Below, piece after piece: positions 1 to 64,000 of a stretch of 64,000 bases of DNA. How positions within the stretch are numbered: the stretch's first letter is position 1; each line of letters starts with the position of its first letter. A model generated the notes under the pieces. It worked only from the letters and a program-made list of their open reading frames with translations, was not told the DNA's origin and ran no database searches. Source of the stretch: Mycolicibacterium diernhoferi (GTDB lineage: Bacteria; Actinomycetota; Actinomycetes; Mycobacteriales; Mycobacteriaceae); contig NZ_CP080332.1 of assembly GCF_019456655.1 (NCBI RefSeq), positions 4,216,001 to 4,280,000 of the forward strand, given 5' to 3'. The position numbers and the translations under genes were made by a program.

Positions 1-467
1 AGCAGGATGTGGCGACCAGCAACGAGATCGTCATCCTCGTCGGGTCGGGCCCCTCGGCGCGCGAGGTTCCCGACGTCACCGGGCAGAGCGTGCAGCAGGC
101 CACCCAGAACCTGGACACCTCCGGGTTCACCACGATCCTGCAGGCGGACGCCGACAGCGTGCTGCCCGCGGGCCAGGTGGCCGGCACCGACCCGCCGGCC
201 GGCGCGTCGGTGGCCTCGGATGCCCCGGTCACGCTGAAGGTCTCGCGCGGCAATCAGATCACCATGCCCGACCTGCGTGGCCTGTTCTACGCGGACGCGG
301 TGGCGCAGTTGCAGGCCCTGGGCTTCACCGGGCCGCTGCTCAAGGGTCCCGACATTCCCGAAGCCGTTGCCGGTCGTGACCAGCGGGCCCGGGTGGTGCA
401 GCAGGACCCGGCCCCGGGCACCGGCGTCAACCGGGACGGCACCATCACGGTGAACTACGGCAGCTAG
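1..467 (+). CDS. pknB: PASTA-domain Ser/Thr kinase, C-terminal part (PknB type), 5' truncated by window edge
   Basis: Only the last ~155 residues are present; the frame is open through the left edge, so the GTG at 9 is not the real start. The fragment holds two PASTA repeats, one beginning at AREVPDVTGQSVQQA and one at ITMPDLRGLFYADAV, and ends in TGVNRDGTITVNYGS. This closely matches my memory of the end of mycobacterial PknB (GNQ..MPDL.G.., GTGVNRDG). PASTA repeats are the extracellular peptidoglycan/muropeptide-sensing part of transmembrane kinases that control cell growth. The stop overlaps the convergent CtaG/CopD gene by 4 bases. The neighbour is not trpG, as beside M. tuberculosis pknB, so this could be a paralogue; the kinase domain lies outside the window. 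Confidence 0.8.
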   Translation, partial: QDVATSNEIVILVGSGPSAREVPDVTGQSVQQATQNLDTSGFTTILQADADSVLPAGQVAGTDPPAGASVASDAPVTLKVSRGNQITMPDLRGLFYADAVAQLQALGFTGPLLKGPDIPEAVAGRDQRARVVQQDPAPGTGVNRDGTITVNYGS

Positions 468-2467
468 TTCTTACGGCTTTCGATCTCGGACAGCTTCGCC
501 AGCATGTTGTTGTAGGCGGCCAGTTCGGCGTCTTCATCGCGGTCCGCGGCCCGGTCGATCCGTTTCGCGGCGCGGTTGTCGCTGCGCCGCCACTGGATGA
601 GCAGCGCCAGCATCACCAGCACCAACGGCACCTCACCGGTGGACCAGGCGATCCCGCCGCCGAGGCGCTGATCGGCGAGCAGGTCGGTGTGCCACGGCAG
701 GCCGAGCGAGCGGTAGAAGTCTTCGGCGAGCACCGTCTGCATGCCCATCAGCACCACCCCGAAGAAGGCGTGCAGCGGCAGCGAACCGAAGACCATGCCC
801 AGCTTGGCCAGGTGCGGGACCCGGCGCGGCGTCGGGTCGACGCCGATGACGACCCAGTAGAACAGGTAGCCGCTGAGCAGGAAGTGGATGTTCATCGCAA
901 GATGCGCGCCGTGGTTGTCGGCGGCCGCGGTGAAGATGCCGCCGAAGTACAGCCCGTAGAAGCCCGCCACGAAGATCACCGTCGCGACGATCGGGTGGGT
1001 GAGGAATTTCGACACCCGGCTGTGCAGGGCGGCCAGCAGCCATTCCCGCGGGCCGGGCGGGTTGTCCTTACCGGCCGTCGGCAGCGCCCGTAGAGCCAGG
1101 GTGACCGGCGCGCCGAGCACCAGCAGCACCGGAACCAGCATCGAGAGCAGCATGTGCGCGGCCATGTGCATGCTGAACATCGCCGGCATGTACCGGCCGA
1201 GCCCAGACGACGTCGCGAACAACAGCGCCGCGCACCCGAGCAGCCAGGCGAGGATCCGGCCGGTGGGCCAGGCGTCCCCGCGGCGGCGCAGCCGCACCAC
1301 CCCGGCGATGTAGACCGCGGCCAGCACGATGGCCGCGGTGCCGAAGATGAGGTCGAAGCGCCAGTCGAACAGCACCCGGGCCAGGGTGGGCGGGCCGGCC
1401 AGGTCATAGCCGATCGCGACGGCGGTGACCGAGGGCAACTCCATCGGCGGTGGCGGTGGGGTGCGACCCAGGGCGACGGCCAGCCCGAAGGTCACCCCGA
1501 AGACCACCGACTCGACCAGTGCCAGCCGGATCAGCGGCCGCCGGGCCGTCGGGTCGGCGGCCAGCGCGCGCACGCTCTGCCGGCGCTGCAGCCAGCCCAG
1601 CACACCGAGTAGCACCAGCGCGGTGGCCTTCCCGATCAGCAGCCAGCCGTAGGTGTACTGGAACAACTCGGCGGGACGCACCCGCACCAGGGCATTGACG
1701 ATGCCGGACAGCGCCATCGCCGCGAAGCACCACAGCGCTATCGCCGAGAACCGGCGGGCGGCGACGTCGAGGTGGTCACCGCCTCGAACCGCGAGCGCCC
1801 ACAGCGCGAGCAGGCCGCCGGCCCACAGCACGCCAGCGATCAGGTGGATCAGCAGGCTGTTCGTCGCCACATCGTGCGCACCGCCGGAGGATGAGTGCCC
1901 GGTCAGGGCCAGCGGCAGCAGCGTCACCAGCGACCCGGCCAACAACACCGGCGTCCATGACCAGCGCAGTACCGGGATGGAGATCAACGTCACGATCGCG
2001 GCCAGCAGTGCGGTCCAGCGCCAGGTGCCTGCGGTCTCCACCATGCTGGCGACCGTCCAGACGTCGATCGGGTTGAGCCGGCTGGTCAGGGGCTGGCCGG
2101 TGATGTCGGACACGGTCAGCGGTACCAACAGCGCCGCGCAGACCGCCCACACCCCGGAGGCCACGCTGCCGGTGCGCAACGCCCGGTAGCCGCCCACGTC
2201 GAGCACCCCGCTGCGCTGCGGGGGCACCAGGAACGCGGCCATCAGGAACGACCCGACGGCGATCGCGGCGGCGACCTCGCCGGCGGCCCGTACGAACGGC
2301 AAGCCGTAGGTGGTGGCCGGGCCGGGATCGGGCAGCCCCGTCGCGGCCAGCGCGTCCACGATGGACAGCGCACCGATGCCGGCAGCCACGGCTCCGGCCA
2401 GCAGTGCAATCACAGTCAAGATCGGCCCCACGGCGCTGCTGCGCTGCGGTGGCGCGACGGTCGTCAT
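464..2467 (-). CDS. CopD / cytochrome c oxidase assembly (CtaG_Cox) fusion membrane protein, Rv0102-like
   Basis: This is a 667-residue integral membrane protein. Residues ~15-340 form a CopD-like multi-helix domain (His-containing segments such as LALTGHSSSGGAH and LLIHLIAGVLWAGG). Residues ~365-620 form a caa3-type CtaG domain, with histidines in FSMHMAAHMLLSMLVPV and in MNIHFLLSGYLFYWVVIG. The C-terminal ~45 residues are charged and cytoplasmic. The family is linked to copper delivery and cytochrome oxidase biogenesis; M. tuberculosis Rv0102 has the same two-domain plan. It sits alone on the minus strand, 10 bases beyond the plsB2 stop, so it may be the distal gene of that operon. The ATG at 2467 gives a normal membrane N-terminus. 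Confidence 0.9.
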   Translation of the reverse strand: MTTVAPPQRSSAVGPILTVIALLAGAVAAGIGALSIVDALAATGLPDPGPATTYGLPFVRAAGEVAAAIAVGSFLMAAFLVPPQRSGVLDVGGYRALRTGSVASGVWAVCAALLVPLTVSDITGQPLTSRLNPIDVWTVASMVETAGTWRWTALLAAIVTLISIPVLRWSWTPVLLAGSLVTLLPLALTGHSSSGGAHDVATNSLLIHLIAGVLWAGGLLALWALAVRGGDHLDVAARRFSAIALWCFAAMALSGIVNALVRVRPAELFQYTYGWLLIGKATALVLLGVLGWLQRRQSVRALAADPTARRPLIRLALVESVVFGVTFGLAVALGRTPPPPPMELPSVTAVAIGYDLAGPPTLARVLFDWRFDLIFGTAAIVLAAVYIAGVVRLRRRGDAWPTGRILAWLLGCAALLFATSSGLGRYMPAMFSMHMAAHMLLSMLVPVLLVLGAPVTLALRALPTAGKDNPPGPREWLLAALHSRVSKFLTHPIVATVIFVAGFYGLYFGGIFTAAADNHGAHLAMNIHFLLSGYLFYWVVIGVDPTPRRVPHLAKLGMVFGSLPLHAFFGVVLMGMQTVLAEDFYRSLGLPWHTDLLADQRLGGGIAWSTGEVPLVLVMLALLIQWRRSDNRAAKRIDRAADRDEDAELAAYNNMLAKLSEIESRKN

Positions 2468-2477
2468 GCCCTCCAGC

Positions 2478-4835
2478 CTAAGTGGGGCGCTGCGCCGCCT
2501 TCGACCGGTGTGAGGCTTGCTCGCGCGCGTAGAACTGTTTCCGCGCGGCGGCCTCCACGGTGTGCACGTCGGCGAGGATGCCGCGCATCTCGGTCAGGAA
2601 TGCGACCCGGCGCTCCGACAGGTCGGGGGCCCGCCGCAGCAGATCCTGGTCGGCGGCGACCTGCCGTGCGGTGGCGAACAGCAGCGCCGACACCGACTCG
2701 GCATTGCGCACCCGGGCCTGCGCCACGTGCTGGCGCCCGAGCCCGAGCGCCCGCTTGGTCAGTTCGGATTCCGAGATCTCCGGGGCGGCGTCGCGCAGCA
2801 CGTCGGCCACGATCTCGTAGGCCTCGAAGAAGGGCCGCAGCATCGCCCCACCGAGCAGCGGGCGCTTGGTCTGCAACACCGCGCCGATACCGTCCGGCCC
2901 GGCGGCGATCTTCTCCTCCCAGTCGCCGACCCAGGACATCTCCGAGGCGATGTTCTCCCGGAAGGTCGCCGAGTCGGCGAAGTAGAACTCGAACTTCAGC
3001 AGATCGCGCAGCCGCATGATCTGCGCCCAGAAGGCGTCGAGCCAGTCCGAGTCCGCCCGGGCCGCATGCACCAGAGCCAGCTCGATCAGTGAGGTCTCCA
3101 GGAACGCGTGGATGATCGAGTTCCGGTAGAACGCGGCCTCGTGCTCGTCCTCCGGGGCGATCCGCCAGACGGGTTCGCGGCCACCGTCCACCCGGGTCAC
3201 CGGATGCCTACCCGAGAGGGCGTCCACCGCGGCCCGCACCCCTTCCGGGGTGCGCAGCCGCAGCACACTGTTGGTCATCGGAAGTTCTTTGCGTTCCAGG
3301 TAATCCAGCGTGTCCTGCAGGGTGCGGTGCAGCTGTCCCTCGGTGAGGGCCACCCCGCGTGCGGTCAGCAACAACGCCGAGACCAGGCCGGTCGCGTTGA
3401 CCGGGGTGACCCGCACGATGCGCCACGCGACCTCGATGGCCATCCGCTGCATCGCCAGCCGCTTGGCGTCGGGGTCGGTCGCAATGGGGCCGCCCGCCTC
3501 GCCGAGGTACTGACGCATCGACACCGCTTCGGGAAAACGGACGTAGATCTTGCCGTAGTTGCGCTCCCCCTGGGCCTTGACGAAGTTGTACAGCCACCTC
3601 GCGCTTTCGGGGGTCTTCTCTCCGCCGCGGGCGTACTCGGCGTACTCGGCGGTCTCGTGCAGCTGGTCGAAGCTGATCGAGACCGGTTGCAGCAGAATGT
3701 CTTCGCTGCGGCCGTCGAGGTAGGCGTCGGCGACGTAGGACAGCAGGCCGAGCTTGGGCGGCAGCATCTTCCCGGTGCGCGAGCGGGTCCCCTCGATCGA
3801 CCAGTTCAGGTTGAACCGCTTCTCCACGATGTAGCCGACGTACTGGCGCAGCACATACTTGTACAGCGGGTCGTCGAGCTTGCGGCGCAGGAAGATCACC
3901 CCGGAGTGCCGGAAGATCGGGCCCATGAACCCGAAGGACAGGTTGATCCCGGCGAAGGTGTGCACCGGCGGCAACCGGTTCTCCTGCATGGCCACCGGGA
4001 CGATGACGCCGTCCAGATAGGACCGGTGCGAGAACAGCAGCACCGCCGGGTGCATCTCCAAGGCGTTGCGCAGCGACTCGATCTCGGTGTTGTCGTAGTC
4101 GATGTTGGGATCGAATCCACGGCTGAAGATGGCGCGCCCGAGCGTCGGTATGAGATCGACCGAGAAGCGACTCCACCCGGTCGACAGCTCGTCGAGCATC
4201 TCGCCGGCCTTCTCCACGGTGGCATCCGGGATCTTCTCCAGGCCCTCCCGGAACCGGGCCGAGGCCAGCATCTCCGGCTTGACCAGGCGCGGCGATTTGT
4301 ATTCCGGCCCGAGCAGTCGCAGCTCCACCCGCTCGATCGCCAGGATGGCCCGGCGGATGACGAAATTGGCGAATTCCCGGGGATTTTCGGCGATGGTGGT
4401 GTCGTGCCACTGCTGCCGGAGTTCGGAAACCTTCGCCGGCTCACCGGCCACCACCCGGGCCCGCGACGGATCTTTGCGCAGGATGCGCCGCTGGAGCAGT
4501 TCCGGGGGGCGGTAGGTGTCCCGGCCCGAGATCAGCGAGACGATCTTCGATCGGGTGGGCAGACCGGCGGGGACCCAGAAGATCCGCACCGGCACCACGG
4601 ACCGGTCGGGGTCGACTTCGAGCAGTTCCACCAGCCGCGCCATCAGGGCGGGCGGCTGGTCGGCGGAATGTACCGGGAACACCAGCACCTCGACCCGGGC
4701 CTCGGGCCGTTCGCGCCGCTGCTGACGCAGCCAGTCGTCGAGCAGTTCCTGCTCGGCCGGGGAGACGACGGCGGCCAGCACCAGGGTGTCACCGGTCGGG
4801 ATGAAACTGGTGAAATCCTCGGCGGCGGCCTTCAC
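2478..4835 (-). CDS. plsB2: glycerol-3-phosphate 1-O-acyltransferase PlsB2
   Basis: This 785-residue protein has the full length of mycobacterial PlsB2 (Rv2482c). The acyltransferase motif I (HRSYLD, residues ~270-275) is intact and is followed by the G-I-N-L and [10 protein letters not shown] substrate/catalytic blocks. It transfers an acyl group from acyl-CoA/ACP to the sn-1 position of glycerol 3-phosphate, the first step of phospholipid and triacylglycerol synthesis, at the inner membrane face. The start codon overlaps the stop of the upstream HAD-AGPAT gene by 4 bases (ATGA), indicating translational coupling. Together with the AGPAT and WS/DGAT genes it forms a lipid-assembly operon ordered as in Rv2484c-Rv2482c. 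Confidence 0.95.
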
Positions 4836-6370
4836 GCCTGCTCCTCCTCACCGTTGGACTGCGCTCGGAGCCGTTGGTACACAGCGGCATCGGGCAAGGT
4901 GTCCTGCGGCCAGGACGACAGCGTGTCCAAGTAGAGCTGGCGGACCTCGGCGATGCGTTCGACCAGGTTCTCACCGGTCCAGTCGTCGGTGGGGATCGGC
5001 GGATAGACGGCGACGTCGACCTTGCCGGCATTGAACGTGCTGGAGTCGCGGGCGGCCACCACCTCGGCGTTGCGGATCACGATCGGCACGATCGGGATGC
5101 CCGCGGCCATCGCGATCCGGAACGGCCCCTTCTTGAACGGGCCCACCTCGGTGGTGTCCAACCGGGTGCCCTCCGGGGCGATCAGGATGGAAAGCCCCTT
5201 GCGGGCAAGCTCTTCCACCTTGTGCAGCCCCTCCACCGCGGCCTGGGTGTCGTCTCTGTCGATGAACGCCGCGTCCATCACCTTCCCGAGCGGACCCATC
5301 AGCGGATTGCGCTCCAGTTCCTTCTTGCCCACCCCGGTGAAGTCGGTGCCGACCAGGCGGCCGGCGATCATCGGGTCGGCCTGGTTGCGGTGGTTGAAGA
5401 TGAACACCGCAGGCCGTTGCTTGGTCAGATTCTCCTCGCCGAGCACATTGAGCTCGATGCCGGTGGTCAGCATCAGCAGCTTGCTCCAGTTGGAGGTGAA
5501 GAAGTTGACGCCGACGCGTTTGTTGCGGGTCAGCAGACCCATCCCGACCGCACCGGCGGCCACCGTCGGGATGGTGGCCAGGCCGGCCAGGGTGCGCAGC
5601 TGGGACACCGGGCTGCTGCCGCTGCGGCTGCTGAACTTCAGGATGGGCCAGCCGCGTCTGGCGGCCACCGCGGCAAGCTTGCCCGCCGGGTTGGTGGGTC
5701 GCGGGTTGCCGACCAGGTACATCAGGGCGACGTCCTCGTCGCCGTCGGCGTAGAAGTAGCTCCTGGACAGGTCCACGCCGTTGGCCGCCGAAAACCGTTG
5801 CACGGCATCAGCTTTCCCGGGGCCCCAGATGATCGGCTCCTCGACCTCGCCGGTGATCAGGTCGTTCTCGTCCACCTGGAACCTGTTGCTCAGAATGTTG
5901 TCGATGCCGAGAAACCGGGCCACCGGTTCGACCTGCACGGTCAACGCCGAGGAGCTCAGCACCACCGTGTGCCCGCGGGCCTGGTGGGCCCGCACCATGG
6001 CCCGCATCTCCGGATAGATCCGGTCACGCACGTGCTGGTTGAACAGGCGCTCCCCGAGCTCGTCGAGGTCGGTGATCGAGTTCCCGTGCAGCATCCGGGC
6101 GCCCTTGCCGATGAGGTCCTCGAACTCCGAACGGCCGAGTTGATGGTTGATGCCGGCCTGCACCATCCCGATGAACTGGCCGACGCTCATCTGACCTCGG
6201 CGCAGTTGGTCGCGGGTCATCAGCACACCGGTGAAGCCGGCCACCAGGGTGCCGTCCAGGTCGAAGAACGCGCCGATCTCGGGTCCTTCCGGGCTGGCCT
6301 CGATCTCGGCCACGGTGCCCGGGAGGCGCATGATCTTCGATCCGCCCGACTGCCCGTTCACCGAACTCAT
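4832..6370 (-). CDS. plsC: bifunctional HAD-IB phosphatase / 1-acylglycerol-3-phosphate acyltransferase (PlsC family, Rv2483c)
   Basis: This is a 512-residue fusion. The N-terminal HAD domain carries FFDLDGTLV (DxDGT at ~37-41) and later [11 protein letters not shown]. The C-terminal PlsC domain carries NHRNQAD (~326-332) and IAPEGTR (~393-399). The AGPAT half acylates lysophosphatidic acid at sn-2. The HAD half resembles SerB-type phosphatases and may remove a phosphate from a lipid or a small metabolite. I chose the ATG at 6370 because it overlaps the upstream WS/DGAT stop as ATGA; an in-frame extension to 6502 would run through the end of that gene and adds low-complexity Arg-rich sequence. 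Confidence 0.93.
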
Positions 6371-7848
6371 TGCGCCGCACTCCCGTTCGATGCGGTGTTC
6401 CCCGACGCCGGTTCGGGGGCACTGAAGGAGGCCGCGACGGCGCGCCCCGCACCGCCGAGTGCCAACACTTCGTCGAACCCCTGCAGCAGGCACCGCGTCC
6501 ACAAGGTGTCGTCGGCGAAGGCCGCGCGGTCGTAACGGGTGGTGACGGTGATGTAGCCACCGCGGGAGACCAGCACCGTCATCATCGCCACACCGGGCAG
6601 CGGGCCGAGTCCGTAATGGCGCAGCACCTTCGCCCCGGCGATGAAGGTGTCCCCGGGAAACACCGGGACATTGCTGGCCTGCACATCGGAGTTGACCACC
6701 GAGCCCGCCATGGATTCCAGCACGGCGTCGGGCAGGAAGCTGGCGATCGGCGCGATCGAGCCGACCATGTCGATGGCGCGTTCTTCACGCTTGCTGGTCA
6801 TCTGGGAGCGAATCGCCCGGATCCGGCGCTCGGGGTCGGCGATGCCCACGGGTGCGGCGAGATTGACTCCGGCGAAACGGTTTCCGCCTGCCGGGTCGTC
6901 GTCGGAGCGCAGGTTCACCGGCACAGCCATCGGCAGCGTGTCGATCGGCATGCCCTTGGCCTCGTGGTAGAGCCGCAGCGCTCCGCACAGGCCGGCCAGG
7001 TAGGCGTCGTTGATGGAGCCGCCGACTGCCTTGGCGGCCGTGTGCAGGTCGGCGAACACGATGTCGACGGCCTCGCTGCGCGAGCTCAGACTGCGCCGTC
7101 GCAGCAGCGGCGAATGATCGGCCACCGGTCGCGACACCCGGGTGGTGGACAGCGCATAGTCGACGACGCCGCTGACCGCCGCGGCCGGATCGCGCACCAC
7201 GTTGGTGACCGCGTGCACGGCGCCGCCGAGCAGGCCGAGTGCGGCGTTGGTGATCTTGAGCGGCAGCCGGTTGATCCCCATTCTCATCAGGTCGTTGGAC
7301 GAGAGATCCTGCGGAATCGGCAGTGGCGCAGGCTCACCGATCTCGGCATCGCGCTCCAGGTTGTAGATGTTGGCGAACATCTCGACGGTGCCGACCCCGT
7401 CGGCGACGGCGTGGCTCAGGTGCAGGATGGTGGCGGCCCGCCCGTCGGCCAGGCCTTCCACCAGAGTGACGCTCCACAACGGCCGGGTGATGTCCATCGG
7501 TGACTGCAGCGCGATCTCGGCCAGATCGAGCACCTGACGCAGGGTGCCCGGCTCGGGGACCCGGGCCCGGCGCACATGGAAATCGAGGTTGAAGTCGGGG
7601 TCGACGACCCAGCGCGGCGCGGCCGTCGGCAGCGTCGGCATCACCACCTTCTGGCGCAGCCGCAGCACTTTGCGCGAGGCCTGCTCGAACACGGCGCGGA
7701 ACCGGTCCCAATCGGGGGTGGTGTCAAGCAATTCGACGCCCATGATGCCGGACCGGGTGCGGGGATTGGCCTCACCGCGGTGCAGCAGTGTGTCGACACC
7801 GTTCAGTTTCTGGGGCAGCCCCGCCGCATCCAACGGCTGATTGCTCAT
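6367..7848 (-). CDS. WS/DGAT-family wax ester synthase / diacylglycerol acyltransferase (Rv2484c)
   Basis: This 493-residue protein belongs to the bacterial WS/DGAT family. The HxxxDG active-site motif is present as SHAVADG (catalytic His ~146, Asp ~150); the first His of the common HHxxxDG is Ser. The downstream NDAYLAGLCGALR block and PVNLRSDDD are also typical. The enzyme uses acyl-CoA to esterify diacylglycerol or long-chain alcohols. It is the first gene of the operon with the AGPAT and plsB2 genes, so glycerol acylation steps are co-expressed. The ATG at 7848 is preceded by a purine-rich stretch (GGCAGGAGGAG), a good ribosome-binding site. Confidence 0.92.
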   Translation of the reverse strand: MSNQPLDAAGLPQKLNGVDTLLHRGEANPRTRSGIMGVELLDTTPDWDRFRAVFEQASRKVLRLRQKVVMPTLPTAAPRWVVDPDFNLDFHVRRARVPEPGTLRQVLDLAEIALQSPMDITRPLWSVTLVEGLADGRAATILHLSHAVADGVGTVEMFANIYNLERDAEIGEPAPLPIPQDLSSNDLMRMGINRLPLKITNAALGLLGGAVHAVTNVVRDPAAAVSGVVDYALSTTRVSRPVADHSPLLRRRSLSSRSEAVDIVFADLHTAAKAVGGSINDAYLAGLCGALRLYHEAKGMPIDTLPMAVPVNLRSDDDPAGGNRFAGVNLAAPVGIADPERRIRAIRSQMTSKREERAIDMVGSIAPIASFLPDAVLESMAGSVVNSDVQASNVPVFPGDTFIAGAKVLRHYGLGPLPGVAMMTVLVSRGGYITVTTRYDRAAFADDTLWTRCLLQGFDEVLALGGAGRAVAASFSAPEPASGNTASNGSAAQ

Positions 7849-7956
7849 CGCGCGAACTCTCCTCCTGCCTGGCGCTCCCCGGCGGCCGCCACGCAGCGTC
7901 CACGCTAGTCGGCGGTGCCGTACCGCGGCGCGGCTTTCGTGGCTGTCGCCGCACCT

Positions 7957-8412
7957 TCACGCCGAGGCGCGGTTCCCGTCGATCGGGGCAGGGCGTTTGT
8001 CCGGCAGATCACGGAACACCGAGGCCGCCAGGATCCGCTTCTGCTGACCGTTCTTGGTCGGCGTGATCCGGAGGTTGACCGACGCGCCGTGGTCGCTCGG
8101 CCGGATGTAATAACACTCGTCGGTCTCGGGACAGTAGATACAGATTGCGTCGACGGCGTCCTTGTCGATAGGTGTGCTGTGCACGCCGTGTCGATCGGTC
8201 CAGTTCGAACTCAGTTTGAGGGTGACCATGCCTCTCCGCATGGACCGATACTTCACCTGGATGCGGTGAAATGTTCCCGCTTTGTGCGCGACAAGGTCGA
8301 ACGGCGCGTGTTCAGTGGCAGGGAACAGAACGTCGAACCCCTTGGCCACGAGATCGGCGTGCGCTTTGGCGACGCCGAGGTCGCCCTTGTCTTTGGTGTG
8401 ATGTTGAACCAT
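7957..8412 (-). CDS. PD-(D/E)XK endonuclease-like protein
   Basis: This 151-residue protein contains a compact PD-(D/E)XK-like core: a helix with KGDLGVAKAHADLVAKGFDV, then FDLVAH (Asp ~39), then HRIQVKYRS (Gln ~52, Lys ~54), giving D-x12-QxK. This matches the PF11645-type small endonuclease-like proteins, often seen as orphan genes near mobile DNA. The middle has a CIYCPETDECYYI segment with two Cys. The gene stands alone, with its 5' end ~50 bases from tRNA-Arg on the opposite strand, in a block absent from the M. tuberculosis order. Role unknown; possibilities include a solitary nuclease, a toxin-like protein or a remnant of a mobile element. Confidence 0.75.
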   Translation of the reverse strand: MVQHHTKDKGDLGVAKAHADLVAKGFDVLFPATEHAPFDLVAHKAGTFHRIQVKYRSMRRGMVTLKLSSNWTDRHGVHSTPIDKDAVDAICIYCPETDECYYIRPSDHGASVNLRITPTKNGQQKRILAASVFRDLPDKRPAPIDGNRASA

Positions 8413-8462
8413 CGATTACCACATCCATCGGAACGGGCGCGTTCGGCTAGGGTAGGTGCGCT

Positions 8463-8535
8463 GCCCCCGTAGCTCAGCGGATAGAGCACCCGCCTTCTAA
8501 GCGGATGGCCGCAGGTTCGAACCCTGCCGGGGGCG
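8463..8535 (+). tRNA. tRNA-Arg (anticodon TCT)
   Basis: A full cloverleaf can be folded. The 7-bp acceptor stem is GCCCCCG/CGGGGGC, the D-arm is GCTC..GAGC, the anticodon loop is CTTCTAA with anticodon TCT, and the T-arm is GCAGG TTCGAAC CCTGC with G as discriminator base. Length is 73 nt and no CCA is encoded. The outermost anticodon-stem pair looks like a C/A mismatch by eye. Confidence 0.95.
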
Positions 8536-8665
8536 CTCTTCTATTCTCGGTGCCGTTTCTATGAAGTCTTTCGCCTGGCGCGCTGTCGGATTGGGTTGAG
8601 TGCCCGGAAGGTCTCAACCCGGATTGACTGCACTGTATCGCCGATGTCCGACAACCTGAGGTTCG

Positions 8666-10090
8666 TCACCAGTCGCTGGGTTTGTAATCCTTCAGGAAAC
8701 ACCCGTACACATCCTCGCCGGCCTCGCCGCGCACGATCGGGTCGTACACCCGTGCGGCCCCGTCGACCAGGTCGAGCGGCGCGTGGAACCCCTCCTCTGC
8801 CAGCCGCAGCTTGGTCGGGTGCGGGCGCTCATCGGTGATCCAGCCGGTGTCGACGGCGGTCATCAGGATGCCGTCCTGCTCCAGCATCTCCTTGGCGCTG
8901 GTGCGGGTGAGCATGTTCAGCGCGGCCTTGGCCATGTTGGTGTGCGGATGGCCCGGGCCCTTGTACTTACGCCCGAACTGCCCCTCCATCGCCGACACGT
9001 TCACCACGTACTTGCGGCGGGCCGGGGCGGCGGCCATCGCCGGGCGCAGCCGGCTCACCAGGATGAACGGCGCGGTCTGGTTGCACAGCTGCACCTCCAG
9101 CAGTTCCATCGCGTCGACCTCGTGCACCCGCTGGGTCCAGCTGTTCACCGACGCGGTGTCGGGCAGCAGCCCGCCCGCGTCGATCGCGGTGCCGGCGGCG
9201 ATCCGCTCCGGGGAGGCGCTGCGCGCGGTCAGTGCCAGTTCGGTGAGCGCGTGCGGGGCCTGGTGATCGGCGAGGCTGCCCGCCAGGGCCGCGGGGTGCG
9301 CGTCGCTGACCCGGTCGAAGGTGACCACATCCACCTGCGCGAGCTCCGGCGGCGCGGTGCGCTCGGCCTCCACCAGGGCGGAGTACGAGCCCGGGGCCCG
9401 GCGCACCGTCTGGGCGGCATTGTTGATCAGGATGTCCAGCGGCCCCTGCGCGGCGACGTTGTCGGCCAGCGCGACGACCTGGGCCGGGTCACGCAGGTCG
9501 ATGCCGATGATCCGCAGCCGGTGCAGCCAGTCGGCGCTGTCCGGCATGGCGGCGAAGCGCCGCACGGCGTCGTTCGGGAATCGGGTGGTGATGGTGGTGT
9601 GGGCCCCGTCGCGCAGCAGGCGCAGCGCGATGTACATGCCGATCTTGGCGCGCCCGCCGGTCAACAACGCGGTGCGGCCGGTGAGGTCGGTGCGGGCGTC
9701 GCGTTTGGCGTGGCTGAATGCCGCGCACTCCGGGCACAGCTGGTGATAGAAGGCGTCGACCACGGTGTGGTGCTTCTTGCACATGTAGCAGGCCCGGGAC
9801 TTGATCAGCGTGCCCGCGGTGGCCCCGCTGGCCGACGAGACCAGCGGTAACCCCGCCGTCTCGTCGTCGATGCGTCCCGGCGCCCCGGTGGCGGTGGCGG
9901 CGATGACGGCCCGGTCAGCGGTCGCGACCGCGTCACGCTTGGCGTGCCGGCGGGCCTTGCGGACCGCCTTGAAGATGCCGGCGGTGGCACGGCGCACGGC
10001 AACGGCGTCCGGGTGCTCCGGTGGCAACGATTCGACATCGGCCAGCACCTGGAGACACGTGCTGAGCTTCTCGGGATCGATCGCGTTCAC
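8666..10090 (-). CDS. SDR-family protein with inserted zinc ribbon and atypical active site
   Basis: This is a 474-residue protein. Residues 1-95 are a basic helical region. A CxxC...CxxC zinc-ribbon-like module follows at ~101-122 (CYMCKK...LCPEC). The Rossmann domain begins at LTGGRAKIG (~143) with LINNAAQT downstream. The catalytic region has NVSAMEGQF with the expected Ser, but in the block HPHTNMAKAALNMLTRTSA the Tyr of YxxxK is replaced by Thr (TNMAK). I recall the same HPHTNMAKAALNM block in SDR relatives from fungi and amoebae, so it may define a subfamily with altered chemistry. Substrate unknown. It lies between tRNA-Arg and an alpha/beta hydrolase, 47 bases from the latter's end. 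Confidence 0.85.
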   Translation of the reverse strand: MNAIDPEKLSTCLQVLADVESLPPEHPDAVAVRRATAGIFKAVRKARRHAKRDAVATADRAVIAATATGAPGRIDDETAGLPLVSSASGATAGTLIKSRACYMCKKHHTVVDAFYHQLCPECAAFSHAKRDARTDLTGRTALLTGGRAKIGMYIALRLLRDGAHTTITTRFPNDAVRRFAAMPDSADWLHRLRIIGIDLRDPAQVVALADNVAAQGPLDILINNAAQTVRRAPGSYSALVEAERTAPPELAQVDVVTFDRVSDAHPAALAGSLADHQAPHALTELALTARSASPERIAAGTAIDAGGLLPDTASVNSWTQRVHEVDAMELLEVQLCNQTAPFILVSRLRPAMAAAPARRKYVVNVSAMEGQFGRKYKGPGHPHTNMAKAALNMLTRTSAKEMLEQDGILMTAVDTGWITDERPHPTKLRLAEEGFHAPLDLVDGAARVYDPIVRGEAGEDVYGCFLKDYKPSDW

Positions 10091-10137
10091 CGGGAAAGGG
10101 TACGGCGGCCGGGCCCCGGGAACCTATTCGGCAAAAA

Positions 10138-10881
10138 TCAGAGCGCGGCCCAGAACCGGTTGAGCGCCGCGGCGCCACGGGCCGGATCTTCGATCATCCA
10201 CCAGTGCCCGAGCCCGTCGAGAACCTCGGTGCGGGCGCCGGCCCGGTCGGCCGCACGGCGGCGCATCTCATCGGTTCCGACGAAGGTGTCCGCGGTCGCC
10301 AGGATGGACAGACCCGGGCGTTCCGCTGCGGCTTCCAACGCGGCGCCGGCCTGCGCGATGGCCGGCTGAGCCGCCGAGCGGTACAGCCGCAGGATCGCCG
10401 CGGCCATATCGTCGTTCTGCGCGGCGACCAGGGCCGGGGCGATATCGGGGCCGACGCCCATCCCTGCCACCATGGCGACCCGTTCCTCCGGCGTTCCCGC
10501 CATCATCGCGGCCACCGCCTCTTCACCCGCGCCCGGCGTCTGCCAGATCTGCGCGAGGTCGTGCCACACGTAGTCGGGGTCGAAGACACCGACGATATCG
10601 CTGGCCCAGCTGCGGATCAGGTCAGGCCGGTGCATGGCGACGTTGAGCACGTGACCGCCACCCCAGTCGTGCCCGACCAGGTCGACAGGGCCGTCGAATC
10701 CCTCAAGTTCCCGTTCCAGCCAATCCCGGTAGGCCAGGTAGGTCGGGTCGAAACCCGCGGGCAGCGGCGCGCCGAATCCCGGAGGTGACAGCGTGACGAC
10801 ATCGTCACGCCCGAGCGCGCCGATCAGTGGACCCCAGATGGCGCTGGTTTCCGGATTGCCGTGCACGAAGACGACCGTCAT
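10138..10881 (-). CDS. alpha/beta hydrolase
   Basis: This is a 247-residue alpha/beta-hydrolase fold protein. It begins TVVFVHGNPETSAIWG (oxyanion HGNP), has a nucleophile elbow GHDWGGG with Asp rather than Ser as the nucleophile (~residue 96), and a late His in DGLGHWWMIEDP. An Asp nucleophile with HGNP is typical of haloalkane dehalogenase / epoxide hydrolase-like enzymes. I chose the ATG at 10881 (MTVVFVHG); the possible upstream start at 10902 adds only MSCHHDR. Expressed separately from, or weakly linked to, the SDR downstream. Substrate unknown. Confidence 0.88.
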   Translation of the reverse strand: MTVVFVHGNPETSAIWGPLIGALGRDDVVTLSPPGFGAPLPAGFDPTYLAYRDWLERELEGFDGPVDLVGHDWGGGHVLNVAMHRPDLIRSWASDIVGVFDPDYVWHDLAQIWQTPGAGEEAVAAMMAGTPEERVAMVAGMGVGPDIAPALVAAQNDDMAAAILRLYRSAAQPAIAQAGAALEAAAERPGLSILATADTFVGTDEMRRRAADRAGARTEVLDGLGHWWMIEDPARGAAALNRFWAAL

Positions 10882-10905
10882 TCGGTCATGGTGGCACGAC
10901 AACGC

Positions 10906-11283
10906 TCAGACCGCGGAGGCGGACAACTCCTCGAATGCGGCGTCCAGGGTCGGGCGGATCGTCAGGAACGCCGCCAACCCCACCAACTCGAGCGGACGAC
11001 GCGTCACCGGTCCGTCGGCCACCACGACCAACGGAACATCCTCGGGAAGCCGCTCATGGGTCTCCACCAGCAGTGACATACCGCACGAGGCGAACATGGA
11101 GGTGTCGGTCAAATTCACGATCACCGCGGTCGGTTGCTTCTCCAGAGCCGTGGCGACGAGCCGTTCCAAGTCGGGAGTGGTGAGCATGTCGACGACACCG
11201 GAGCAGTTGATCACCACGGTCGTGTCGTGCCATTCCTGGGCGCACACCAGGGTCGATTGGCTGGATACGAACTGGTCAGACAT
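10906..11283 (-). CDS. STAS-domain anti-sigma factor antagonist-like protein
   Basis: This 125-residue single-domain STAS protein has VVINCSGVVDMLTTPDLE and VIVNLTDTSMFASCGMSLLV. In SpoIIAA/RsbV-type antagonists the conserved DSSG holds the Ser phosphorylated by the anti-sigma kinase. Here the stretch reads ASCG, with Cys (~67) in that position, so ordinary kinase/phosphatase switching may be lost or changed. The gene is divergent from a phytochrome with a SpoIIE/PP2C phosphatase output, the enzyme class that dephosphorylates STAS antagonists, so the two are probably functionally linked. Start at 11283 (MSDQF) is preferred over the upstream in-frame start at 11319. Confidence 0.85.
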   Translation of the reverse strand: MSDQFVSSQSTLVCAQEWHDTTVVINCSGVVDMLTTPDLERLVATALEKQPTAVIVNLTDTSMFASCGMSLLVETHERLPEDVPLVVVADGPVTRRPLELVGLAAFLTIRPTLDAAFEELSASAV

Positions 11284-11490
11284 TCGGAAACCTCGCGGAA
11301 CCGTCGTTTCGGGGCGCATTGTCTCGCGGGCTGCGGCTCAACCGGACAAACAAGAACGCTGATCTATGCGCTCGAGACTACGGCAATCGGCCTGTCGCCG
11401 TGACCTGTCGCGCCGATGGCATGGCACGCTCGAGTTTGAAATCTGATCCCACGCTCACCAGACGCCGCGTCACAACCTGGGGGTATCGCC

Positions 11491-13752
11491 ATCTCGCGTC
11501 AAGACGCCGACGGCACCGTCGATGGACTGCTTCCCGTCGGCACGCCCATCGATCTCGACAACTGCGCCCGGGAGCCGATCCACATCCCGGGCAGCATCCA
11601 GCCCCGCGGTGTGCTCGTGGTGGTCCAGGAGCCCGAGTTCGAGATCCGCCAGGTCAGCGCGAACGTGGCCGAGTTGCTCGGTCACTCGGTCGAGGAAGTG
11701 CTGGGTCGACACCTGTCCGTGCTGATCGGACCCGCGGAGGCCGACCGGATCACGCAGGCCGCGTCCGCGTTCGGCGATCTCCGCCAACGCAACCCGCTCG
11801 AGCTGGAGCTCTCCATCGGTGGCCAGATCCGGGCGTTCGACGCCCTGCTGCACCGCGAACCCGGCGGGGTGCTGCTGGTGGAACTGGAGATCGCCTACGG
11901 CGAGCGCCCGTTCTCGTTTCCCAACACGTATCAGGCCGTGCGCAACTCGGTCGAGGAACTCAACCGCGCGGCGACGACGACCGAGCTGTACGACACCACT
12001 GCCCGCGCGGTCCGCGATCTCCTGGGGTTCGACCGGGTGATGGTGTACCGCTACGACCAGGACTACAACGGCGAGGTCGTCGCCGAATGCAAGCGCGACG
12101 ACCTCAATTCCTTTCTGGGACTGCACTTCCCCGCCAGCGACATCCCCGCTCAGGCTCGGGCCATGTACGAGCAGAACTGGCTGCGCCTCATCTCCGATGT
12201 CGGCTACACCCCGGCGCCGCTGGTGCCGTCCACCGATCCGGCCACCGGCTCCCCACTGGATCTGACGCACGCCAGCCTGCGCAGCGTCTCCCCCATCCAC
12301 ATCGAGTATCTGCAGAACATGGGTGTGCGGGCATCGATGTCGATCTCGCTGTTGCGGCACGGCCGGCTGTGGGGGCTGATCGCCTGCCATCACTACGCCG
12401 GGCCGCATCTGCCGCCCTACGGCGCCCGCGCGGCAGCCGAATTCCTCGGCTCGACACTGTCTTTGCGGCTCGTCGACCGCTTCGATGACGATCAACTCCG
12501 GGAACGGCTGGCGGCGCAGTCCATGCTCGCGCACATCACCGCCGCGACGATCAATGACAGCGAACCGGTCGCCGCGGCCCTGCTCGGCACCCCCAGCGTG
12601 CTCGATCTGTTGCCCGCCGCCGGGGTCGCCGTCGACATCGGCGGCGAGTACCGCACCCAGGGGACCGTCCCGCCGGCGGAAGTCGTTGCCGCCGTGGCCA
12701 CCTGGGCCCGCGCCACCGGGGAGGAAACCGGCACCACCGAATGCCTGTCCCGCGAGCTACCCACCCTGGAGCTGGATCCGCAGGACACCGCCGGCGCACT
12801 CGCGCTGAACCTGCCCGACGACCAGTACGTGATCTGGTTCCGGCAGGAGGCGTTGCGCTCGGTCGACTGGGGCGGCGATCCGCACAACAAGGCCATCGCG
12901 GTGCAGGAGGGCGACGAGATACGGCTCAGCCCGCGGAAGTCGTTCGAGCGGTGGCGTGAAGTCGTCGACCAGTGTTGTGAACCATGGGGACCGATCCAGA
13001 TCGAGTCCGCGGAGATGCTGCGCGGGCATCTCGTCGAAGAGCTCTACCGGCGTACCCGAAGTGCGCTGCGGGTGGCCGACATCGTGCAGCGCAGCCTGCT
13101 GCCCGAGTCGATCCCGACCATCTCGAACTGGGATCTGTCCACCGACTACCGACCGGCGGTGGGCGGCCGGGTCGGCGGTGACTGGTATGACGCTTTCGTG
13201 CTGCCGGACGGCCGGCTGACGGTGGTGCTCGGTGACGTCGCGGGCCACGGCCTGGCCGCCGCCGGTGCCATGGCGCAGCTGCGCAACGCGCTGCGATCCC
13301 TGTTGTTCACCGGCGCCACCCCCGCGGACGCGCTGAGTCAGCTCAACGCGTTCAGCCGGCATCTGATGGCGCGGGCGTTCGCCACCGCGGTCGCGGTGCG
13401 CATCGATCTGGACAGCGGGCGCACCGAGGCGGCCTCCGCCGGTCACCTGATGCCCTACCTGACCGGCGGGCGCACCCCGGTGACGGCGGCGCCGATCCGG
13501 CTCTCCCCGCCCATCGGGGTCAAGGGCGGCAGCTACGCGCACAGTGAGTTCGTCCTGGAGCGCGGGCAGGGTCTGGTGATGTTCTCCGACGGGCTGGTCG
13601 AGCGGCGCGACGGCACCATCGACGACGGGCTGGAGCGCCTTGCCCGGGTACTGGACCGGGCCGGTGATTCCGCCGCGCAGCAGATCTCCTCGGCAATGCG
13701 GCCCGAGGACACCGACGATGACGTCACCGTGATCACGCTGCGCAGACGCTGA
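11491..13752 (+). CDS. bacteriophytochrome with SpoIIE/PP2C phosphatase output
   Basis: This is a photoreceptor of PAS-GAF-PHY plan fused to a PPM/SpoIIE phosphatase. The chromophore Cys lies in NCAREPIHIPGSIQPRG (codon 11563-11565). The GAF domain has FPASDIPAQAR (~213) and LRSVSPIHIEYLQNMGV (~264). The PHY domain has the tongue motif SPRKSFERW (~480). The C-terminal phosphatase (~545-753) has VGGDWYDAF, LGDVAGHG, MFSDGLVE and DDDVTVI, with metal-binding Asp residues present. No ATG, GTG or TTG occurs in frame between the stop at 11437 and the GTG at 11611, which lies after the Cys. I therefore place the start tentatively at ATC 11491, seven bases after a GGGGG, one base from ATG; the conservative start is 11611 (713 residues). 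Predicted role: red/far-red control of a partner-switching cascade with the divergent STAS gene. Confidence 0.88.
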   Translation: MSRQDADGTVDGLLPVGTPIDLDNCAREPIHIPGSIQPRGVLVVVQEPEFEIRQVSANVAELLGHSVEEVLGRHLSVLIGPAEADRITQAASAFGDLRQRNPLELELSIGGQIRAFDALLHREPGGVLLVELEIAYGERPFSFPNTYQAVRNSVEELNRAATTTELYDTTARAVRDLLGFDRVMVYRYDQDYNGEVVAECKRDDLNSFLGLHFPASDIPAQARAMYEQNWLRLISDVGYTPAPLVPSTDPATGSPLDLTHASLRSVSPIHIEYLQNMGVRASMSISLLRHGRLWGLIACHHYAGPHLPPYGARAAAEFLGSTLSLRLVDRFDDDQLRERLAAQSMLAHITAATINDSEPVAAALLGTPSVLDLLPAAGVAVDIGGEYRTQGTVPPAEVVAAVATWARATGEETGTTECLSRELPTLELDPQDTAGALALNLPDDQYVIWFRQEALRSVDWGGDPHNKAIAVQEGDEIRLSPRKSFERWREVVDQCCEPWGPIQIESAEMLRGHLVEELYRRTRSALRVADIVQRSLLPESIPTISNWDLSTDYRPAVGGRVGGDWYDAFVLPDGRLTVVLGDVAGHGLAAAGAMAQLRNALRSLLFTGATPADALSQLNAFSRHLMARAFATAVAVRIDLDSGRTEAASAGHLMPYLTGGRTPVTAAPIRLSPPIGVKGGSYAHSEFVLERGQGLVMFSDGLVERRDGTIDDGLERLARVLDRAGDSAAQQISSAMRPEDTDDDVTVITLRRR

Positions 13753-13826
13753 CCCCCGCTGGGATTGAACCGAGCGGGCCGCTGCATCGTGTCCCGGGCA
13801 CCACGTCTCGCCACAGGGGGTCCGAC

Positions 13827-15038
13827 ATGCACGGTTTCCTACGCCCACGTCTCGGTCTCGCCGCCGCCGGACTGGCCGCCGTCACCGCCGCGGCGGTGTT
13901 GACGGCACCGCCGCCCGCCGTGGCCGCACCGCCGCCGGCAATCACGACCGACGTGCGGCTGACCGCCACCTCGGTGCCACCCGGTGGGCTCGTCGTCAGC
14001 TTCTTACGCAATCAGGCGGTCTACTGCTCGCTCATCTGTCCGCTGCTCGTGCAGACCGGCGTGACCGCGGCGACCACGACGCTGCAGACGCCCGGCCGGT
14101 TCCTCGCGGCGCTGTCGGCGGGCGACGTGTTGAAGGCCGTCGGCGTTGCGGCCGCGTCGGTGACCGGCCCGACCCGGGCCGCGGCGCAGCAGGCCATCGA
14201 CGTCGATCAGGCCATCCCCGCGCAGCGCGCGCTGAACGCATTCGAGGTCGGTGTCGTCGGTCTGCTCAACGTGTTGCCCGCCGCCCGCGGCGGCCTACCC
14301 GCGGTTCTGTCCGCGCTGGACCGGGCCCGCCGCGATACCTACGCGGCGCTCAATCTGCCGTTCGTGCCCGACCCGACACCGACGGTGATGCCGCGCGGGG
14401 TGTTCCAGGTGGCGGTGATCGCCGCGATCGATGTGGTGGCGGCCGTGATCTTCCCGGCCTTCAACACCGTGCTGGCCGGGGTCTTCGCCGTTCCCGACGC
14501 GATGGCACAGGAGCTGGCCCGCACGGGTAACCCGGTCCGCGCGCTGCGCGCCGGAGTCGACACCGCCGCCCAGGTGGCGAACACGGCGGGCGCGGTGATC
14601 AAACACGCGGTGGTCGACGCCGTCGACGACATCCGGGCGGCCGCCGACCAACAGCGGCAGCAGCAGGCGCCGCCGCAACCACAGCCACGCACCGAGCGGC
14701 GAACGCCGGAAACCGTCGCCCCGAGCGCATCGGGGGACGACCGGCGTGTGTCCGCCGATGACGAGCAGTCTCCGACGATGACGCCGCGCAGGCACCGGCA
14801 GTCGGACCCGTTGCGCACCGCCGGGTCGGACCCGCGCCCGGCCGAGCAGGACCCGGTCCGCACCGACCACCCGCGGCCGACCGTCGGCCACGACACCGAC
14901 ACCGACGCCCATGCCGGCTCCGGCACCCCCGCTCCCTCGGCGCACGGCCACTCCGGTGACTCCCCCGACCGCCAAGCCGGCGAATCTCATCGCAGCCGAC
15001 GTGAGGCTGCGCGCAGTACCGAGCACCACGACGGGTAA
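13827..15038 (+). CDS. secreted hypothetical protein with disordered charged C-terminus
   Basis: This 403-residue protein has an N-terminal signal peptide (MHGFLRPRLGLAAAGL..., cleavage near AVAAPPPA, ~32-38). A predicted helical, Ala/Val-rich body follows (~40-270), with two Cys in VYCSLICPLLV. The tail (~280-403) is low-complexity and rich in Pro, Arg, Asp, His and Ser, and is probably disordered. The start is preceded by CAGGGGG. I recognise no family; the body resembles many mycobacterial exported proteins of unknown role. It stands alone between the phytochrome and the ABC importer. Confidence 0.8.
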   Translation: MHGFLRPRLGLAAAGLAAVTAAAVLTAPPPAVAAPPPAITTDVRLTATSVPPGGLVVSFLRNQAVYCSLICPLLVQTGVTAATTTLQTPGRFLAALSAGDVLKAVGVAAASVTGPTRAAAQQAIDVDQAIPAQRALNAFEVGVVGLLNVLPAARGGLPAVLSALDRARRDTYAALNLPFVPDPTPTVMPRGVFQVAVIAAIDVVAAVIFPAFNTVLAGVFAVPDAMAQELARTGNPVRALRAGVDTAAQVANTAGAVIKHAVVDAVDDIRAAADQQRQQQAPPQPQPRTERRTPETVAPSASGDDRRVSADDEQSPTMTPRRHRQSDPLRTAGSDPRPAEQDPVRTDHPRPTVGHDTDTDAHAGSGTPAPSAHGHSGDSPDRQAGESHRSRREAARSTEHHDG

Positions 15039-15139
15039 CGCGCGCCCGGCCGAGGTGTGAGCCCGCTCGGATGCGGGTACTGCTGCCCTCAGTGCGCCGA
15101 CACCCACCCCGGGCCGGCGCGGGTCGAAAGTGACGGGAT

Positions 15140-16663
15140 ATGCGACTGGTTGCGGCCGCCCTCGCCGCCGTGATCGCCCTTGCCTGCCCAGCGTGCTCCC
15201 CCGGTCAACGTGTCGATCTCGGCCAGGATTCCGGCAACCTGATCGCCGCGATCGCCGGTGAGCCCGATCAGCTGGATCCGCACAAGACCAGTGCGTACTT
15301 CTCCTTCGAAGTGTTGGAGAACGTCTTCGACACCCTCGTCGAACCCGACGCCGATCTGAACATGCGCCCGGCGCTGGCCGAGTCGTGGGAGACCTCGCCG
15401 GACCAACTGGTGTGGACGTTCCATCTGCGGCCCGGGGTGACCTTTCATGACGGCAGCCCGTTGACCGCAGACGACGTCGTCTACTCCTATCGACGCATCA
15501 TCGACGAGCAGCTGACCAACTCCGACAAGTTCAGCGCCGTCGCCGAGGTGAGTGCCGTCGACGACCGGACGGTGCGCATCACGTTGACCCGCCCGACCCC
15601 GAATCTGCTGACCAACCTCGGCGGGTTCAAGGGCATGGCGATCGTGCAACGACGCAATGTCGAGGACGGGCAGATCGCCACCAACCCGATCGGCACCGGG
15701 CCGTTCGCGTTCGCCGGCCAGAAGAGCGGGGACTCGATCACGCTGCGCGCCAACGACCGGTACTGGGGCGGCGGCCCGCAGATCCCGGGGGTGACGTTCC
15801 GGTTCATCAGCGAGTCGGCCACCGCCCTGTCGGCGTTGCAGGCCGGAGAGATCGACTGGACGGACGCGGTTCCCGCGCAGCGGGTCACCCAACTGCGCAA
15901 CGACGATTCGCTGCGGCTGGCCGAAACCCCCAGCAACGACTACTGGTATCTGGCGCTGAACCTGGCCCGGGCGCCGTGGGACGACGTGCGGGTCCGTCAG
16001 GCCGTCGCCTATGCGCTGGACCGGCCGTCGATCGTGCAGGCCACCAGTTACGGTACGGCGCAGGCCAATCAGCTCGCGATCCCGGAAGGCAACCCGTGGT
16101 TCGTGCCGTATGACCGGTACAGCCGCGACCTCGACCAGGCACGGAATCTGCTGCAGCAGGCCGTGTCGCCGCCCACCGAGATGGATCTGCTGGTCACCAG
16201 CGAGTACCCGCAGACCGTCACCGCCGCCCAGGTGATCGCCGACAACCTTGCGCCGCTGGGCATCACCACCTCGATCCGCACCGTCGACTTCGCCACCTGG
16301 CTGGACGAACAGAACAGCGGCAACTTCGACATGCTGATGATGGGCTGGCTGGGCAACATCGACCCCGACGACTTCTACTACGCCCAGCATCACACCGACG
16401 GCACCAGCAACGCGCAAAAGTTCTCCGACCCGCGGGTGGACCGTCTGCTCGACGCCGGCCGCACCGAAACCGACCGGCAGGCACGAAAAGACGACTATGC
16501 GCAGGCGGCCACGCTGATCGCCGACGAGGTCAGCTACATCTACCTGTACAACCCGGCGGTCCTGCAGGCCTGGTCACCGGAGCTGACCGGCTACGAGGCC
16601 CGCCGCGACAAGGCGATCCGCTTCCGCGACGCCACACTGGGCTCCGGCGGGGAGCGCTCATGA
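15140..16663 (+). CDS. peptide-type ABC transporter substrate-binding lipoprotein (family 5)
   Basis: This 507-residue protein belongs to the SBP_bac_5 family (DppA/OppA/NikA). It has a short signal sequence with lipobox-like LALAC/CPAC around residues 15-20. Typical blocks are EPDQLDPHKTSAYFSFEV near the N-terminus, TWEFHLRPGV-like VWTFHLRPGVTFHDGSPLT, and NPIGTGPF. It captures peptides, or sometimes other solutes such as metals or glycosides, at the outer membrane face and delivers them to the permeases. Its stop overlaps the first permease start (ATGA). The four-gene layout (SBP, two permeases, one fused double ATPase) is the same as M. tuberculosis DppABCD, but this is a separate locus. 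Confidence 0.92.
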   Translation: MRLVAAALAAVIALACPACSPGQRVDLGQDSGNLIAAIAGEPDQLDPHKTSAYFSFEVLENVFDTLVEPDADLNMRPALAESWETSPDQLVWTFHLRPGVTFHDGSPLTADDVVYSYRRIIDEQLTNSDKFSAVAEVSAVDDRTVRITLTRPTPNLLTNLGGFKGMAIVQRRNVEDGQIATNPIGTGPFAFAGQKSGDSITLRANDRYWGGGPQIPGVTFRFISESATALSALQAGEIDWTDAVPAQRVTQLRNDDSLRLAETPSNDYWYLALNLARAPWDDVRVRQAVAYALDRPSIVQATSYGTAQANQLAIPEGNPWFVPYDRYSRDLDQARNLLQQAVSPPTEMDLLVTSEYPQTVTAAQVIADNLAPLGITTSIRTVDFATWLDEQNSGNFDMLMMGWLGNIDPDDFYYAQHHTDGTSNAQKFSDPRVDRLLDAGRTETDRQARKDDYAQAATLIADEVSYIYLYNPAVLQAWSPELTGYEARRDKAIRFRDATLGSGGERS

Positions 16664-17610
16664 CGGTGCTGCTGTTCCTGGCGCGGCGGCTGGCCTATTC
16701 CCTGGTGGTGCTCGTCGGCGTGCTCATCGTGGTGTTCGCGTTGGTGCATCTCGTCCCGGGCGACCCGGTCCGGATCGCGCTCGGAACCCGCTATACGCCA
16801 GAGGCTTACGAGGCGCTGCGCCAGGCCGGCGGGCTGGACCAGCCGCTGATCAGCCAGTTCTTCGGCTACCTGGGCAACGCCCTCACCGGGAACCTGGGGG
16901 TCAGTTTCCGCAACGGGAATCCGGTGACCGAGGTGCTGCTGGAACGACTGCCGGCCACGGTGTCACTGGCCGCGGTCGGCATCCTGCTCGCCCTGGCGAT
17001 CGCGCTGCCGGCCGGCATCTACGCCGCGTTGCGGGAAGGCCGGGCCGCCGATGCGATCGTCCGCATCACCAGCCAGTTCGGCTTCTCGGTGCCGGATTTC
17101 TGGCTCGGCATTCTGCTGGTCTCGCTGTTCTCCACCGTGCTGGGCTGGCTGCCCACCTCGGGTTACCGGCCGCTGTTGGAGGATCCGGGTGGCTGGCTGC
17201 GGCATGTGATCCTGCCGGGGCTGACGGTCGGACTGGTGGCCGCGGCGATCATGACCCGGTACGTCCGGTCGGCGGTGCTGGAGGTGGCCGCCATGGGTTA
17301 CGTGCGCACCGCCCGCTCGAAAGGCCTTGCGCCCCGGGTGGTCACGATGCGCCACACGGTGCGCAATGCGCTGGTGCCGATCCTGACCATCACCGGTATC
17401 CAGTTGGCGACCATCCTGAGCGGGGTCATCGTCGTCGAGGTGGTGTTCGCGTGGCCGGGCCTGGGCCGGCTGGTCTTCAACTCGGTGGCCGCCCGCGACT
17501 ACCCGGTGATCCAGGGGGCGGTGTTGCTGATGGCGGTGTTGTTCCTGGTGGTCAATCTGTTGGTCGATGTCCTGTACGCGATCGTCGATCCGAGGATCCG
17601 GCTGTCATGA
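16660..17610 (+). CDS. ABC transporter permease, DppB type
   Basis: This 316-residue protein has six predicted membrane segments. The N-terminal signature is VLIVVFALVHLVPGDPVRIALG. The ATPase-docking EAA loop appears as VRTARSKGLAPRVVTMRHTVRNA, and LVDVLYAIVDPRIRLS at the C-terminus is characteristic of DppB permeases. It forms the translocation pore with the next gene and overlaps both neighbours by ATGA junctions. Confidence 0.94.
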   Translation: MTVLLFLARRLAYSLVVLVGVLIVVFALVHLVPGDPVRIALGTRYTPEAYEALRQAGGLDQPLISQFFGYLGNALTGNLGVSFRNGNPVTEVLLERLPATVSLAAVGILLALAIALPAGIYAALREGRAADAIVRITSQFGFSVPDFWLGILLVSLFSTVLGWLPTSGYRPLLEDPGGWLRHVILPGLTVGLVAAAIMTRYVRSAVLEVAAMGYVRTARSKGLAPRVVTMRHTVRNALVPILTITGIQLATILSGVIVVEVVFAWPGLGRLVFNSVAARDYPVIQGAVLLMAVLFLVVNLLVDVLYAIVDPRIRLS

Positions 17611-18494
17611 CCGACCCGACAACCGATGAGGCGCAGCGGGTACGAGTCTGGCGGCTGTTGGCCGGCAACCCGGTCACCGTCGTCAGCGCGGTCATCCTGA
17701 TCGCCGTCGTGATCATCGCGCTGACCGCGCCGTGGATCGCGCCCTACGGCGTCAACGATGTGGATGTGCCGCAGGCGCTGCAGCCGCCGAGTGGCGCGCA
17801 CTGGCTGGGCACCGACGAGCTCGGTCGTGACGTGCTGTCCCGGGTGCTGGTCGCCGTGCAGGCCTCGATGAAGGTGGCGGTGGTCAGCGTGGCCTTCGCC
17901 GCGCTCGTCGGAATCACGTTGGGGGTGCTGGCCGGGTACCGGGGCGGCTGGCTGGACACCGTGGTGATGCGGTTCGTCGACGTGATGTTCGCATTCCCGG
18001 TGCTGCTGCTGGCACTGGCCATCGTCGCCGTCCTCGGACCCGGGCTGACCACAACGATTCTGGCGATCGGTGTCGTCTACACCCCGATCTTCGCGCGGGT
18101 GGCTCGCGCCAGCACGCTGTCGGTACGGGAGGAGCCGTACGTGGCGGTATCGAGGACGATGGGCACCGGTTCGGGCTACATCCTGACCCGGCACATCCTG
18201 CCCAACATCACCGGTCCGCTGATCGTGCAGACGTCGTTGTCACTGGCGTTCGCCATCCTGTCCGAGGCGGCGCTGTCCTTCCTGGGTCTGGGACTGCAGC
18301 CCCCGCAGCCCTCGCTGGGTCGGATGATCTTCGACTCGCAGGGTTTCGTGACGCTGGCCTGGTGGATGGCGGTGTTCCCCGGGGCTGCGATCTTCGTCAT
18401 CGTTTTGGCGTTCAACCTGCTCGGTGACGGGTTGCGCGATGTGCTGGACCCCAAGCAGCGCACCATGATCGAGGCCCGGAGGCAGCAGCGATGA
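17607..18494 (+). CDS. ABC transporter permease, DppC type
   Basis: This 295-residue protein has the DppC N-terminal helix (NPVTVVSAVILIAVVIIALTAP), HWLGTDELGRDVLSRVL, and a C-terminal EAA-like loop VAVSRTMGTGSGYILTRHIL. GLQPPQPSLGRMI and NLLGDGLRDVLDPKQR at the end are family signatures. I chose the ATG at 17607, which overlaps the dppB-type stop (ATGA); an in-frame extension upstream to 17451 would run inside that gene. Partner permease of the importer. Confidence 0.94.
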   Translation: MTDPTTDEAQRVRVWRLLAGNPVTVVSAVILIAVVIIALTAPWIAPYGVNDVDVPQALQPPSGAHWLGTDELGRDVLSRVLVAVQASMKVAVVSVAFAALVGITLGVLAGYRGGWLDTVVMRFVDVMFAFPVLLLALAIVAVLGPGLTTTILAIGVVYTPIFARVARASTLSVREEPYVAVSRTMGTGSGYILTRHILPNITGPLIVQTSLSLAFAILSEAALSFLGLGLQPPQPSLGRMIFDSQGFVTLAWWMAVFPGAAIFVIVLAFNLLGDGLRDVLDPKQRTMIEARRQQR

Positions 18495-18522
18495 GCGCTT
18501 GCACGAAGAGCAGAGGACACAG

Positions 18523-20133
18523 ATGACGCATCCGGTCCTCGCCGTCGACAACCTGACCGTCCAGATCGGGCGGCGCCGGATCGTGGGCGGGGTGTCGTTG
18601 ACCGTCGAACCGGAGCAGACACTCGGCATCGTCGGCGAGTCCGGATCCGGCAAGTCGATGACGGTGCTCGCGGCGACCGGTCTGCTCGACGCGCCCGGTG
18701 CGGTGGTGGAGGGCTCCAGCGTCCTGGCCGGCGAACAGCAACTGATCGGGGCGTCGGCCCGGACGTTGCGGAGCGTGCACGGCGGCCGAATCGGGTTCGT
18801 CTTCCAGGATCCCGGGACCTCACTGAACCCGCTGCTGACCATCGAACGCCAGATCACCGAATCCCTGGAGACGCATCGGAATCAAACCCGCCGCCAGGCA
18901 CGAGCCCGGGCGTTGGAACTGCTGGAGGCGGTCGGGCTGCCCGAACCGCAGAACCGGATGAACAGTTACCCGCACCAACTTTCCGGTGGTCAGCGTCAGC
19001 GGGTGATGATTGCCATCGCCCTGGCCTGCGATCCCGAACTGTTGGTCGCCGACGAACCCACCACCGCGCTGGATGTCACCACCCAGGCGCAGATCATCGA
19101 CTTGGTCCGGGATCTGCAACGAGATTTCGGGACGGCGGTGGTGTGGATCAGCCACGACCTCGGCGTGATCGGCGAGGTGGCCGACACCGTCACGGTGTTG
19201 CGGGACGGCGCGGTGATCGAGCGGGCGGATGTCGATGCCATCTTCACCGCACCCCGGGAGCCGTATACCCGTGAGTTGCTCACCGCTCGGCCGGTGTTGG
19301 GCGGTGACGGGCCACCGCCTGTGCCGCCGGATGCCGAGCCACTGCTGGAGGTGCGTGGGCTCGATGTCCGTTTCCCGGTGCGCACACCGACGGGCCGGTC
19401 GGTGGTGCATGCGGTCAAAGACCTGTCGTTCTCGATCCGGCGGGGCGCGACGCTGGGGCTGGTAGGCGAATCAGGTTCGGGCAAGTCCACCGTCGCGGCC
19501 GCCCTCACCGGCCTGGCGGTGCCCGATTCGGGCAGCGTGACCCTGGACGGCACCGATGTGTTGAGGGTGCGCGGCGCCCAGCGCAAGGCCATCCGGCGCC
19601 GGATCAGCCTGGTGATGCAGGATCCATTCGCGTCATTGAATCCGCGTGTCCCGGTCGGGGTTTCCATCGCCGAGCCGCTCATCGTGCACCGGCTGGCCCG
19701 CGGCCGGCCGCAGCGGGACGCCCGGGTCGGCGAGCTACTCGACTCGGTGGGGCTGTCGGCCTCCTTCGCGAGCCGTTACCCGCATGAGCTGTCCGGCGGG
19801 CAGCGTCAGCGGGTGAGCATCGCGCGGGCGCTCGCCGTTGCGCCGGAACTGCTGATCCTCGACGAGGCCACCGCATCGGTGGATGTGTCGGTGCAGGCCA
19901 AGGTGCTGGACCTGCTGCTGGACCTGCAACGTGAACTCGGGTTGACCTACCTGTTCATCGGACACGATCTGGCGGTGATCGAACGTCTGAGCCACGATGT
20001 GCTCGTGCTGCGCGGCGGCGAGATGGTCGAATACCGGCCCGCCGCGGATCTTTTCACCGCACCTGAGCACGAATACACCCGCGCGCTGTTGGCGGCGGTC
20101 CCGCCGGATCGGTCGGCGACGCGGTCGTCGTGA
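18523..20133 (+). CDS. fused double ATPase of a peptide-type ABC importer (DppD-DppF)
   Basis: This 536-residue protein contains two complete ABC cassettes. The first has Walker A GESGSGKS (~38), signature LSGGQRQRV and Walker [13 protein letters not shown]. The second, from ~residue 268, has [24 protein letters not shown] and [12 protein letters not shown]. Each ends in the oligopeptide-importer C-terminal segment ([21 protein letters not shown]). It supplies ATP hydrolysis for the importer. Start at 18523 ([11 protein letters not shown]) is preferred over the TTG at 18499. It is the last gene of the four-gene operon. Confidence 0.93.
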
Positions 20134-20297
20134 GCCGCACGTCGACGCCGCGCGGTGCGCATCGCCTCGGTATGGCAGCCGGTCTCCGCTGCCGGGCGGT
20201 CGTCGCCGACCCGCGCGAAGGTCTCGATGACATTCGACGCGTGGCCGGCGACGTCCTACCCGGAGCCACCCTCCGGTGCGCTCTTGAAAACAGCCAT

Positions 20298-23200
20298 CTA
20301 CCGCGCGGGACGCTTGGGTGATTGGTCCCAGTCGTCGGGCCGGATGGCCGCGGTGGCGTCCGGCATGACGCTGCCGGTCCCCGGGGTGGACAACGACCAG
20401 CCCCCGACTCCCTCGCAGACCAGGTCGGTCGGCATGGTCACCGTCGTCGGCACCGGCACCGGCAGACCGCTCACTGCAGGCATGTTGAGCTGCGGTGTGG
20501 GCAGGAATCCGGTCACACCGGTTCCGCTGGGGACTCCCAGAGAGGGCTGCGGAAGCATCTCGGCGAGGATGCCGGTCACGCCGGCCAGCGGTGCCATCAC
20601 CATCCCGGGGATGCCCGACGCCGCACCGGCCGCCGGGGCGATGACGCCCGGGATGCCCGCGAACGCGGTGCCACCTCCAACGGTCGCCGCCGGGGCCGCG
20701 ACTCCGACAGCAGCTGCGGGGGCAGCAGGTACAGCGGCCTGGACCGCGGCCACCGCGGGTGCGGTCACCGCCTGAACGGCCCCGAGTCCACCCGTGCTGG
20801 CCATCAGCGGTCCGACGATCGCGGCGTCGACGCCGCCGGCACCAGCACCACCGGTGCTTGCCACACCCGTGGCACTCGCTGCGCCGGCGCCACCACCGGC
20901 ACCCGCACCGCCACCAGCTGCTCCGCCGCCGCCGGCACCTGCACCACCCGCGGCTCCACCACCGGCACCAGCGCCACCACCGGCCGCACCACCGCCTCCG
21001 GCACCACCACCGGCCGCGCCGCCACCGCCGGCACCACCAGCGCCACCACCGGCACCAGCTCCGCCACCGGCACCAGCTCCGCCGCCGGCTCCTGCGCCAC
21101 CGCCGGCACCACCCGCACCGCCACCGGCACCAGCGCCACCACCGGCCGCACCGCCACCGGCTCCGGCACCACCAGCGCCGGCACCTCCGGCACCACCAGC
21201 GCCGGCGCCTGCACCGGCATCAGCTGCCGGGATCGCCACCGCGGCCGCGTCTTCGATCGCACCTGCGGCGGGTCCCCCGACTCCGGCCGCATCCGCCAGC
21301 GGCAGCCCGCCACCCGTGCCCGCGGCGTCGTCGAGCGGCAGTCCGCCACCGGCACCCGGGCCCTGAGCGACAACGCCTTCAGCAGCTGCGAGACCTCCGG
21401 GAGCCGCACCGGCAGCGGCGTCGAGCACGGCTGCCTCCGGTCCGCCCGAGTTCAAGCCGGTGTTGGCCAGCATGGGCCCGATGGCCCCGGCATCGAGCAA
21501 CGGGGCACCGACGGCCTCCGGTTCCACGACGGGAGCGGCCGCGCCGAGCGGCGCGCCACCGGCTGCCGGCGCACCACCGCCGACGGGGGCACCGCCACCG
21601 ACCGGAGCGCCACCACCCACGGGGGCACCGCCACCAACCGGAGCACCACCGGCCGCACCGCCGCCCGCGGGGGCACCACCCGCGGCGCCACCTCCCGCAG
21701 GAGCTCCGCCACCGGCTGCGCCGCCGACCGGCCCGCCGCCTCCGATTGCACCGCCTTCACCACCGGCACCACCAGCAGCGCCACCACCGGCTCCCGCACC
21801 GCCGGCACCACCTGCGCCGGCACCACCTGCAGCGCCACCACCGGCTCCTGCACCACCGGCACCACCTGCGCCCGCGGCACCACCGCCGCCGACTGCACCG
21901 GCACCGGCTTCGCCTCCGCCGACCACCGCGGCCGGCGCCGCGGCCTGAACCACGGCCGCCCCGGGTCCGGCGGCTGCCGCACCTGCCTCGGCAACACCAG
22001 CAGCGGGCGCACCACCGACAACCGCGCCGGGCGCACCGCCGATGACACCCCCGGGTGCACCGCCCACCACGGCACCGGGCACACCGGCCGCGCCGGGCAC
22101 GCTGATCCCCGGAATGCTCACGTCGGGCATGTCGATATCAATGGGCACCGAAAGCTCGGCCGGCGGCGCAGCCACCTGGACCGGCGGTGCGTGAACCTCG
22201 ATCGGCGGGGCATGGACCTCGACCGGAGGACCAGCAACTTCCACCGGAGGAGCAGCCACCTCAACCGGCGGCAACGCGACCTCCACCGGAGGAGCAGCCA
22301 CCTCGACCGGCGGCAACGCAACCTCCACCGGAGGAGCAGCCACCTCGACCGGCGGCAACGCAACCTCCACCGGAGGAGCAGCCACGGCAAGCTCGACGGG
22401 CGCACCTGCTGCCCCGCCGCCCTCGATCACGCCACCGACGGGAGCTGCGCCGCCACCGACCGCACCGCCTCCGGCACCACCACCTGCGCCGCCGGCTCCA
22501 CCGCCGGCCGCACCACCACCGGCACCGCCCGCGCCACCCCCGGCACCACCGCCAGCTCCACCGGCACCACCGCCAGCACCACCGGCACCACCACCTGCGC
22601 CGCCGGCTCCACCGCCGGCCGCACCACCACCGGCACCGCCCGCGCCACCACCGGCACCGCCGCCAGCACCGCCGGCATCTCCGCCGATCGCGGCGGCCGG
22701 GGCTGCCGCCTCGCCGCCGCCGATCACGGGGGCGGCCGCCGCAGCGGGAGCTGCACCGGCACCGTCGACCACCGCGGCAGCGGGAACTGCCGCCTCGGCT
22801 GCCGGCGGAACGACCGCAGCGGCGTCGACGAGCGGACCAGCTGCCGGACCGACATTGGCTGCCGCAGAATCGATTACCCCACCGCCGGGTGCACCACCAC
22901 CGATGCCCTCACCACCGCCGGGCACGCCACCACCGACGCCCTCGCCTCCGCCGGGAGCACCGCCCCCGCCGACATGCGCGGCGGCGTCCGCGATCGGCGC
23001 GCCGGCGCCGGCACCACCGGGAGCCGCTGCCGCCAAGTCGTCGATGACGCCGGCCGCCGGACCGCCGGTGCTCGCCACGCCCGCGGCACTCGCCGCGCCG
23101 CCACCAGCGCCGGCCCCGCCGGCTCCACCACCGGCACCCGCTCCACCGGCAGCACCAGCGCCGGCACCGCCAGCTCCACCGGCACCACCGGCACCCGCTC

Positions 23201-23627
23201 CACCAGCGCCAACCCCGCCAGCTCCACCGGCACCACCAGCGCCAGCCCCGCCGGCTCCGGCACCGCCGGCACCACCCGCACCACCACCGGCCGCACCGCC
23301 ACCAGCAGCACCCGCACCGCCAGCACCACCCGCACCGCCGCCGCCAACCGCGCCGGCCGCCGGGACCGCGCCCGCGGCGGTGGCCGGCGGGACGACAACG
23401 GGCGCCGCACCGGCGCCGGTGAACGGCGCCGCGATGCCCTGCAAAGACTCGCCGATATCAGGCGGGGACGCCGCCAGCTGCTGCACCATGCCCACACACG
23501 GCACCCCGCCCGCGCTCGTTTGCAACGCCGGTTGCGCCTCAGCCACAGCACTCAGCAACAGCGGCGGCGTGCACAGTGCCGCCGCCGCAAAAATGCTGAC
23601 AGCCAGACGATTTGACTTACTCACCAT
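20298..23627 (-). CDS. secreted Gly/Ala-rich repeat protein (no PE domain)
   Basis: This is a 1109-residue protein. A clear signal peptide (MVSKSNRLAVSIFAAAALC..., cleavage near AVAEAQP, ~31-34) marks the true strand and start; GGGGATGAC precedes the ATG. The bulk is GGA/AGG-type Gly-Ala repeats. A central segment (~410-486) is PPVEV-type heptad repeats (PPVEVAL/PPVEVAA) followed by an Ile/Pro-rich stretch. Three related marker segments recur: GVASTGG near both ends, and VGPLMASTG / IGPMLANTG. One Cys near the N-terminus (GGVPCVGMV) and one near the C-terminus (DLVCEGVGG) could form a disulphide. It is not a PE or PPE protein by N-terminus. It sits where M. tuberculosis carries PE_PGRS42/43. 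Function unknown; likely cell-envelope or secreted structural/adhesive. Confidence 0.82.
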   Translation of the reverse strand: MVSKSNRLAVSIFAAAALCTPPLLLSAVAEAQPALQTSAGGVPCVGMVQQLAASPPDIGESLQGIAAPFTGAGAAPVVVPPATAAGAVPAAGAVGGGGAGGAGGAGAAGGGAAGGGAGGAGGAGAGGAGAGGAGGAGGVGAGGAGAGGAGGAGGAGAGAAGGAGAGGGAGGAGAGGGAASAAGVASTGGPAAGVIDDLAAAAPGGAGAGAPIADAAAHVGGGGAPGGGEGVGGGVPGGGEGIGGGAPGGGVIDSAAANVGPAAGPLVDAAAVVPPAAEAAVPAAAVVDGAGAAPAAAAAPVIGGGEAAAPAAAIGGDAGGAGGGAGGGAGGAGGGAAGGGAGGAGGGAGGAGGGAGGAGGGAGGGAGGAGGGAAGGGAGGAGGGAGGGAVGGGAAPVGGVIEGGGAAGAPVELAVAAPPVEVALPPVEVAAPPVEVALPPVEVAAPPVEVALPPVEVAAPPVEVAGPPVEVHAPPIEVHAPPVQVAAPPAELSVPIDIDMPDVSIPGISVPGAAGVPGAVVGGAPGGVIGGAPGAVVGGAPAAGVAEAGAAAAGPGAAVVQAAAPAAVVGGGEAGAGAVGGGGAAGAGGAGGAGAGGGAAGGAGAGGAGGAGAGGGAAGGAGGEGGAIGGGGPVGGAAGGGAPAGGGAAGGAPAGGGAAGGAPVGGGAPVGGGAPVGGGAPVGGGAPAAGGAPLGAAAPVVEPEAVGAPLLDAGAIGPMLANTGLNSGGPEAAVLDAAAGAAPGGLAAAEGVVAQGPGAGGGLPLDDAAGTGGGLPLADAAGVGGPAAGAIEDAAAVAIPAADAGAGAGAGGAGGAGAGGAGAGGGAAGGGAGAGGGAGGAGGGAGAGGGAGAGGGAGAGGGAGGAGGGGAAGGGAGGGGAAGGGAGAGGGAAGGAGAGGGGAAGGGAGAGGGAGAASATGVASTGGAGAGGVDAAIVGPLMASTGGLGAVQAVTAPAVAAVQAAVPAAPAAAVGVAAPAATVGGGTAFAGIPGVIAPAAGAASGIPGMVMAPLAGVTGILAEMLPQPSLGVPSGTGVTGFLPTPQLNMPAVSGLPVPVPTTVTMPTDLVCEGVGGWSLSTPGTGSVMPDATAAIRPDDWDQSPKRPAR
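22237..22385. repeat. 42-bp tandem repeat inside the Gly-rich gene (PPVEV heptads)
   Basis: Copies begin at 22237, 22279, 22321 and 22363 (last partial). They are almost identical over 42 bp and encode, on the minus strand, two seven-residue units (PPVEVAL and PPVEVAA). Weaker copies extend to about 22170. The 42-bp phase preserves the frame, so copy number can change without breaking the protein. Confidence 0.9.
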
Positions 23628-23868
23628 GTCATCCCCAAGCGCTTTCATATTTGACGTTGCAGTCAGGGAGAAAGGTAAATGACATGAATGCAACTAACCC
23701 GCGCGACAAATTCGACGGTTACCGTTCCGATGCAAAGGAGATCCGGGGCTGTGACAGAACCGGAGGAAACCCCCAGGACAGCCGCGGACCTTGCTTTCTG
23801 CGGCCTCTCCGAGCCCGCGTGTCGGACCTCCGGCCCCGGACACAACCCCCGCTCCGTAGCCTGAGGCC
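23628..23868. other. divergent intergenic region
   Basis: These 241 bases separate the divergent Gly-rich gene and the echA14-like gene and must hold both promoters. The first ~80 bases are AT-richer than the surroundings. A short open frame starting near ATG 23684 runs into the crotonase gene in another frame and has no recognisable product. I see no other clear feature. Confidence 0.4.
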
Positions 23869-24621
23869 ATGTCTGAGCTTGTTCTGGTCGACGTCGCCGA
23901 TCGCGTCGCCACCGTCACCGTCAACGACCCCGACCGGCGCAACGCCGTCACCGCCGAGATCTCGGCCGGCCTGCGCGCCGCCATCGAAGCCGCCGAAGCC
24001 GACACCGGCATCCACGCCGTGATCGTCACCGGCGCGGGCAAGGCCTTCTGCGCCGGCGCGGATCTGACCGCACTCGGGGAAGCCGCCGAGGACGGACTGC
24101 GCGTCATCTACGACGGGTTCCTGGCCGTGGCGAACTGCACGCTGCCCACCATCGCCGCGGTCAACGGCGCGGCGGTCGGCGCCGGCCTGAACCTCGCCCT
24201 CGCCGCGGACGTCCGAATCGCCGGACCCGCGGCATTGTTCGATCCTCGATTCCAGAAGCTGGGTATCCATCCCGGCGGCGGCGCGACATGGATGCTGCAA
24301 CGCGGTGTCGGACCGCAGGTCGCCCGGGCTGCGCTGCTGTTCGGCAAACGCTTCGACGCCGACGAGGCGGTGCGCCACGGACTGGCCCTCGAGGTGGCCG
24401 ACGATCCCGTTGCCGCAGCTCGGCAGCTGGCCGCGGGCCCGGCATCGGCACCTCGTGACGTCGTGATCGCCACCAAGGCGTCCATGCGGGCCACCGCCAA
24501 CCCCGGGTTCCTCGACAGCGACCAGCATGCGATCGCCGTCGACGTGGAGATCGCGCCCCAGGCGCAGTCCATTCAGTCACCGGAGTTCCAGCGCCGGCTC
24601 GCCGCGGCGAAGAAGCCCTAG
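23869..24621 (+). CDS. echA14: enoyl-CoA hydratase/isomerase family protein, EchA14-like
   Basis: This 250-residue crotonase-fold protein has the oxyanion-hole segments [10 protein letters not shown] and [16 protein letters not shown]. The position of the first catalytic Glu of enoyl-CoA hydratase is not Glu here: the block reads [20 protein letters not shown], so hydration of enoyl-CoA may not be its reaction. From memory the sequence closely resembles M. tuberculosis EchA14 (Rv2486), which also lies between the WS/DGAT gene and the bkd operon. Acts on an acyl-CoA in the cytoplasm; exact substrate unknown. Confidence 0.88.
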
Positions 24622-24625
24622 CGCC

Positions 24626-25738
24626 CTACAGGTCCGCCAGCGCCAGTTCCGGTGCTTCGATCAGCTCCCGCAGATCGACCAGAAACGCCGCGACCTGCGC
24701 TCCGTCGGCGATGCGATGATCGAAGGCGCAGGTCAACGACATCGTCGGCCGGGCCACCACGGCGTCGTCGACCACGACCGCACGCGGTTTCAACGACCCC
24801 ATGCCCAGGATGGCGGCCTCCGGGTAGTTGATCACCGGCACCCCGTCGTCGAGACCGAGCGCGCCGAAGTTGGACACCGTGAACGTCGAGCCCGCGAGCT
24901 CGGCCGGGCGCAGTCCGCTGCCCCGCGCACCGTCGATCAGTCGCCGCACCTCCGCATCCAGGTCACGGGTGTTGCGTCGCTGGGCATCGGTGACAACGGG
25001 AACCAACAGCCCCCGGGGAGTGGCCACCCCGAACCCCAAGTGCACGGACGGATTCGGCCGGATGCGTGGGCCGTCGTCTGATTCCACCCAGGTCGAGTTC
25101 AACTGCGGGTGGCGCTGCAACACGATCGTCAACATCCGCATCGTCAGCACGAACGCGGTGATCTGCAGTCGATCACGCAGCCGGAGCAGCGCCGTGCAGT
25201 CGACCTGCACGCCGGCATGAGCATCCGGAATCTGACTGCGGGACAAAGTCATCCGTTTTGCCATCTCGGCCTGCACCCCGGACAACGCGCGCGTGTCCGG
25301 GGTCGCCGCCGCGGCCAGCACATCGTCGCGGGTGACGATCCCGTTCAGGCCCGAGGGTGTCACCCCGGTGAGGTCGACCTGCATGTCCCGGGCCAGTTTG
25401 CGGACCGGCGGCTTGGCCCGTGCGCGCGCCCGCCGCGACGTGTCCATCCGGTCGTCGGCGCCGTAACCCACCAGCACCGACTTCTGGTCCGCCCCCGCGA
25501 TACGGACCAGGATCGCCCCGACCGCCAGCGTATCGCCTTCCTGCCCACCGAGTTCGGCGATGCGACCGGCGTAGGGGCTGGGGATCTCCACCTCGGCCTT
25601 GTTGGTCTCCAGCAGGCACAACGGCTGGTTCAGTTCGACCTCGTCACCGACTGCCACCGACCATCCGGTGATGGTGGCCTCCTCCAAGCCCTCCCCGAGA
25701 TCGGGGACGCGGAAGTCGAGCAGCTGCGAATCGGTCAT
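24626..25738 (-). CDS. bkdC: branched-chain 2-oxoacid dehydrogenase E2 (dihydrolipoamide acyltransferase)
   Basis: This 370-residue E2 subunit has one lipoyl domain (ETNKAEV, lipoylated Lys ~47), a short peripheral-subunit-binding domain ([13 protein letters not shown]...GIVTRDDV) and a catalytic acyltransferase domain ending in [17 protein letters not shown], with the active-site His. It transfers branched acyl groups from the E1-bound thiamine intermediate to CoA. It overlaps the bkdB stop/start junction as ATGA and completes bkdABC (Rv2497c-Rv2495c order). Confidence 0.94.
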
Positions 25739-26769
25739 TGCGCCAACGCTTTCTCGACGTAGTCCAGCAATCGGTCCACCCCGGGAAGCCAGAGCTTCTC
25801 CAGCCGAGCCGGTGGATACGGCGTGTCAAAACCGGTGGCACGCAACACCGGTGCCTCCAGGTCGTAGAAGAGCTCCTCGGAGATCCGGGCCGCCAACTCC
25901 GCGCCGAATCCGAGCGTCCGCGCACCCTCGTGCATCACCACACACCGGCCGGTGCGCTGGACCGAAGCCGCGACAGTGTCGAAGTCCAGGGGGTTCAACG
26001 ACCGCAGGTCGATCACTTCCAGGTCCCAGCCGTGCTGCTCGGCGGCCAGCTGCGCCGCGCTCAACGCGGTGTCGACCAGCCCGCCGTAGGTGATGATACT
26101 TACATCAGATCCTTTGCGCGCCAATGACGCTCGACCGAACGGCGGCGGCGGGGCCTCGGTGTCGACGGTATCGCGCGTCCAGTACCGACGTTTGGGTTCC
26201 AGATAGACGACCGGGTCACGACAGGTGATCGATTGCCGCAGCAACCAGTAGGCATCCGATGGGGTGGACGGCGTCACGACCTTCAGGCCCGCGGCGTGCA
26301 ACCAGTAGCTCTCCGTGGACTCCGAATGATGTTCGATCGCTCCGATGCCCCCGAAGGACGGGATCCGCACCGTCACCGGCATGTCGACGTCGCCGTGGGT
26401 GCGCATCCGGTACTTGGCCAGCTGACTGACCATCTGGTCGAAGGCCGGGGCGGCGAAACCGTCGAACTGGATCTCGGGCACCGGCACGAACCCCCGGATG
26501 GCCATGCCGATGGAGATGCCGATGATCGCCGATTCAGCCAAGGGTGTGTCGAAACACCGCTGTGGGCCGAAGGTTTCGGCCAGACCCTCGGTCACCCGGA
26601 AGACGCCACCCAGCGCGGCCACGTCCTCGCCGAATACCAGCACCCGGTCATCGTCTGCCATCGCGTCATGCAAGGCCCGGGTGATGGCCTGGGCCATCGT
26701 CAGCCGGGTGGGGCGCGGTTCGGGCGCGTCGTCACCGCTCTGCGCGGACCGCTCGATGAGCTGGGTCAT
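25735..26769 (-). CDS. bkdB: branched-chain 2-oxoacid dehydrogenase E1 beta subunit
   Basis: This 344-residue protein is a transketolase-type beta subunit: [17 protein letters not shown] (cofactor-binding Glu region), [16 protein letters not shown], and [17 protein letters not shown] with the active-site His. It pairs with the alpha subunit encoded upstream to decarboxylate branched-chain 2-oxoacids. The start at 26769 (MTQLIERS) follows the bkdA stop by 4 bases; a longer in-frame extension to 27057 runs inside bkdA. Confidence 0.94.
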
Positions 26770-26773
26770 GATG

Positions 26774-27844
26774 TCAGTCCTTCCCCAGCTCAAGGAGCAA
26801 TTGGTCGCGCTGGCGGGCCAACTCGGGAGTGATCTCGTGGTAGACGGTGTTGAAGACGTCGGCGATGTCCATATCCGGGGCGCCGACGACGGCGTCGCGT
26901 AACTCGGCGCGCAGCCGGCCGGCGCGGCCGGCGACCCGTTCGGCCAGTCGTTCGGTGAGCACCCCCACCGAATCCAGATACGTCGCGTACCGGTCGATCG
27001 GGTCGCGCGCGGCCCATTGCTCGACATCCTGCGCCGTGCGGTATCGCGTCGGGTCATCGGAGGTGGTGTGCGGGGCCATCCGGTAGGTCATCGCCTCGAT
27101 GAATGTCGGCCCGCCGCCCTGGCGGGCCCGTTGCACGGCCCGTTCCATCACGGTGAAGCAGGCCAGCACGTCGTTGCCGTCCACCCGCACCGCGGGCATG
27201 CCATACCCCGCGGCGCGATGCGCCAACGACTCGGCCGCGTACTGGTGGGTGGCCGGTACCGAGATCGCCCACTGGTTGTTCTGCACGACGAACACACACG
27301 GGGCCCGGAATACCGCGGCCACGTTCAATGCCTCGTGCGCATCACCCTCGGACGAGGCGCCGTCACCCATGTAGGCCACCGTCACCGAATCCTCTTGCAG
27401 GCGTTGGGCGGCCATCGCGGCGCCGACGGCGTGCAGGCCGTTGGCCGCGATCTGGACGCAGAACGGCGCACAGCATTTTTCGGTGAACGACAGCCCGCCG
27501 TGCCAGGTGCCGCGCCACAGCGCACTCATCTGTGCGGGCGTGATGCCGCGGGTCAGGAACGCGCCGAGCTCGCGGTACGCCGGGAACAGCCAGTCGGTCT
27601 TGCGCAGGCAGGCCGCGGTGCCGACCTGGGCGGCTTCCTGCCCACGGCAGGACGCGTAGAGCGCCAGCTCACCCTGACGTTGCAGATTGACGAATTCGAC
27701 GTCGAGTTCGCGGGTGAGCACCATCTGCTCGTAGAGCCAGCTCAGTGTTTCCGGCGGCAGATCACGACGGTAGCGACCCTCATCGCTGGGTGTCCCGTCC
27801 GGCTGGACGAGCTGCACCACATCGTCTACCGCCGCACCGTCCAT
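26774..27844 (-). CDS. bkdA: branched-chain 2-oxoacid dehydrogenase E1 alpha subunit
   Basis: This is a 356-residue alpha subunit with the thiamine diphosphate motif GDGASSEGDAHEALNVAAV...NNQWAIS. Downstream is the regulatory-loop-like YRMAPHTTSDDPTRYR. It decarboxylates the 2-oxoacids of Leu, Ile and Val and passes the acyl group to E2. I chose the ATG at 27844 because AAGGAGG lies just upstream; an alternative at 27886 adds 14 residues. It is separated from the citE-like gene by ~95 bases but is probably in the same transcript. Confidence 0.93.
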   Translation of the reverse strand: MDGAAVDDVVQLVQPDGTPSDEGRYRRDLPPETLSWLYEQMVLTRELDVEFVNLQRQGELALYASCRGQEAAQVGTAACLRKTDWLFPAYRELGAFLTRGITPAQMSALWRGTWHGGLSFTEKCCAPFCVQIAANGLHAVGAAMAAQRLQEDSVTVAYMGDGASSEGDAHEALNVAAVFRAPCVFVVQNNQWAISVPATHQYAAESLAHRAAGYGMPAVRVDGNDVLACFTVMERAVQRARQGGGPTFIEAMTYRMAPHTTSDDPTRYRTAQDVEQWAARDPIDRYATYLDSVGVLTERLAERVAGRAGRLRAELRDAVVGAPDMDIADVFNTVYHEITPELARQRDQLLLELGKD

Positions 27845-27939
27845 ACCGCCTCCTTCAGATGGCGACATGTTAGGCCGCCAGTCCACAGGGTGCTGGGTAC
27901 TGCGGCGATCGGCGCGATTCCCCTGGTCAGGGGTGCTGG

Positions 27940-28752
27940 CTAGCTACCGGGGTGTGGTGCCAGCGCGACGATCCGCTCCGCCCGTCGCAATACCGGGGCA
28001 TCCACCATTATGCCTTCGAAAGCCCAGGCGCCCTGTTGATCGGCGGCGGCGGCAAGGATGTGTAGAGCCCACTCGACCTGCTCCGCGGTGGGCCGGTAGC
28101 CCTCGCGGATCACCGCCACCTGGCTCGGGTGCAGAGCGACCTTGACGTCGAAGCCGACCGCGACGGCGTCATCGGTCTCCCGCCGCAGCCCGTCAAGATT
28201 CTTGATGTCGATGTACACCGAGTCCAGCGCCAACCTGCCGTACGCCTTGGCGGCCAGCAGCGACTGGGAGCGGACGTGGATGGCGACGTCGCGGTAGGTG
28301 TCGTCGGGGAACCGGTTGGCGGTCCCGCCCATGAACCCGAACAGGTCCTCGGCACCCCACATGACGCCGACGGCGTTGGCGGCCGCGGCGGTCTCGGTCA
28401 CCTTCAGCGCACCGAGGGGCGTCTCGACCAACACGATCACCTCCAACGGCGCCAGCACGGTCACCTGGCCGACGGCCTCACATTTGGGCAGCATCACGGT
28501 GGTGTACTCGGTGCGGCCCAGTGCCTCCAGGTCCAACCGCTGGTCCTCGGTGCCGTCTGCGTTGATCCGGACCACCGTGCGGGCCGGATCCAGCGGGGTG
28601 TTGACCAGCGCTTCGCGCGCGGCGGGTCTGTCACCGGCACCGTCCTCCAGGTCGAGAATGACGACGTCAGCTGCGGCGGCGGCCTTTTCGAACCGCTCGG
28701 GGCGGTCTGCCGGGCAGAAGATCCAGGCCGGTCCGGTGCTGGCGAGCGTCAC
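27940..28752 (-). CDS. citE: CitE-like beta-hydroxyacyl-CoA lyase (Rv2498c)
   Basis: This 270-residue TIM-barrel lyase of the HpcH/HpaI-CitE family has [13 protein letters not shown], the metal-binding [10 protein letters not shown], and [10 protein letters not shown] with [11 protein letters not shown]. No CitD or CitF is present, so it is not part of citrate lyase. The M. tuberculosis counterpart is reported to cleave beta-hydroxyacyl-CoA thioesters (HMG-CoA/citramalyl-CoA type), which fits the last step of leucine catabolism here. It overlaps the MaoC stop as ATGA. Confidence 0.92.
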
Positions 28753-29237
28753 TGATCCTCCTGCGGCTTCTTGCGGACCATCGTCTTGCGGGATGCGGTG
28801 GCCACGATCTCGCCGTGCTGGTTACGGCCGGTGTGGGCGAACGTGACGATGCCCTCGCCGGGACGGCTCTTGGACTCCCGCTTGTCGATCACCTCGGACT
28901 CGGCGTACAGCGTGTCGCCGTGGAAAACCGGTTTGGGGAAGGCGATGTCGGAGAAACCGAGGTTGCCGACGATGGTGCCCTGGGTCAGCTGGGCCACCGA
29001 CAGTCCGACCAGGGTGGACAGCGTGAACATCGAGTTCACCAGGCGGGCATTGAACGGCGGCAGCGCCTCGGCGAAGGCCGCGTCCAGGTGTAGCGCCTGG
29101 GTGTTCATGGTCAGCGTGGTGAACAGCACGTTGTCGGCTTCGGTGATGGTGCGACCGGGCCGGTGCCGGTAGACGACGCCGGGCTCGAACTCCTCGAACC
29201 ACAGCCCACGCTGCTCGACAATGCGTTTCTCCGTCAC
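28749..29237 (-). CDS. MaoC-family dehydratase (Rv2499c)
   Basis: This 162-residue single hot-dog domain protein has the hydratase-2 core [23 protein letters not shown] (Asp and His of the active site) and [12 protein letters not shown]. In the leucine pathway it could hydrate 3-methylglutaconyl-CoA. Overlaps fadE19 stop (ATGA) and the next gene. Confidence 0.92.
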
Positions 29238-30429
29238 AGGCCCAGCTCCCGCCCGATCAGCATCAGCTGCACTTCGGTTGTCCCTTCACCGATTTCGAGG
29301 ATCTTGGAATCCCGGTAATGCCGGGCCACCGAATACTCGTTCATGAAACCGTAGCCGCCGAAGATCTGGGTGGCGTCGCGGGAGTTGTCCATGGCGGCCT
29401 CGCTGGCCACCATCTTGGCCACCGAGGCGGCCTTCTTGAACGGCTTGCCGGCGAGCAGCAGGGCGGCGGCGTCGTAGTAGGCGGTGCGCGCGACGTGAGC
29501 GCGCGCCTCCATCCGGGCGATCTTGAAGGCGATGGCCTGGTAGGTGCCGATCTTGGCGCCGAACGCCTCCCGCTCCTTGGCGTACTTGACGCACTCGTCC
29601 ACACAACCTTGCGCGGCCCCGACCGACAGGGCGGCGATCGCGATCCGGCCCTCGTCGAGGATGCGCAGGAAGTTCGCATACCCGCGGCCACGCTCGCCGA
29701 GCAGGTTCTCCTGAGGCACCCGGACATCGTCGAAGCTCAGCGGGTGGGTGTCCGAGGCGTTCCAGCCGACCTTGTTGTAGGCGGGTTCGGCGGTGAAACC
29801 GGGAGTGGGCACCGGGACCAGGATGGAGGAGATCTCCTTCTTGCCTCTGCCATCCCCCGAGTCGCTTCGCTCCTGCCCCCCGGGACCGCTCTCCCCGGTG
29901 ACCGCGGTGACGGTCACGAGTTTGGTGATGTCGGTGCCGGAGTTGGTGATGAACTGCTTGGTGCCGTTGATCACCCAGTCCGACCCGTCCGCCTTGGCGG
30001 TGGTCCGGGTGGCGCCGGCGTCGCTGCCGCCGCCGGCCTCGGTCAGGCCGAAGGCGCCCAGGGCCTTGCCGCTGGCCAGCAGCGGCAGCCATTCCTGCTT
30101 CTGCGCGTCGTTGCCGAACCGGTAAATCGGCATGGCGCCCAGCGAGACACCGGCTTCCAAGGTGATGGCGACGCTCTGGTCGACCTTGCCCAGTTCTTCC
30201 AGCGCGAGGCAGAGCGCGAAGTAGTCGCCGCCCATGCCGCCGTACTCCTCGGGGAACGGCAGGCCGAACAGGCCCATGTCGGCCATCCCGGACACCACTT
30301 CGTACGGGAAGCTGTGTTCCTCATCGTGTTTGGCGGCCACCGGGGCGACTACGTGCTGCGCGAAGTCGCGGACGGTCTTGGCCAGTTGTGTGTAGTCGTC
30401 GGGCAGTGACCCGGTCGACAAGAAGTCAG

Positions 30430-30433
<4 letters not shown>
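29234..30433 (-). CDS. fadE19: acyl-CoA dehydrogenase FadE19 (isovaleryl/branched-chain type)
   Basis: This is a 399-residue flavoprotein. It has [16 protein letters not shown] and [14 protein letters not shown] for substrate/FAD binding, and [19 protein letters not shown] with [14 protein letters not shown] at the C-terminus. It oxidises short branched acyl-CoA from the Bkd complex. Odd point: between TAVTGE and KEISSILVP it carries ~15 extra residues including [11 protein letters not shown], which are absent from the M. tuberculosis protein as I remember it. AccA1 has a related insert. The gene overlaps accA1 and maoC by ATGA. Confidence 0.94.
29851..29882. repeat. short in-frame insert, copy 1 (GGQERSD element) in fadE19
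   Basis: The plus-strand sequence includes GTCGCTTCGCTCCTGCCC; the minus strand is read as GGQERSDSG in fadE19. A closely matching sequence lies in accA1 at 31321-31350. The two share about 20 bases with one or two differences. Confidence 0.7.
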
Positions 30434-34061
<3,628 letters not shown>

Positions 34062-34087
34062 ATGTCTATGCCGGGATGGGGCCGAGG

Positions 34088-34675
34088 ATGACCGAGACTC
34101 CGCGCAGCAAGGCCAAATCCGATCGCCGGACCCAGCTCATCGGTGCGGCCGAGAGGCTGGTCGCCGAACACGGCTACCTGGCCGTGCGCCTGGAGGACAT
34201 CGGCGCCGCGGCGGGCGTCAGCGGTCCCGCGATCTACCGGCACTTCCCCAACAAGGAAGCCCTGCTGGTCGAATTGCTGGTCGGCATCAGCACCCGCCTG
34301 CTGGCCGGCGCCCGCGAGGTGGTCGCGGCCGCCCCGGACGCCGCGGCCGCCCTCGACGGGCTGATCGACTTCCACCTCGACTTCGCGCTCGGCGAATCGG
34401 ATCTGATCCGCATCCAGGACCGCGACCTCGGGCACCTGCCGCCGGCGGCCAAGCGTCAGGTCCGCAAGTCCCAGCGGCAGTACGTCGAGATCTGGGTCGA
34501 CGTGCTCCGCCAGATCGACCCCCGGCTCGACGAGGCCGACGCCCGACTCAAGGCACAGGCCGTCTTCGGGTTGCTCAACTCCACCCCGCACAGCGTCAAA
34601 ATGCCCAGCACAGACCACGCTTCACGCACCATCCTGCGGGCGATGACGGTGGCCGCCCTGGCCGCCGCACACTGA
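34088..34675 (+). CDS. bkaR: TetR-family repressor of branched-chain keto-acid metabolism, BkaR
   Basis: This is a 195-residue TetR regulator. The N-terminal helix-turn-helix covers ~residues 12-58 (LVAEHGYLAVRLEDIGAAAG, GPAIYRHFPNKEALL); the C-terminal helices form the ligand/dimer domain. M. tuberculosis Rv2506 at the same place is known as BkaR, repressor of the divergent catabolic operon. The paired operator lies immediately upstream. Start at 34088 follows GGGGCCGAGG; ATG 34076 is an alternative adding four residues. Confidence 0.92.
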   Translation: MTETPRSKAKSDRRTQLIGAAERLVAEHGYLAVRLEDIGAAAGVSGPAIYRHFPNKEALLVELLVGISTRLLAGAREVVAAAPDAAAALDGLIDFHLDFALGESDLIRIQDRDLGHLPPAAKRQVRKSQRQYVEIWVDVLRQIDPRLDEADARLKAQAVFGLLNSTPHSVKMPSTDHASRTILRAMTVAALAAAH

Positions 34676-34754
34676 GTCGCGGCCCGGCGACCCGCCCGGT
34701 GACTGAACACCCCGCACAGTTCGCGCGGGTACCGTGTGTCCTCATGAGGTGGGC

Positions 34755-35495
34755 ATGACCGAATCGCCACGTAGGGACGAGCCGACGCAGCGAATCGACG
34801 GCGGCCGGTACGGGTACACCGATCCCGCCTACGCGGGGCAGAACCCGTACGGTCCACGCCCCACCGAACCGCTGCCCGCATACCCGGCCTACGGATACGA
34901 CCCGACCGGTCAATACGCCGCCGGGTCCTACGGTTCGCCGACGCCGCCGCCCGCCCCGCCGGAGCCGCCGGGCACGCCGCGCTGGCTGTGGATCGTCGCG
35001 GGCATCGCCGTCGTCACCGTCGTCGGTCTGGTCATCGCGCTCGTCATCGTCAACAGCTCACAGCAACAGACCGTCGTCGCCCCGGTACCCACGCTCTCGG
35101 AGAAGCCGACCGAGCCCACGATGCCCACCACCCCGCCGACCACGACGCGCCGCCCCACCACGACCCCGCGCCCGGTGGTCCCGCCGACCACCACCGGAGC
35201 GGCGCCGACCACCTCGGCCACCCCGGGCGCCACCGAGACGGTGACCTATGACGTCACCGGTGAGGGCCGGGCCATCAACGTCACCTACGTCGACGACGGC
35301 GGCATCCTGCAGACCGAGTTCAACGTGCTGCTGCCGTGGAGCAAGACGGTGGCGCTGGCGCAGCCGGCCAAGCAGTCGGCCAGCGTCAGCATCATCAACG
35401 TCGGCCGTCAGGTGAGTTGTTCGATCACCATCAGCGGGGCCACGGTGCGCCAGCGCACCGGATCGGGCCTGACCATCTGCAGCCCGATCGGTTAG
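34755..35495 (+). CDS. Pro-rich single-pass membrane protein with MmpS-like C-terminal domain (Rv2507)
   Basis: This is a 246-residue protein. The N-terminal ~80 residues are Pro/Tyr-rich and cytoplasmic. One membrane helix follows (WLWIVAGIAVVTVVGLVIALVIV, ~78-100), then a Thr/Pro-rich linker, then a compact beta-type domain from ~165 (VTYDVTGEGRAINVTYVDDGG...) with a Cys pair (VSCSITI, LTICSPIG). The C-terminal domain resembles the periplasmic domain of MmpS proteins. No MmpL partner is adjacent. The stop overlaps the convergent MFS gene by 4 bases. Confidence 0.85.
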   Translation: MTESPRRDEPTQRIDGGRYGYTDPAYAGQNPYGPRPTEPLPAYPAYGYDPTGQYAAGSYGSPTPPPAPPEPPGTPRWLWIVAGIAVVTVVGLVIALVIVNSSQQQTVVAPVPTLSEKPTEPTMPTTPPTTTRRPTTTPRPVVPPTTTGAAPTTSATPGATETVTYDVTGEGRAINVTYVDDGGILQTEFNVLLPWSKTVALAQPAKQSASVSIINVGRQVSCSITISGATVRQRTGSGLTICSPIG

Positions 35496-36796
35496 ACCGC
35501 GCGGACGGTGCGCGGCGTGCGGACGCCGAGCATCAGGATCAGGCCGATCCCGAGCACCAGGCACAGCCCGCCCATCCCGGCGCGGTCGGTGCCGAAGATG
35601 CCGATGAACAACGCGAACAGCCACGGCGCCAACGGCGCGGCGGCCCGCCCGGTCGTGGTGTAGAGACCGAAGGCGACGCCCTCCTTACCCTCGGTCGAGA
35701 TCCGCAGCATCTGGGTGCGCGCCGCGGACAGGGTGGGTCCGATGAACAGGCACAGCAGCAGCCCGCAGATCCAGAACGCCAGCGGCCCCGACAACGTCAT
35801 CAGCGTCAGGCCCACCACGATCATCAGCGTCAGCGCGGTGACGATCACCGGTTTGGCGCCGAACCGGTCGTCGAGCAGACCACCGGCCACCGCACCGACG
35901 GCCGCCACCAGGCATGCACACACCCCGAACAGCAGCACGCTGGCCGGCGAAATGCCGTACACGCTGACCCCGAGCACCGCGCCGAAGGTGAAGACGCCGG
36001 TCAGCCCGTCCCGGAAGATCGCGCTGGCCACCAGGTAGTAGACGACGTTGCGGTCGCGGTGCCATTCGCTGCGCACCTCTGCCCACAGCTTCCGGTAGGA
36101 GGCGAAGAAGCCGACCGACCGGTGCGCCGGATCGGGCGCCGGGGCGGGTGCGGTGATCAGCAGCGGCAGCGTGAACGCCACGAACCAGGCCGCGGTCAGC
36201 AGCATCGCGGCACGCACGTTCTGCCCGTCATCGGTCGGCAGGCCCAGCAGTCCGCCGTCGCCGGCCATGAAGCCGATGTAGACGATCAGCAGCAGGCCGA
36301 CACTGCCGCCGTAGCCGACCGCCAGGCCCGCGCCGGAGACCCGACCGGAGGTCGCCGGCGTGGACAGCTGGCTGAGCATGGCGTTGTAGGGCACGGTGGC
36401 CAGGTCGTTGCAGGCCGCGGTGAACGCCAGCAGCGCGAGCCCGGCCCACAGATAGGTGTAGTCGGTCCGGATGAAGCTCATGCTGACCACCAGCAGGACC
36501 ACCGCACCGGCCAGCAGGGCGAGAGCGCGGCGACGGCGGTGCGGGGCGTCCACCCAGATCCCGGTCACCGGGGCCAGCAGCGCGACGATGAGCCCGGCCG
36601 CGGTCAATGCCCAGCCGAGCCAGCTCGACGGCGTCGTCTCCCCCGGCAGCCCGGCGCCGACGGCATCGGTCAGATAGACGGAGAAGACGAAGGTGACCAC
36701 GATCGCGTTCACCGCGGTGGCACCGCAGTCGTAGAGAACCCACGATCGGACCTGTGACCGCCGGGCCTTCGCGGGCGCCGACCCGGGGCTGCTCAT
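35492..36796 (-). CDS. MFS transporter, UMF1-like (Rv2508c)
   Basis: This is a 434-residue protein with about 12 predicted membrane segments. The N-terminal RSWVLYDCGATAVNAIVVTF corresponds to the Atg22/UMF1 family signature. A cytoplasmic loop contains MSFIRTDYTY and the middle loop is charged (SVGFFASYRKLWAEVRSEWH). Substrate unknown. I chose the ATG at 36796; longer in-frame extension upstream covers the divergent promoter and the start of the mycolate reductase gene. Confidence 0.9.
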   Translation of the reverse strand: MSSPGSAPAKARRSQVRSWVLYDCGATAVNAIVVTFVFSVYLTDAVGAGLPGETTPSSWLGWALTAAGLIVALLAPVTGIWVDAPHRRRRALALLAGAVVLLVVSMSFIRTDYTYLWAGLALLAFTAACNDLATVPYNAMLSQLSTPATSGRVSGAGLAVGYGGSVGLLLIVYIGFMAGDGGLLGLPTDDGQNVRAAMLLTAAWFVAFTLPLLITAPAPAPDPAHRSVGFFASYRKLWAEVRSEWHRDRNVVYYLVASAIFRDGLTGVFTFGAVLGVSVYGISPASVLLFGVCACLVAAVGAVAGGLLDDRFGAKPVIVTALTLMIVVGLTLMTLSGPLAFWICGLLLCLFIGPTLSAARTQMLRISTEGKEGVAFGLYTTTGRAAAPLAPWLFALFIGIFGTDRAGMGGLCLVLGIGLILMLGVRTPRTVRAV

Positions 36797-36830
36797 GGCC
36801 GTCACCTTATAAGTCCCTACGATTTCTCCC

Positions 36831-37637
36831 ATGCCCGTACCCGCGCCCCACCCCGACGCCCGCGCCGTCGTCACCGGTGCCTCCCAAGGAATCGGTGAGG
36901 CCCTCGCCCTTGACCTGGCCGGCCGCGGCCACAATCTGATCATCACCGCGCGCCGCGGAGAAGTGCTCACCGAGCTGGCCGAGCGGATCACCGCGAAGCA
37001 CGGCGTCACCGTCGAGGTGCGCGCGGTGGACCTGGCCGATCCGGCGGCCCGCGACGTGTTCTGCGAGGAGCTGGCGAGTCGCAACATCTCCATCCTGTGC
37101 GCCAACGCCGGGACGGCCACCTTCGGCCCGCTGGCCAAGCTCGACCCGGCCGGGGAGAAGGCCCAGGTTCAGCTCAATGCCATTGCGGTGCACGACCTCT
37201 GTCTGGCGGTGCTGCCCGGCATGCTGGAGCGCCGGGCGGGCGGCATCCTGATCTCCGGGTCCGCCGCGGGCAACTCACCGATTCCGAACAACGCCACCTA
37301 CGCGGCGACCAAGGCCTTCGCGAACACCTTCAGCGAATCGCTGCGCGGCGAGGTCAAGAGCGCCGGCATCCACGTCACGCTGCTGGCACCCGGCCCGGTG
37401 CGCACCGAGCTGCCCGACCCGTCCGAGCAGTCGCTGGTGGAGCGGCTGATCCCGGACTTCCTGTGGATCGACACCGAGTACACCGCCAAGCTGTCGCTGG
37501 ACGGCTTGGAGCAGAACAAGATGCGCATCGTCCCGGGCCTGACCTCGAAGGCCATGTCGGTGGCCAGCGGCTACGCCCCGCGCGCGATCGTCACCCCGAT
37601 CGTCGGCGCGGTCTACCGGAAGCTCGGCGGCGAATAG
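36831..37637 (+). CDS. SDR-family mycolate reductase (Rv2509 / CmrA type)
   Basis: This is a 268-residue classical SDR: TGASQGIG cofactor motif (~15), CANAGTA, catalytic Ser in ISGSAAGN and YAATKAF (Tyr-xxx-Lys). The M. tuberculosis and M. smegmatis proteins at this place reduce the 3-oxo group left by Pks13 condensation, giving mature mycolic acid. It is flanked as in M. tuberculosis by the MFS gene and the HerA-like ATPase. Confidence 0.93.
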   Translation: MPVPAPHPDARAVVTGASQGIGEALALDLAGRGHNLIITARRGEVLTELAERITAKHGVTVEVRAVDLADPAARDVFCEELASRNISILCANAGTATFGPLAKLDPAGEKAQVQLNAIAVHDLCLAVLPGMLERRAGGILISGSAAGNSPIPNNATYAATKAFANTFSESLRGEVKSAGIHVTLLAPGPVRTELPDPSEQSLVERLIPDFLWIDTEYTAKLSLDGLEQNKMRIVPGLTSKAMSVASGYAPRAIVTPIVGAVYRKLGGE

Positions 37638-37649
37638 GTTCTGCGCGAA

Positions 37650-39248
37650 TCAGCGGCGGCGACGCCGGCCGGTGCCGAAGATGCTGCGGGTGATCTCCCG
37701 GCCGATCACGGTGCCCGCCGAGCGCATCGCGCTCTTGAATGCCGGGCTGGCGACCATCTTGTCCAGCAGGCCCGGCTCGGCGATATCGCGGGCCTTGATC
37801 GTGCCCCCGCCCTCCGCGGATCCCACCGGGGTGGTGGGCAGCGGCGGCGGCAGGTCGGGCGTTGGCGGTGCCGGGGCCGGCTCCGGCGGGGCGAGCCGGG
37901 CGTTGAGCATCTCGTAGGCGGATTCCCGGTCGATGGTCTGCCCGTAGGTGGCCTGCAGCGGACTGGCCGCCGCGGCGGCCTTGATCGCGTCGGGGCCGAT
38001 GGTGTCCATCAGCGACCGCGGCGCCCGCATCCGGGTCCAGGCCACCGGGGTCGGTGCACCCTTCTCGGACAGCACGGTGACGATGGCCTCCCCGATCCCG
38101 AGGGACGTCAGCGCCTTCTCCAGGTCGTAGACGTCGGTCTTCGGGTAGGTGCGCACCGTCTTGCGCAGCGCCTTCTGATCGTCGGGGGTGAACGCGCGCA
38201 GCGCGTGCTGGACCCGGGCGCCCAGCTGGCTGAGCACATTGTTGGGCACATCGGTGGGCAACTGGGTGCAGAAGAAGACGCCGACGCCCTTGGAGCGAAT
38301 CAGCTTGACGGTCTGCTCGACCTGCTCCAGGAACGCCTTGGATGCGTCGTTGAACAGCAGGTGCGCCTCGTCGAAGAAGAACACCAGCTTCGGCTTGTCC
38401 AGGTCGCCTTCCTCGGGCAGCGTGGTGAACAGGTCGGCCAGCACCCACATCAGGAAGGTCGAGAACATCACCGGGCGCGCAGCCTGGGCGCCCAGCTCCA
38501 GCAGCGTGATGACGCCGCGGCCCTGTGGGTCCAGCCGGATCAGGTCCTTGGGTTCCAGTTCGGGCTCGCCGAAGAAGGTGTCACCACCGTCGGCCTCCAG
38601 GTTGATCAGCGCGCGCAGGATGACCCCGGCCGTCGTCGGCGACACCGCGCCCAGGGCCTTGAGTTCGGGCTTGCCCTCGTCGCTGGTGAGGTACTGGATG
38701 ACCGCGCGCAGATCCTTCAGATCCAGCAGCGACAACCCCTTCTGGTCGGCGAAGTGGAAGATCAGGCCCAGGGTGGACTCCTGGGTGGCGTTGAGCCCCA
38801 ATACCTTCGACAGCAGGATCGGCCCGAAGCTGGTGACGGTGGCGCGCACCGGCACGCCGATCCCCTCGGTGCCCAGCGACAGGAACTCCACCGGGTAGCC
38901 GGTGCCCGCCCACGTGTCGCCGGTGTCGGCGGCACGCTGCGCGGTCCGGTCGCTGTTCTCCCCCGGCCGGGACAACCCGGACAGATCCCCCTTGACGTCG
39001 GCCATCAGCACCGGCACCCCGGCGGCGGAGAGCTGCTCGGCCATCACCTGCAGCGACTTGGTCTTGCCGGTGCCGGTCGCGCCGGCGACGAGCCCGTGCC
39101 GGTTGACCATGGCCAACGGAATCCGGACCTGTGCACCCGGATCGACCACCCCGTCGACGACGACGGTTCCCAGCTCCAGAGCCTGCCCTTCAACGGCGTA
39201 ACCTGCGGCGATCTGCTGAGCCGGGGTCGCGGCCGATTCTGCGGTCAT
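37650..39248 (-). CDS. HerA-like/DUF853 P-loop ATPase (Rv2510c)
   Basis: This is a 532-residue protein with Walker A GATGTGKT (~58), Walker B KLVFFFDEAHLLF, and an arginine-finger/sensor region with FFCTQLPTDVPNNVLSQLGARVQHAL. The C-terminal ~100 residues contain a Pro-rich linker and a basic tail ending GRRRRR. It belongs to the bacterial HerA-related family of unknown role; DNA translocation is possible. Start at 39248 (MTAESAATP) preferred over 39269. Confidence 0.9.
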   Translation of the reverse strand: MTAESAATPAQQIAAGYAVEGQALELGTVVVDGVVDPGAQVRIPLAMVNRHGLVAGATGTGKTKSLQVMAEQLSAAGVPVLMADVKGDLSGLSRPGENSDRTAQRAADTGDTWAGTGYPVEFLSLGTEGIGVPVRATVTSFGPILLSKVLGLNATQESTLGLIFHFADQKGLSLLDLKDLRAVIQYLTSDEGKPELKALGAVSPTTAGVILRALINLEADGGDTFFGEPELEPKDLIRLDPQGRGVITLLELGAQAARPVMFSTFLMWVLADLFTTLPEEGDLDKPKLVFFFDEAHLLFNDASKAFLEQVEQTVKLIRSKGVGVFFCTQLPTDVPNNVLSQLGARVQHALRAFTPDDQKALRKTVRTYPKTDVYDLEKALTSLGIGEAIVTVLSEKGAPTPVAWTRMRAPRSLMDTIGPDAIKAAAAASPLQATYGQTIDRESAYEMLNARLAPPEPAPAPPTPDLPPPLPTTPVGSAEGGGTIKARDIAEPGLLDKMVASPAFKSAMRSAGTVIGREITRSIFGTGRRRRR

Positions 39249-39328
39249 GCGCCTGACATTACTGAACACGCAACAACAGGGCAGGTGCAGGCAGCGATTC
39301 GCCGGCGGTGGGAATACTGTGGATCTCC

Positions 39329-39958
39329 GTGCGTGAAGAACTCGTGTGGATCGACTGTGAGATGACCGGGCTCGATCTGAAGTCCGACAAGCTCATCGAG
39401 ATTGCGGCATTGGTCACCGATGCCGACCTCAATGTGCTCGGTGAAGGTATCGACGTGGTCATCCACGCCGACCCGGCCGACCTGTCCGGCATGGTCGACG
39501 TGGTCGCCAAGATGCACTCCAAGTCCGGTCTGGACAAGGAGGTGCTGGCCTCCTCGATCGACCTCGCGACGGCGGAGACGATGGTGCTCGACTACATCCG
39601 CAGCCACGTCAAGCAGCCCAAAACCGCGCCGCTGTGCGGCAATTCGATCGCCACCGACCGTGGTTTCATCGCCCGCGACATGCCGACCCTCGACGAGTTC
39701 CTGCACTACCGGATGATCGACGTCAGCTCCATCAAGGAACTGTGCCGGCGCTGGTACCCGCGGATCTACTTCGGCCAGCCGGAGAAGGGCCTCGCGCACC
39801 GCGCCCTGGCCGATATCCACGAGTCGATCCAGGAGTTGCGGTACTACCGCCAAACCGCCTTCGTGGCCGCTCCCGGGCCTTCGACCAGCGAAATCGCCGC
39901 CGTGGCGGCCGAGCTGGGACCGGCCGGCAGCGCGCCGAAGGAGTCCGATTCGGCTTAA
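39329..39958 (+). CDS. orn: oligoribonuclease
   Basis: This 209-residue DEDDh exonuclease has [11 protein letters not shown] (first Asp, Glu), [11 protein letters not shown] and the end motif [15 protein letters not shown] (His and Asp). It degrades 2-5 nt RNA fragments and pGpG in the cytoplasm. I chose GTG 39329 giving [13 protein letters not shown] at the N-terminus. It is followed by tRNA-His as in M. tuberculosis. Confidence 0.96.
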
Positions 39959-40003
39959 CGGCCCTCGACCGGTTAAGATCGTCAGCGCCGCTCAGGCGGC
40001 AAT

Positions 40004-40077
40004 GGTGGCTGTAGTTCAGTTGGTAGAGCACCAGGTTGTGATCCTGGCTGTCGCGGGTTCGAGTCCCGTCAGCCACC
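40004..40077 (+). tRNA. tRNA-His (anticodon GTG)
   Basis: The cloverleaf has acceptor GTGGCTG/CAGCCAC with an extra G at 40004 facing C 40077, typical of tRNA-His. The D-arm is GTTC..GAGC, the anticodon loop TTGTGAT and the T-arm GCGGG TTCGAGT CCCGT. It lies directly downstream of orn. Confidence 0.97.
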
Positions 40078-40083
40078 CGCGCA

Positions 40084-40117
40084 GGTGGGAGGGCCCTTAG
40101 GCCCTCCCACCGTTTGC
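40084..40117 (+). terminator. rho-independent-like terminator after tRNA-His
   Basis: A perfect 12-bp stem (GGTGGGAGGGCC / GGCCCTCCCACC) with loop CTTA at 40084-40111 is followed by GTTTGCGTT. It is probably bidirectional enough to separate tRNA-His from the convergent CsbD gene. Confidence 0.88.
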
Positions 40118-40161
40118 GTTCTAGGGGCGGTTGCGACGAACGTTCGCAAGCCGGGCGCCGA

Positions 40162-40335
40162 TCACTTCTTGAAGGCGTCCTTCACCTTCTCGCCGGCATC
40201 CTTGAGGTTGGACTTCGCCTGATCGCCCTTGCCCTCGTTTTCGGTGTCCCGGTCGCCGGTCACCTTTCCGGCCGCTTCCTTCGCCTTTCCACCGAGGTCC
40301 TGCATCTTGTTCTTCGCCTTATCGATGCCGCTCAT
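40162..40335 (-). CDS. CsbD-family stress protein
   Basis: This 57-residue, highly charged helical protein (MSGIDKAKNKMQDLGGKAKEA...) has the CsbD repeats KAKEAAGKVTGD and AKSNLKDAGEKVKDAFKK. The family is induced by general stress in many bacteria; molecular role unknown. Start at 40335, with AGGAGTGCGC just upstream. Confidence 0.93.
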   Translation of the reverse strand: MSGIDKAKNKMQDLGGKAKEAAGKVTGDRDTENEGKGDQAKSNLKDAGEKVKDAFKK

Positions 40336-40678
40336 GGTGCGCACTCCTGTTTCGCCGGGAACCAGTCCGGATTGGCCGGCTCTCCCGTTAGGGGTACCTC
40401 TCAAGCGGGTCACCAAACCCGCAGCCTGCCAACGGCTCTCAAGGTGAGAATCTCCCGGCTAAGAGGTTGCGGCGCCGCGCCGGCACACCTGATCCGCCAC
40501 TACAGGCCCGGGCGCTCGGTCTTTGACGCCAAGGCCCCCGCCCGAGCAGAACCGCCGGGCAAATCCGATCGACAGGTCCGGACAATCCGCGCCCAGTGAT
40601 GTAGATCACAGGCGACGGGCCACCCACCTCGATCAGCGGGACCATCGGGTCCCTGCCACCCCGCGACCGAGGTTGGCC
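40336..40678. other. intergenic region without recognisable gene
   Basis: These 343 bases upstream of csbD and beyond the end of the SDR gene must contain the csbD promoter. Open frames here have no family signature. No further structure recognised. Confidence 0.4.
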
Positions 40679-41449
40679 TCAGGACGCGGGGGCCGCTGCG
40701 CGCCGGATGCGCGGGGCCAGCTGCACCACCTCGGGCACCACGGTCGGGTTCAGATACGCGGCGCCGACCAGTGAAACCAAGGTGTTGGCGACGTCGTTGA
40801 GCGCCGACATCTGCTCGGGCAGTTGCCCGTGTGACACCCACGACTTGAACAGCAGCGAGAGCAGGTCACGATCGGCGCCGCGCAGGATCTCGGTGTCCTC
40901 GGTGGGGCCGATGCCCACCCGCACGATCGACAGGTCCGGGTGCTCGCTGCGCCACGAATGCAGGATCTCGTTGAGCGCGGCCTTGCTGGCGTTGTAGGCC
41001 GCCACCCCGGCGCGCGGCCGGCCCACGTCGTGGCTGGAGGTGATCAGCACGACGCCGTCCTCGGACAGGTGCGGCTGCACGGCCCGCAGTACCCCGTGCG
41101 CGCCCAGGGTGTTGACGTTGAAGGCGTGGATCCAGGTGGCGATGTCGGTGTCCTCGATATGCGCCATGGGAGCCACCGTGCTGGTGAACACGACGGCGTC
41201 GAAACCACCGAGGGTGTCGGCCGCCTCCCCCACCACCCGGGTGATGGCCGCGGGATCCTCGACGTCGAGCTCGAAGGCCCAGCCGCCGATCTTCTCGGCC
41301 AGCTCCGTCAGCAGCTCGGTGCGCCGGGCCGCGACCGCGACCTTGGCGCCGCGCTCGGCGGCCTGGACGGCGACCGCGTGCCCGATACCCGACGATGCGC
41401 CGACAACGAGCACTCGCAACCCGGCGATATCAGAACCTTCACCACTCAT
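40679..41449 (-). CDS. SDR-family oxidoreductase
   Basis: This 256-residue classical SDR has VVGASSGIGHAVA, NVNTLGAHG, catalytic Ser in LITSSHDVG and YNASKAAL. The C-terminal region carries QLAPRIRRAA. It is divergent from the DUF899 gene. Substrate unknown. Confidence 0.9.
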   Translation of the reverse strand: MSGEGSDIAGLRVLVVGASSGIGHAVAVQAAERGAKVAVAARRTELLTELAEKIGGWAFELDVEDPAAITRVVGEAADTLGGFDAVVFTSTVAPMAHIEDTDIATWIHAFNVNTLGAHGVLRAVQPHLSEDGVVLITSSHDVGRPRAGVAAYNASKAALNEILHSWRSEHPDLSIVRVGIGPTEDTEILRGADRDLLSLLFKSWVSHGQLPEQMSALNDVANTLVSLVGAAYLNPTVVPEVVQLAPRIRRAAAPAS

Positions 41450-41481
41450 CGTGTGTACGACTCCCTTTCCTTCACCCTCAC

Positions 41482-41495
41482 GGTGTTAGGACACC
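41482..41495. promoter_or_regulatory. small palindrome in SDR/DUF899 divergent promoter region
   Basis: GGTGT, TAGG, ACACC forms a perfect 5-bp-arm dyad in the 132-bp divergent region. It could be an operator controlling one or both genes; short enough to be chance. Confidence 0.35.
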
Positions 41496-41581
41496 CTATG
41501 TTCGGGACAGTACCGCGCGCGATGAGTTCTGGTCGCACAGTGGGTCTACACGGACACGAACTGCCGGAAAAGGAGACCCCC

Positions 41582-42268
41582 ATGGCTACAGCCAAACCAC
41601 CGGTCGTGGATGCGGACACCTGGCGGGCCGCGCTCGCGGATCTGCGCCGACGCGAGAAGGCCGCCACCCGGGAACTCGACGCGATCGCCGCCGAGCGCCG
41701 CCGGCTGCCGATGGTGCAGCTGCCCGACTACACCCTGATCGGCGCACAGGGACCGGTGCGGCTGGCCGACGTGTTCGAAGGCCGTTCACAGCTGATCACC
41801 TACAACCACATGTGGTCCGACGGCGCGGAATGGCAATGCGGCGGCTGCACCGGGTTCACCTCGCAGTTCACCCGGCTGGACTTCCTGGACAACTACGACG
41901 CGCGGTTCGTCATCGTCACCAACGGGCCGATCGAGGAGGCGCTGGCCTACCGCGACAAGGTCGGCAACAAGATGGATTGGTACTCGTCCGCGGAGAGCAG
42001 CTTCGGCGCCGACGTCGACGCCGCCCCGGGTGAGGGTTTCGCGGTGAACGTATTCTTGCGCGACGGCGAGACCGTCTACCGCACCTGGCACACCAACGGC
42101 CGCGGCACCGAACAGCTCAGCCATTCCTTCGCGCTGATCGACGTGCTGCCCTACGGCCGACAGGAGGAATGGCTGGACTCGCCGCCGGGATGGCCGTCGC
42201 GGCCCACCTACTCCGGATGGCTGGACAGCCCCGACATCGCCCGGTTCTACGGAAGCGACACGCAGTGA
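41582..42268 (+). CDS. DUF899 thioredoxin-like protein
   Basis: This 228-residue protein starts with the DUF899 N-terminal helix (WRAALADLRRREKAATRELDAIAAERRRLPMV) followed by a thioredoxin-like fold. The potential redox motif is CGGC in EWQCGGCTGFTSQF; most relatives have a CxSC motif here. AAAAGGAG precedes the ATG. It is translationally coupled (GTGA overlap) to the SRPBCC gene. Role unknown. Confidence 0.9.
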   Translation: MATAKPPVVDADTWRAALADLRRREKAATRELDAIAAERRRLPMVQLPDYTLIGAQGPVRLADVFEGRSQLITYNHMWSDGAEWQCGGCTGFTSQFTRLDFLDNYDARFVIVTNGPIEEALAYRDKVGNKMDWYSSAESSFGADVDAAPGEGFAVNVFLRDGETVYRTWHTNGRGTEQLSHSFALIDVLPYGRQEEWLDSPPGWPSRPTYSGWLDSPDIARFYGSDTQ

Positions 42269-42753
42269 CCTCCACTCACAGGACCGATGCCGCCGAGCGC
42301 TACGTGATCACCCGCACCATCCCCGCCGGCCCCAGCGCGGTGTTCGCCGTCCTCACCGACCCGGCACGCCATCAGGACATCGAACCGACCGACTGGGTGC
42401 GCGAGGCTGTGGACCCCCAACCCATCACCGGTGTCGGGCAGATGTTCGTGATGAACATGTTCCTGGAATTCGCCGGCGGACACTACGTGATGCACAACCT
42501 GGTCACCGAATTCGAGCGTGACCGCACAATCGCCTGGCTGCCCGGCCAGCTCGACGAATCCGGCGAGCATCAACCCGGCGGATGGTGGTGGCGCTACGAC
42601 CTGGCGCCCAACGGCGACGGCACCGATGTGACGATCACCTACGACTGGACCGGCACACCGCAGAGTTTCCGCGACCAGGTCGGCGGCATGCCGCCGTTCC
42701 CGCCGGCATACATCGAGGATTCCCTTGCCGCACTGGAGAATGCGGCCACCTAG
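42265..42753 (+). CDS. SRPBCC (START/Bet v1-like) ligand-binding protein
   Basis: This 162-residue helix-grip protein begins YVITRTIPAGPSAVFAVLTDPARHQDIEPTDWV and has TVTYDWTGTP-like late strands, typical of polyketide cyclase/SRPBCC proteins. The GTG start overlaps the DUF899 stop. Ligand unknown; probably acts with the DUF899 protein. Confidence 0.88.
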   Translation: MTSTHRTDAAERYVITRTIPAGPSAVFAVLTDPARHQDIEPTDWVREAVDPQPITGVGQMFVMNMFLEFAGGHYVMHNLVTEFERDRTIAWLPGQLDESGEHQPGGWWWRYDLAPNGDGTDVTITYDWTGTPQSFRDQVGGMPPFPPAYIEDSLAALENAAT

Positions 42754-42771
42754 GCTCTCCCCGGCGGCCCG

Positions 42772-43992
42772 TCAGGCGCTGGCGTTGCCGGCCTTCCACT
42801 GCGACCACGGGATGTTCCAGTCGCCGAGACCGTCGGTGCCGGGCAGCACCGACCCGACGGTGCCCACCACCTCCACGATGTCGCCGCGCTTGGTGTTCTC
42901 GTAGAACCACTGGGCGTTGGAGGTGCTCACGTTCAGGCAGCCGTGGCTGACGTTGCTGTAGCCCTGGCTGCCGACCGACCACGGTGCGCCGTGCACGTAG
43001 ATGCCGCTGTAGGACATCTGCGTGGCGTAGTCCACCTCGGTGCGATATCCGTTGGGAGAGTTCACCGGAACGCCGTAGGTCGAGGAGTCCATCACCAGTT
43101 CGGCGAACCGTTCACCGATGATGTACACGCCGTTGTTGGTCGGTGTGCTGTTCTTGCCCATCGAGATCGGCATCGTCTTGACGACCTCGCCGTTGCGCCG
43201 GACGGTCAGCGTCTTGGTGCTGTCATCGGCGACGGCGATCACCTCGTCACCGATGGTGAAGTCGGTGCTCGCGTTGTCCTGCCCGAACAGACCGTCACCG
43301 AAGTCCACACCGTAGCTGTTGACCTCGACGCTGACCTTGGTGCCGGGCTTCCAGTATTCGGCCGGACGCCAGCGCACCTCACGGTTGTTGAGCCAGTAGA
43401 AGGCGCCGTCCACCTCGGGTGTGGTGGTGACCTTGATGGCCTGCTCGGCCGCGGCGCGGTTGGTGATGCTCTCGTCGAAGCGCACCGCGATCGGCTGGCC
43501 GACGCCGACGACGGACCCCTCGGTGGGCATCAGGTAGGGCATGGTCAGGTTCTCGGGCGAGTGCGTCTCGAAGGTCGCCTTGGTGACCGCCTCGCCGCCC
43601 AGACCCGACGAGCGCGCGCTCAGCGTGTAGCTGGCGTTGTAGTCCAACGGATCGGTGGTCGACCAACTCAGCCCATCGGCACTGAGTTCACCGGCGACCG
43701 GGTCGCCGTCCTCGTCGATCAGGCTGACGACGCCGAGAACGCCACCCTCGGTGCTGACCCTGACCGGCTCGTCGACGGTGACGCCGACGTCCCCGTTGGT
43801 GACCGAGGCGGTGAGCTTGGGCACCAGCAGGTCGCTGTACGGGGTGCCCTTGTCGGCGATGGTCTTGGGTTGATCGGGGGCCTGATGGCTGCTGCAGGCG
43901 CCGAGGGTCAGCACTGTGCTCAACGCCACTGCGATCAGGATTGGCCATGTCTTGCGGCGACCCACACCCACCACCGGCGAGACCTGAACCAT
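42772..43992 (-). CDS. ldtB: L,D-transpeptidase LdtB (LdtMt2-like lipoprotein)
   Basis: This 406-residue lipoprotein has signal peptide and lipobox LTLGAC (Cys 33). Two Ig-like domains follow (~55-250), then the YkuD catalytic domain (~255-380) with IYVHGAPW and SHGCLN (His ~350, Cys ~352), and a C-terminal cap ([15 protein letters not shown]). It forms 3->3 peptidoglycan cross-links outside the membrane and is the carbapenem-sensitive major L,D-transpeptidase in mycobacteria (Rv2518c). Confidence 0.96.
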
Positions 43993-44150
43993 CTATTTTG
44001 CTCCACTTTTGCATCAAGAACCGCGGGGTCACGGTTAATTGGCAATAGTCTAAGGGAACGACCGACAACTGGCCCTCTGCACGAACCGGGGACCCCGGTT
44101 GTCATGCGGATTTCATCTTGACGCGTCGGTGCTGTTATTGTTTCCAGCGC

Positions 44151-44226
<76 letters not shown>

Positions 44227-44230
44227 GTAC

Positions 44231-44256
44231 AAAAGCCCTGCTTCGGCAGGGTTTTT
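44231..44256 (+). terminator. tRNA-Lys terminator supplied by the element
   Basis: The stem CCCTGC/GCAGGG with loop TTCG is extended by A-T pairs, followed by TTTTT. It lies inside the element, just after the tRNA, and functionally replaces the host terminator now found at 50570-50593. Confidence 0.9.
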
Positions 44257-44309
44257 GTCGTTTCAGAGCGTCTACCAGGCCGGTCCCACCAGCCACTTTG
44301 TCCCCAAAA

Positions 44310-44330
44310 GGTCTCCACAGGGTCTCCACA
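44310..44330 (+). repeat. arm-type direct repeats, left (GGTCTCCACA x2)
   Basis: GGTCTCCACA at 44310-44319 and 44321-44330, followed by CGGCGGGG. The same pair occurs near the right end in the same orientation. Paired 10-mers at 11-bp spacing near both att sites are typical of integrase arm-binding sites. Confidence 0.75.
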
Positions 44331-44403
44331 CGGCGGGGACAGCCTCCACTACAGCAAAGGCGTGGCTCCGACATTTGTCGGTGACGTTACTTACGATCCC
44401 GCC

Positions 44404-45699
44404 ATGGGATTCACGCGCTTCGTGGAGAAGTGGTGGGCATTGGGCGTCGCCGCCGCCCTGTGGGTCGTAACCGCCTGGGGCATGGGCGTCGCCCTGTGGG
44501 TCGTCGCCGCCTGGGACGCGGCCGGCCGCCGTTTAGTGCTGACGTACCGCTGGCTGCACGATCACGTATCGCCCGAAGGGTGGTCTGCACTCGGCACTTG
44601 GGCCACTGCCGCAATTGCGCTTGGAGCCGCCGCCTTCGCCTGGTTCCAAATTCAGGAAGTACGTAGAACCCGACAAGAGCAGGCGCAGCCGAACGTCGTG
44701 ATGTACACCGAACTGAACCCGTCGAGCAAGCGGTTCCTTGAGATTGTGATAAAAAATTTTGGCAGCACCCCCGCCTACAACGTAAAGACTGTCATAGATC
44801 CGCCGCTTAAAGCTACGCCGAACAACGTGTCAAAAGGCAAGCTCGCGGATGTTCCAATTCCAGAATTCCCAATACTTGCACCCGGTCAAGAATGGCGGAC
44901 CGGCTGGGATTTTTACCTCTCCCGCAAGCGCCATAATAAAAAGTGGGGACCACTAGCCGGAAAAACAGAATCCGAATTGGCCGAAGATGAAAAACTCACG
45001 ATCCAAGCCCAGATGAGTTATACCGGGGGAAGTTACTCGTACGAACAAGTCATTGCAGACATGACCCTACCGTCGGTACATATGGCCGAAGTTACTTACC
45101 AAGACAGTCACAGGCGGACATTCACAACCCAGGCAGTTTTAGACGCTAATCTATTCAAAGACACCACTTGGCTCGATATCAAGACCGTTCACAACCTCGT
45201 CAAAGTGCTCGAAAAACAGCTAGAGGAACAAAATAGGGGATTAACTGCAATCCATCGTCGTTTAGCTGAGTTCGGTACTGAGCACGAAGGCATCTGGGTA
45301 TACAACAGCGCAGATGACGAAGAACGTGAGTTTCGACTCGCAATCAAGACGGCAGACCTGTCCGAGAAGCGCGATATTCAGGAGCACTTCGACTATCAAC
45401 TTTTTGGCGGGCAGTCTGGAAGTCCACTACCGGAATTTAGCTCGGATGACGTGGAAAAAATCGCTGTCGAAGACGCGCGAGCCAATGATCGGTTTATCCC
45501 CACGACGGGCGATAATGTGAACATTCACCAAAGTTGGCGAATCGCATATATTCGCGCACACAACCACTCGCAATTCGGCCTCGTATATGATCTATACACA
45601 TCACAGGGGGAATTTATTCGGATACCCGCTGCCACTGAAATCCACGTGATTCGCACATTGCCTGGAGATAATGTGAATCAACGGGGTAAGGAATTATGA
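44404..45699 (+). CDS. membrane-anchored protein of unknown family (element cargo, gene 1 of 2)
   Basis: This is a 431-residue protein. Two N-terminal membrane helices (~10-38 and ~60-82) are followed by a beta-rich domain with the FLEIVIKNFGSTPAYNV motif seen in many membrane-tethered bacterial proteins. Next is a coiled-coil-like segment (~255-290, LVKVLEKQLEEQNRGL), then a C-terminal domain (~300-431). Base composition is much AT-richer than the host. It overlaps gene 2 by ATGA, so the pair is one unit. No family recognised. Position beside the integrase suggests a lysogen-expressed function such as phage exclusion; this is inference only. Confidence 0.75.
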   Translation: MGFTRFVEKWWALGVAAALWVVTAWGMGVALWVVAAWDAAGRRLVLTYRWLHDHVSPEGWSALGTWATAAIALGAAAFAWFQIQEVRRTRQEQAQPNVVMYTELNPSSKRFLEIVIKNFGSTPAYNVKTVIDPPLKATPNNVSKGKLADVPIPEFPILAPGQEWRTGWDFYLSRKRHNKKWGPLAGKTESELAEDEKLTIQAQMSYTGGSYSYEQVIADMTLPSVHMAEVTYQDSHRRTFTTQAVLDANLFKDTTWLDIKTVHNLVKVLEKQLEEQNRGLTAIHRRLAEFGTEHEGIWVYNSADDEEREFRLAIKTADLSEKRDIQEHFDYQLFGGQSGSPLPEFSSDDVEKIAVEDARANDRFIPTTGDNVNIHQSWRIAYIRAHNHSQFGLVYDLYTSQGEFIRIPAATEIHVIRTLPGDNVNQRGKEL

Positions 45700-46286
45700 G
45701 AGACGCAATCTGGTTTCTATTAATCACCGCAGTTGGTATTCCTATTGGCGGGTGGATTTCGGCTTATATTAATGCACACATAAGCCGAACGACATCCAAA
45801 GAGACAGCGCTACTTTCCGCTGCGCAGAAGCGACGCGACACCGAGATAGCACAGTTACGCGATGCTCAACAAAAACTGTTGGAAGCTGCAACTGCAGTTC
45901 AGTCTTACGCGTGGTATGTCGATAGAGACACACGACTCCGAGCTTCAATCAGCGAAGAGCAATGGCACGCATCGCGGGAGTTTGTTGAAAGTGCCGTGAT
46001 TAGAGCGCAAGAGCTGCGCGCGCTCGCCCGGACACTGCCAACCGATGAATTGCGTGACTCATACGTGGCAGTTGAACGCCTGATAATGCGGGTTGTTCGA
46101 GGTAGTGACGACGACACGTTCGACGCCTGGCATGAAGACGTGTCCGGTCCGCAACCAGACACCATCACGCGTGCGATCAATGCAACAGCCGACGCCATTA
46201 AGCGGCTCTACGACACATACCCCACCGAACTCGGCGCAAGGCCGACCACCGCCCAAATTGCGCCACGTGCACGAACTGAGAACTAA
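45696..46286 (+). CDS. membrane-anchored coiled-coil protein (element cargo, gene 2 of 2)
   Basis: This 196-residue protein has one N-terminal membrane helix (~3-28, WFLLITAVGIPIGGWISAYI), a predicted coiled coil (~45-75, KRRDTEIAQLRDAQQKLLEA) and a helical remainder. It is translationally coupled to the gene before and convergently overlaps the integrase stop by 4 bases. AT-rich in its first half. No family recognised. Confidence 0.72.
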   Translation: MRDAIWFLLITAVGIPIGGWISAYINAHISRTTSKETALLSAAQKRRDTEIAQLRDAQQKLLEAATAVQSYAWYVDRDTRLRASISEEQWHASREFVESAVIRAQELRALARTLPTDELRDSYVAVERLIMRVVRGSDDDTFDAWHEDVSGPQPDTITRAINATADAIKRLYDTYPTELGARPTTAQIAPRARTEN

Positions 46287-47581
46287 CCCTGTCGGCGCAT
46301 CGGAACGATGTTGGTTCCCAACGCACCAGCCGACGGCCGTCGGAGCGGTGCAGCCTTTCCGCCGTCCCCTTCAGTGATGTAGTCGGCGTAGACAGTGAGA
46401 GTCGTCACAAACGAGGCGTGCCCGAGCATCTTCGAAACGCTCATGTAGTGCTCCCCCGCTGACAAACTCATCACCGCGAATGAATGTCGCAGATCGTGCC
46501 AGCGGACGTGATCGAATCTGAGAGCGGCCAGGGCGGGGGTGAAATAGTGTTTGGCGATCCCGGCCGGATTGAGCGGAACCGACCATTTGTAGCCCGACGA
46601 CGGCGCAACGCGAGTCGCTGCCGCGTGCGGATCTGGCCGGGTGTAGCGCCGATCCGGTTCGCCCGTCATGGCACTGATCGGCGCGTCCGCATCTATCACC
46701 CAAACGCGTTCCGCTTCGATGTCGACGCGCGAAATCTCTTCGGGCAGAACCTCGCTCCGGCCGAATCGGCCGGGAAATAGCGGAGCAGCCGGATCGAATG
46801 TCGCTGACGACGGGTCGCCGTGCGGATGATCGTTGGCCAGATAGGCGCGCAGATCGTCGGCCAGCCACGGATCGATCGGCACCACCCGACGCGACTTGGT
46901 TGATTTCGGCGTACCGGTCTCAAACCCGCCAGGCACCGCGCGTCGCGTGCGCGTCACCGCCACAGAACCGGCCGCACCGGGGATGGCGGCCAGCATCAGA
47001 TCACCGACGTTCAGCCCGGCCAACTCCCCCGCCCGCAAACCGGTGAACGCGGCGAACAGCACCACCAACCCATAGATCGGATGGCCCTGCACGGTAGCGA
47101 TGTGGCCGGCTACGGCCGCAATCTCGGCCGCAGACAGCGGCCGGGCGGTAAACGGTTCGGCGTCGGGATCGGCCGCACGGGTGCGCGGCACCGCAACGCA
47201 CGGATTGGCGGCCAGCGCGCCGTCGACTACCGCGACATCGAGAATCCGGCGCAGCGTCTCGAAAGCGTGCTTGACCGTCGAACGCGACAACGTCACCAAC
47301 TCCGAATCGGCGTCTGTCATCGTTTTAGGCCGTGCGTGCGACGGTCGTGGACGCGGCTGCATCAATTCGGCTCGCCAGCGCCGAACGTCGGCGGCAGTAA
47401 TCGTCGCCACTGCGCGATCCCCGAACGATTCGGCGATGTAGCGGCGGTAGTTGGCCCGGTAGTCGGCCAGCACACGCGGTTTCACCTGACCCGCCAAGCC
47501 ATCAAGCCACGCATCCGCATACAGACTCAGCGGCCGATTACCGGCGTCACGCTGCGCGGCCGGAGACAACCCGCGCGCCAC
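46283..47581 (-). CDS. int: tyrosine recombinase/integrase, apparently N-terminally truncated
   Basis: This is a 432-residue phage-type integrase. The core-binding domain starts almost at residue 1 (SLYADAWLDGL). The catalytic domain has TGLRAGEL (Arg ~194), HDLRHSF (~362-368), LGHASFVTTLTVY (Tyr ~398). Relatives usually have a further ~60-70-residue N-terminal arm-binding domain; here the frame is closed by a TGA eight codons upstream of the GTG at 47581. The missing part, together with the adjoining truncated capsid gene, suggests a deletion. It may still bind core DNA but probably cannot act normally. Confidence 0.85.
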   Translation of the reverse strand: MARGLSPAAQRDAGNRPLSLYADAWLDGLAGQVKPRVLADYRANYRRYIAESFGDRAVATITAADVRRWRAELMQPRPRPSHARPKTMTDADSELVTLSRSTVKHAFETLRRILDVAVVDGALAANPCVAVPRTRAADPDAEPFTARPLSAAEIAAVAGHIATVQGHPIYGLVVLFAAFTGLRAGELAGLNVGDLMLAAIPGAAGSVAVTRTRRAVPGGFETGTPKSTKSRRVVPIDPWLADDLRAYLANDHPHGDPSSATFDPAAPLFPGRFGRSEVLPEEISRVDIEAERVWVIDADAPISAMTGEPDRRYTRPDPHAAATRVAPSSGYKWSVPLNPAGIAKHYFTPALAALRFDHVRWHDLRHSFAVMSLSAGEHYMSVSKMLGHASFVTTLTVYADYITEGDGGKAAPLRRPSAGALGTNIVPMRRQG

Positions 47582-47588
47582 CTTCGGA

Positions 47589-48184
47589 TTGATCTCGTTC
47601 GCTTCTCAGTCCACAGCGCTGGATTCAGCCGACATCGAAGACGCGATGCGCAAGATCACCCGCAAGGGGTTCGGCACCAAGGCGACCGGATCGCAGTTGG
47701 TGATCTTGGCCAATCCTGATGAATCGGAGCGCATCCAAAAATGGCGAGCTGGCGAAGAGAGCCGTGCCGGTTCAAACATCCTCGCCTCGTACGATTTCAT
47801 TCCGTCCGTCGAGCACCCGCCGTACCTCACCGATTAGACGATGGTTGGTTCGCCCGTCGCAGCCGACTATCAGGGATTGCCCGTTCTGGGCAGTTACGGC
47901 CAAGCGCTACTGATCGAAAGTTCCTTCATTCCCAGCGGATACGTCTGCGTGGCTTCGACCAACGGACCGAACAGCACCCAGAACGCTCTCGGTTTTCGCG
48001 ACACCAAAACGCGGCGTATCGCGGTTTGCTTCTACTGCCCGGACAAGGCCCGTACCCGGTGGTTGATTCGACGCACTTGCGTAGTTTCGGCGTTGGCGTT
48101 CGGCATCGGTCTGCCGCCGTCTGTATTCAGGTCACGACCGACACGACTTACACCAAACCGGCCGACAGCCTGATTCCGGTCTAA
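47589..48184 (+). pseudogene. phage HK97-like major capsid protein remnant
   Basis: Only the C-terminal ~200 residues can be traced. Frame 1 (47589-47834) reads RKITRKGFGTKATGSQLVI and ends in the nonsense codon TAG 47835. The same frame resumes after it (SPVAADYQGLPVLGSYG). About 48005-48010 a single A is missing in an A-run, and the protein continues in another frame (NAAYRGLLLLPGQ, RSFGVGVRHRSAAVCIQV) to 48184. The sequence resembles actinophage capsid C-termini. The N-terminus is absent, abutting the integrase 5' end. Confidence 0.75.
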
Positions 48185-48195
48185 GGCGGCTACCG

Positions 48196-48333
48196 ATGAT
48201 TCCGCCCTATATCGAAGGTGCGATTCGTGAGGCCAAGCGACGCAACGACGGCGGCAGCGAGTTCGGCGTTTCCAGCGGATTGCGACCGCGGCCGCGTCCG
48301 CACACCTTCGAGCACACCCCGGCCCGGCGATGA
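48196..48333 (+). CDS. small phage-type protein (45 residues)
   Basis: ATG at 48196 to TGA 48331. It begins MIPPYIEGAIREAKRRN and ends Arg-rich. It follows the capsid remnant at the place of small head-connector genes. A related PPYIE segment ends the next frame. No family assigned; may be residual. Confidence 0.4.
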   Translation: MIPPYIEGAIREAKRRNDGGSEFGVSSGLRPRPRPHTFEHTPARR

Positions 48334-48476
48334 GCGCGGGAAAGCCCTCGTTGGTGAGCCGATCCGCCGAAGCTGATTCAGCTACCGGTGGCGCAGCGCC
48401 AGGGCGAACCCCGTCCGCCCCGCCACGGACGCCTGTCGCCAAGAGCAGGTTGTCCCCGCCCTACATCGAAGACTGA
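48330..48476 (+). CDS. small phage-type protein (48 residues), overlapping start
   Basis: ATG 48330 overlaps the previous stop (ATGA). The product is Ser/Ala/Pro-rich and ends SPPYIED. It shares the 16-base stretch encoding PPYIE with the preceding frame, hinting that one is a rearranged copy. Confidence 0.35.
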   Translation: MSAGKPSLVSRSAEADSATGGAAPGRTPSAPPRTPVAKSRLSPPYIED

Positions 48477-48497
48477 TACACAGACTGGAGAGTCGCG

Positions 48498-48563
48498 ATG
48501 GCGAAGAAGTCAAAAGGCAGACGCCGGCCACGCGCCGGATCTGGCCGATTCAAAAAGAGCTGA
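48498..48563 (+). CDS. very small basic protein (21 residues)
   Basis: The frame runs from ATG 48498 to TGA 48561, is preceded by CTGGAGAG, and encodes a Lys/Arg-rich peptide beginning MAKKSKGRRR. The next gene begins MAKRRNIKRDK, so the two may be related. Possibly a true small phage gene. Confidence 0.4.
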   Translation: MAKKSKGRRRPRAGSGRFKKS

Positions 48564-48566
48564 TCG

Positions 48567-48818
48567 ATGGCGAAACGACGCAACATCAAACGCGACAAGC
48601 GGGGTCGGTTTGCGTCCACCGCCAGCCGGTCGACGCGGGTCAAACGCACGCTGCCTACGAAACTGGTCGCTGGCTCTGCGCGCCGAAACGTCAAGGCGGG
48701 CCGTGTTGGTCCAGGCGGTGCCTACGCCGGAATAAAAGCGGGCGTAGAGCTCAAACCGCGCAATGGCAACGCACGCTATTGGGTCGGAGTATCAGCTGGT
48801 CGCCGGATCGCCCGTTAG
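48567..48818 (+). CDS. basic phage-type protein with RGRFAS motif
   Basis: This 83-residue, strongly basic protein (MAKRRNIKRDKRGRFASTA...) with a Gly-rich C-terminal half is of a type common in actinophage structural gene clusters just after capsid. It follows the 21-residue frame by three bases. Exact role unknown. Confidence 0.6.
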   Translation: MAKRRNIKRDKRGRFASTASRSTRVKRTLPTKLVAGSARRNVKAGRVGPGGAYAGIKAGVELKPRNGNARYWVGVSAGRRIAR

Positions 48819-48857
48819 CCGCCTTGGCGGAACAAATGCCAGTGGGTTTCGATGTCT

Positions 48858-49424
48858 CTAACGTTCGCCCAGCAACCCTGCGATCACCTGACCGGTCTCC
48901 CACGCGGCGGAAAAAAGAGTGAGTGGTTCACTAAGTGGATACGGCCTCGGCTCGATAGCGGGATTCTGAAAATCGACCGTGAGACTGTCCCCGACTAGGT
49001 GGTATGTCTTGGTCAGCGAGAACTTTTCCCAAGTGTGGCCAAGGTATTCGACCGATCCTACTGGGAGGAAGACGGCCGTGCCGAACGTGAATAGATCGCC
49101 GGTCGACAACGTACCTCGCAGGAGGGTAAAGCCGGGTGTAAACGTCACCTGATCGCCAGCGTCCGCGATAACGACTGCAATATCAGTGTTGTGACTCAGG
49201 TTGAAAGAGCGGCCCTTTTCGCTGGAATCGGCGAACTCAACGGTGAGGTGGAAGTTAGCCCCTTCCGGTTGGTGCACCGGCGCCTTAATTCGCCGAAATC
49301 GCCGCCATGAGAATTGGCCGTCGTGGAACTCATCAACCGGTAAGAAAGTACTTGAAAGTTGAAAAGGTTCGAGAGGCGGAACTGACTGAAATAGAATATG
49401 CGTGCCGTTTGGAAATGCTGTCAT
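48858..49424 (-). CDS. hypothetical protein (element cargo)
   Basis: This is a 188-residue protein with a predicted beta-rich core (FHLTVEFADSSEKGRSF, DIAVVIADAGDQVTFT). No membrane segment, signal peptide or known motif is visible. Divergent from the next gene across ~175 bases. Moderate GC, lower than the host. Function unknown. Confidence 0.65.
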   Translation of the reverse strand: MTAFPNGTHILFQSVPPLEPFQLSSTFLPVDEFHDGQFSWRRFRRIKAPVHQPEGANFHLTVEFADSSEKGRSFNLSHNTDIAVVIADAGDQVTFTPGFTLLRGTLSTGDLFTFGTAVFLPVGSVEYLGHTWEKFSLTKTYHLVGDSLTVDFQNPAIEPRPYPLSEPLTLFSAAWETGQVIAGLLGER

Positions 49425-49598
49425 CGAACAGTCCTTCCGATATGCATGGATTGCCGGGCTAGACTACGGCGGTGCGGTGACAAAGTCTGTCAAGAATGAA
49501 GCGTGTTTCACAATCGGTCCGCTGGTTACTTACCAGAAGCACGTGGACGTTGGTTTCGAAGACAAAGAAACATTTGACTCATCGGCAAGACTGTTCGC

Positions 49599-50234
49599 AT
49601 GAAGTTCCACGACATCGCGAGCGAGATCCGCGCAAACGTGGTGGCGTTGCATCAGGAAGTGGTTGCCATGGCCGAGTTCCTCGATGGCCGCGAACACAAC
49701 TTTCGCCACGCGACATTCGGATACGCCATGGCCTGCATGGGGCAGATCGATGTCATGTCGTATTGCACCGACGGACCCGACAAGGCGCGGGGCGCCCAGA
49801 CACGACGAATGCAACGCTTCATGGAGCGCTACATCGATCAGGACAAGAGCGAGACGCACCGAGTAGCGATTCAGCTGATGCGGCATACCCTCATGCACAC
49901 CGGCGCATTCCGGTACCCCTACGACGAAACCAACGAGATCGCGTACACCTGGCAGTGCTACTTCAACGACTCTGACGCCTCAAAGCGTGAGCACTACTCA
50001 CTGACAGTTGAGAACCCGCTGTATCAAGAACACTTGTTAGAGGCTTCGCAGGGCCGACCGGTCGCTCAGATCAAAGCACTCAACTTCCGGTTGATCCTGT
50101 TCGCCGCCGACGTCGTACACGCCGCCGACGGATGGATCGCTGACATGCGTGCCGACCCGGTAGGTCAAGACCGATGTGAATCGAACTATCCGGCGATCCG
50201 GTTTCAAATCTTCAACCGTAAGCCGAAGGCCTAG
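49599..50234 (+). CDS. hypothetical protein (element cargo)
   Basis: This is a 211-residue, mainly helical protein (MKFHDIASEIRANVVALHQ...) with His/Asp-rich positions (RHTLMHTGAFRYPYDETNE). No family recognised. It has a clear ATG. It is the rightmost gene of the element, before the arm repeats and right att copy. Confidence 0.68.
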   Translation: MKFHDIASEIRANVVALHQEVVAMAEFLDGREHNFRHATFGYAMACMGQIDVMSYCTDGPDKARGAQTRRMQRFMERYIDQDKSETHRVAIQLMRHTLMHTGAFRYPYDETNEIAYTWQCYFNDSDASKREHYSLTVENPLYQEHLLEASQGRPVAQIKALNFRLILFAADVVHAADGWIADMRADPVGQDRCESNYPAIRFQIFNRKPKA

Positions 50235-50359
50235 ATCGTCCTCGCGGCTCCTTAACGGGACCGCATCCGATTCCGAAAACCTGAGCCCTTCGGCTTGGCC
50301 GACGAACTCGGCCCGGTCCCCCAACGGATCGCGGGCAAAGAGCCAGCAAACGCCTCCGG

Positions 50360-50380
50360 GGTCTCCACAAGGTCTCCACA
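50360..50380 (+). repeat. arm-type direct repeats, right (GGTCTCCACA x2)
   Basis: GGTCTCCACA at 50360-50369 and 50371-50380 followed by CGCGGGGG. Same spacing and orientation as the left pair at 44310-44330. Confidence 0.75.
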
Positions 50381-50520
50381 CGCGGGGGCAGTTACAGATA
50401 ACTGAGACGATTTCAGACGAACTCAGACAAGCGCGCAACGACTCAGAAAGTGCTTCTGATCTGCATAAATCTAGGCTAGCCCAGATCATCGCCGTAGGTC
50501 AGAATTTAACCGGTAACGCT

Positions 50521-50565
50521 CTCTTAATCAGCGGGTCCGGGGTTCGAAACCCTGACGGCGCACCA
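50521..50565 (+). repeat. att site, right copy (3' fragment of tRNA-Lys)
   Basis: This is a 45-bp exact duplicate of the tRNA-Lys 3' part, lacking the 5' half, and therefore not a functional tRNA. The host sequence resumes after it. Confidence 0.95.
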
Positions 50566-50569
50566 CACG

Positions 50570-50593
50570 AAAGCCCCGCTCCGGCGGGGCTTT
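50570..50593 (+). terminator. original host tRNA-Lys terminator, displaced by integration
   Basis: The 10-bp stem AAAGCCCCGC/GCGGGGCTTT with loop TCCG follows the right att copy. In an uninterrupted chromosome it would sit directly behind tRNA-Lys. Confidence 0.85.
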
Positions 50594-50606
50594 CGGCATT
50601 CCGGGC

Positions 50607-51257
50607 CTATTCGGTGGCTGGCGACAGCAGGATCGGGCTCAGGTACCGGCGGGCGAACGCGCGGACCTCATCGCCGTCGGCGAGGTTCACCGGACTCGTG
50701 GGTGTCACGTAGAAACCGATGATGACGTGCATCAGCGCATCGGCCTGTTGCCGCGGATCGGCGGCCGGAATCTCGCCACGCTGTGCCTGGACCCGGATGG
50801 CCTCGGCGATGAAGTCCCGGCCCCGCTCCAACGGTGACGGCGCCCCCTCGGCGAAGGCCGCCACCAGTTCGGCACGGCGCGCGGCACTGACATGGTGAAA
50901 CGGCGGCTGCCGCACCACATCGATGCACAGCGCGAACGCCTCGGCGACCTGTTCACGCGGATCGGAATGGGCTGCCATCAACGCGGCGAACTCGGTGAAG
51001 ATCGCCGTGAGCTCCCGGGCCAGGGCGTGCTGGAACAGGATGTCCTTGGTCGCGAACCGGCGGTGAAGGGTGGCCCGCCCGACGTCGGCGCGCCGGGCGA
51101 TCTCCGTCGTGGTCGCCGCGCGGGTGCCGCGCTCGGCCAGCACCGCCATGCCGGCATCCATGATGCGGATGTCGACGGCGTCGTAGGCGCGGCGATCGAA
51201 GTCCGGTTCGAACGCCGCGGTCAGCAGCTCTCGCATCGGCGCGCTCGGCCTGGTCAT
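50607..51257 (-). CDS. TetR-family regulator
   Basis: This 216-residue TetR protein has the HTH at ~residues 30-75 (AVLAERGTRAATTTEIARRADVGRATLHRRFATKDILF). It is divergent from the DUF2236 oxygenase gene. An 8-bp-arm palindrome lies between the two, giving a probable autoregulated repressor/operator unit. I chose ATG 51257 (MTRPSAPMREL). Confidence 0.9.
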   Translation of the reverse strand: MTRPSAPMRELLTAAFEPDFDRRAYDAVDIRIMDAGMAVLAERGTRAATTTEIARRADVGRATLHRRFATKDILFQHALARELTAIFTEFAALMAAHSDPREQVAEAFALCIDVVRQPPFHHVSAARRAELVAAFAEGAPSPLERGRDFIAEAIRVQAQRGEIPAADPRQQADALMHVIIGFYVTPTSPVNLADGDEVRAFARRYLSPILLSPATE

Positions 51258-51294
51258 GCGACCTGACTCTAATGCCCGGCCCCCAGGGTTATAG

Positions 51295-51322
51295 TGAGAC
51301 AATTCGCCATTCTGTTGTCTCA
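51295..51322. promoter_or_regulatory. TetR operator (TGAGACAA / TTGTCTCA)
   Basis: Perfect 8-bp arms, TGAGACAA at 51295-51302 and TTGTCTCA at 51315-51322, with a 12-base spacer, 22 bases upstream of the oxygenase ATG and 38 bases from the TetR start. Confidence 0.75.
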
Positions 51323-51343
51323 TTTGTCCGAGGGAGTGCACAC

Positions 51344-52705
51344 ATGACTGCGGATGCCACCAGCGTCGCCGGCCATCCCTTCGACTTTCATCACCAGCCC
51401 GGGATGGACCTGCGGCCGGCACCGCCGCGCGCCCTGAATGCCTCCGACCTGTGGAGCCACCCCGCCAGGATGCTGCTCTCCCCGTGGCTGGACACCACCG
51501 CCCCGCCCGCCGACACCGAACTCAACCGGCTGTTCGCCGATCACTTCTGGCAGGGTGACGAGCCGATCGACGCCGTCGTCGAGGCCTTCCGCGAGACCGG
51601 AATGCAGCGCGGGCGCGCGATGCTGGAGCAGGCGCTGGCCCACGGCATCGACACCGTCCAGGACGCGCCGCAGGCACTGGTGGATTTCTTTGCCCGCCTG
51701 GACAATCCGCCGTCCTGGCATGACCCGGAGCAGTGGGAGCGCGGTCGCCGGCTGTGGACCCGGTCCTCGTTCTCGGGCAAGTTGTGCATGGCGGTGCTGG
51801 ATTTCATGGCGACCTTCGTCGGCGAGGAGGTGTCCAGCGCGGTCGGCGCGACCGGCCGTTACGTCGAGGACTTCGCCACCCGCAACCTGGAGACCAACCT
51901 GTGGTTCGCCGCGATGGCCGAACCCGATGCGGTACAGCGCACCTCGCCGCGTTTCCACGACACCATCCGGGTCCGACTGATGCACGGCCAGGTCCGCGCC
52001 GGCCTGCGCCGCTCCTGGGGCGACGAGCATTTCGCCCAGCACGGCAACCCGATCTCGAATACCTCGATCATGGGTGCCTCGCTGTCGTTCGGTTTGTTCC
52101 CGATGTTGTTGGATCACGTTCTGGGGCGCCGCCATACGCGCCAGGAACTCACCGACGTCACCATGTACTGGGCGTACATCGGCTACGTCTTCGGCGCGTC
52201 CGAAGAACTGGTCCCCCGCAACCTCGATGATGCGCTGGCCGCCCTGCACTACCAGTTCAGCACCGCCGGTGGGCCGTCCGAGTACACCGAACCGATGGCC
52301 GTCACGGCCACCGAGAGTCTGCGCGAGAGCACGTGGGTGAACAAGGTGATCATCGCGGCGATGACACCGGCGCTCGGCCTGATCGGGTTCTACAGCGGCA
52401 AGGACGGGGTGGCGGCACTGGTGCAGGGCACCCCCTTCGAGAACGCCCGCATCCGACCGTGGGACACCATGACCCGGCTGCTGGTGACGGCCAACGTCAC
52501 CGTCAACCGGCTCAGCGACCGACTTCCCGGCGCACACCGCCGGATCGAACGCCAGCTCGACAACGGCGATCTGTTCTGGCGACTGGTGGTCTGGTACACC
52601 CGCAGCAACGCCGCCAGGAAGGGCGTCACGGCCACCCGCTACACCCACCACGACCACACCGCGGCCACCGGCATCGGCTGCCCGCACGCCCAGCGCGCCG
52701 GCTGA
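51344..52705 (+). CDS. DUF2236 / MpaB-type (latex-clearing-protein-like) oxygenase
   Basis: This 453-residue, all-helical protein has the DUF2236 core (FSGKLCMAVLDFMATFVGEEVSSAVGATGRYVEDFATRNLETNLW, DTIRVRLMHGQVRAGLR) and a late TYWAYIGYVFGASEEL-like YWAYIGYVFGASEEL helix. Relatives include heme-dependent rubber-cleaving Lcp and MpaB. Substrate unknown. The ferredoxin gene starts 2-5 bases after the stop, suggesting electron supply. Confidence 0.85.
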   Translation: MTADATSVAGHPFDFHHQPGMDLRPAPPRALNASDLWSHPARMLLSPWLDTTAPPADTELNRLFADHFWQGDEPIDAVVEAFRETGMQRGRAMLEQALAHGIDTVQDAPQALVDFFARLDNPPSWHDPEQWERGRRLWTRSSFSGKLCMAVLDFMATFVGEEVSSAVGATGRYVEDFATRNLETNLWFAAMAEPDAVQRTSPRFHDTIRVRLMHGQVRAGLRRSWGDEHFAQHGNPISNTSIMGASLSFGLFPMLLDHVLGRRHTRQELTDVTMYWAYIGYVFGASEELVPRNLDDALAALHYQFSTAGGPSEYTEPMAVTATESLRESTWVNKVIIAAMTPALGLIGFYSGKDGVAALVQGTPFENARIRPWDTMTRLLVTANVTVNRLSDRLPGAHRRIERQLDNGDLFWRLVVWYTRSNAARKGVTATRYTHHDHTAATGIGCPHAQRAG

Positions 52706-52710
52706 CCGTG

Positions 52711-53049
52711 ATGCCCGGCCGGCCGCGGTTACCCAGGGCGTTGCGCCGGTCCGCGCCGGCGCCGGTGAACCCACCCACAGCCGATTTCGAGGTGGAGTTG
52801 GCGCGTTCCGGGCGGGTGCTGACGGTGCCGGCCGACAGGTCGATCCTCGACACCCTCGAGGACGCCGGCGTCGGGCCGGCCAACTCGTGCCGCAACGGAA
52901 TCTGCGGCAGCTGCGAGACGGCGGTCATCAGCGGCACACCCATCCACCGCGACTTCTATCTGAGCGCCGAGCAGCAGTCGGCCGGTACCTGCATGACCGT
53001 CTGCGTGTCCCGGGCTCCGGCCGGCAGCCGGTTGGTGCTCGACATCTGA
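52711..53049 (+). CDS. plant-type [2Fe-2S] ferredoxin
   Basis: This is a 112-residue protein. After ~30 basic/Pro residues comes a ferredoxin fold with the cluster ligands in SCRNGICGSC and a fourth Cys in GTCMTVC. This resembles the C-terminal domain of phthalate-dioxygenase-type reductases, but standing alone. GTG 52708 is a possible alternative start. It likely transfers electrons to the DUF2236 oxygenase. Confidence 0.88.
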   Translation: MPGRPRLPRALRRSAPAPVNPPTADFEVELARSGRVLTVPADRSILDTLEDAGVGPANSCRNGICGSCETAVISGTPIHRDFYLSAEQQSAGTCMTVCVSRAPAGSRLVLDI

Positions 53050-53050
53050 G

Positions 53051-53797
53051 TCAGCGTTCCCCGCGCAGCGCCAAGCTGATCCGCGCCGCGGCCTCGCGGA
53101 CCTGCGGGCCCAACTCGTCGAACCGGTCGGCGGTGATGCGGCTGCTCGGCCCCGACACCGACACCGCGGCCACCGGCCCCGACGCGCTCTCGATGGGCGC
53201 GCCGAGCGAACTGATCCCGTGCGACAACCCGCCGACGTTGACCGAGTAGCCGCGCTCGCGAATCTCGTTGACCACGGCCCGAATTCGGCCCGGATCGGTC
53301 AGGGTGTCCGGCGTCTGCGCCGGCAACGGACCGGCAAGATACTTGTCCAGGTACTCATCGCCGCAGGCGGACAGATACGCCAGCCCGGTGGCCGAGGCGT
53401 GCAGGGCGATCCGCTCCCCCAGCGGCAGGAACGCGCGCAACCGGTGTGGGGTGTCCAGGCGCTCGACCAGCACCAGCGAGTCACCGTCGGCGGCGGCGAG
53501 GTGGATCGTCTCGGTGGTGCCGAGCTGCAGTTCGTTCATCACCGGCAGCGCGGCCTCGCGCAGACTCTCTCCGCCGGCCCGGCCGACGATGGCCACCACC
53601 CGGTAGGTCAGCTGCCAGCGCGTCGGCGCGGTCTCGGTGGGCCGTAGCCAACCGACCTCCTGCAGGGTCAGCAGGTTGCGCTGGACCGTGCTCTTGGGCA
53701 GCCCGACGGATCGGGCCAGCTCCGACAGCCCGACCGGCTGCGCTTCCGCAACCGCCTCCAGGACGCGAAACGCCGACACCACGCTCTCTGTGGCCAA
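53051..53797 (-). CDS. IclR-family regulator
   Basis: This is a 248-residue protein with an N-terminal winged HTH (FRVLEAVAEAQPVGLSELARSVGLPKSTVQRNLLTL) and a C-terminal effector domain with the IclR signature region GISSLGAPIESASGPVAAVSVSGPSSR. It is divergent from the transporter/ligase operon, with a palindrome between, and is probably its regulator. Confidence 0.92.
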   Translation of the reverse strand: MATESVVSAFRVLEAVAEAQPVGLSELARSVGLPKSTVQRNLLTLQEVGWLRPTETAPTRWQLTYRVVAIVGRAGGESLREAALPVMNELQLGTTETIHLAAADGDSLVLVERLDTPHRLRAFLPLGERIALHASATGLAYLSACGDEYLDKYLAGPLPAQTPDTLTDPGRIRAVVNEIRERGYSVNVGGLSHGISSLGAPIESASGPVAAVSVSGPSSRITADRFDELGPQVREAAARISLALRGER

Positions 53798-53858
53798 GAT
53801 TGATTCTCTCTTCGTGTGTGAGCTAGGTTACCGCGCATCGGTCTAACAGATGAACCGT

Positions 53859-53877
53859 CGGTCCACTACATGGACCG
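53859..53877. promoter_or_regulatory. IclR-type operator CGGTCCA-N5-TGGACCG
   Basis: Perfect 7-bp arms with a 5-base spacer lie 18 bases before the transporter ATG. AGGGAGGTGAC, the ribosome-binding site, follows directly. The position suits repression or activation by the divergent IclR protein. Confidence 0.75.
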
Positions 53878-53895
53878 AATATAGAGGGAGGTGAC

Positions 53896-55257
53896 ATGAC
53901 AGCGCAACTGATCGCACTCGGGATCTTCATCGCGGTGTTCGCGATTGCCGCGGTGCGCAACGTGAACATCGGCATCGTGATGTTCCCGGTGGCGTGCATC
54001 GTCGGCCTGTGGCTGGCCGAGTTGAGCCTGAACGAGGTCATCGCCGGCTTCCCGCTCAGCATCCTGGTGCTGCTGGTCGGCGTGACCTACTTCTTCGGTA
54101 TCGCGCACAGCAACGGCACCATCGACTGGCTCATCCGCGCATCACTGGCGAAGGTCGGCAATCGGGACGCCCTGTTCCCGGCAGTGTTCTTCGCCCTCAC
54201 CGCGATCATCTCCGCGATGGGCGCCCCGCTGGGCGGCCTGGTGATGGCGCCGATGGGCATGAGCATCGCGCACAAGCGCGGTATCGACCCGATGCTGATG
54301 GCACTGGCGATGGGCGCCGGCCTGAGCGCCGGCGCGTTCGCCCCCACCAGCCTGTTCGGCATCATCACCTGGGGCACCGCCAACGAGGCCGGCATCGCGC
54401 TCAGCCCGCTGCTGCTGTTCAGCGTCGCTCTCATCCTCAACCTCGTGCTGCTGGCCGTCGCCTACGTCTTGTTCGGCCGCCGCAAGAAGTTCGACGCCGA
54501 GGCGCCCGCCTTCGGCCGGGCGATGGTGGCGCACGGCGCCACCCTGCGCCAGTACGGCGGCTCGACCCTGGATATCGACGACACCACCGGCGGCGCAGGC
54601 GACGGCTCCGACGACGAGCTCGTCGCCCCCGGCCGGCCCACCGGCATGCAGATGCTGACCCTGCTGATGATGCTGATTCTGGTCGCCGCCGTCATCGTGC
54701 TGTCTCTGCTCGGCCTCACCCCGGACATCGGCGTGCTCGGCTACGGCCTGGGCGCGGTCGCCGCCCTGCTCGACGCATCGTCGGGCAAGAAGGCGATGAG
54801 CCGGATCGACTGGGGCTCGGTCCTGTTGGTCGGCGGCATCATCACCTACGTCGGCGTGCTCACCGATATGGGTGTGGTGGATCTGCTCGGCGAGGGCGCC
54901 GTGCACCTGGGTTCACCGCTGGTGGCCGCCATCCTGCTCTGCGCCGCAGCAGCATTGATCTCGGCCTTCGCCTCCACCACCGGCATGCTCGCTGCCCTTG
55001 TGCCCCTTGCGCTTCCGCTCATCGCCGACGGCGGCATCCCCGGTTGGGCGCTGATCTGCGCGATCGGTGTGTGCGCGTCGATCGTCGACGTGTCCCCGTT
55101 CTCCACCGTCGGCGCCACGTACGTGGCCACCACCGTCGACGAGGAGGCCCGCCCGCGCATGACCAAGCTGCTGACCCGCTGGGGTCTGTCGATGGTGGTG
55201 CTCGGGCCGATCGTCCTCACCCTCGTCCTGATCCTTCCCGGAATGGCCTTCTCATGA
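53896..55257 (+). CDS. dicarboxylate transporter, MatC/DASS type
   Basis: This is a 453-residue integral membrane protein with a MatC-like N-terminal domain (FIAVFAIAAVRNVNIGIVMFPVACIVG) and a second helical half with SAFASTTGMLAALVPLALPL and DVSPFSTVGATYVA. About 11-12 membrane segments. The internal linker (~200-250) is charged. Together with the following acyl-CoA synthetase it fits uptake of malonate or a related dicarboxylate. Confidence 0.87.
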   Translation: MTAQLIALGIFIAVFAIAAVRNVNIGIVMFPVACIVGLWLAELSLNEVIAGFPLSILVLLVGVTYFFGIAHSNGTIDWLIRASLAKVGNRDALFPAVFFALTAIISAMGAPLGGLVMAPMGMSIAHKRGIDPMLMALAMGAGLSAGAFAPTSLFGIITWGTANEAGIALSPLLLFSVALILNLVLLAVAYVLFGRRKKFDAEAPAFGRAMVAHGATLRQYGGSTLDIDDTTGGAGDGSDDELVAPGRPTGMQMLTLLMMLILVAAVIVLSLLGLTPDIGVLGYGLGAVAALLDASSGKKAMSRIDWGSVLLVGGIITYVGVLTDMGVVDLLGEGAVHLGSPLVAAILLCAAAALISAFASTTGMLAALVPLALPLIADGGIPGWALICAIGVCASIVDVSPFSTVGATYVATTVDEEARPRMTKLLTRWGLSMVVLGPIVLTLVLILPGMAFS

Positions 55258-56669
55258 CCCGCGCCCTGCTGCACGCCCTGCTCGATACCACGGCCGCCGA
55301 CGACGACCGGGCGGTCACCATCGACGGGATGACCCTGTCGCGCAGCGAGTTGCGGGAGCGCTCCGCGGGATTCGGCGCCGAACTGCTCCGGCTGGGCCCG
55401 GACCAGGTGGTGGCCGTCAACGCCGAACCCACCCCGACCACGGTCATCGCCGTGGTGGGCGCTCTGCTGGCCGGTGTCCCGGTGGTGCCGGTACCCCCGG
55501 ATGCCGGTCACGCCGAGGTCGCGCACATCGTCGCGGACTCCGGCGCCACCGTGTGGGTCGGGCCGCGCCGCGACGGTGTGGATCTGGCGGTCGCCGCCCC
55601 CGAGGACTCCGTCCGCACCGCGACCGTGGCGAAACCCGTTGCGCCCGAGCAGGTCGCGATGATCCTGTACACCTCCGGTACCACGGGCGCACCCAAGGGG
55701 GTGCTGCTCAGCCGTCGGGGCATGGCGGCCGGATTGGATGCCCTGGCCGAGGCCTGGCAGTGGACCGCCGATGACACCGTCGCCCACGGCCTGCCGCTGT
55801 TCCACACACACGGCCTGATCCTCGGCGTCCTCGGCTCGCTGCACATCGGGTCGCGCCTGGTGCACACCGGGAAACCGACGCCTGAGCGCTACGCCGAGGC
55901 CGGCGCCACCATGTACTTCGGTGTGCCGACGGTGTGGACCCGGGTCACCCGGGACGAGCGGTCGGCCGCGGCGCTGGCCTCGGCCCGGCTGTTGGTGAGC
56001 GGCAGTGCGCCGCTTCCGGTCCCGGTCTTCGACCGGCTGCGCGAGCTCACCGGCCAGGCTCCCATCGAGCGTTACGGCATGACCGAGACGATGATCACGC
56101 TGAGCACCCGCGCCGACGACGAGCGGCGCCCCGGCTGGGTCGGGAAACCGGTCGCCGGAGCGCAGACCCGCATCCAGGCCGACGACGGCACACCGGTGCC
56201 CCACGACGGGGAGTCCATCGGCCGCCTGCAGGTCCGCGGCCCCATGCTGTTCGACGGCTATCTGAACCGACCCGAGGTCACCGCTGCGAGCTGGACCGCA
56301 GACGGGTGGTTCGTCACCGGGGACCTGGCTGCCATCGATGCGGACGGGTTCCACCGCATCGTCGGCCGGGAATCGGTGGACCTGATCAAGTCCGGCGGTT
56401 ACCGGATCGGCGCCGGCGAGATCGAGACCTCGCTGCTGGCCCGCCCCGAGGTCACCGAGGTGGCCGTGATCGGCGCGCCCGACGACGATCTGGGCCAGCG
56501 CATCGTCGCCTATGTGGTCACCGACTCGGACACCACCGATCTCGCCGACCGTCTCATCACCCATGTCGCAGAGGATCTGTCGTGGCACAAGCGCCCGCGC
56601 GAGATCCGTTTCGTCCCCGCCCTGCCGCGCAACGCCATGGGCAAGGTCCAGAAGAAAGCCCTGATGTGA
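55254..56669 (+). CDS. acyl-CoA synthetase of MatB (malonyl-CoA synthetase) type
   Basis: This 471-residue AMP-forming ligase has P-loop LYTSGTTGAPKG, the YGMTET motif, GYRIGAGEIE and C-terminal PRNAMGKVQKKAL. The short length (471 vs ~550 for long-chain synthetases) and RYGMTETM block resemble MatB, which makes malonyl-CoA or methylmalonyl-CoA. It overlaps the transporter stop by ATGA. Confidence 0.85.
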   Translation: MTRALLHALLDTTAADDDRAVTIDGMTLSRSELRERSAGFGAELLRLGPDQVVAVNAEPTPTTVIAVVGALLAGVPVVPVPPDAGHAEVAHIVADSGATVWVGPRRDGVDLAVAAPEDSVRTATVAKPVAPEQVAMILYTSGTTGAPKGVLLSRRGMAAGLDALAEAWQWTADDTVAHGLPLFHTHGLILGVLGSLHIGSRLVHTGKPTPERYAEAGATMYFGVPTVWTRVTRDERSAAALASARLLVSGSAPLPVPVFDRLRELTGQAPIERYGMTETMITLSTRADDERRPGWVGKPVAGAQTRIQADDGTPVPHDGESIGRLQVRGPMLFDGYLNRPEVTAASWTADGWFVTGDLAAIDADGFHRIVGRESVDLIKSGGYRIGAGEIETSLLARPEVTEVAVIGAPDDDLGQRIVAYVVTDSDTTDLADRLITHVAEDLSWHKRPREIRFVPALPRNAMGKVQKKALM

Positions 56670-57037
56670 AGATCGATCACTACGCCCGGCATCTCGGCAT
56701 CGCGGTGCAGAACTTTGGCAACGGCGACGCCACCGCGACCCTGCGGGTCGGACCCGAGCATCTCAACCCGCACGGCACCGCGCACGGAGCGCTGATGCTC
56801 AGCGTGGTCGGCGCCGCATTGGCGGCGGCGGCCAACAACGAAACCCACAGCGGCGTGGTCAGTTCCATCCACATCGACTACCTCGCTCCCGCCCACGAGG
56901 GAGACGAACTGGTGGCCACCGCCTCGGTCGGGGAACGGCTGGCCCGGGAGGACATCTTCGTGGTCCGACTCACCAAGGCCGGCGAGGATGTCCCGGTGGC
57001 TCGCGCGTCCGGACGGGCCACCCGCCGGGACCGGTAG
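56666..57037 (+). CDS. hot-dog thioesterase (PaaI type)
   Basis: This 123-residue single hot-dog domain protein has NPHGTAHGALMLSVVGAALAAAANN and SSIHIDYLAPA, as in PaaI/YbgC-like thioesterases. The GTG start overlaps the ligase stop (GTGA). It may release CoA from stalled acyl-CoA or act as an overflow hydrolase in the operon. Confidence 0.87.
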   Translation: MKIDHYARHLGIAVQNFGNGDATATLRVGPEHLNPHGTAHGALMLSVVGAALAAAANNETHSGVVSSIHIDYLAPAHEGDELVATASVGERLAREDIFVVRLTKAGEDVPVARASGRATRRDR

Positions 57038-57241
57038 CCGGATCCGTCCACGAATACACCGAATACCTGCACCGCGACGCCCAGTGTGGAATGATCACGA
57101 AACGGTAAATGAGTTGCCCCACTTGAATTTTCAGATGCGTCAATTGAATCCCGCCCTGCCGATACTCCTCAAAGACCGCCGGACACGAGGGATTTCAGGA
57201 CACGCGCCGCGCAGGTAGGTGCCGGACGGGAGGGTCGTGCG

Positions 57242-57661
57242 ATGACACGTCGCCGCGGTCTCCGTTCCGGAATATGCTGCGCGGTTCTGGCTGCGGCCAC
57301 CCTGAGTGGCTGCGGCATCCAGGTGGAATCGATCGCGCAGACCCCACTGTTCGCCACCCTCCCGGACGCACCGGTCGATACGTCCGCCTCCGAGTTGTCG
57401 GCCCTGGCACCTTGCGTTCCGGGCGTCGGCATCCCGCACGCGGCGTCGGTCGTCACCGACCTCCTGCTCGGCACAGACCGTTACGCGACCGATTGCGCCC
57501 GCCAGGCGCGCCCCATCGTCAAACCGGCGCCCCTGGGAGTCCCGGCACGAACGGCGCCGTCGATCCAGCCCGCCACCGGCATCGTCACCGACGACCTGAT
57601 CGGCGCAGTCCTCACCGGCACGAGCGAATACTGGCACCGGCCCGTCGTCGGCCCGGCCTAG
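57242..57661 (+). CDS. small lipoprotein/exported protein of unknown family
   Basis: This 139-residue protein has an Arg-rich start, hydrophobic segment and lipobox LSGC (Cys ~24). The mature part has two further Cys (ALAPCVPG, ATDCARQ) and no known domain. Anchored outside the membrane if the lipobox is used. Confidence 0.72.
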   Translation: MTRRRGLRSGICCAVLAAATLSGCGIQVESIAQTPLFATLPDAPVDTSASELSALAPCVPGVGIPHAASVVTDLLLGTDRYATDCARQARPIVKPAPLGVPARTAPSIQPATGIVTDDLIGAVLTGTSEYWHRPVVGPA

Positions 57662-57968
57662 ACCCTCGTCCGCCTCGGCGACCAACGATCCCGCGCACCC
57701 GGAGCCGGGATATCGTTGCGGCTAACGCACGCGTAAATTGCTACGCCTACCAGGCACGCTTCTTCTCACGCCGCGTCGAAATGTGCCCAGAATGAGCTCC
57801 ACTCCCCCGCATGACCGCTGATTCCGTAGCTACAAACTCCTAAATAGCAGGTAGACGCATAGGAAGATGTTGACCGGTGAAGTTATCCTCGTGCTAAGGT
57901 TTAGTTAGCTGCAAACCGGGTACACCACGCTTCAATGCAGCACCCGGCACGAAATGAGGTATTAGCTG
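57662..57968. other. AT-richer intergenic region with promoter-like sequence
   Basis: These 307 bases contain no supported gene. From ~57825 to 57925 the sequence is AT-rich for this genome and contains TTGACC (~57870) and TAAGGTTTAGTTAG (~57895-57908), resembling promoter elements. It leads into a possible 56-residue frame at 57969. Confidence 0.4.
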
Positions 57969-58139
57969 ATGCCAGACCGAGGCGCTTTCGAGTCGCCGAC
58001 CGCAGGCCACGATGGCGCGGCGTCGAGCACGGTCTCCGTCGTGAGCTGCAGCCGCCTGGGTCGCACCGCCAACCCGCCCACCTTCTCGCTGACCGGCTGG
58101 CTGCGTCCGCGCCGGCGCCGAGGCGTCAGCGGCGCTTGA
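57969..58139 (+). CDS. possible small protein (56 residues)
   Basis: ATG 57969, with GAGGT 11 bases upstream, to TGA 58137. The product starts MPDRGAFESPTAGHDG and is Arg-rich at the end. Its 3' end overlaps the DUF3618 gene by 14 bases on the other strand. No homologue recalled; could be a leader or noncoding. Confidence 0.3.
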   Translation: MPDRGAFESPTAGHDGAASSTVSVVSCSRLGRTANPPTFSLTGWLRPRRRRGVSGA

Positions 58140-58353
58140 TTCGGCGGATCACCAGCACCACGACCACCGTCCCCACCCCGGCCAGCGAAATCAGGACCGG
58201 CGGCTTCGTCACAAACGCGATCACCTTGGCCTTGGCGTCGTCTGCCAGCCGCTGAGGGTTCGCCCGCACGGCCAGAATGTCGACCGTCGCGGCCAGCTGA
58301 TCACGAGCCTGGTCGATGTCCCGCTTGATCGTCTCAGGATCCCGGTCCGCCAC
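58126..58353 (-). CDS. DUF3618 small membrane protein (Rv2520c)
   Basis: This 75-residue protein has the DUF3618 helix DPETIKRDIDQARDQLAATVDILAVRANP, followed by one membrane helix (PPVLISLAGVGTVVVVLVI) and a basic tail. Same place next to bcp as Rv2520c. Confidence 0.92.
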   Translation of the reverse strand: MADRDPETIKRDIDQARDQLAATVDILAVRANPQRLADDAKAKVIAFVTKPPVLISLAGVGTVVVVLVIRRIKRR

Positions 58354-58468
58354 TGTGGCCCTCCATCTGCGCCGTCATGTCACAACTTCCGTCACAACCT
58401 TGCCGTTTACCCTAGAGCAGCCGGAGCCGACCCCGCTGCCCCGGTCGATGAGAAAGGCGTAACGACGC

Positions 58469-58951
58469 ATGGCACAGACCCCGCGGCTGGCAGTCGGCGA
58501 CAAGGCCCCCGCCTTCAGCCTCCCCGATGCAGACGGCAATACCGTCCAGCTGTCCGACTTCAAAGGCCGCAAGGTGATCGTGTATTTCTACCCGGCCGCA
58601 TCGACCCCGGGATGCACCAAGCAGGCCTGCGACTTCCGCGACAGCCTCGCCGAACTCAACGAGGCCGGCCTCGACGTCATCGGGATCTCCCCGGACAAGC
58701 CCGAGAAGCTGGCCAAGTTCCGCGACGCCGAGGGGTTGACCTTCCCGCTGTTGTCCGACCCGGAGAAGAAGGTGCTGACCGCCTGGGGCGCGTTCGGGGA
58801 GAAGTCCATGTACGGCAAGACCGTGCAGGGCGTCATCCGCTCGACGTTCCTGGTCGACGAGTCGGGCAACATCGAGGTGGCCCAGTACAACGTGAAGGCT
58901 GCACACACGAAAACAAAGATTCAGAAGTACATCGAGCTGGTCAAGCCATGA
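58469..58951 (+). CDS. bcp: peroxiredoxin Bcp (Rv2521) with atypical C-terminus
   Basis: This 160-residue thiol peroxidase has the peroxidatic motif STPGCTKQACDF (Cys ~46, resolving Cys ~51) and GISPDKPEKLAKF. After QYNVKA the last ~17 residues (AHTKTKIQKYIELVKP) differ from the end I remember for mycobacterial Bcp (KATGHVAKLRR type) and are Lys-rich and AT-rich at DNA level. This suggests that DNA beyond ~58900 is foreign. The downstream gene starts inside its stop (ATGA). Confidence 0.93.
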   Translation: MAQTPRLAVGDKAPAFSLPDADGNTVQLSDFKGRKVIVYFYPAASTPGCTKQACDFRDSLAELNEAGLDVIGISPDKPEKLAKFRDAEGLTFPLLSDPEKKVLTAWGAFGEKSMYGKTVQGVIRSTFLVDESGNIEVAQYNVKAAHTKTKIQKYIELVKP

Positions 58952-59256
58952 CACAGGGGAACGCGTGGACCCGCGAACACCGTGAAAACGCACTGGCGGC
59001 AATCTCGGTTGTTCGGGAGCTACTGGGCGGCGGTCACGATTACGGGTCCGAGGACGCGGCCACCGAGACCTTCGAGGTGATGGCACAGTTCGATGATGTA
59101 GAAACCGAGGGCGAGGCACTGGCCCGTCTTATGACGGGTCTCGGCAACGTGGCGGCGATGTTGGCCCGTCGACTAGAACAGGCAGACGGAGTCGAGTGGA
59201 CACAGACCCTGCGGGATCTGGAGCGAATCGTCAAGGAACAGCCCCTAGCCGACTGA
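58948..59256 (+). CDS. small phage-type hypothetical protein coupled to bcp
   Basis: This 102-residue, acidic helical protein (MTQGNAWTREHRENALAAISVVRELL...) has no known motif. Its ATG overlaps the bcp stop by ATGA, so it is probably translated from the host bcp transcript. A terminator follows at 59274. Confidence 0.65.
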   Translation: MTQGNAWTREHRENALAAISVVRELLGGGHDYGSEDAATETFEVMAQFDDVETEGEALARLMTGLGNVAAMLARRLEQADGVEWTQTLRDLERIVKEQPLAD

Positions 59257-59273
59257 ACCCCGTAAACGCACGA

Positions 59274-59304
59274 AAACCCCGGCCCATAAGGGAACCGGGG
59301 GTTT
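59274..59304 (+). terminator. terminator after the bcp-coupled gene
   Basis: AAACCCCGG (59274-59282) pairs with CCGGGGGTTT (59295-59304), with a 12-base loop. Ends in GTTTG. Confidence 0.75.
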
Positions 59305-59422
59305 GTGCTGCAACTATGCCCAGTCCTGCGGCTGTTGACAGGATGTAGAGACCAGGAACGAACCGGTCGAGATCGAGACCGTGGAAAAGATCTACCGCCC
59401 CTAGCGGGTAACGATCGACAGT

Positions 59423-59453
59423 CGGCCCGGGCCACTTCGGTGGTGCCGGGCCG
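59423..59453. terminator. strong GC hairpin upstream of secreted protein gene
   Basis: CGGCCCGG and CCAC pair with GTGG and CCGGGCCG around loop TTCG, with a small bulge. No U-run follows, so it could be a terminator or other RNA structure. Confidence 0.5.
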
Positions 59454-59541
59454 CTGTCCGTTGTCGGCGGATGTCAGCCGATCGACTTAACCGCGCTGAA
59501 CAGCCTGACAGGATTCTCACAGCATCCGTAACCTCCGACCC

Positions 59542-59961
59542 ATGCTGCTTATGCTTGGCCGTCTGCTGACCGCCGCGATTATGGTGCTCGGACTTATCGC
59601 TATCGGAGGCCCCGCTGCCAACGCGACCGAATGCCAAGACGGCGACATCACCCCGGCAGAAGACGGAACGTACTCGCTGTGCGTGACCGGCATGTGGGTG
59701 CACATCAACCAGCAACTCTGCATCGACTACCCGCAGCACCCGCACTGCACGGGCGCGGCTGCGACTACTTCATCCACGCCCCCGCCTGTTGCCCCGCCTC
59801 CACCGGTCGTTGCACCGCCCCCGGTCATTCCACCGCCTGCGCCGTACGTGCCACCGCCGTCTGCGTACGTCCCGAACCTCGGTATGCCATCCGGTTGCAC
59901 GTGGGTCGACGGGTACACCAAGAAGAACGGCACCCGCGTTCGCGGTCACATGCGGTGCTGA
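59542..59961 (+). CDS. secreted Pro-rich protein with Cys-containing ends (phage-type)
   Basis: This 139-residue protein has a signal peptide (cleavage near ANATE, ~28). The N-terminal domain has three Cys and a Pro-rich linker follows (TTSSTPPPVAPPPPVV). The C-terminal domain, SGCTWVDGYTKKNGTRVRGHMRC, is like the short modules YxxKNGTxVxGHxRC seen in phage and secreted actinobacterial proteins. ATG 59551 is an alternative start. Likely extracellular; role unknown. Confidence 0.7.
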   Translation: MLLMLGRLLTAAIMVLGLIAIGGPAANATECQDGDITPAEDGTYSLCVTGMWVHINQQLCIDYPQHPHCTGAAATTSSTPPPVAPPPPVVAPPPVIPPPAPYVPPPSAYVPNLGMPSGCTWVDGYTKKNGTRVRGHMRC

Positions 59962-60075
59962 TAGTGCAGACCTGTGTCGGCACCTTCATGCACAATCAGA
60001 GCGCACTATGGACGATGCCCACTAGGAGAGCCGATGCACGGCCCACACCCCGACCTCATTGAGCGCGGTTGATCT

Positions 60076-60798
60076 ATGGACATAGTCGGCCCAAGTTTCG
60101 GCGCGGCAGTCGGCGCTATTGCCGGGAGGGTGATTCAGCGGCCCAGCAAGCGCGTCACCGTCAACGAGGACCGTGACACCTTCGGGTTCGGAGGTCGTCC
60201 GCACGCGGTCTTCATCCCAGTCCTATCCGTCGACTCACTGGACCCACTAGACAACCTGGACAGTAAGAATCACTACAGCAAGCCTTATCGGTGGGTCGAC
60301 AGGCAGGGCGGCTGCGACATCTCGCGGACAACGTTCCAGTTCGTTGTACACGCCCACAACGCAACAGTCGACATCATCGGTGCTGAACCGATCGTGGAGG
60401 CAGTCACGCCGCCTCCTGGGATCGCACTGGTACCACCTCCCGCTGGGGGGCCGATGGGAATCCGGCACATCTCGATCCAACTCGACGCCGCAACATACGA
60501 ACACCGAGACCTCGGCGAAAGCGTTCTCGTCCGCGAGATGGACACCAGGAATGAGCCTCCAACGCTGCTGGCGTCAACTCTGAAGGCTGGCGAGACTGAG
60601 CTATTTCACGTAGAGGCATACGCGCTCCGCAACAGCTATCAATGGGTCTTGCAGCTGAAGATCTTGGTTAACGGCAAGGAACGTCGAGAAACGCTAATGC
60701 GTAAGAGCAACAGGCCATTTGTGACGATGCGGTACGAGGACCCGGCAATCGCTGCGCGCTACGTTTTCGACGGTGGCGAGTGGGTCTCCCGTACCTAG
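60076..60798 (+). CDS. hypothetical protein (accessory region)
   Basis: This is a 240-residue protein with a Gly/Ala-rich N-terminus (FGAAVGAIAGRVIQRPSKR, possibly one short membrane segment) and a beta-rich body (TTFQFVVHAHNATVDIIGAEP). No family recognised. Lower GC than host core genes. Confidence 0.6.
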   Translation: MDIVGPSFGAAVGAIAGRVIQRPSKRVTVNEDRDTFGFGGRPHAVFIPVLSVDSLDPLDNLDSKNHYSKPYRWVDRQGGCDISRTTFQFVVHAHNATVDIIGAEPIVEAVTPPPGIALVPPPAGGPMGIRHISIQLDAATYEHRDLGESVLVREMDTRNEPPTLLASTLKAGETELFHVEAYALRNSYQWVLQLKILVNGKERRETLMRKSNRPFVTMRYEDPAIAARYVFDGGEWVSRT

Positions 60799-60853
60799 CT
60801 CCCTCATTCACATGGCTGCGACAGCCACAATTTGAGCCCAACCTTCGGGGAGG

Positions 60854-61141
60854 TCAGGTTCGTGTCCCGTACACCGGGCAGTTTGGATGGGGCGTGATGA
60901 GCCAGTGGTACATCACGATCATTCCCGGCACAGGAGACGCCTGACAGAACCGCGACACAGCGTCAGCCGTCGCCTTGACGCCTGCTGCGGTCAGCGCGGC
61001 GGCTACCTGTTCCTTATACTCGGGGAGCGTTATTCCGCTCCCGACCATGTTGGGGTTGGTCAGCCCAACGGCCTCTAGGATCTCGATCAACTCGTCGGTG
61101 TCGTCAACAGCGCGCCGGTTCCATCGCTTCGGCGGTCTCAC
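60854..61141 (-). CDS. small hypothetical protein downstream of terminase-like gene
   Basis: This is a 95-residue protein starting RPPKRWNRRAVDDTDELIEILEAVGL and ending CPVYGTRT. GTG start overlaps the upstream stop (GTGA), so it is coupled to the terminase-like gene. No known motif. Confidence 0.6.
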   Translation of the reverse strand: MRPPKRWNRRAVDDTDELIEILEAVGLTNPNMVGSGITLPEYKEQVAAALTAAGVKATADAVSRFCQASPVPGMIVMYHWLITPHPNCPVYGTRT

Positions 61142-61578
61142 TGCGACCGCCTACCCCACCGTGCATCGGCTCCACGCTTACCGATCTCGCTGCGGGTCAA
61201 TCTGGTGTCGTCATCGTCGGGCAGTCGCAGCGACTTGATCATCGACAGCAGAATGCCCTGATTCTTGCGCAAGTCATCCGCTTCGGGCATCGAGACCGGC
61301 TGACCGTTATACCCGGTGACCCGGGTGTCCGCGCCGGCCTTACGGACGATCCGCCGTAACCGTTCGATCTCGTCAGCGAGGTAGCACGCTTCCTCGGCGA
61401 TCAACCGCGCTTCGGGGCTGTCGCCGAAGTCGGCAGCCTCGTGCAGCTCGCGCCACAGCCGCCTGCCTCGTGCCTTGAGGCCGGTCGGATACTTCGGGAT
61501 GGTCGGCTCTTCGCCGTCGTTTTCGGGCATGTTTCTGCCTGCTTTCTGGCCTGAATGGGCCGGTTTGCGGTCGTTCAC
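61138..61578 (-). CDS. phage terminase small subunit-like protein
   Basis: This is a 146-residue protein. PKYPTGLKARGRRLWRELHE, LIAEEACYLADEIERLRRIV and RVTGYNGQPVSMPEADDLRKN resemble actinophage P27-type small terminase subunits. The GTG at 61578 is one start; ATG 61530 (MPENDGEEP) is equally possible. No large subunit is seen beside it, suggesting a satellite or degraded prophage. Confidence 0.7.
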   Translation of the reverse strand: MNDRKPAHSGQKAGRNMPENDGEEPTIPKYPTGLKARGRRLWRELHEAADFGDSPEARLIAEEACYLADEIERLRRIVRKAGADTRVTGYNGQPVSMPEADDLRKNQGILLSMIKSLRLPDDDDTRLTRSEIGKRGADARWGRRSQ

Positions 61579-61728
61579 GACCTGGGAGTTTGCAGCGGGT
61601 GGACCGCTGGATTGATGAACTGACCTGCGATGACCTGAGTCGGTCCGATTCGGAAAAACCAGGGCGATGCCTAAGCATCGGACCGGGCAGGCGCATTACC
61701 AGCCGATCCCGGGGACACGGGGGCAGGA

Positions 61729-61749
61729 GGCACCCCCCCTGGGGGTGCC
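61729..61749. terminator. perfect GC hairpin, terminator-like
   Basis: GGCACCCCC pairs with GGGGGTGCC around loop CCT. There is no U-run on either side, so function is uncertain. Confidence 0.4.
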
Positions 61750-62053
61750 CGGCCCGACGCAGCGAACACCCGCCACAACCCGGTACCCGTCCCCACCTCC
61801 TGCGACCCGAACGCCGGCCACCTACGCCAGCAACCCGGCAAGGGCACGCGGTGCCCCGCAGCGAGCGCCACCCCCGGCCACCCGACGCCGTGCCCCGGTG
61901 CGCCCACCCGGTGCCGCACCCACAACCCGCCGCCCACTGCGGCCCGGTACCCCACGACGGGACGCACCCACTGCGACAGACCATGCGATGCACTCCCTTG
62001 CCCCGCCGCAGGCGGTCAGCTATTCCGCAGCGGCACAACACAACCGAGGTTGC

Positions 62054-62076
62054 TAATACACGCTTGCCGTGTATTA
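62054..62076. promoter_or_regulatory. palindromic operator overlapping the -10 of a leaderless gene
   Basis: Perfect 9-bp arms TAATACACG (62054-62062) and CGTGTATTA (62068-62076), 5-base spacer. TATTAT at 62072-62077 is a good -10 box; the ATG lies 8 bases later, so transcription probably begins at or next to the start codon. Confidence 0.75.
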
Positions 62077-62084
62077 TCTGCGGC

Positions 62085-62933
62085 ATGACTACAGCCGAGA
62101 TCGCCCCCGCAGCAGTTGAAATCCCCTCTTACGCCCGGACATACGCCGATGCCATGGGGCGTACTCAGTACGCCGTTGACGGACCGCGCGGCACGTTCCT
62201 GGTCACCCGAAAGAATGACCGGGAACTGTGGTCGGTGTGGCGTAGCGATTCGCTGAATACCGCTGCCCGGATGGCGAATACGGTCCGCGCTATCGAGCGC
62301 GCCGCAGAGCTGTCCGGTGTCGAACCGACCGCCGAAGCTGCCGACGACAGCACCCACGACATAGGCATGATCTCTACCGGTATCGCGGTGTTGCACCGTC
62401 CGTCCGGTAAAGAGTTCGGTCTGTGCCACGAGCACGAGGGTGCTTTGGACGACGCGGACGGCATCGTCACGATGGGACCGTTGTTCGGCGACTTCCGTTG
62501 CATCGTCTGCAACTACGTGGACACGTCCGATGATCAGGCATCGTCCGCAGACGATGAGAACAACGAGCCCGCCGACCTCGGATACGGTGACGAGGCGTAC
62601 ACCGCCGCGACACTTGACGACATCGCGGAATCACGTAGGCAAGGTGTCAAAGTCCCGGACGATGCGGCAGACGCCACCGCCGCCCGGACCGGACCTGCGC
62701 ACTTGGAGCTGTTCGGACTTCCGACAGCAGTCCATAGGTACGAGCTGGAATCGGTCAGCGTGCTCGCCAACGGCTACACCGCGTTCGACCTCGCCGACCA
62801 TCTCGCCGACGTGATGCCCAAAGTGATCGACGATCGGCGGATCTGGGACATGGACCCGCTGGAACTGGCGCTGCTAGCGGTCGATCACTACCCCGGCGGT
62901 GCCGTGGGTCTCCAGCTCGCACTAGAGGGTTAA
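62085..62933 (+). CDS. hypothetical protein of accessory region (leaderless)
   Basis: This 282-residue acidic protein starts MTTAEIAPAAVEIPSYART. It has a possible zinc-binding pair set (FGLCHEHEG and FRCIVCNYVD, ~105-145), then an Asp/Glu-rich middle and an Ala/Leu-rich C-terminal helix region. Of a type seen on actinobacterial phages and plasmids; function unknown. The -10 box is placed so that the message would lack a leader. Confidence 0.72.
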   Translation: MTTAEIAPAAVEIPSYARTYADAMGRTQYAVDGPRGTFLVTRKNDRELWSVWRSDSLNTAARMANTVRAIERAAELSGVEPTAEAADDSTHDIGMISTGIAVLHRPSGKEFGLCHEHEGALDDADGIVTMGPLFGDFRCIVCNYVDTSDDQASSADDENNEPADLGYGDEAYTAATLDDIAESRRQGVKVPDDAADATAARTGPAHLELFGLPTAVHRYELESVSVLANGYTAFDLADHLADVMPKVIDDRRIWDMDPLELALLAVDHYPGGAVGLQLALEG

Positions 62934-62992
62934 TCCGCTCCGAGTCCACGGTTCAATCTGCACCACAACTGATTTCAACGAGAGGGCACTCG

Positions 62993-63199
62993 ATGATTAC
63001 CCTGACCGCACGTCTGATTACCGCCGCCGTCGTCGCTGCGGGAGCTTTGGCACTCCCGGTTCCCGCCGACGCACAGGCTCCGCAGCGCGGTTCCTGCCAG
63101 TACGAGGACGGCAACACCGATGGCACCGCGTGCCTGTGGACCGACCCGGATACCGGCATCGAGTTCGATGTCGATTCCCGGAACTACGTCACGCGATGA
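62993..63199 (+). CDS. small secreted protein (68 residues)
   Basis: A signal peptide (ITLTARLITAAVVAAGALALPVPADA, cleavage near ADAQA) is followed by a short mature part with two Cys (GSCQYEDGNTDGTACLWTD). GAGAGGG precedes the ATG. It overlaps the next gene (ATGA). Confidence 0.7.
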   Translation: MITLTARLITAAVVAAGALALPVPADAQAPQRGSCQYEDGNTDGTACLWTDPDTGIEFDVDSRNYVTR

Positions 63200-63390
63200 C
63201 GCCCGTAGTAGGCACTGTGACCGGCGTCGAGCTGGCAGACGGCACGGTGGTGCCGTTGCGGGACCCGGTGGATGCAATCGACGGATACCAAGACATCGGG
63301 GGTGCGCTGTTCGGCTACGTCCGTTCCGCAGGACGGCACCTGCTGATCGAGGCAACCCGGATCGAGGTCGCCTGTTGCCCGGTGGGGTAA
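63196..63390 (+). CDS. small hypothetical protein (64 residues)
   Basis: The frame begins MTPVVGTVTGVELADG and its ATG overlaps the stop of the secreted protein. Beta-rich and ends VACCPVG. Probably part of the same small operon. No family recognised. Confidence 0.6.
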   Translation: MTPVVGTVTGVELADGTVVPLRDPVDAIDGYQDIGGALFGYVRSAGRHLLIEATRIEVACCPVG

Positions 63391-63464
63391 CGACCGCCAC
63401 GACTGCCCCGGCCCGCATGGGTACCGGGGCACTGTCGTGCGCGGAACACGCTACGGTCGTCGTC

Positions 63465-63653
63465 GTGGCGACCAGGTACCTATCCCGCACCGAGCTAGCC
63501 GAACGTATCGGCGTCAAACCGGACACGCTCGGTCGCTACAACCTGCCCGAACCCGATGCGTTGATCGGCAAAACACGAGGATGGCTGCCTGCCACCGTGG
63601 ACAGGTGGCACGCCGAACGGCCCGGGCGTGGCCGCGCCTACTCGGACGAGTAG
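63465..63653 (+). CDS. excisionase/HTH_17-like DNA-binding protein
   Basis: This is a 62-residue protein (GTG start). YLSRTELAERIGVKPDTLGRYNLPEPDALIG...GWLPATVDRWHAERPGRG is the MerR/HTH_17 pattern of phage excisionases and recombination directionality factors. It probably belongs to the integration system of this element; an integrase would be expected beyond the window. Confidence 0.75.
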   Translation: MATRYLSRTELAERIGVKPDTLGRYNLPEPDALIGKTRGWLPATVDRWHAERPGRGRAYSDE

Positions 63654-64000
63654 GTGCCGCGTTTGATCGCGGCCCACTGGTCACCCGTGACGCCGACGCC
63701 GCAGGCGGCTAGGTACATCCGCCGGTCAGACTGATAGTAGGAGGTAAGCGCGTCCGATAGCGCCACCGCCGCCACCCAATGATCGGTGTCGCCGGTCGCT
63801 TTGCAGACCTGTTCGGCCTCTGCGAGAAACGTATTCACCCGGGCGCAGATCCACGAGCACGCACCGGAATCGGCTCGCCTATGGTGCACCCGCTTATCGC
63901 AGCCTTCGCGTGAACAGATCGCACGACCACCCGGGGTACGTCGGTGCCCGCGAGACCCGCGCTTACGCCTACCCGTTCCGCCTTCCGGGCGCTCGACCGC
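63638..64000 (-). CDS. zinc-finger-like hypothetical protein, partial at right edge
   Basis: The stop is at 63638-63640 and the frame stays open through the window edge, so the gene is 5' truncated. Visible residues include an Arg/Gly-rich segment, AICSREGCDKRVHHRRAD, GACSWICARVN (Cys/His likely binding zinc) and a helical C-terminus with ACGVGVTGDQW. It ends convergently 16 bases inside the excisionase-like gene. GTG 63889 is an internal possible start but would cut off the first Cys pair. Confidence 0.55.
   Translation of the reverse strand, partial: AVERPEGGTGRRKRGSRGHRRTPGGRAICSREGCDKRVHHRRADSGACSWICARVNTFLAEAEQVCKATGDTDHWVAAVALSDALTSYYQSDRRMYLAACGVGVTGDQWAAIKRGTYSSE

Follow-up and report, generated by a model that had tools for sequence, protein, structure and literature searches.

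Could light reach the general stress response of a mycobacterium through a phosphatase? The question is raised by two divergent genes of Mycolicibacterium diernhoferi in the 64,000-nucleotide stretch of DNA analysed here (the window), which spans positions 4216001–4280000 of a 5,998,503-base genome on one contig. An initial annotation had proposed that one gene joins the PAS-GAF-PHY module of a bacteriophytochrome to a SpoIIE phosphatase and that the other encodes a STAS antagonist, with neither a heme oxygenase nor an RsbW-like kinase adjacent. Judging from the sequences compared below, the locus probably feeds light signals into partner switching and the general stress response.

A conserved fusion of phytochrome and phosphatase

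The proposed fusion of PAS-GAF-PHY to SpoIIE was confirmed. The gene occupies 11491–13752 on the + strand (start placed by alignment), in a frame that is open from about 11440 and ends with the stop at 13752. Its product carries PAS_2 (85.5 bits), GAF (61.7 bits), PHY (132.7 bits) and SpoIIE (PF07228, 135.7 bits against a cut-off of 25), all four above their Pfam cut-offs and the first three in the order expected of a bacteriophytochrome. On a 755-aa reading of the protein, PAS_2 covers residues 27–136 (11563–11892), GAF with its PASDIP motif residues 166–315 (11980–12429), and PHY with the WGG and PRKSF motifs of the tongue residues 353–524 (12541–13056); the SpoIIE (PPM/PP2C) domain follows at 13204–13752 with its putative metal-binding Asp intact. 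The codon at 11563–11565 (DNCAREPIHIPG) encodes the putative biliverdin-binding Cys of phytochromes. The protein scored 331.9 bits against NF041576 (profile positions 6–513 of 622), below the 1040 bits that serve as the equivalog threshold for one kind of BphP. A fold search placed PsBphP first, and all 50 matches listed were phytochrome modules or a phytochrome fusion. An AlphaFold2 model built from 36 sequences (mean pLDDT 80.7, pTM 0.57) predicts a continuous helix from PHY into the phosphatase, residues 503–538 of the 755-aa model (12991–13098), as expected of the helical sensor linker of a SpoIIE/RsbU-type PPM phosphatase; tongue residues 458–490 have pLDDT below 50. No other PHY-domain gene was found in the 6.0 Mb genome, and the gene is one of three found there that encode SpoIIE.

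To see how far this architecture is kept, we compared it across the genus. A full-length or nearly full-length phytochrome-SpoIIE gene of at least 67% identity is present in 80 of 396 genomes, our own included; two candidates were scored per genome and G202 holds two copies, giving 81 mycobacterial loci, outside which stand four genomes whose copy is broken or partial, as well as a 36% copy in G159. The Cys before the PAS domain is a Cys in 81/81 of these rows and in 4/4 outgroup rows (Geodermatophilus, Klenkia, Parafrankia and a Nocardioidaceae MAG), and PASDIP, the checked pocket His and Tyr and the tongue residues, PRxSF among them, are likewise invariant in the 81. Pocket, tongue and PPM residues taken together, the conserved Asp of the phosphatase included, are invariant in 80–81 of 81 mycobacterial and all four outgroup rows: one row (L163) has Asn in place of the His of IHIPG, and two C-terminal phosphatase Asp are missing only in the shifted G260 copy. 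The distance from PRxSF to the GGD of the phosphatase is 77 residues in 80/81 mycobacterial and 4/4 outgroup rows. Beyond the genus, 25 of 394 sampled genomes of the class carry the fusion, at 28 loci. Named holders among the matches listed are M. asiaticum, M. intermedium and M. vaccae, the species names on close proteins include M. neoaurum, M. frederiksbergense, M. cosmeticum and M. canariasense, and the named close relatives of the window's proteins are mostly Mycobacterium and Mycolicibacterium.

A probable non-standard start and the divergent intergenic region

A mechanical call of the open reading frame had placed the start of the phytochrome gene at a GTG at 11611. This start would lose the biliverdin Cys, so the true one lies further upstream. 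Most likely it is a non-standard ATC at 11491, as suggested by alignment of 16 orthologous regions; a database protein (P0002, 755 aa) is compatible with a start at 11485. In the aligned sequences the codon behind a GGGGG or GGAGG box is ATT or ATC in 14 orthologues, ATA in one (L149) and ATG in another (L153), and the putative start codon precedes TCG CGT or a near variant. At eight of the 16 loci of the clade that carries the STAS gene, the frame holds zero ATG, GTG or TTG codons from the preceding stop to the Cys; the remaining members could use a standard start, for some closer to the Cys. Such a codon precedes the Cys in all 64 other readable mycobacterial rows (L226 left out).

The two genes are separated by 207 bases (11284–11490), in agreement with the roughly 200 bases of the initial annotation. 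The same alignment revealed a conserved C-N-TGGCA box in this region, here CATGGCA at 11420–11426, and the Shine-Dalgarno-like GGGGG at 11479–11483. SigF-type promoters follow the consensus GTTT-N15-17-GGGTA. Against the SigF reading set out below, none of the 82 rows scanned, out of 85, has an exact match in the 500 bases that precede the Cys codon, and over all loci combined there were 13 matches.

The divergent gene encodes an RsfB-like STAS protein

The neighbouring gene lies at 10906–11283 on the - strand and encodes a single STAS domain (PF01740, 46.4 bits against a cut-off of 22.6). It likely starts at the ATG at 11283, which yields the 125 aa of database protein P0122, rather than at 11319 (137 aa). 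Its best solved relatives are 4qtp (3.6e-19) and the RsfB structure 8ih8 (4.6e-14), and it is 46% identical to the genome's own RsfB. By these comparisons the protein appears closest to RsfB-type antagonists, in keeping with the STAS antagonist of the initial annotation. Its score against TIGR00377 (ant_ant_sig), 49.3 bits, falls below the cut-off of 53.45, as does that of the genome's own RsfB (51.9).

A putative phospho-acceptor Ser, as expected of RsfB/RsbV-type proteins, is encoded at 11086–11088 on the - strand (residue 78 of the 137-aa reading); it aligns with a Ser of 8ih8 RsfB and of SpoIIAA and is Ser in all 16 STAS orthologues. Its counterpart in 8ih8 is chain position 63, which would be Ser61 if the chain has two added residues; the phosphorylation site of RsfB is given as Ser61 or Ser63 in the accessible part of PMC10950880. 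An operon with an RsbW kinase, typical of this class, was not found, with zero PF13581 matches in the window. The alpha/beta hydrolase gene at 10138–10902 was considered as an RsbQ and discarded, its four weak PDB matches being mostly haloalkane-dehalogenase-like.

A complete partner-switching set is encoded elsewhere in the genome

The initial annotation had expected partners to lie away from the locus, and a genome search bore this out for both an RsbW-like kinase and a heme oxygenase: the listed PF13581 (RsbW-like) matches all fall outside the window, as does the heme oxygenase described below. Phosphatase, STAS antagonist, kinase/anti-sigma factor and sigma factor are all encoded in this genome. 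An RsfB-RsbW2-RsfR locus at 5.084–5.087 Mb, with the RsbW2-type kinase gene at 5.087 Mb, has the same gene order as in M. smegmatis; RsbW1-SigF lies at 1.624 Mb (SigF, 472 bits against a cut-off of 372), and at 0.49 Mb an RsbQ gene is paired with one for PAS-SpoIIE, the RsbQ relative matching 1wom at 2.6e-82. Given these loci, the phytochrome protein looks like a third phosphatase input, one that would read light.

In M. smegmatis, as described in the accessible parts of PMC7693655 and PMC10950880, RsbW2 phosphorylates RsfB at Ser63, RsfR, a receiver-PP2C protein, dephosphorylates it, and unphosphorylated RsfB acts on the anti-SigF factor RsbW1 and hence on SigF. The locus studied here resembles that switch, as it appears in those same parts, in having a PPM phosphatase with an N-terminal input domain and an RsfB-type STAS protein with one acceptor Ser, in a genome that holds the same gene set. 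It differs in that the input domain is a phytochrome rather than a receiver, and in that the STAS protein is a separate, divergently encoded paralogue outside any operon with its kinase.

We favour, with reasonable though far from complete confidence, a light-operated partner switch in which the phosphatase, set by light, acts on the neighbouring RsfB-like STAS protein and thereby feeds SigF. The phytochrome protein would bind biliverdin at the Cys encoded at 11563 and interconvert between red and far-red states, and the light-induced change would travel through the fixed-length helix to the SpoIIE domain. The RsbW2-type kinase would phosphorylate Ser78 of the STAS protein, and the phosphatase would strip the phosphate off in one light state. 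By binding an anti-sigma factor, RsbW1 being the likeliest, unphosphorylated STAS protein would then free SigF, and light input would run beside the RsfR input and the RsbQ-RsbP-like input.

The divergent pair marks a single clade

If the two proteins work together, are their genes kept together? By tblastn, a STAS gene lies divergently beside the phytochrome gene at 16 of the 81 loci, and a genus-wide search recovered STAS orthologues (63–100% identity) in 16 of 396 genomes, all at those same divergent sites, with the next-best match at 54%; any STAS match at E≤1e-27 was obtained in 52 of the 396. The compared genomes are related, so that these counts are not independent: in a quick tree (G260 row excluded) the 16 STAS-bearing loci form a single branch with support of 100, which needs one change. 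The co-occurrence that the initial annotation suggested checking thus stands in one direction, since all 16 genomes with the STAS orthologue have the pair, but the phytochrome-SpoIIE gene is far commoner than the pair. With 65 of the 81 loci devoid of the divergent STAS gene, the phosphatase must mostly have other targets.

This distribution could also be read as showing that the phosphatase mainly targets RsfB, the divergent STAS protein being a late, clade-specific extra or a mere neighbour; the gene is confined to one clade, and other local genes are likewise syntenic among close relatives. We think this improbable. The pair was kept in 16/16 cases while the hydrolase that adjoins the STAS gene is nearby in only seven of the 16, and a STAS orthologue apart from the phytochrome gene was not found in any of the 396 genomes, at most 11 candidates being scored in each. 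In the clade studied here the STAS protein itself remains the substrate we prefer. More tentatively, and with somewhat less than even confidence, we extend this reading to the whole family of phytochrome phosphatases, which may be the red/far-red input to the SigF stress response, with a dedicated copy of RsfB evolved for it in one clade.

Partner-switching neighbours in other lineages

Other lineages surround the phytochrome gene with different genes of the same kind. Partner-switching genes lie near it at 37 of the 81 mycobacterial loci, the 16 divergent STAS loci included. At nine loci an RsbW-like kinase lies just downstream in convergent orientation, and a STAS open reading frame was called at eight of these nine (one such pair was checked in Pfam). 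An RsfR orthologue is found on the strand of the phytochrome gene at five loci, and 5.7 kb away at a sixth (G341); rsfS and then a response regulator follow behind RsfR in all six, and a kinase was found in five of them. Five loci have a nearby GAF-SpoIIE-HATPase protein (recognised by eye, one clipped by the edge of the region), and one further STAS gene is near the phytochrome gene in L172. By a rough estimate from own-genome counts, chance would place such a gene in 1–2% of random 10-kb stretches; the loci being related, the associations reduce to about five separate ones.

Outside the genus, a custom HMM (E≤1e-3) located a STAS gene beside the phytochrome gene or within about 1.5 kb of it at six of the 28 loci (L242, L243, L244, L250, L253 and L255) and none at the other 22; some of the 28 are clipped by contig ends. 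In L242 and L244 the ATG of the STAS gene overlaps the phytochrome stop (ATGA), and HATPase matches of the custom HMM accompany L243, L250, L253 and L255. Pfam confirmed all ten proteins tried: six STAS proteins, HATPase_c_2 in L250 and L253, and heme oxygenase in L238 and L250. The STAS protein directly behind the phytochrome in L243 rests on the custom HMM and lies outside the Pfam set.

The kinases near the phytochrome gene in other lineages are just 33–42% identical to the RsbW2 of our genome, which would suit an alternative in which the phosphatase is light-controlled and has the STAS protein as its substrate just the same, but the STAS protein serves a sigma factor or regulator other than SigF, or only tunes RsbW2 by competing with RsfB. 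The modest identity between the STAS paralogue and the genome's own RsfB (46%) and a third RsfB-like STAS protein in the genome (L024) point the same way. We regard this alternative as unlikely, if well short of negligible, because the clearest RsbW-type proteins of the genome belong to the RsfB and SigF loci and because six genomes have the phytochrome gene within the rsfR-rsfS locus or close to it.

Chromophore supply

Light sensing as proposed would call for biliverdin. The genome encodes one PF01126 heme oxygenase, located outside 4216001–4280000. Across the genus, a heme oxygenase gene is near the phytochrome gene at 21 of 81 loci (divergent upstream at 16, upstream on the same strand at two, downstream at three), and heme oxygenase is present in 44/80 phytochrome genomes versus 77/316 others (Fisher p 3e-7, uncorrected for kinship), with 239 genomes having neither. 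In the remaining 36 of the 80 phytochrome genomes PF01126 gave no match even at E≤1, so that many phytochrome genomes are without a recognised source of biliverdin. A 101-aa gene of ABM fold was considered as a replacement heme oxygenase and found unsupported: IsdG and MhuD were absent among its eight PDB matches (E≤1), and the Asn/His pair of IsdG-type enzymes was not visible by eye.

Within the STAS clade, PF01126 heme oxygenase was found only in our genome and in its sister, G316, and not in the other 14 of 16 genomes. This deficit could mean that the sensor does not read light in this clade and works as an apoprotein, or through temperature or redox sensing, with the same phosphatase output. 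We consider that very improbable, given the heme oxygenase of these two genomes and the invariance of the Cys and the checked pocket residues in 81/81 rows, heme-oxygenase-negative genomes included.

Relation to known light responses and phosphatases

Some mycobacteria, Runyon's photochromogens, are classically known for making pigment in response to light. If the phytochrome is indeed wired to the SigF switch, the effects of light on carotenoids and other SigF-controlled traits of mycobacteria would have a named photoreceptor, and the species that carry the gene would have a concrete candidate. In the accessible text of one review (PMC7755587), SigF is tied to carotenoids and the word photoreceptor has zero occurrences. 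Among the entries listed in a search of the open literature by titles and abstract openings, which mostly did not cover subscription papers, there was neither a phytochrome-SpoIIE protein with a STAS partner nor a mycobacterial phytochrome, which is weak evidence.

Light is known to reach a general stress sigma factor by partner switching in Bacillus subtilis and Listeria, where, according to the accessible part of PMC3019169, the blue-light input is a LOV-STAS protein and a phytochrome-like protein was not found. As stated there, the red-light effect on sigma-B in B. subtilis requires the phosphatase RsbP with RsbQ, and its receptor was not unambiguously identified; with a phytochrome built into the phosphatase itself, the coupling of red light to a stress sigma factor becomes directly testable. 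Photocobilins (B12/biliverdin) are likewise biliverdin photoreceptors, for which a Saccharothrix network with STAS and SpoIIE proteins is predicted in the accessible text of PMC10979010, but they hold biliverdin without a covalent Cys linkage.

With the BphP/Cph1 kinases and PadC cyclases the protein shares a complete PAS-GAF-PHY module and differs in its SpoIIE output. The initial annotation had presented this output as unusual; the fusion is real, but SpoIIE/PPM phosphatase is already named as a phytochrome effector in the legend to Figure 2 of PMC9587094, so the fusion as such is already in print. As in RsbU/SpoIIE with RsbV/SpoIIAA (accessible parts of PMC12143880 and PMC11418112), a helical linker would let the N-terminal domain drive the PPM phosphatase, and the substrate class would be STAS. 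Here, unlike in those systems, the sensor is a phytochrome, a word with zero occurrences in the accessible text of PMC12143880. That paper proposes, in the same text, that crossing helical linkers allow PPM phosphatases to exchange one sensor domain for another, and the fixed spacing of 77 residues fits this proposal. If our reading is right, the protein is a natural light-gated PPM phosphatase and would offer a light handle on how sensors drive such phosphatases through helical linkers, a question raised in that text.

An ABM-fold gene beside the phytochrome in STAS-clade members without heme oxygenase

The gene directly 3' of the bacteriophytochrome-SpoIIE phosphatase gene differs within the clade of 16 mycobacterial loci that pair it with a divergent STAS gene. 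All 14 STAS-clade members whose genomes show no PF01126 heme oxygenase (L148-L161) carry a 101-aa ABM-fold gene at this position, the L158 copy of which matches PF03992. Among the 81 mycobacterial loci compared, this gene was absent from those of the two STAS-clade members with a heme oxygenase in the genome, the window genome and G316, and from the remaining 65. Because the window genome and G316 are sisters, this pattern counts as one event.

The phytochrome itself carries an Arg in place of the His of the QPHG motif that follows the biliverdin Cys (residue 56 of the frame P0001, window 11605-11607) in all 81 mycobacterial copies, and also in 2 of 4 non-mycobacterial copies; an aligned PDB relative has His at the equivalent position. 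One genome, G202, encodes two full-length phytochrome-SpoIIE genes (L187, L225).

Intergenic region and gene start

Alignment of the 16 orthologous regions between the STAS gene and the phytochrome gene revealed a single C-N-TGGCA box in every copy (window 11420-11434), frequently extended to CCTGGCACTCTCGAG. With up to 3 mismatches allowed, there was one match in the window, compared to 3.2 expected by chance. At the putative start of the phytochrome gene (window 11479-11499), 15 of the 16 clade members have ATT or ATC (ATA once), which is probably used as a non-standard start codon, and one has ATG.

Neighboring genes and an RsbQ-RsbP-like pair

An alpha/beta hydrolase gene (window 10138-10902) begins 4 bases past the end of the STAS gene on the same strand, and such a gene lies close by in 7/16 STAS-clade loci; its identity as an RsbQ-like protein was ruled out. 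Elsewhere in the same genome, at 0.49 Mb, adjoining genes for an RsbQ relative (match to structure 1wom at 2.6e-82) and a PAS-SpoIIE phosphatase (L019, 1480-3440) resemble the RsbQ-RsbP pair. The window also encodes a PDDEXK_5 endonuclease-family protein (7957-8412; 155.8 bits), with related ORFs (cluster c14) in 8 further STAS-clade loci.
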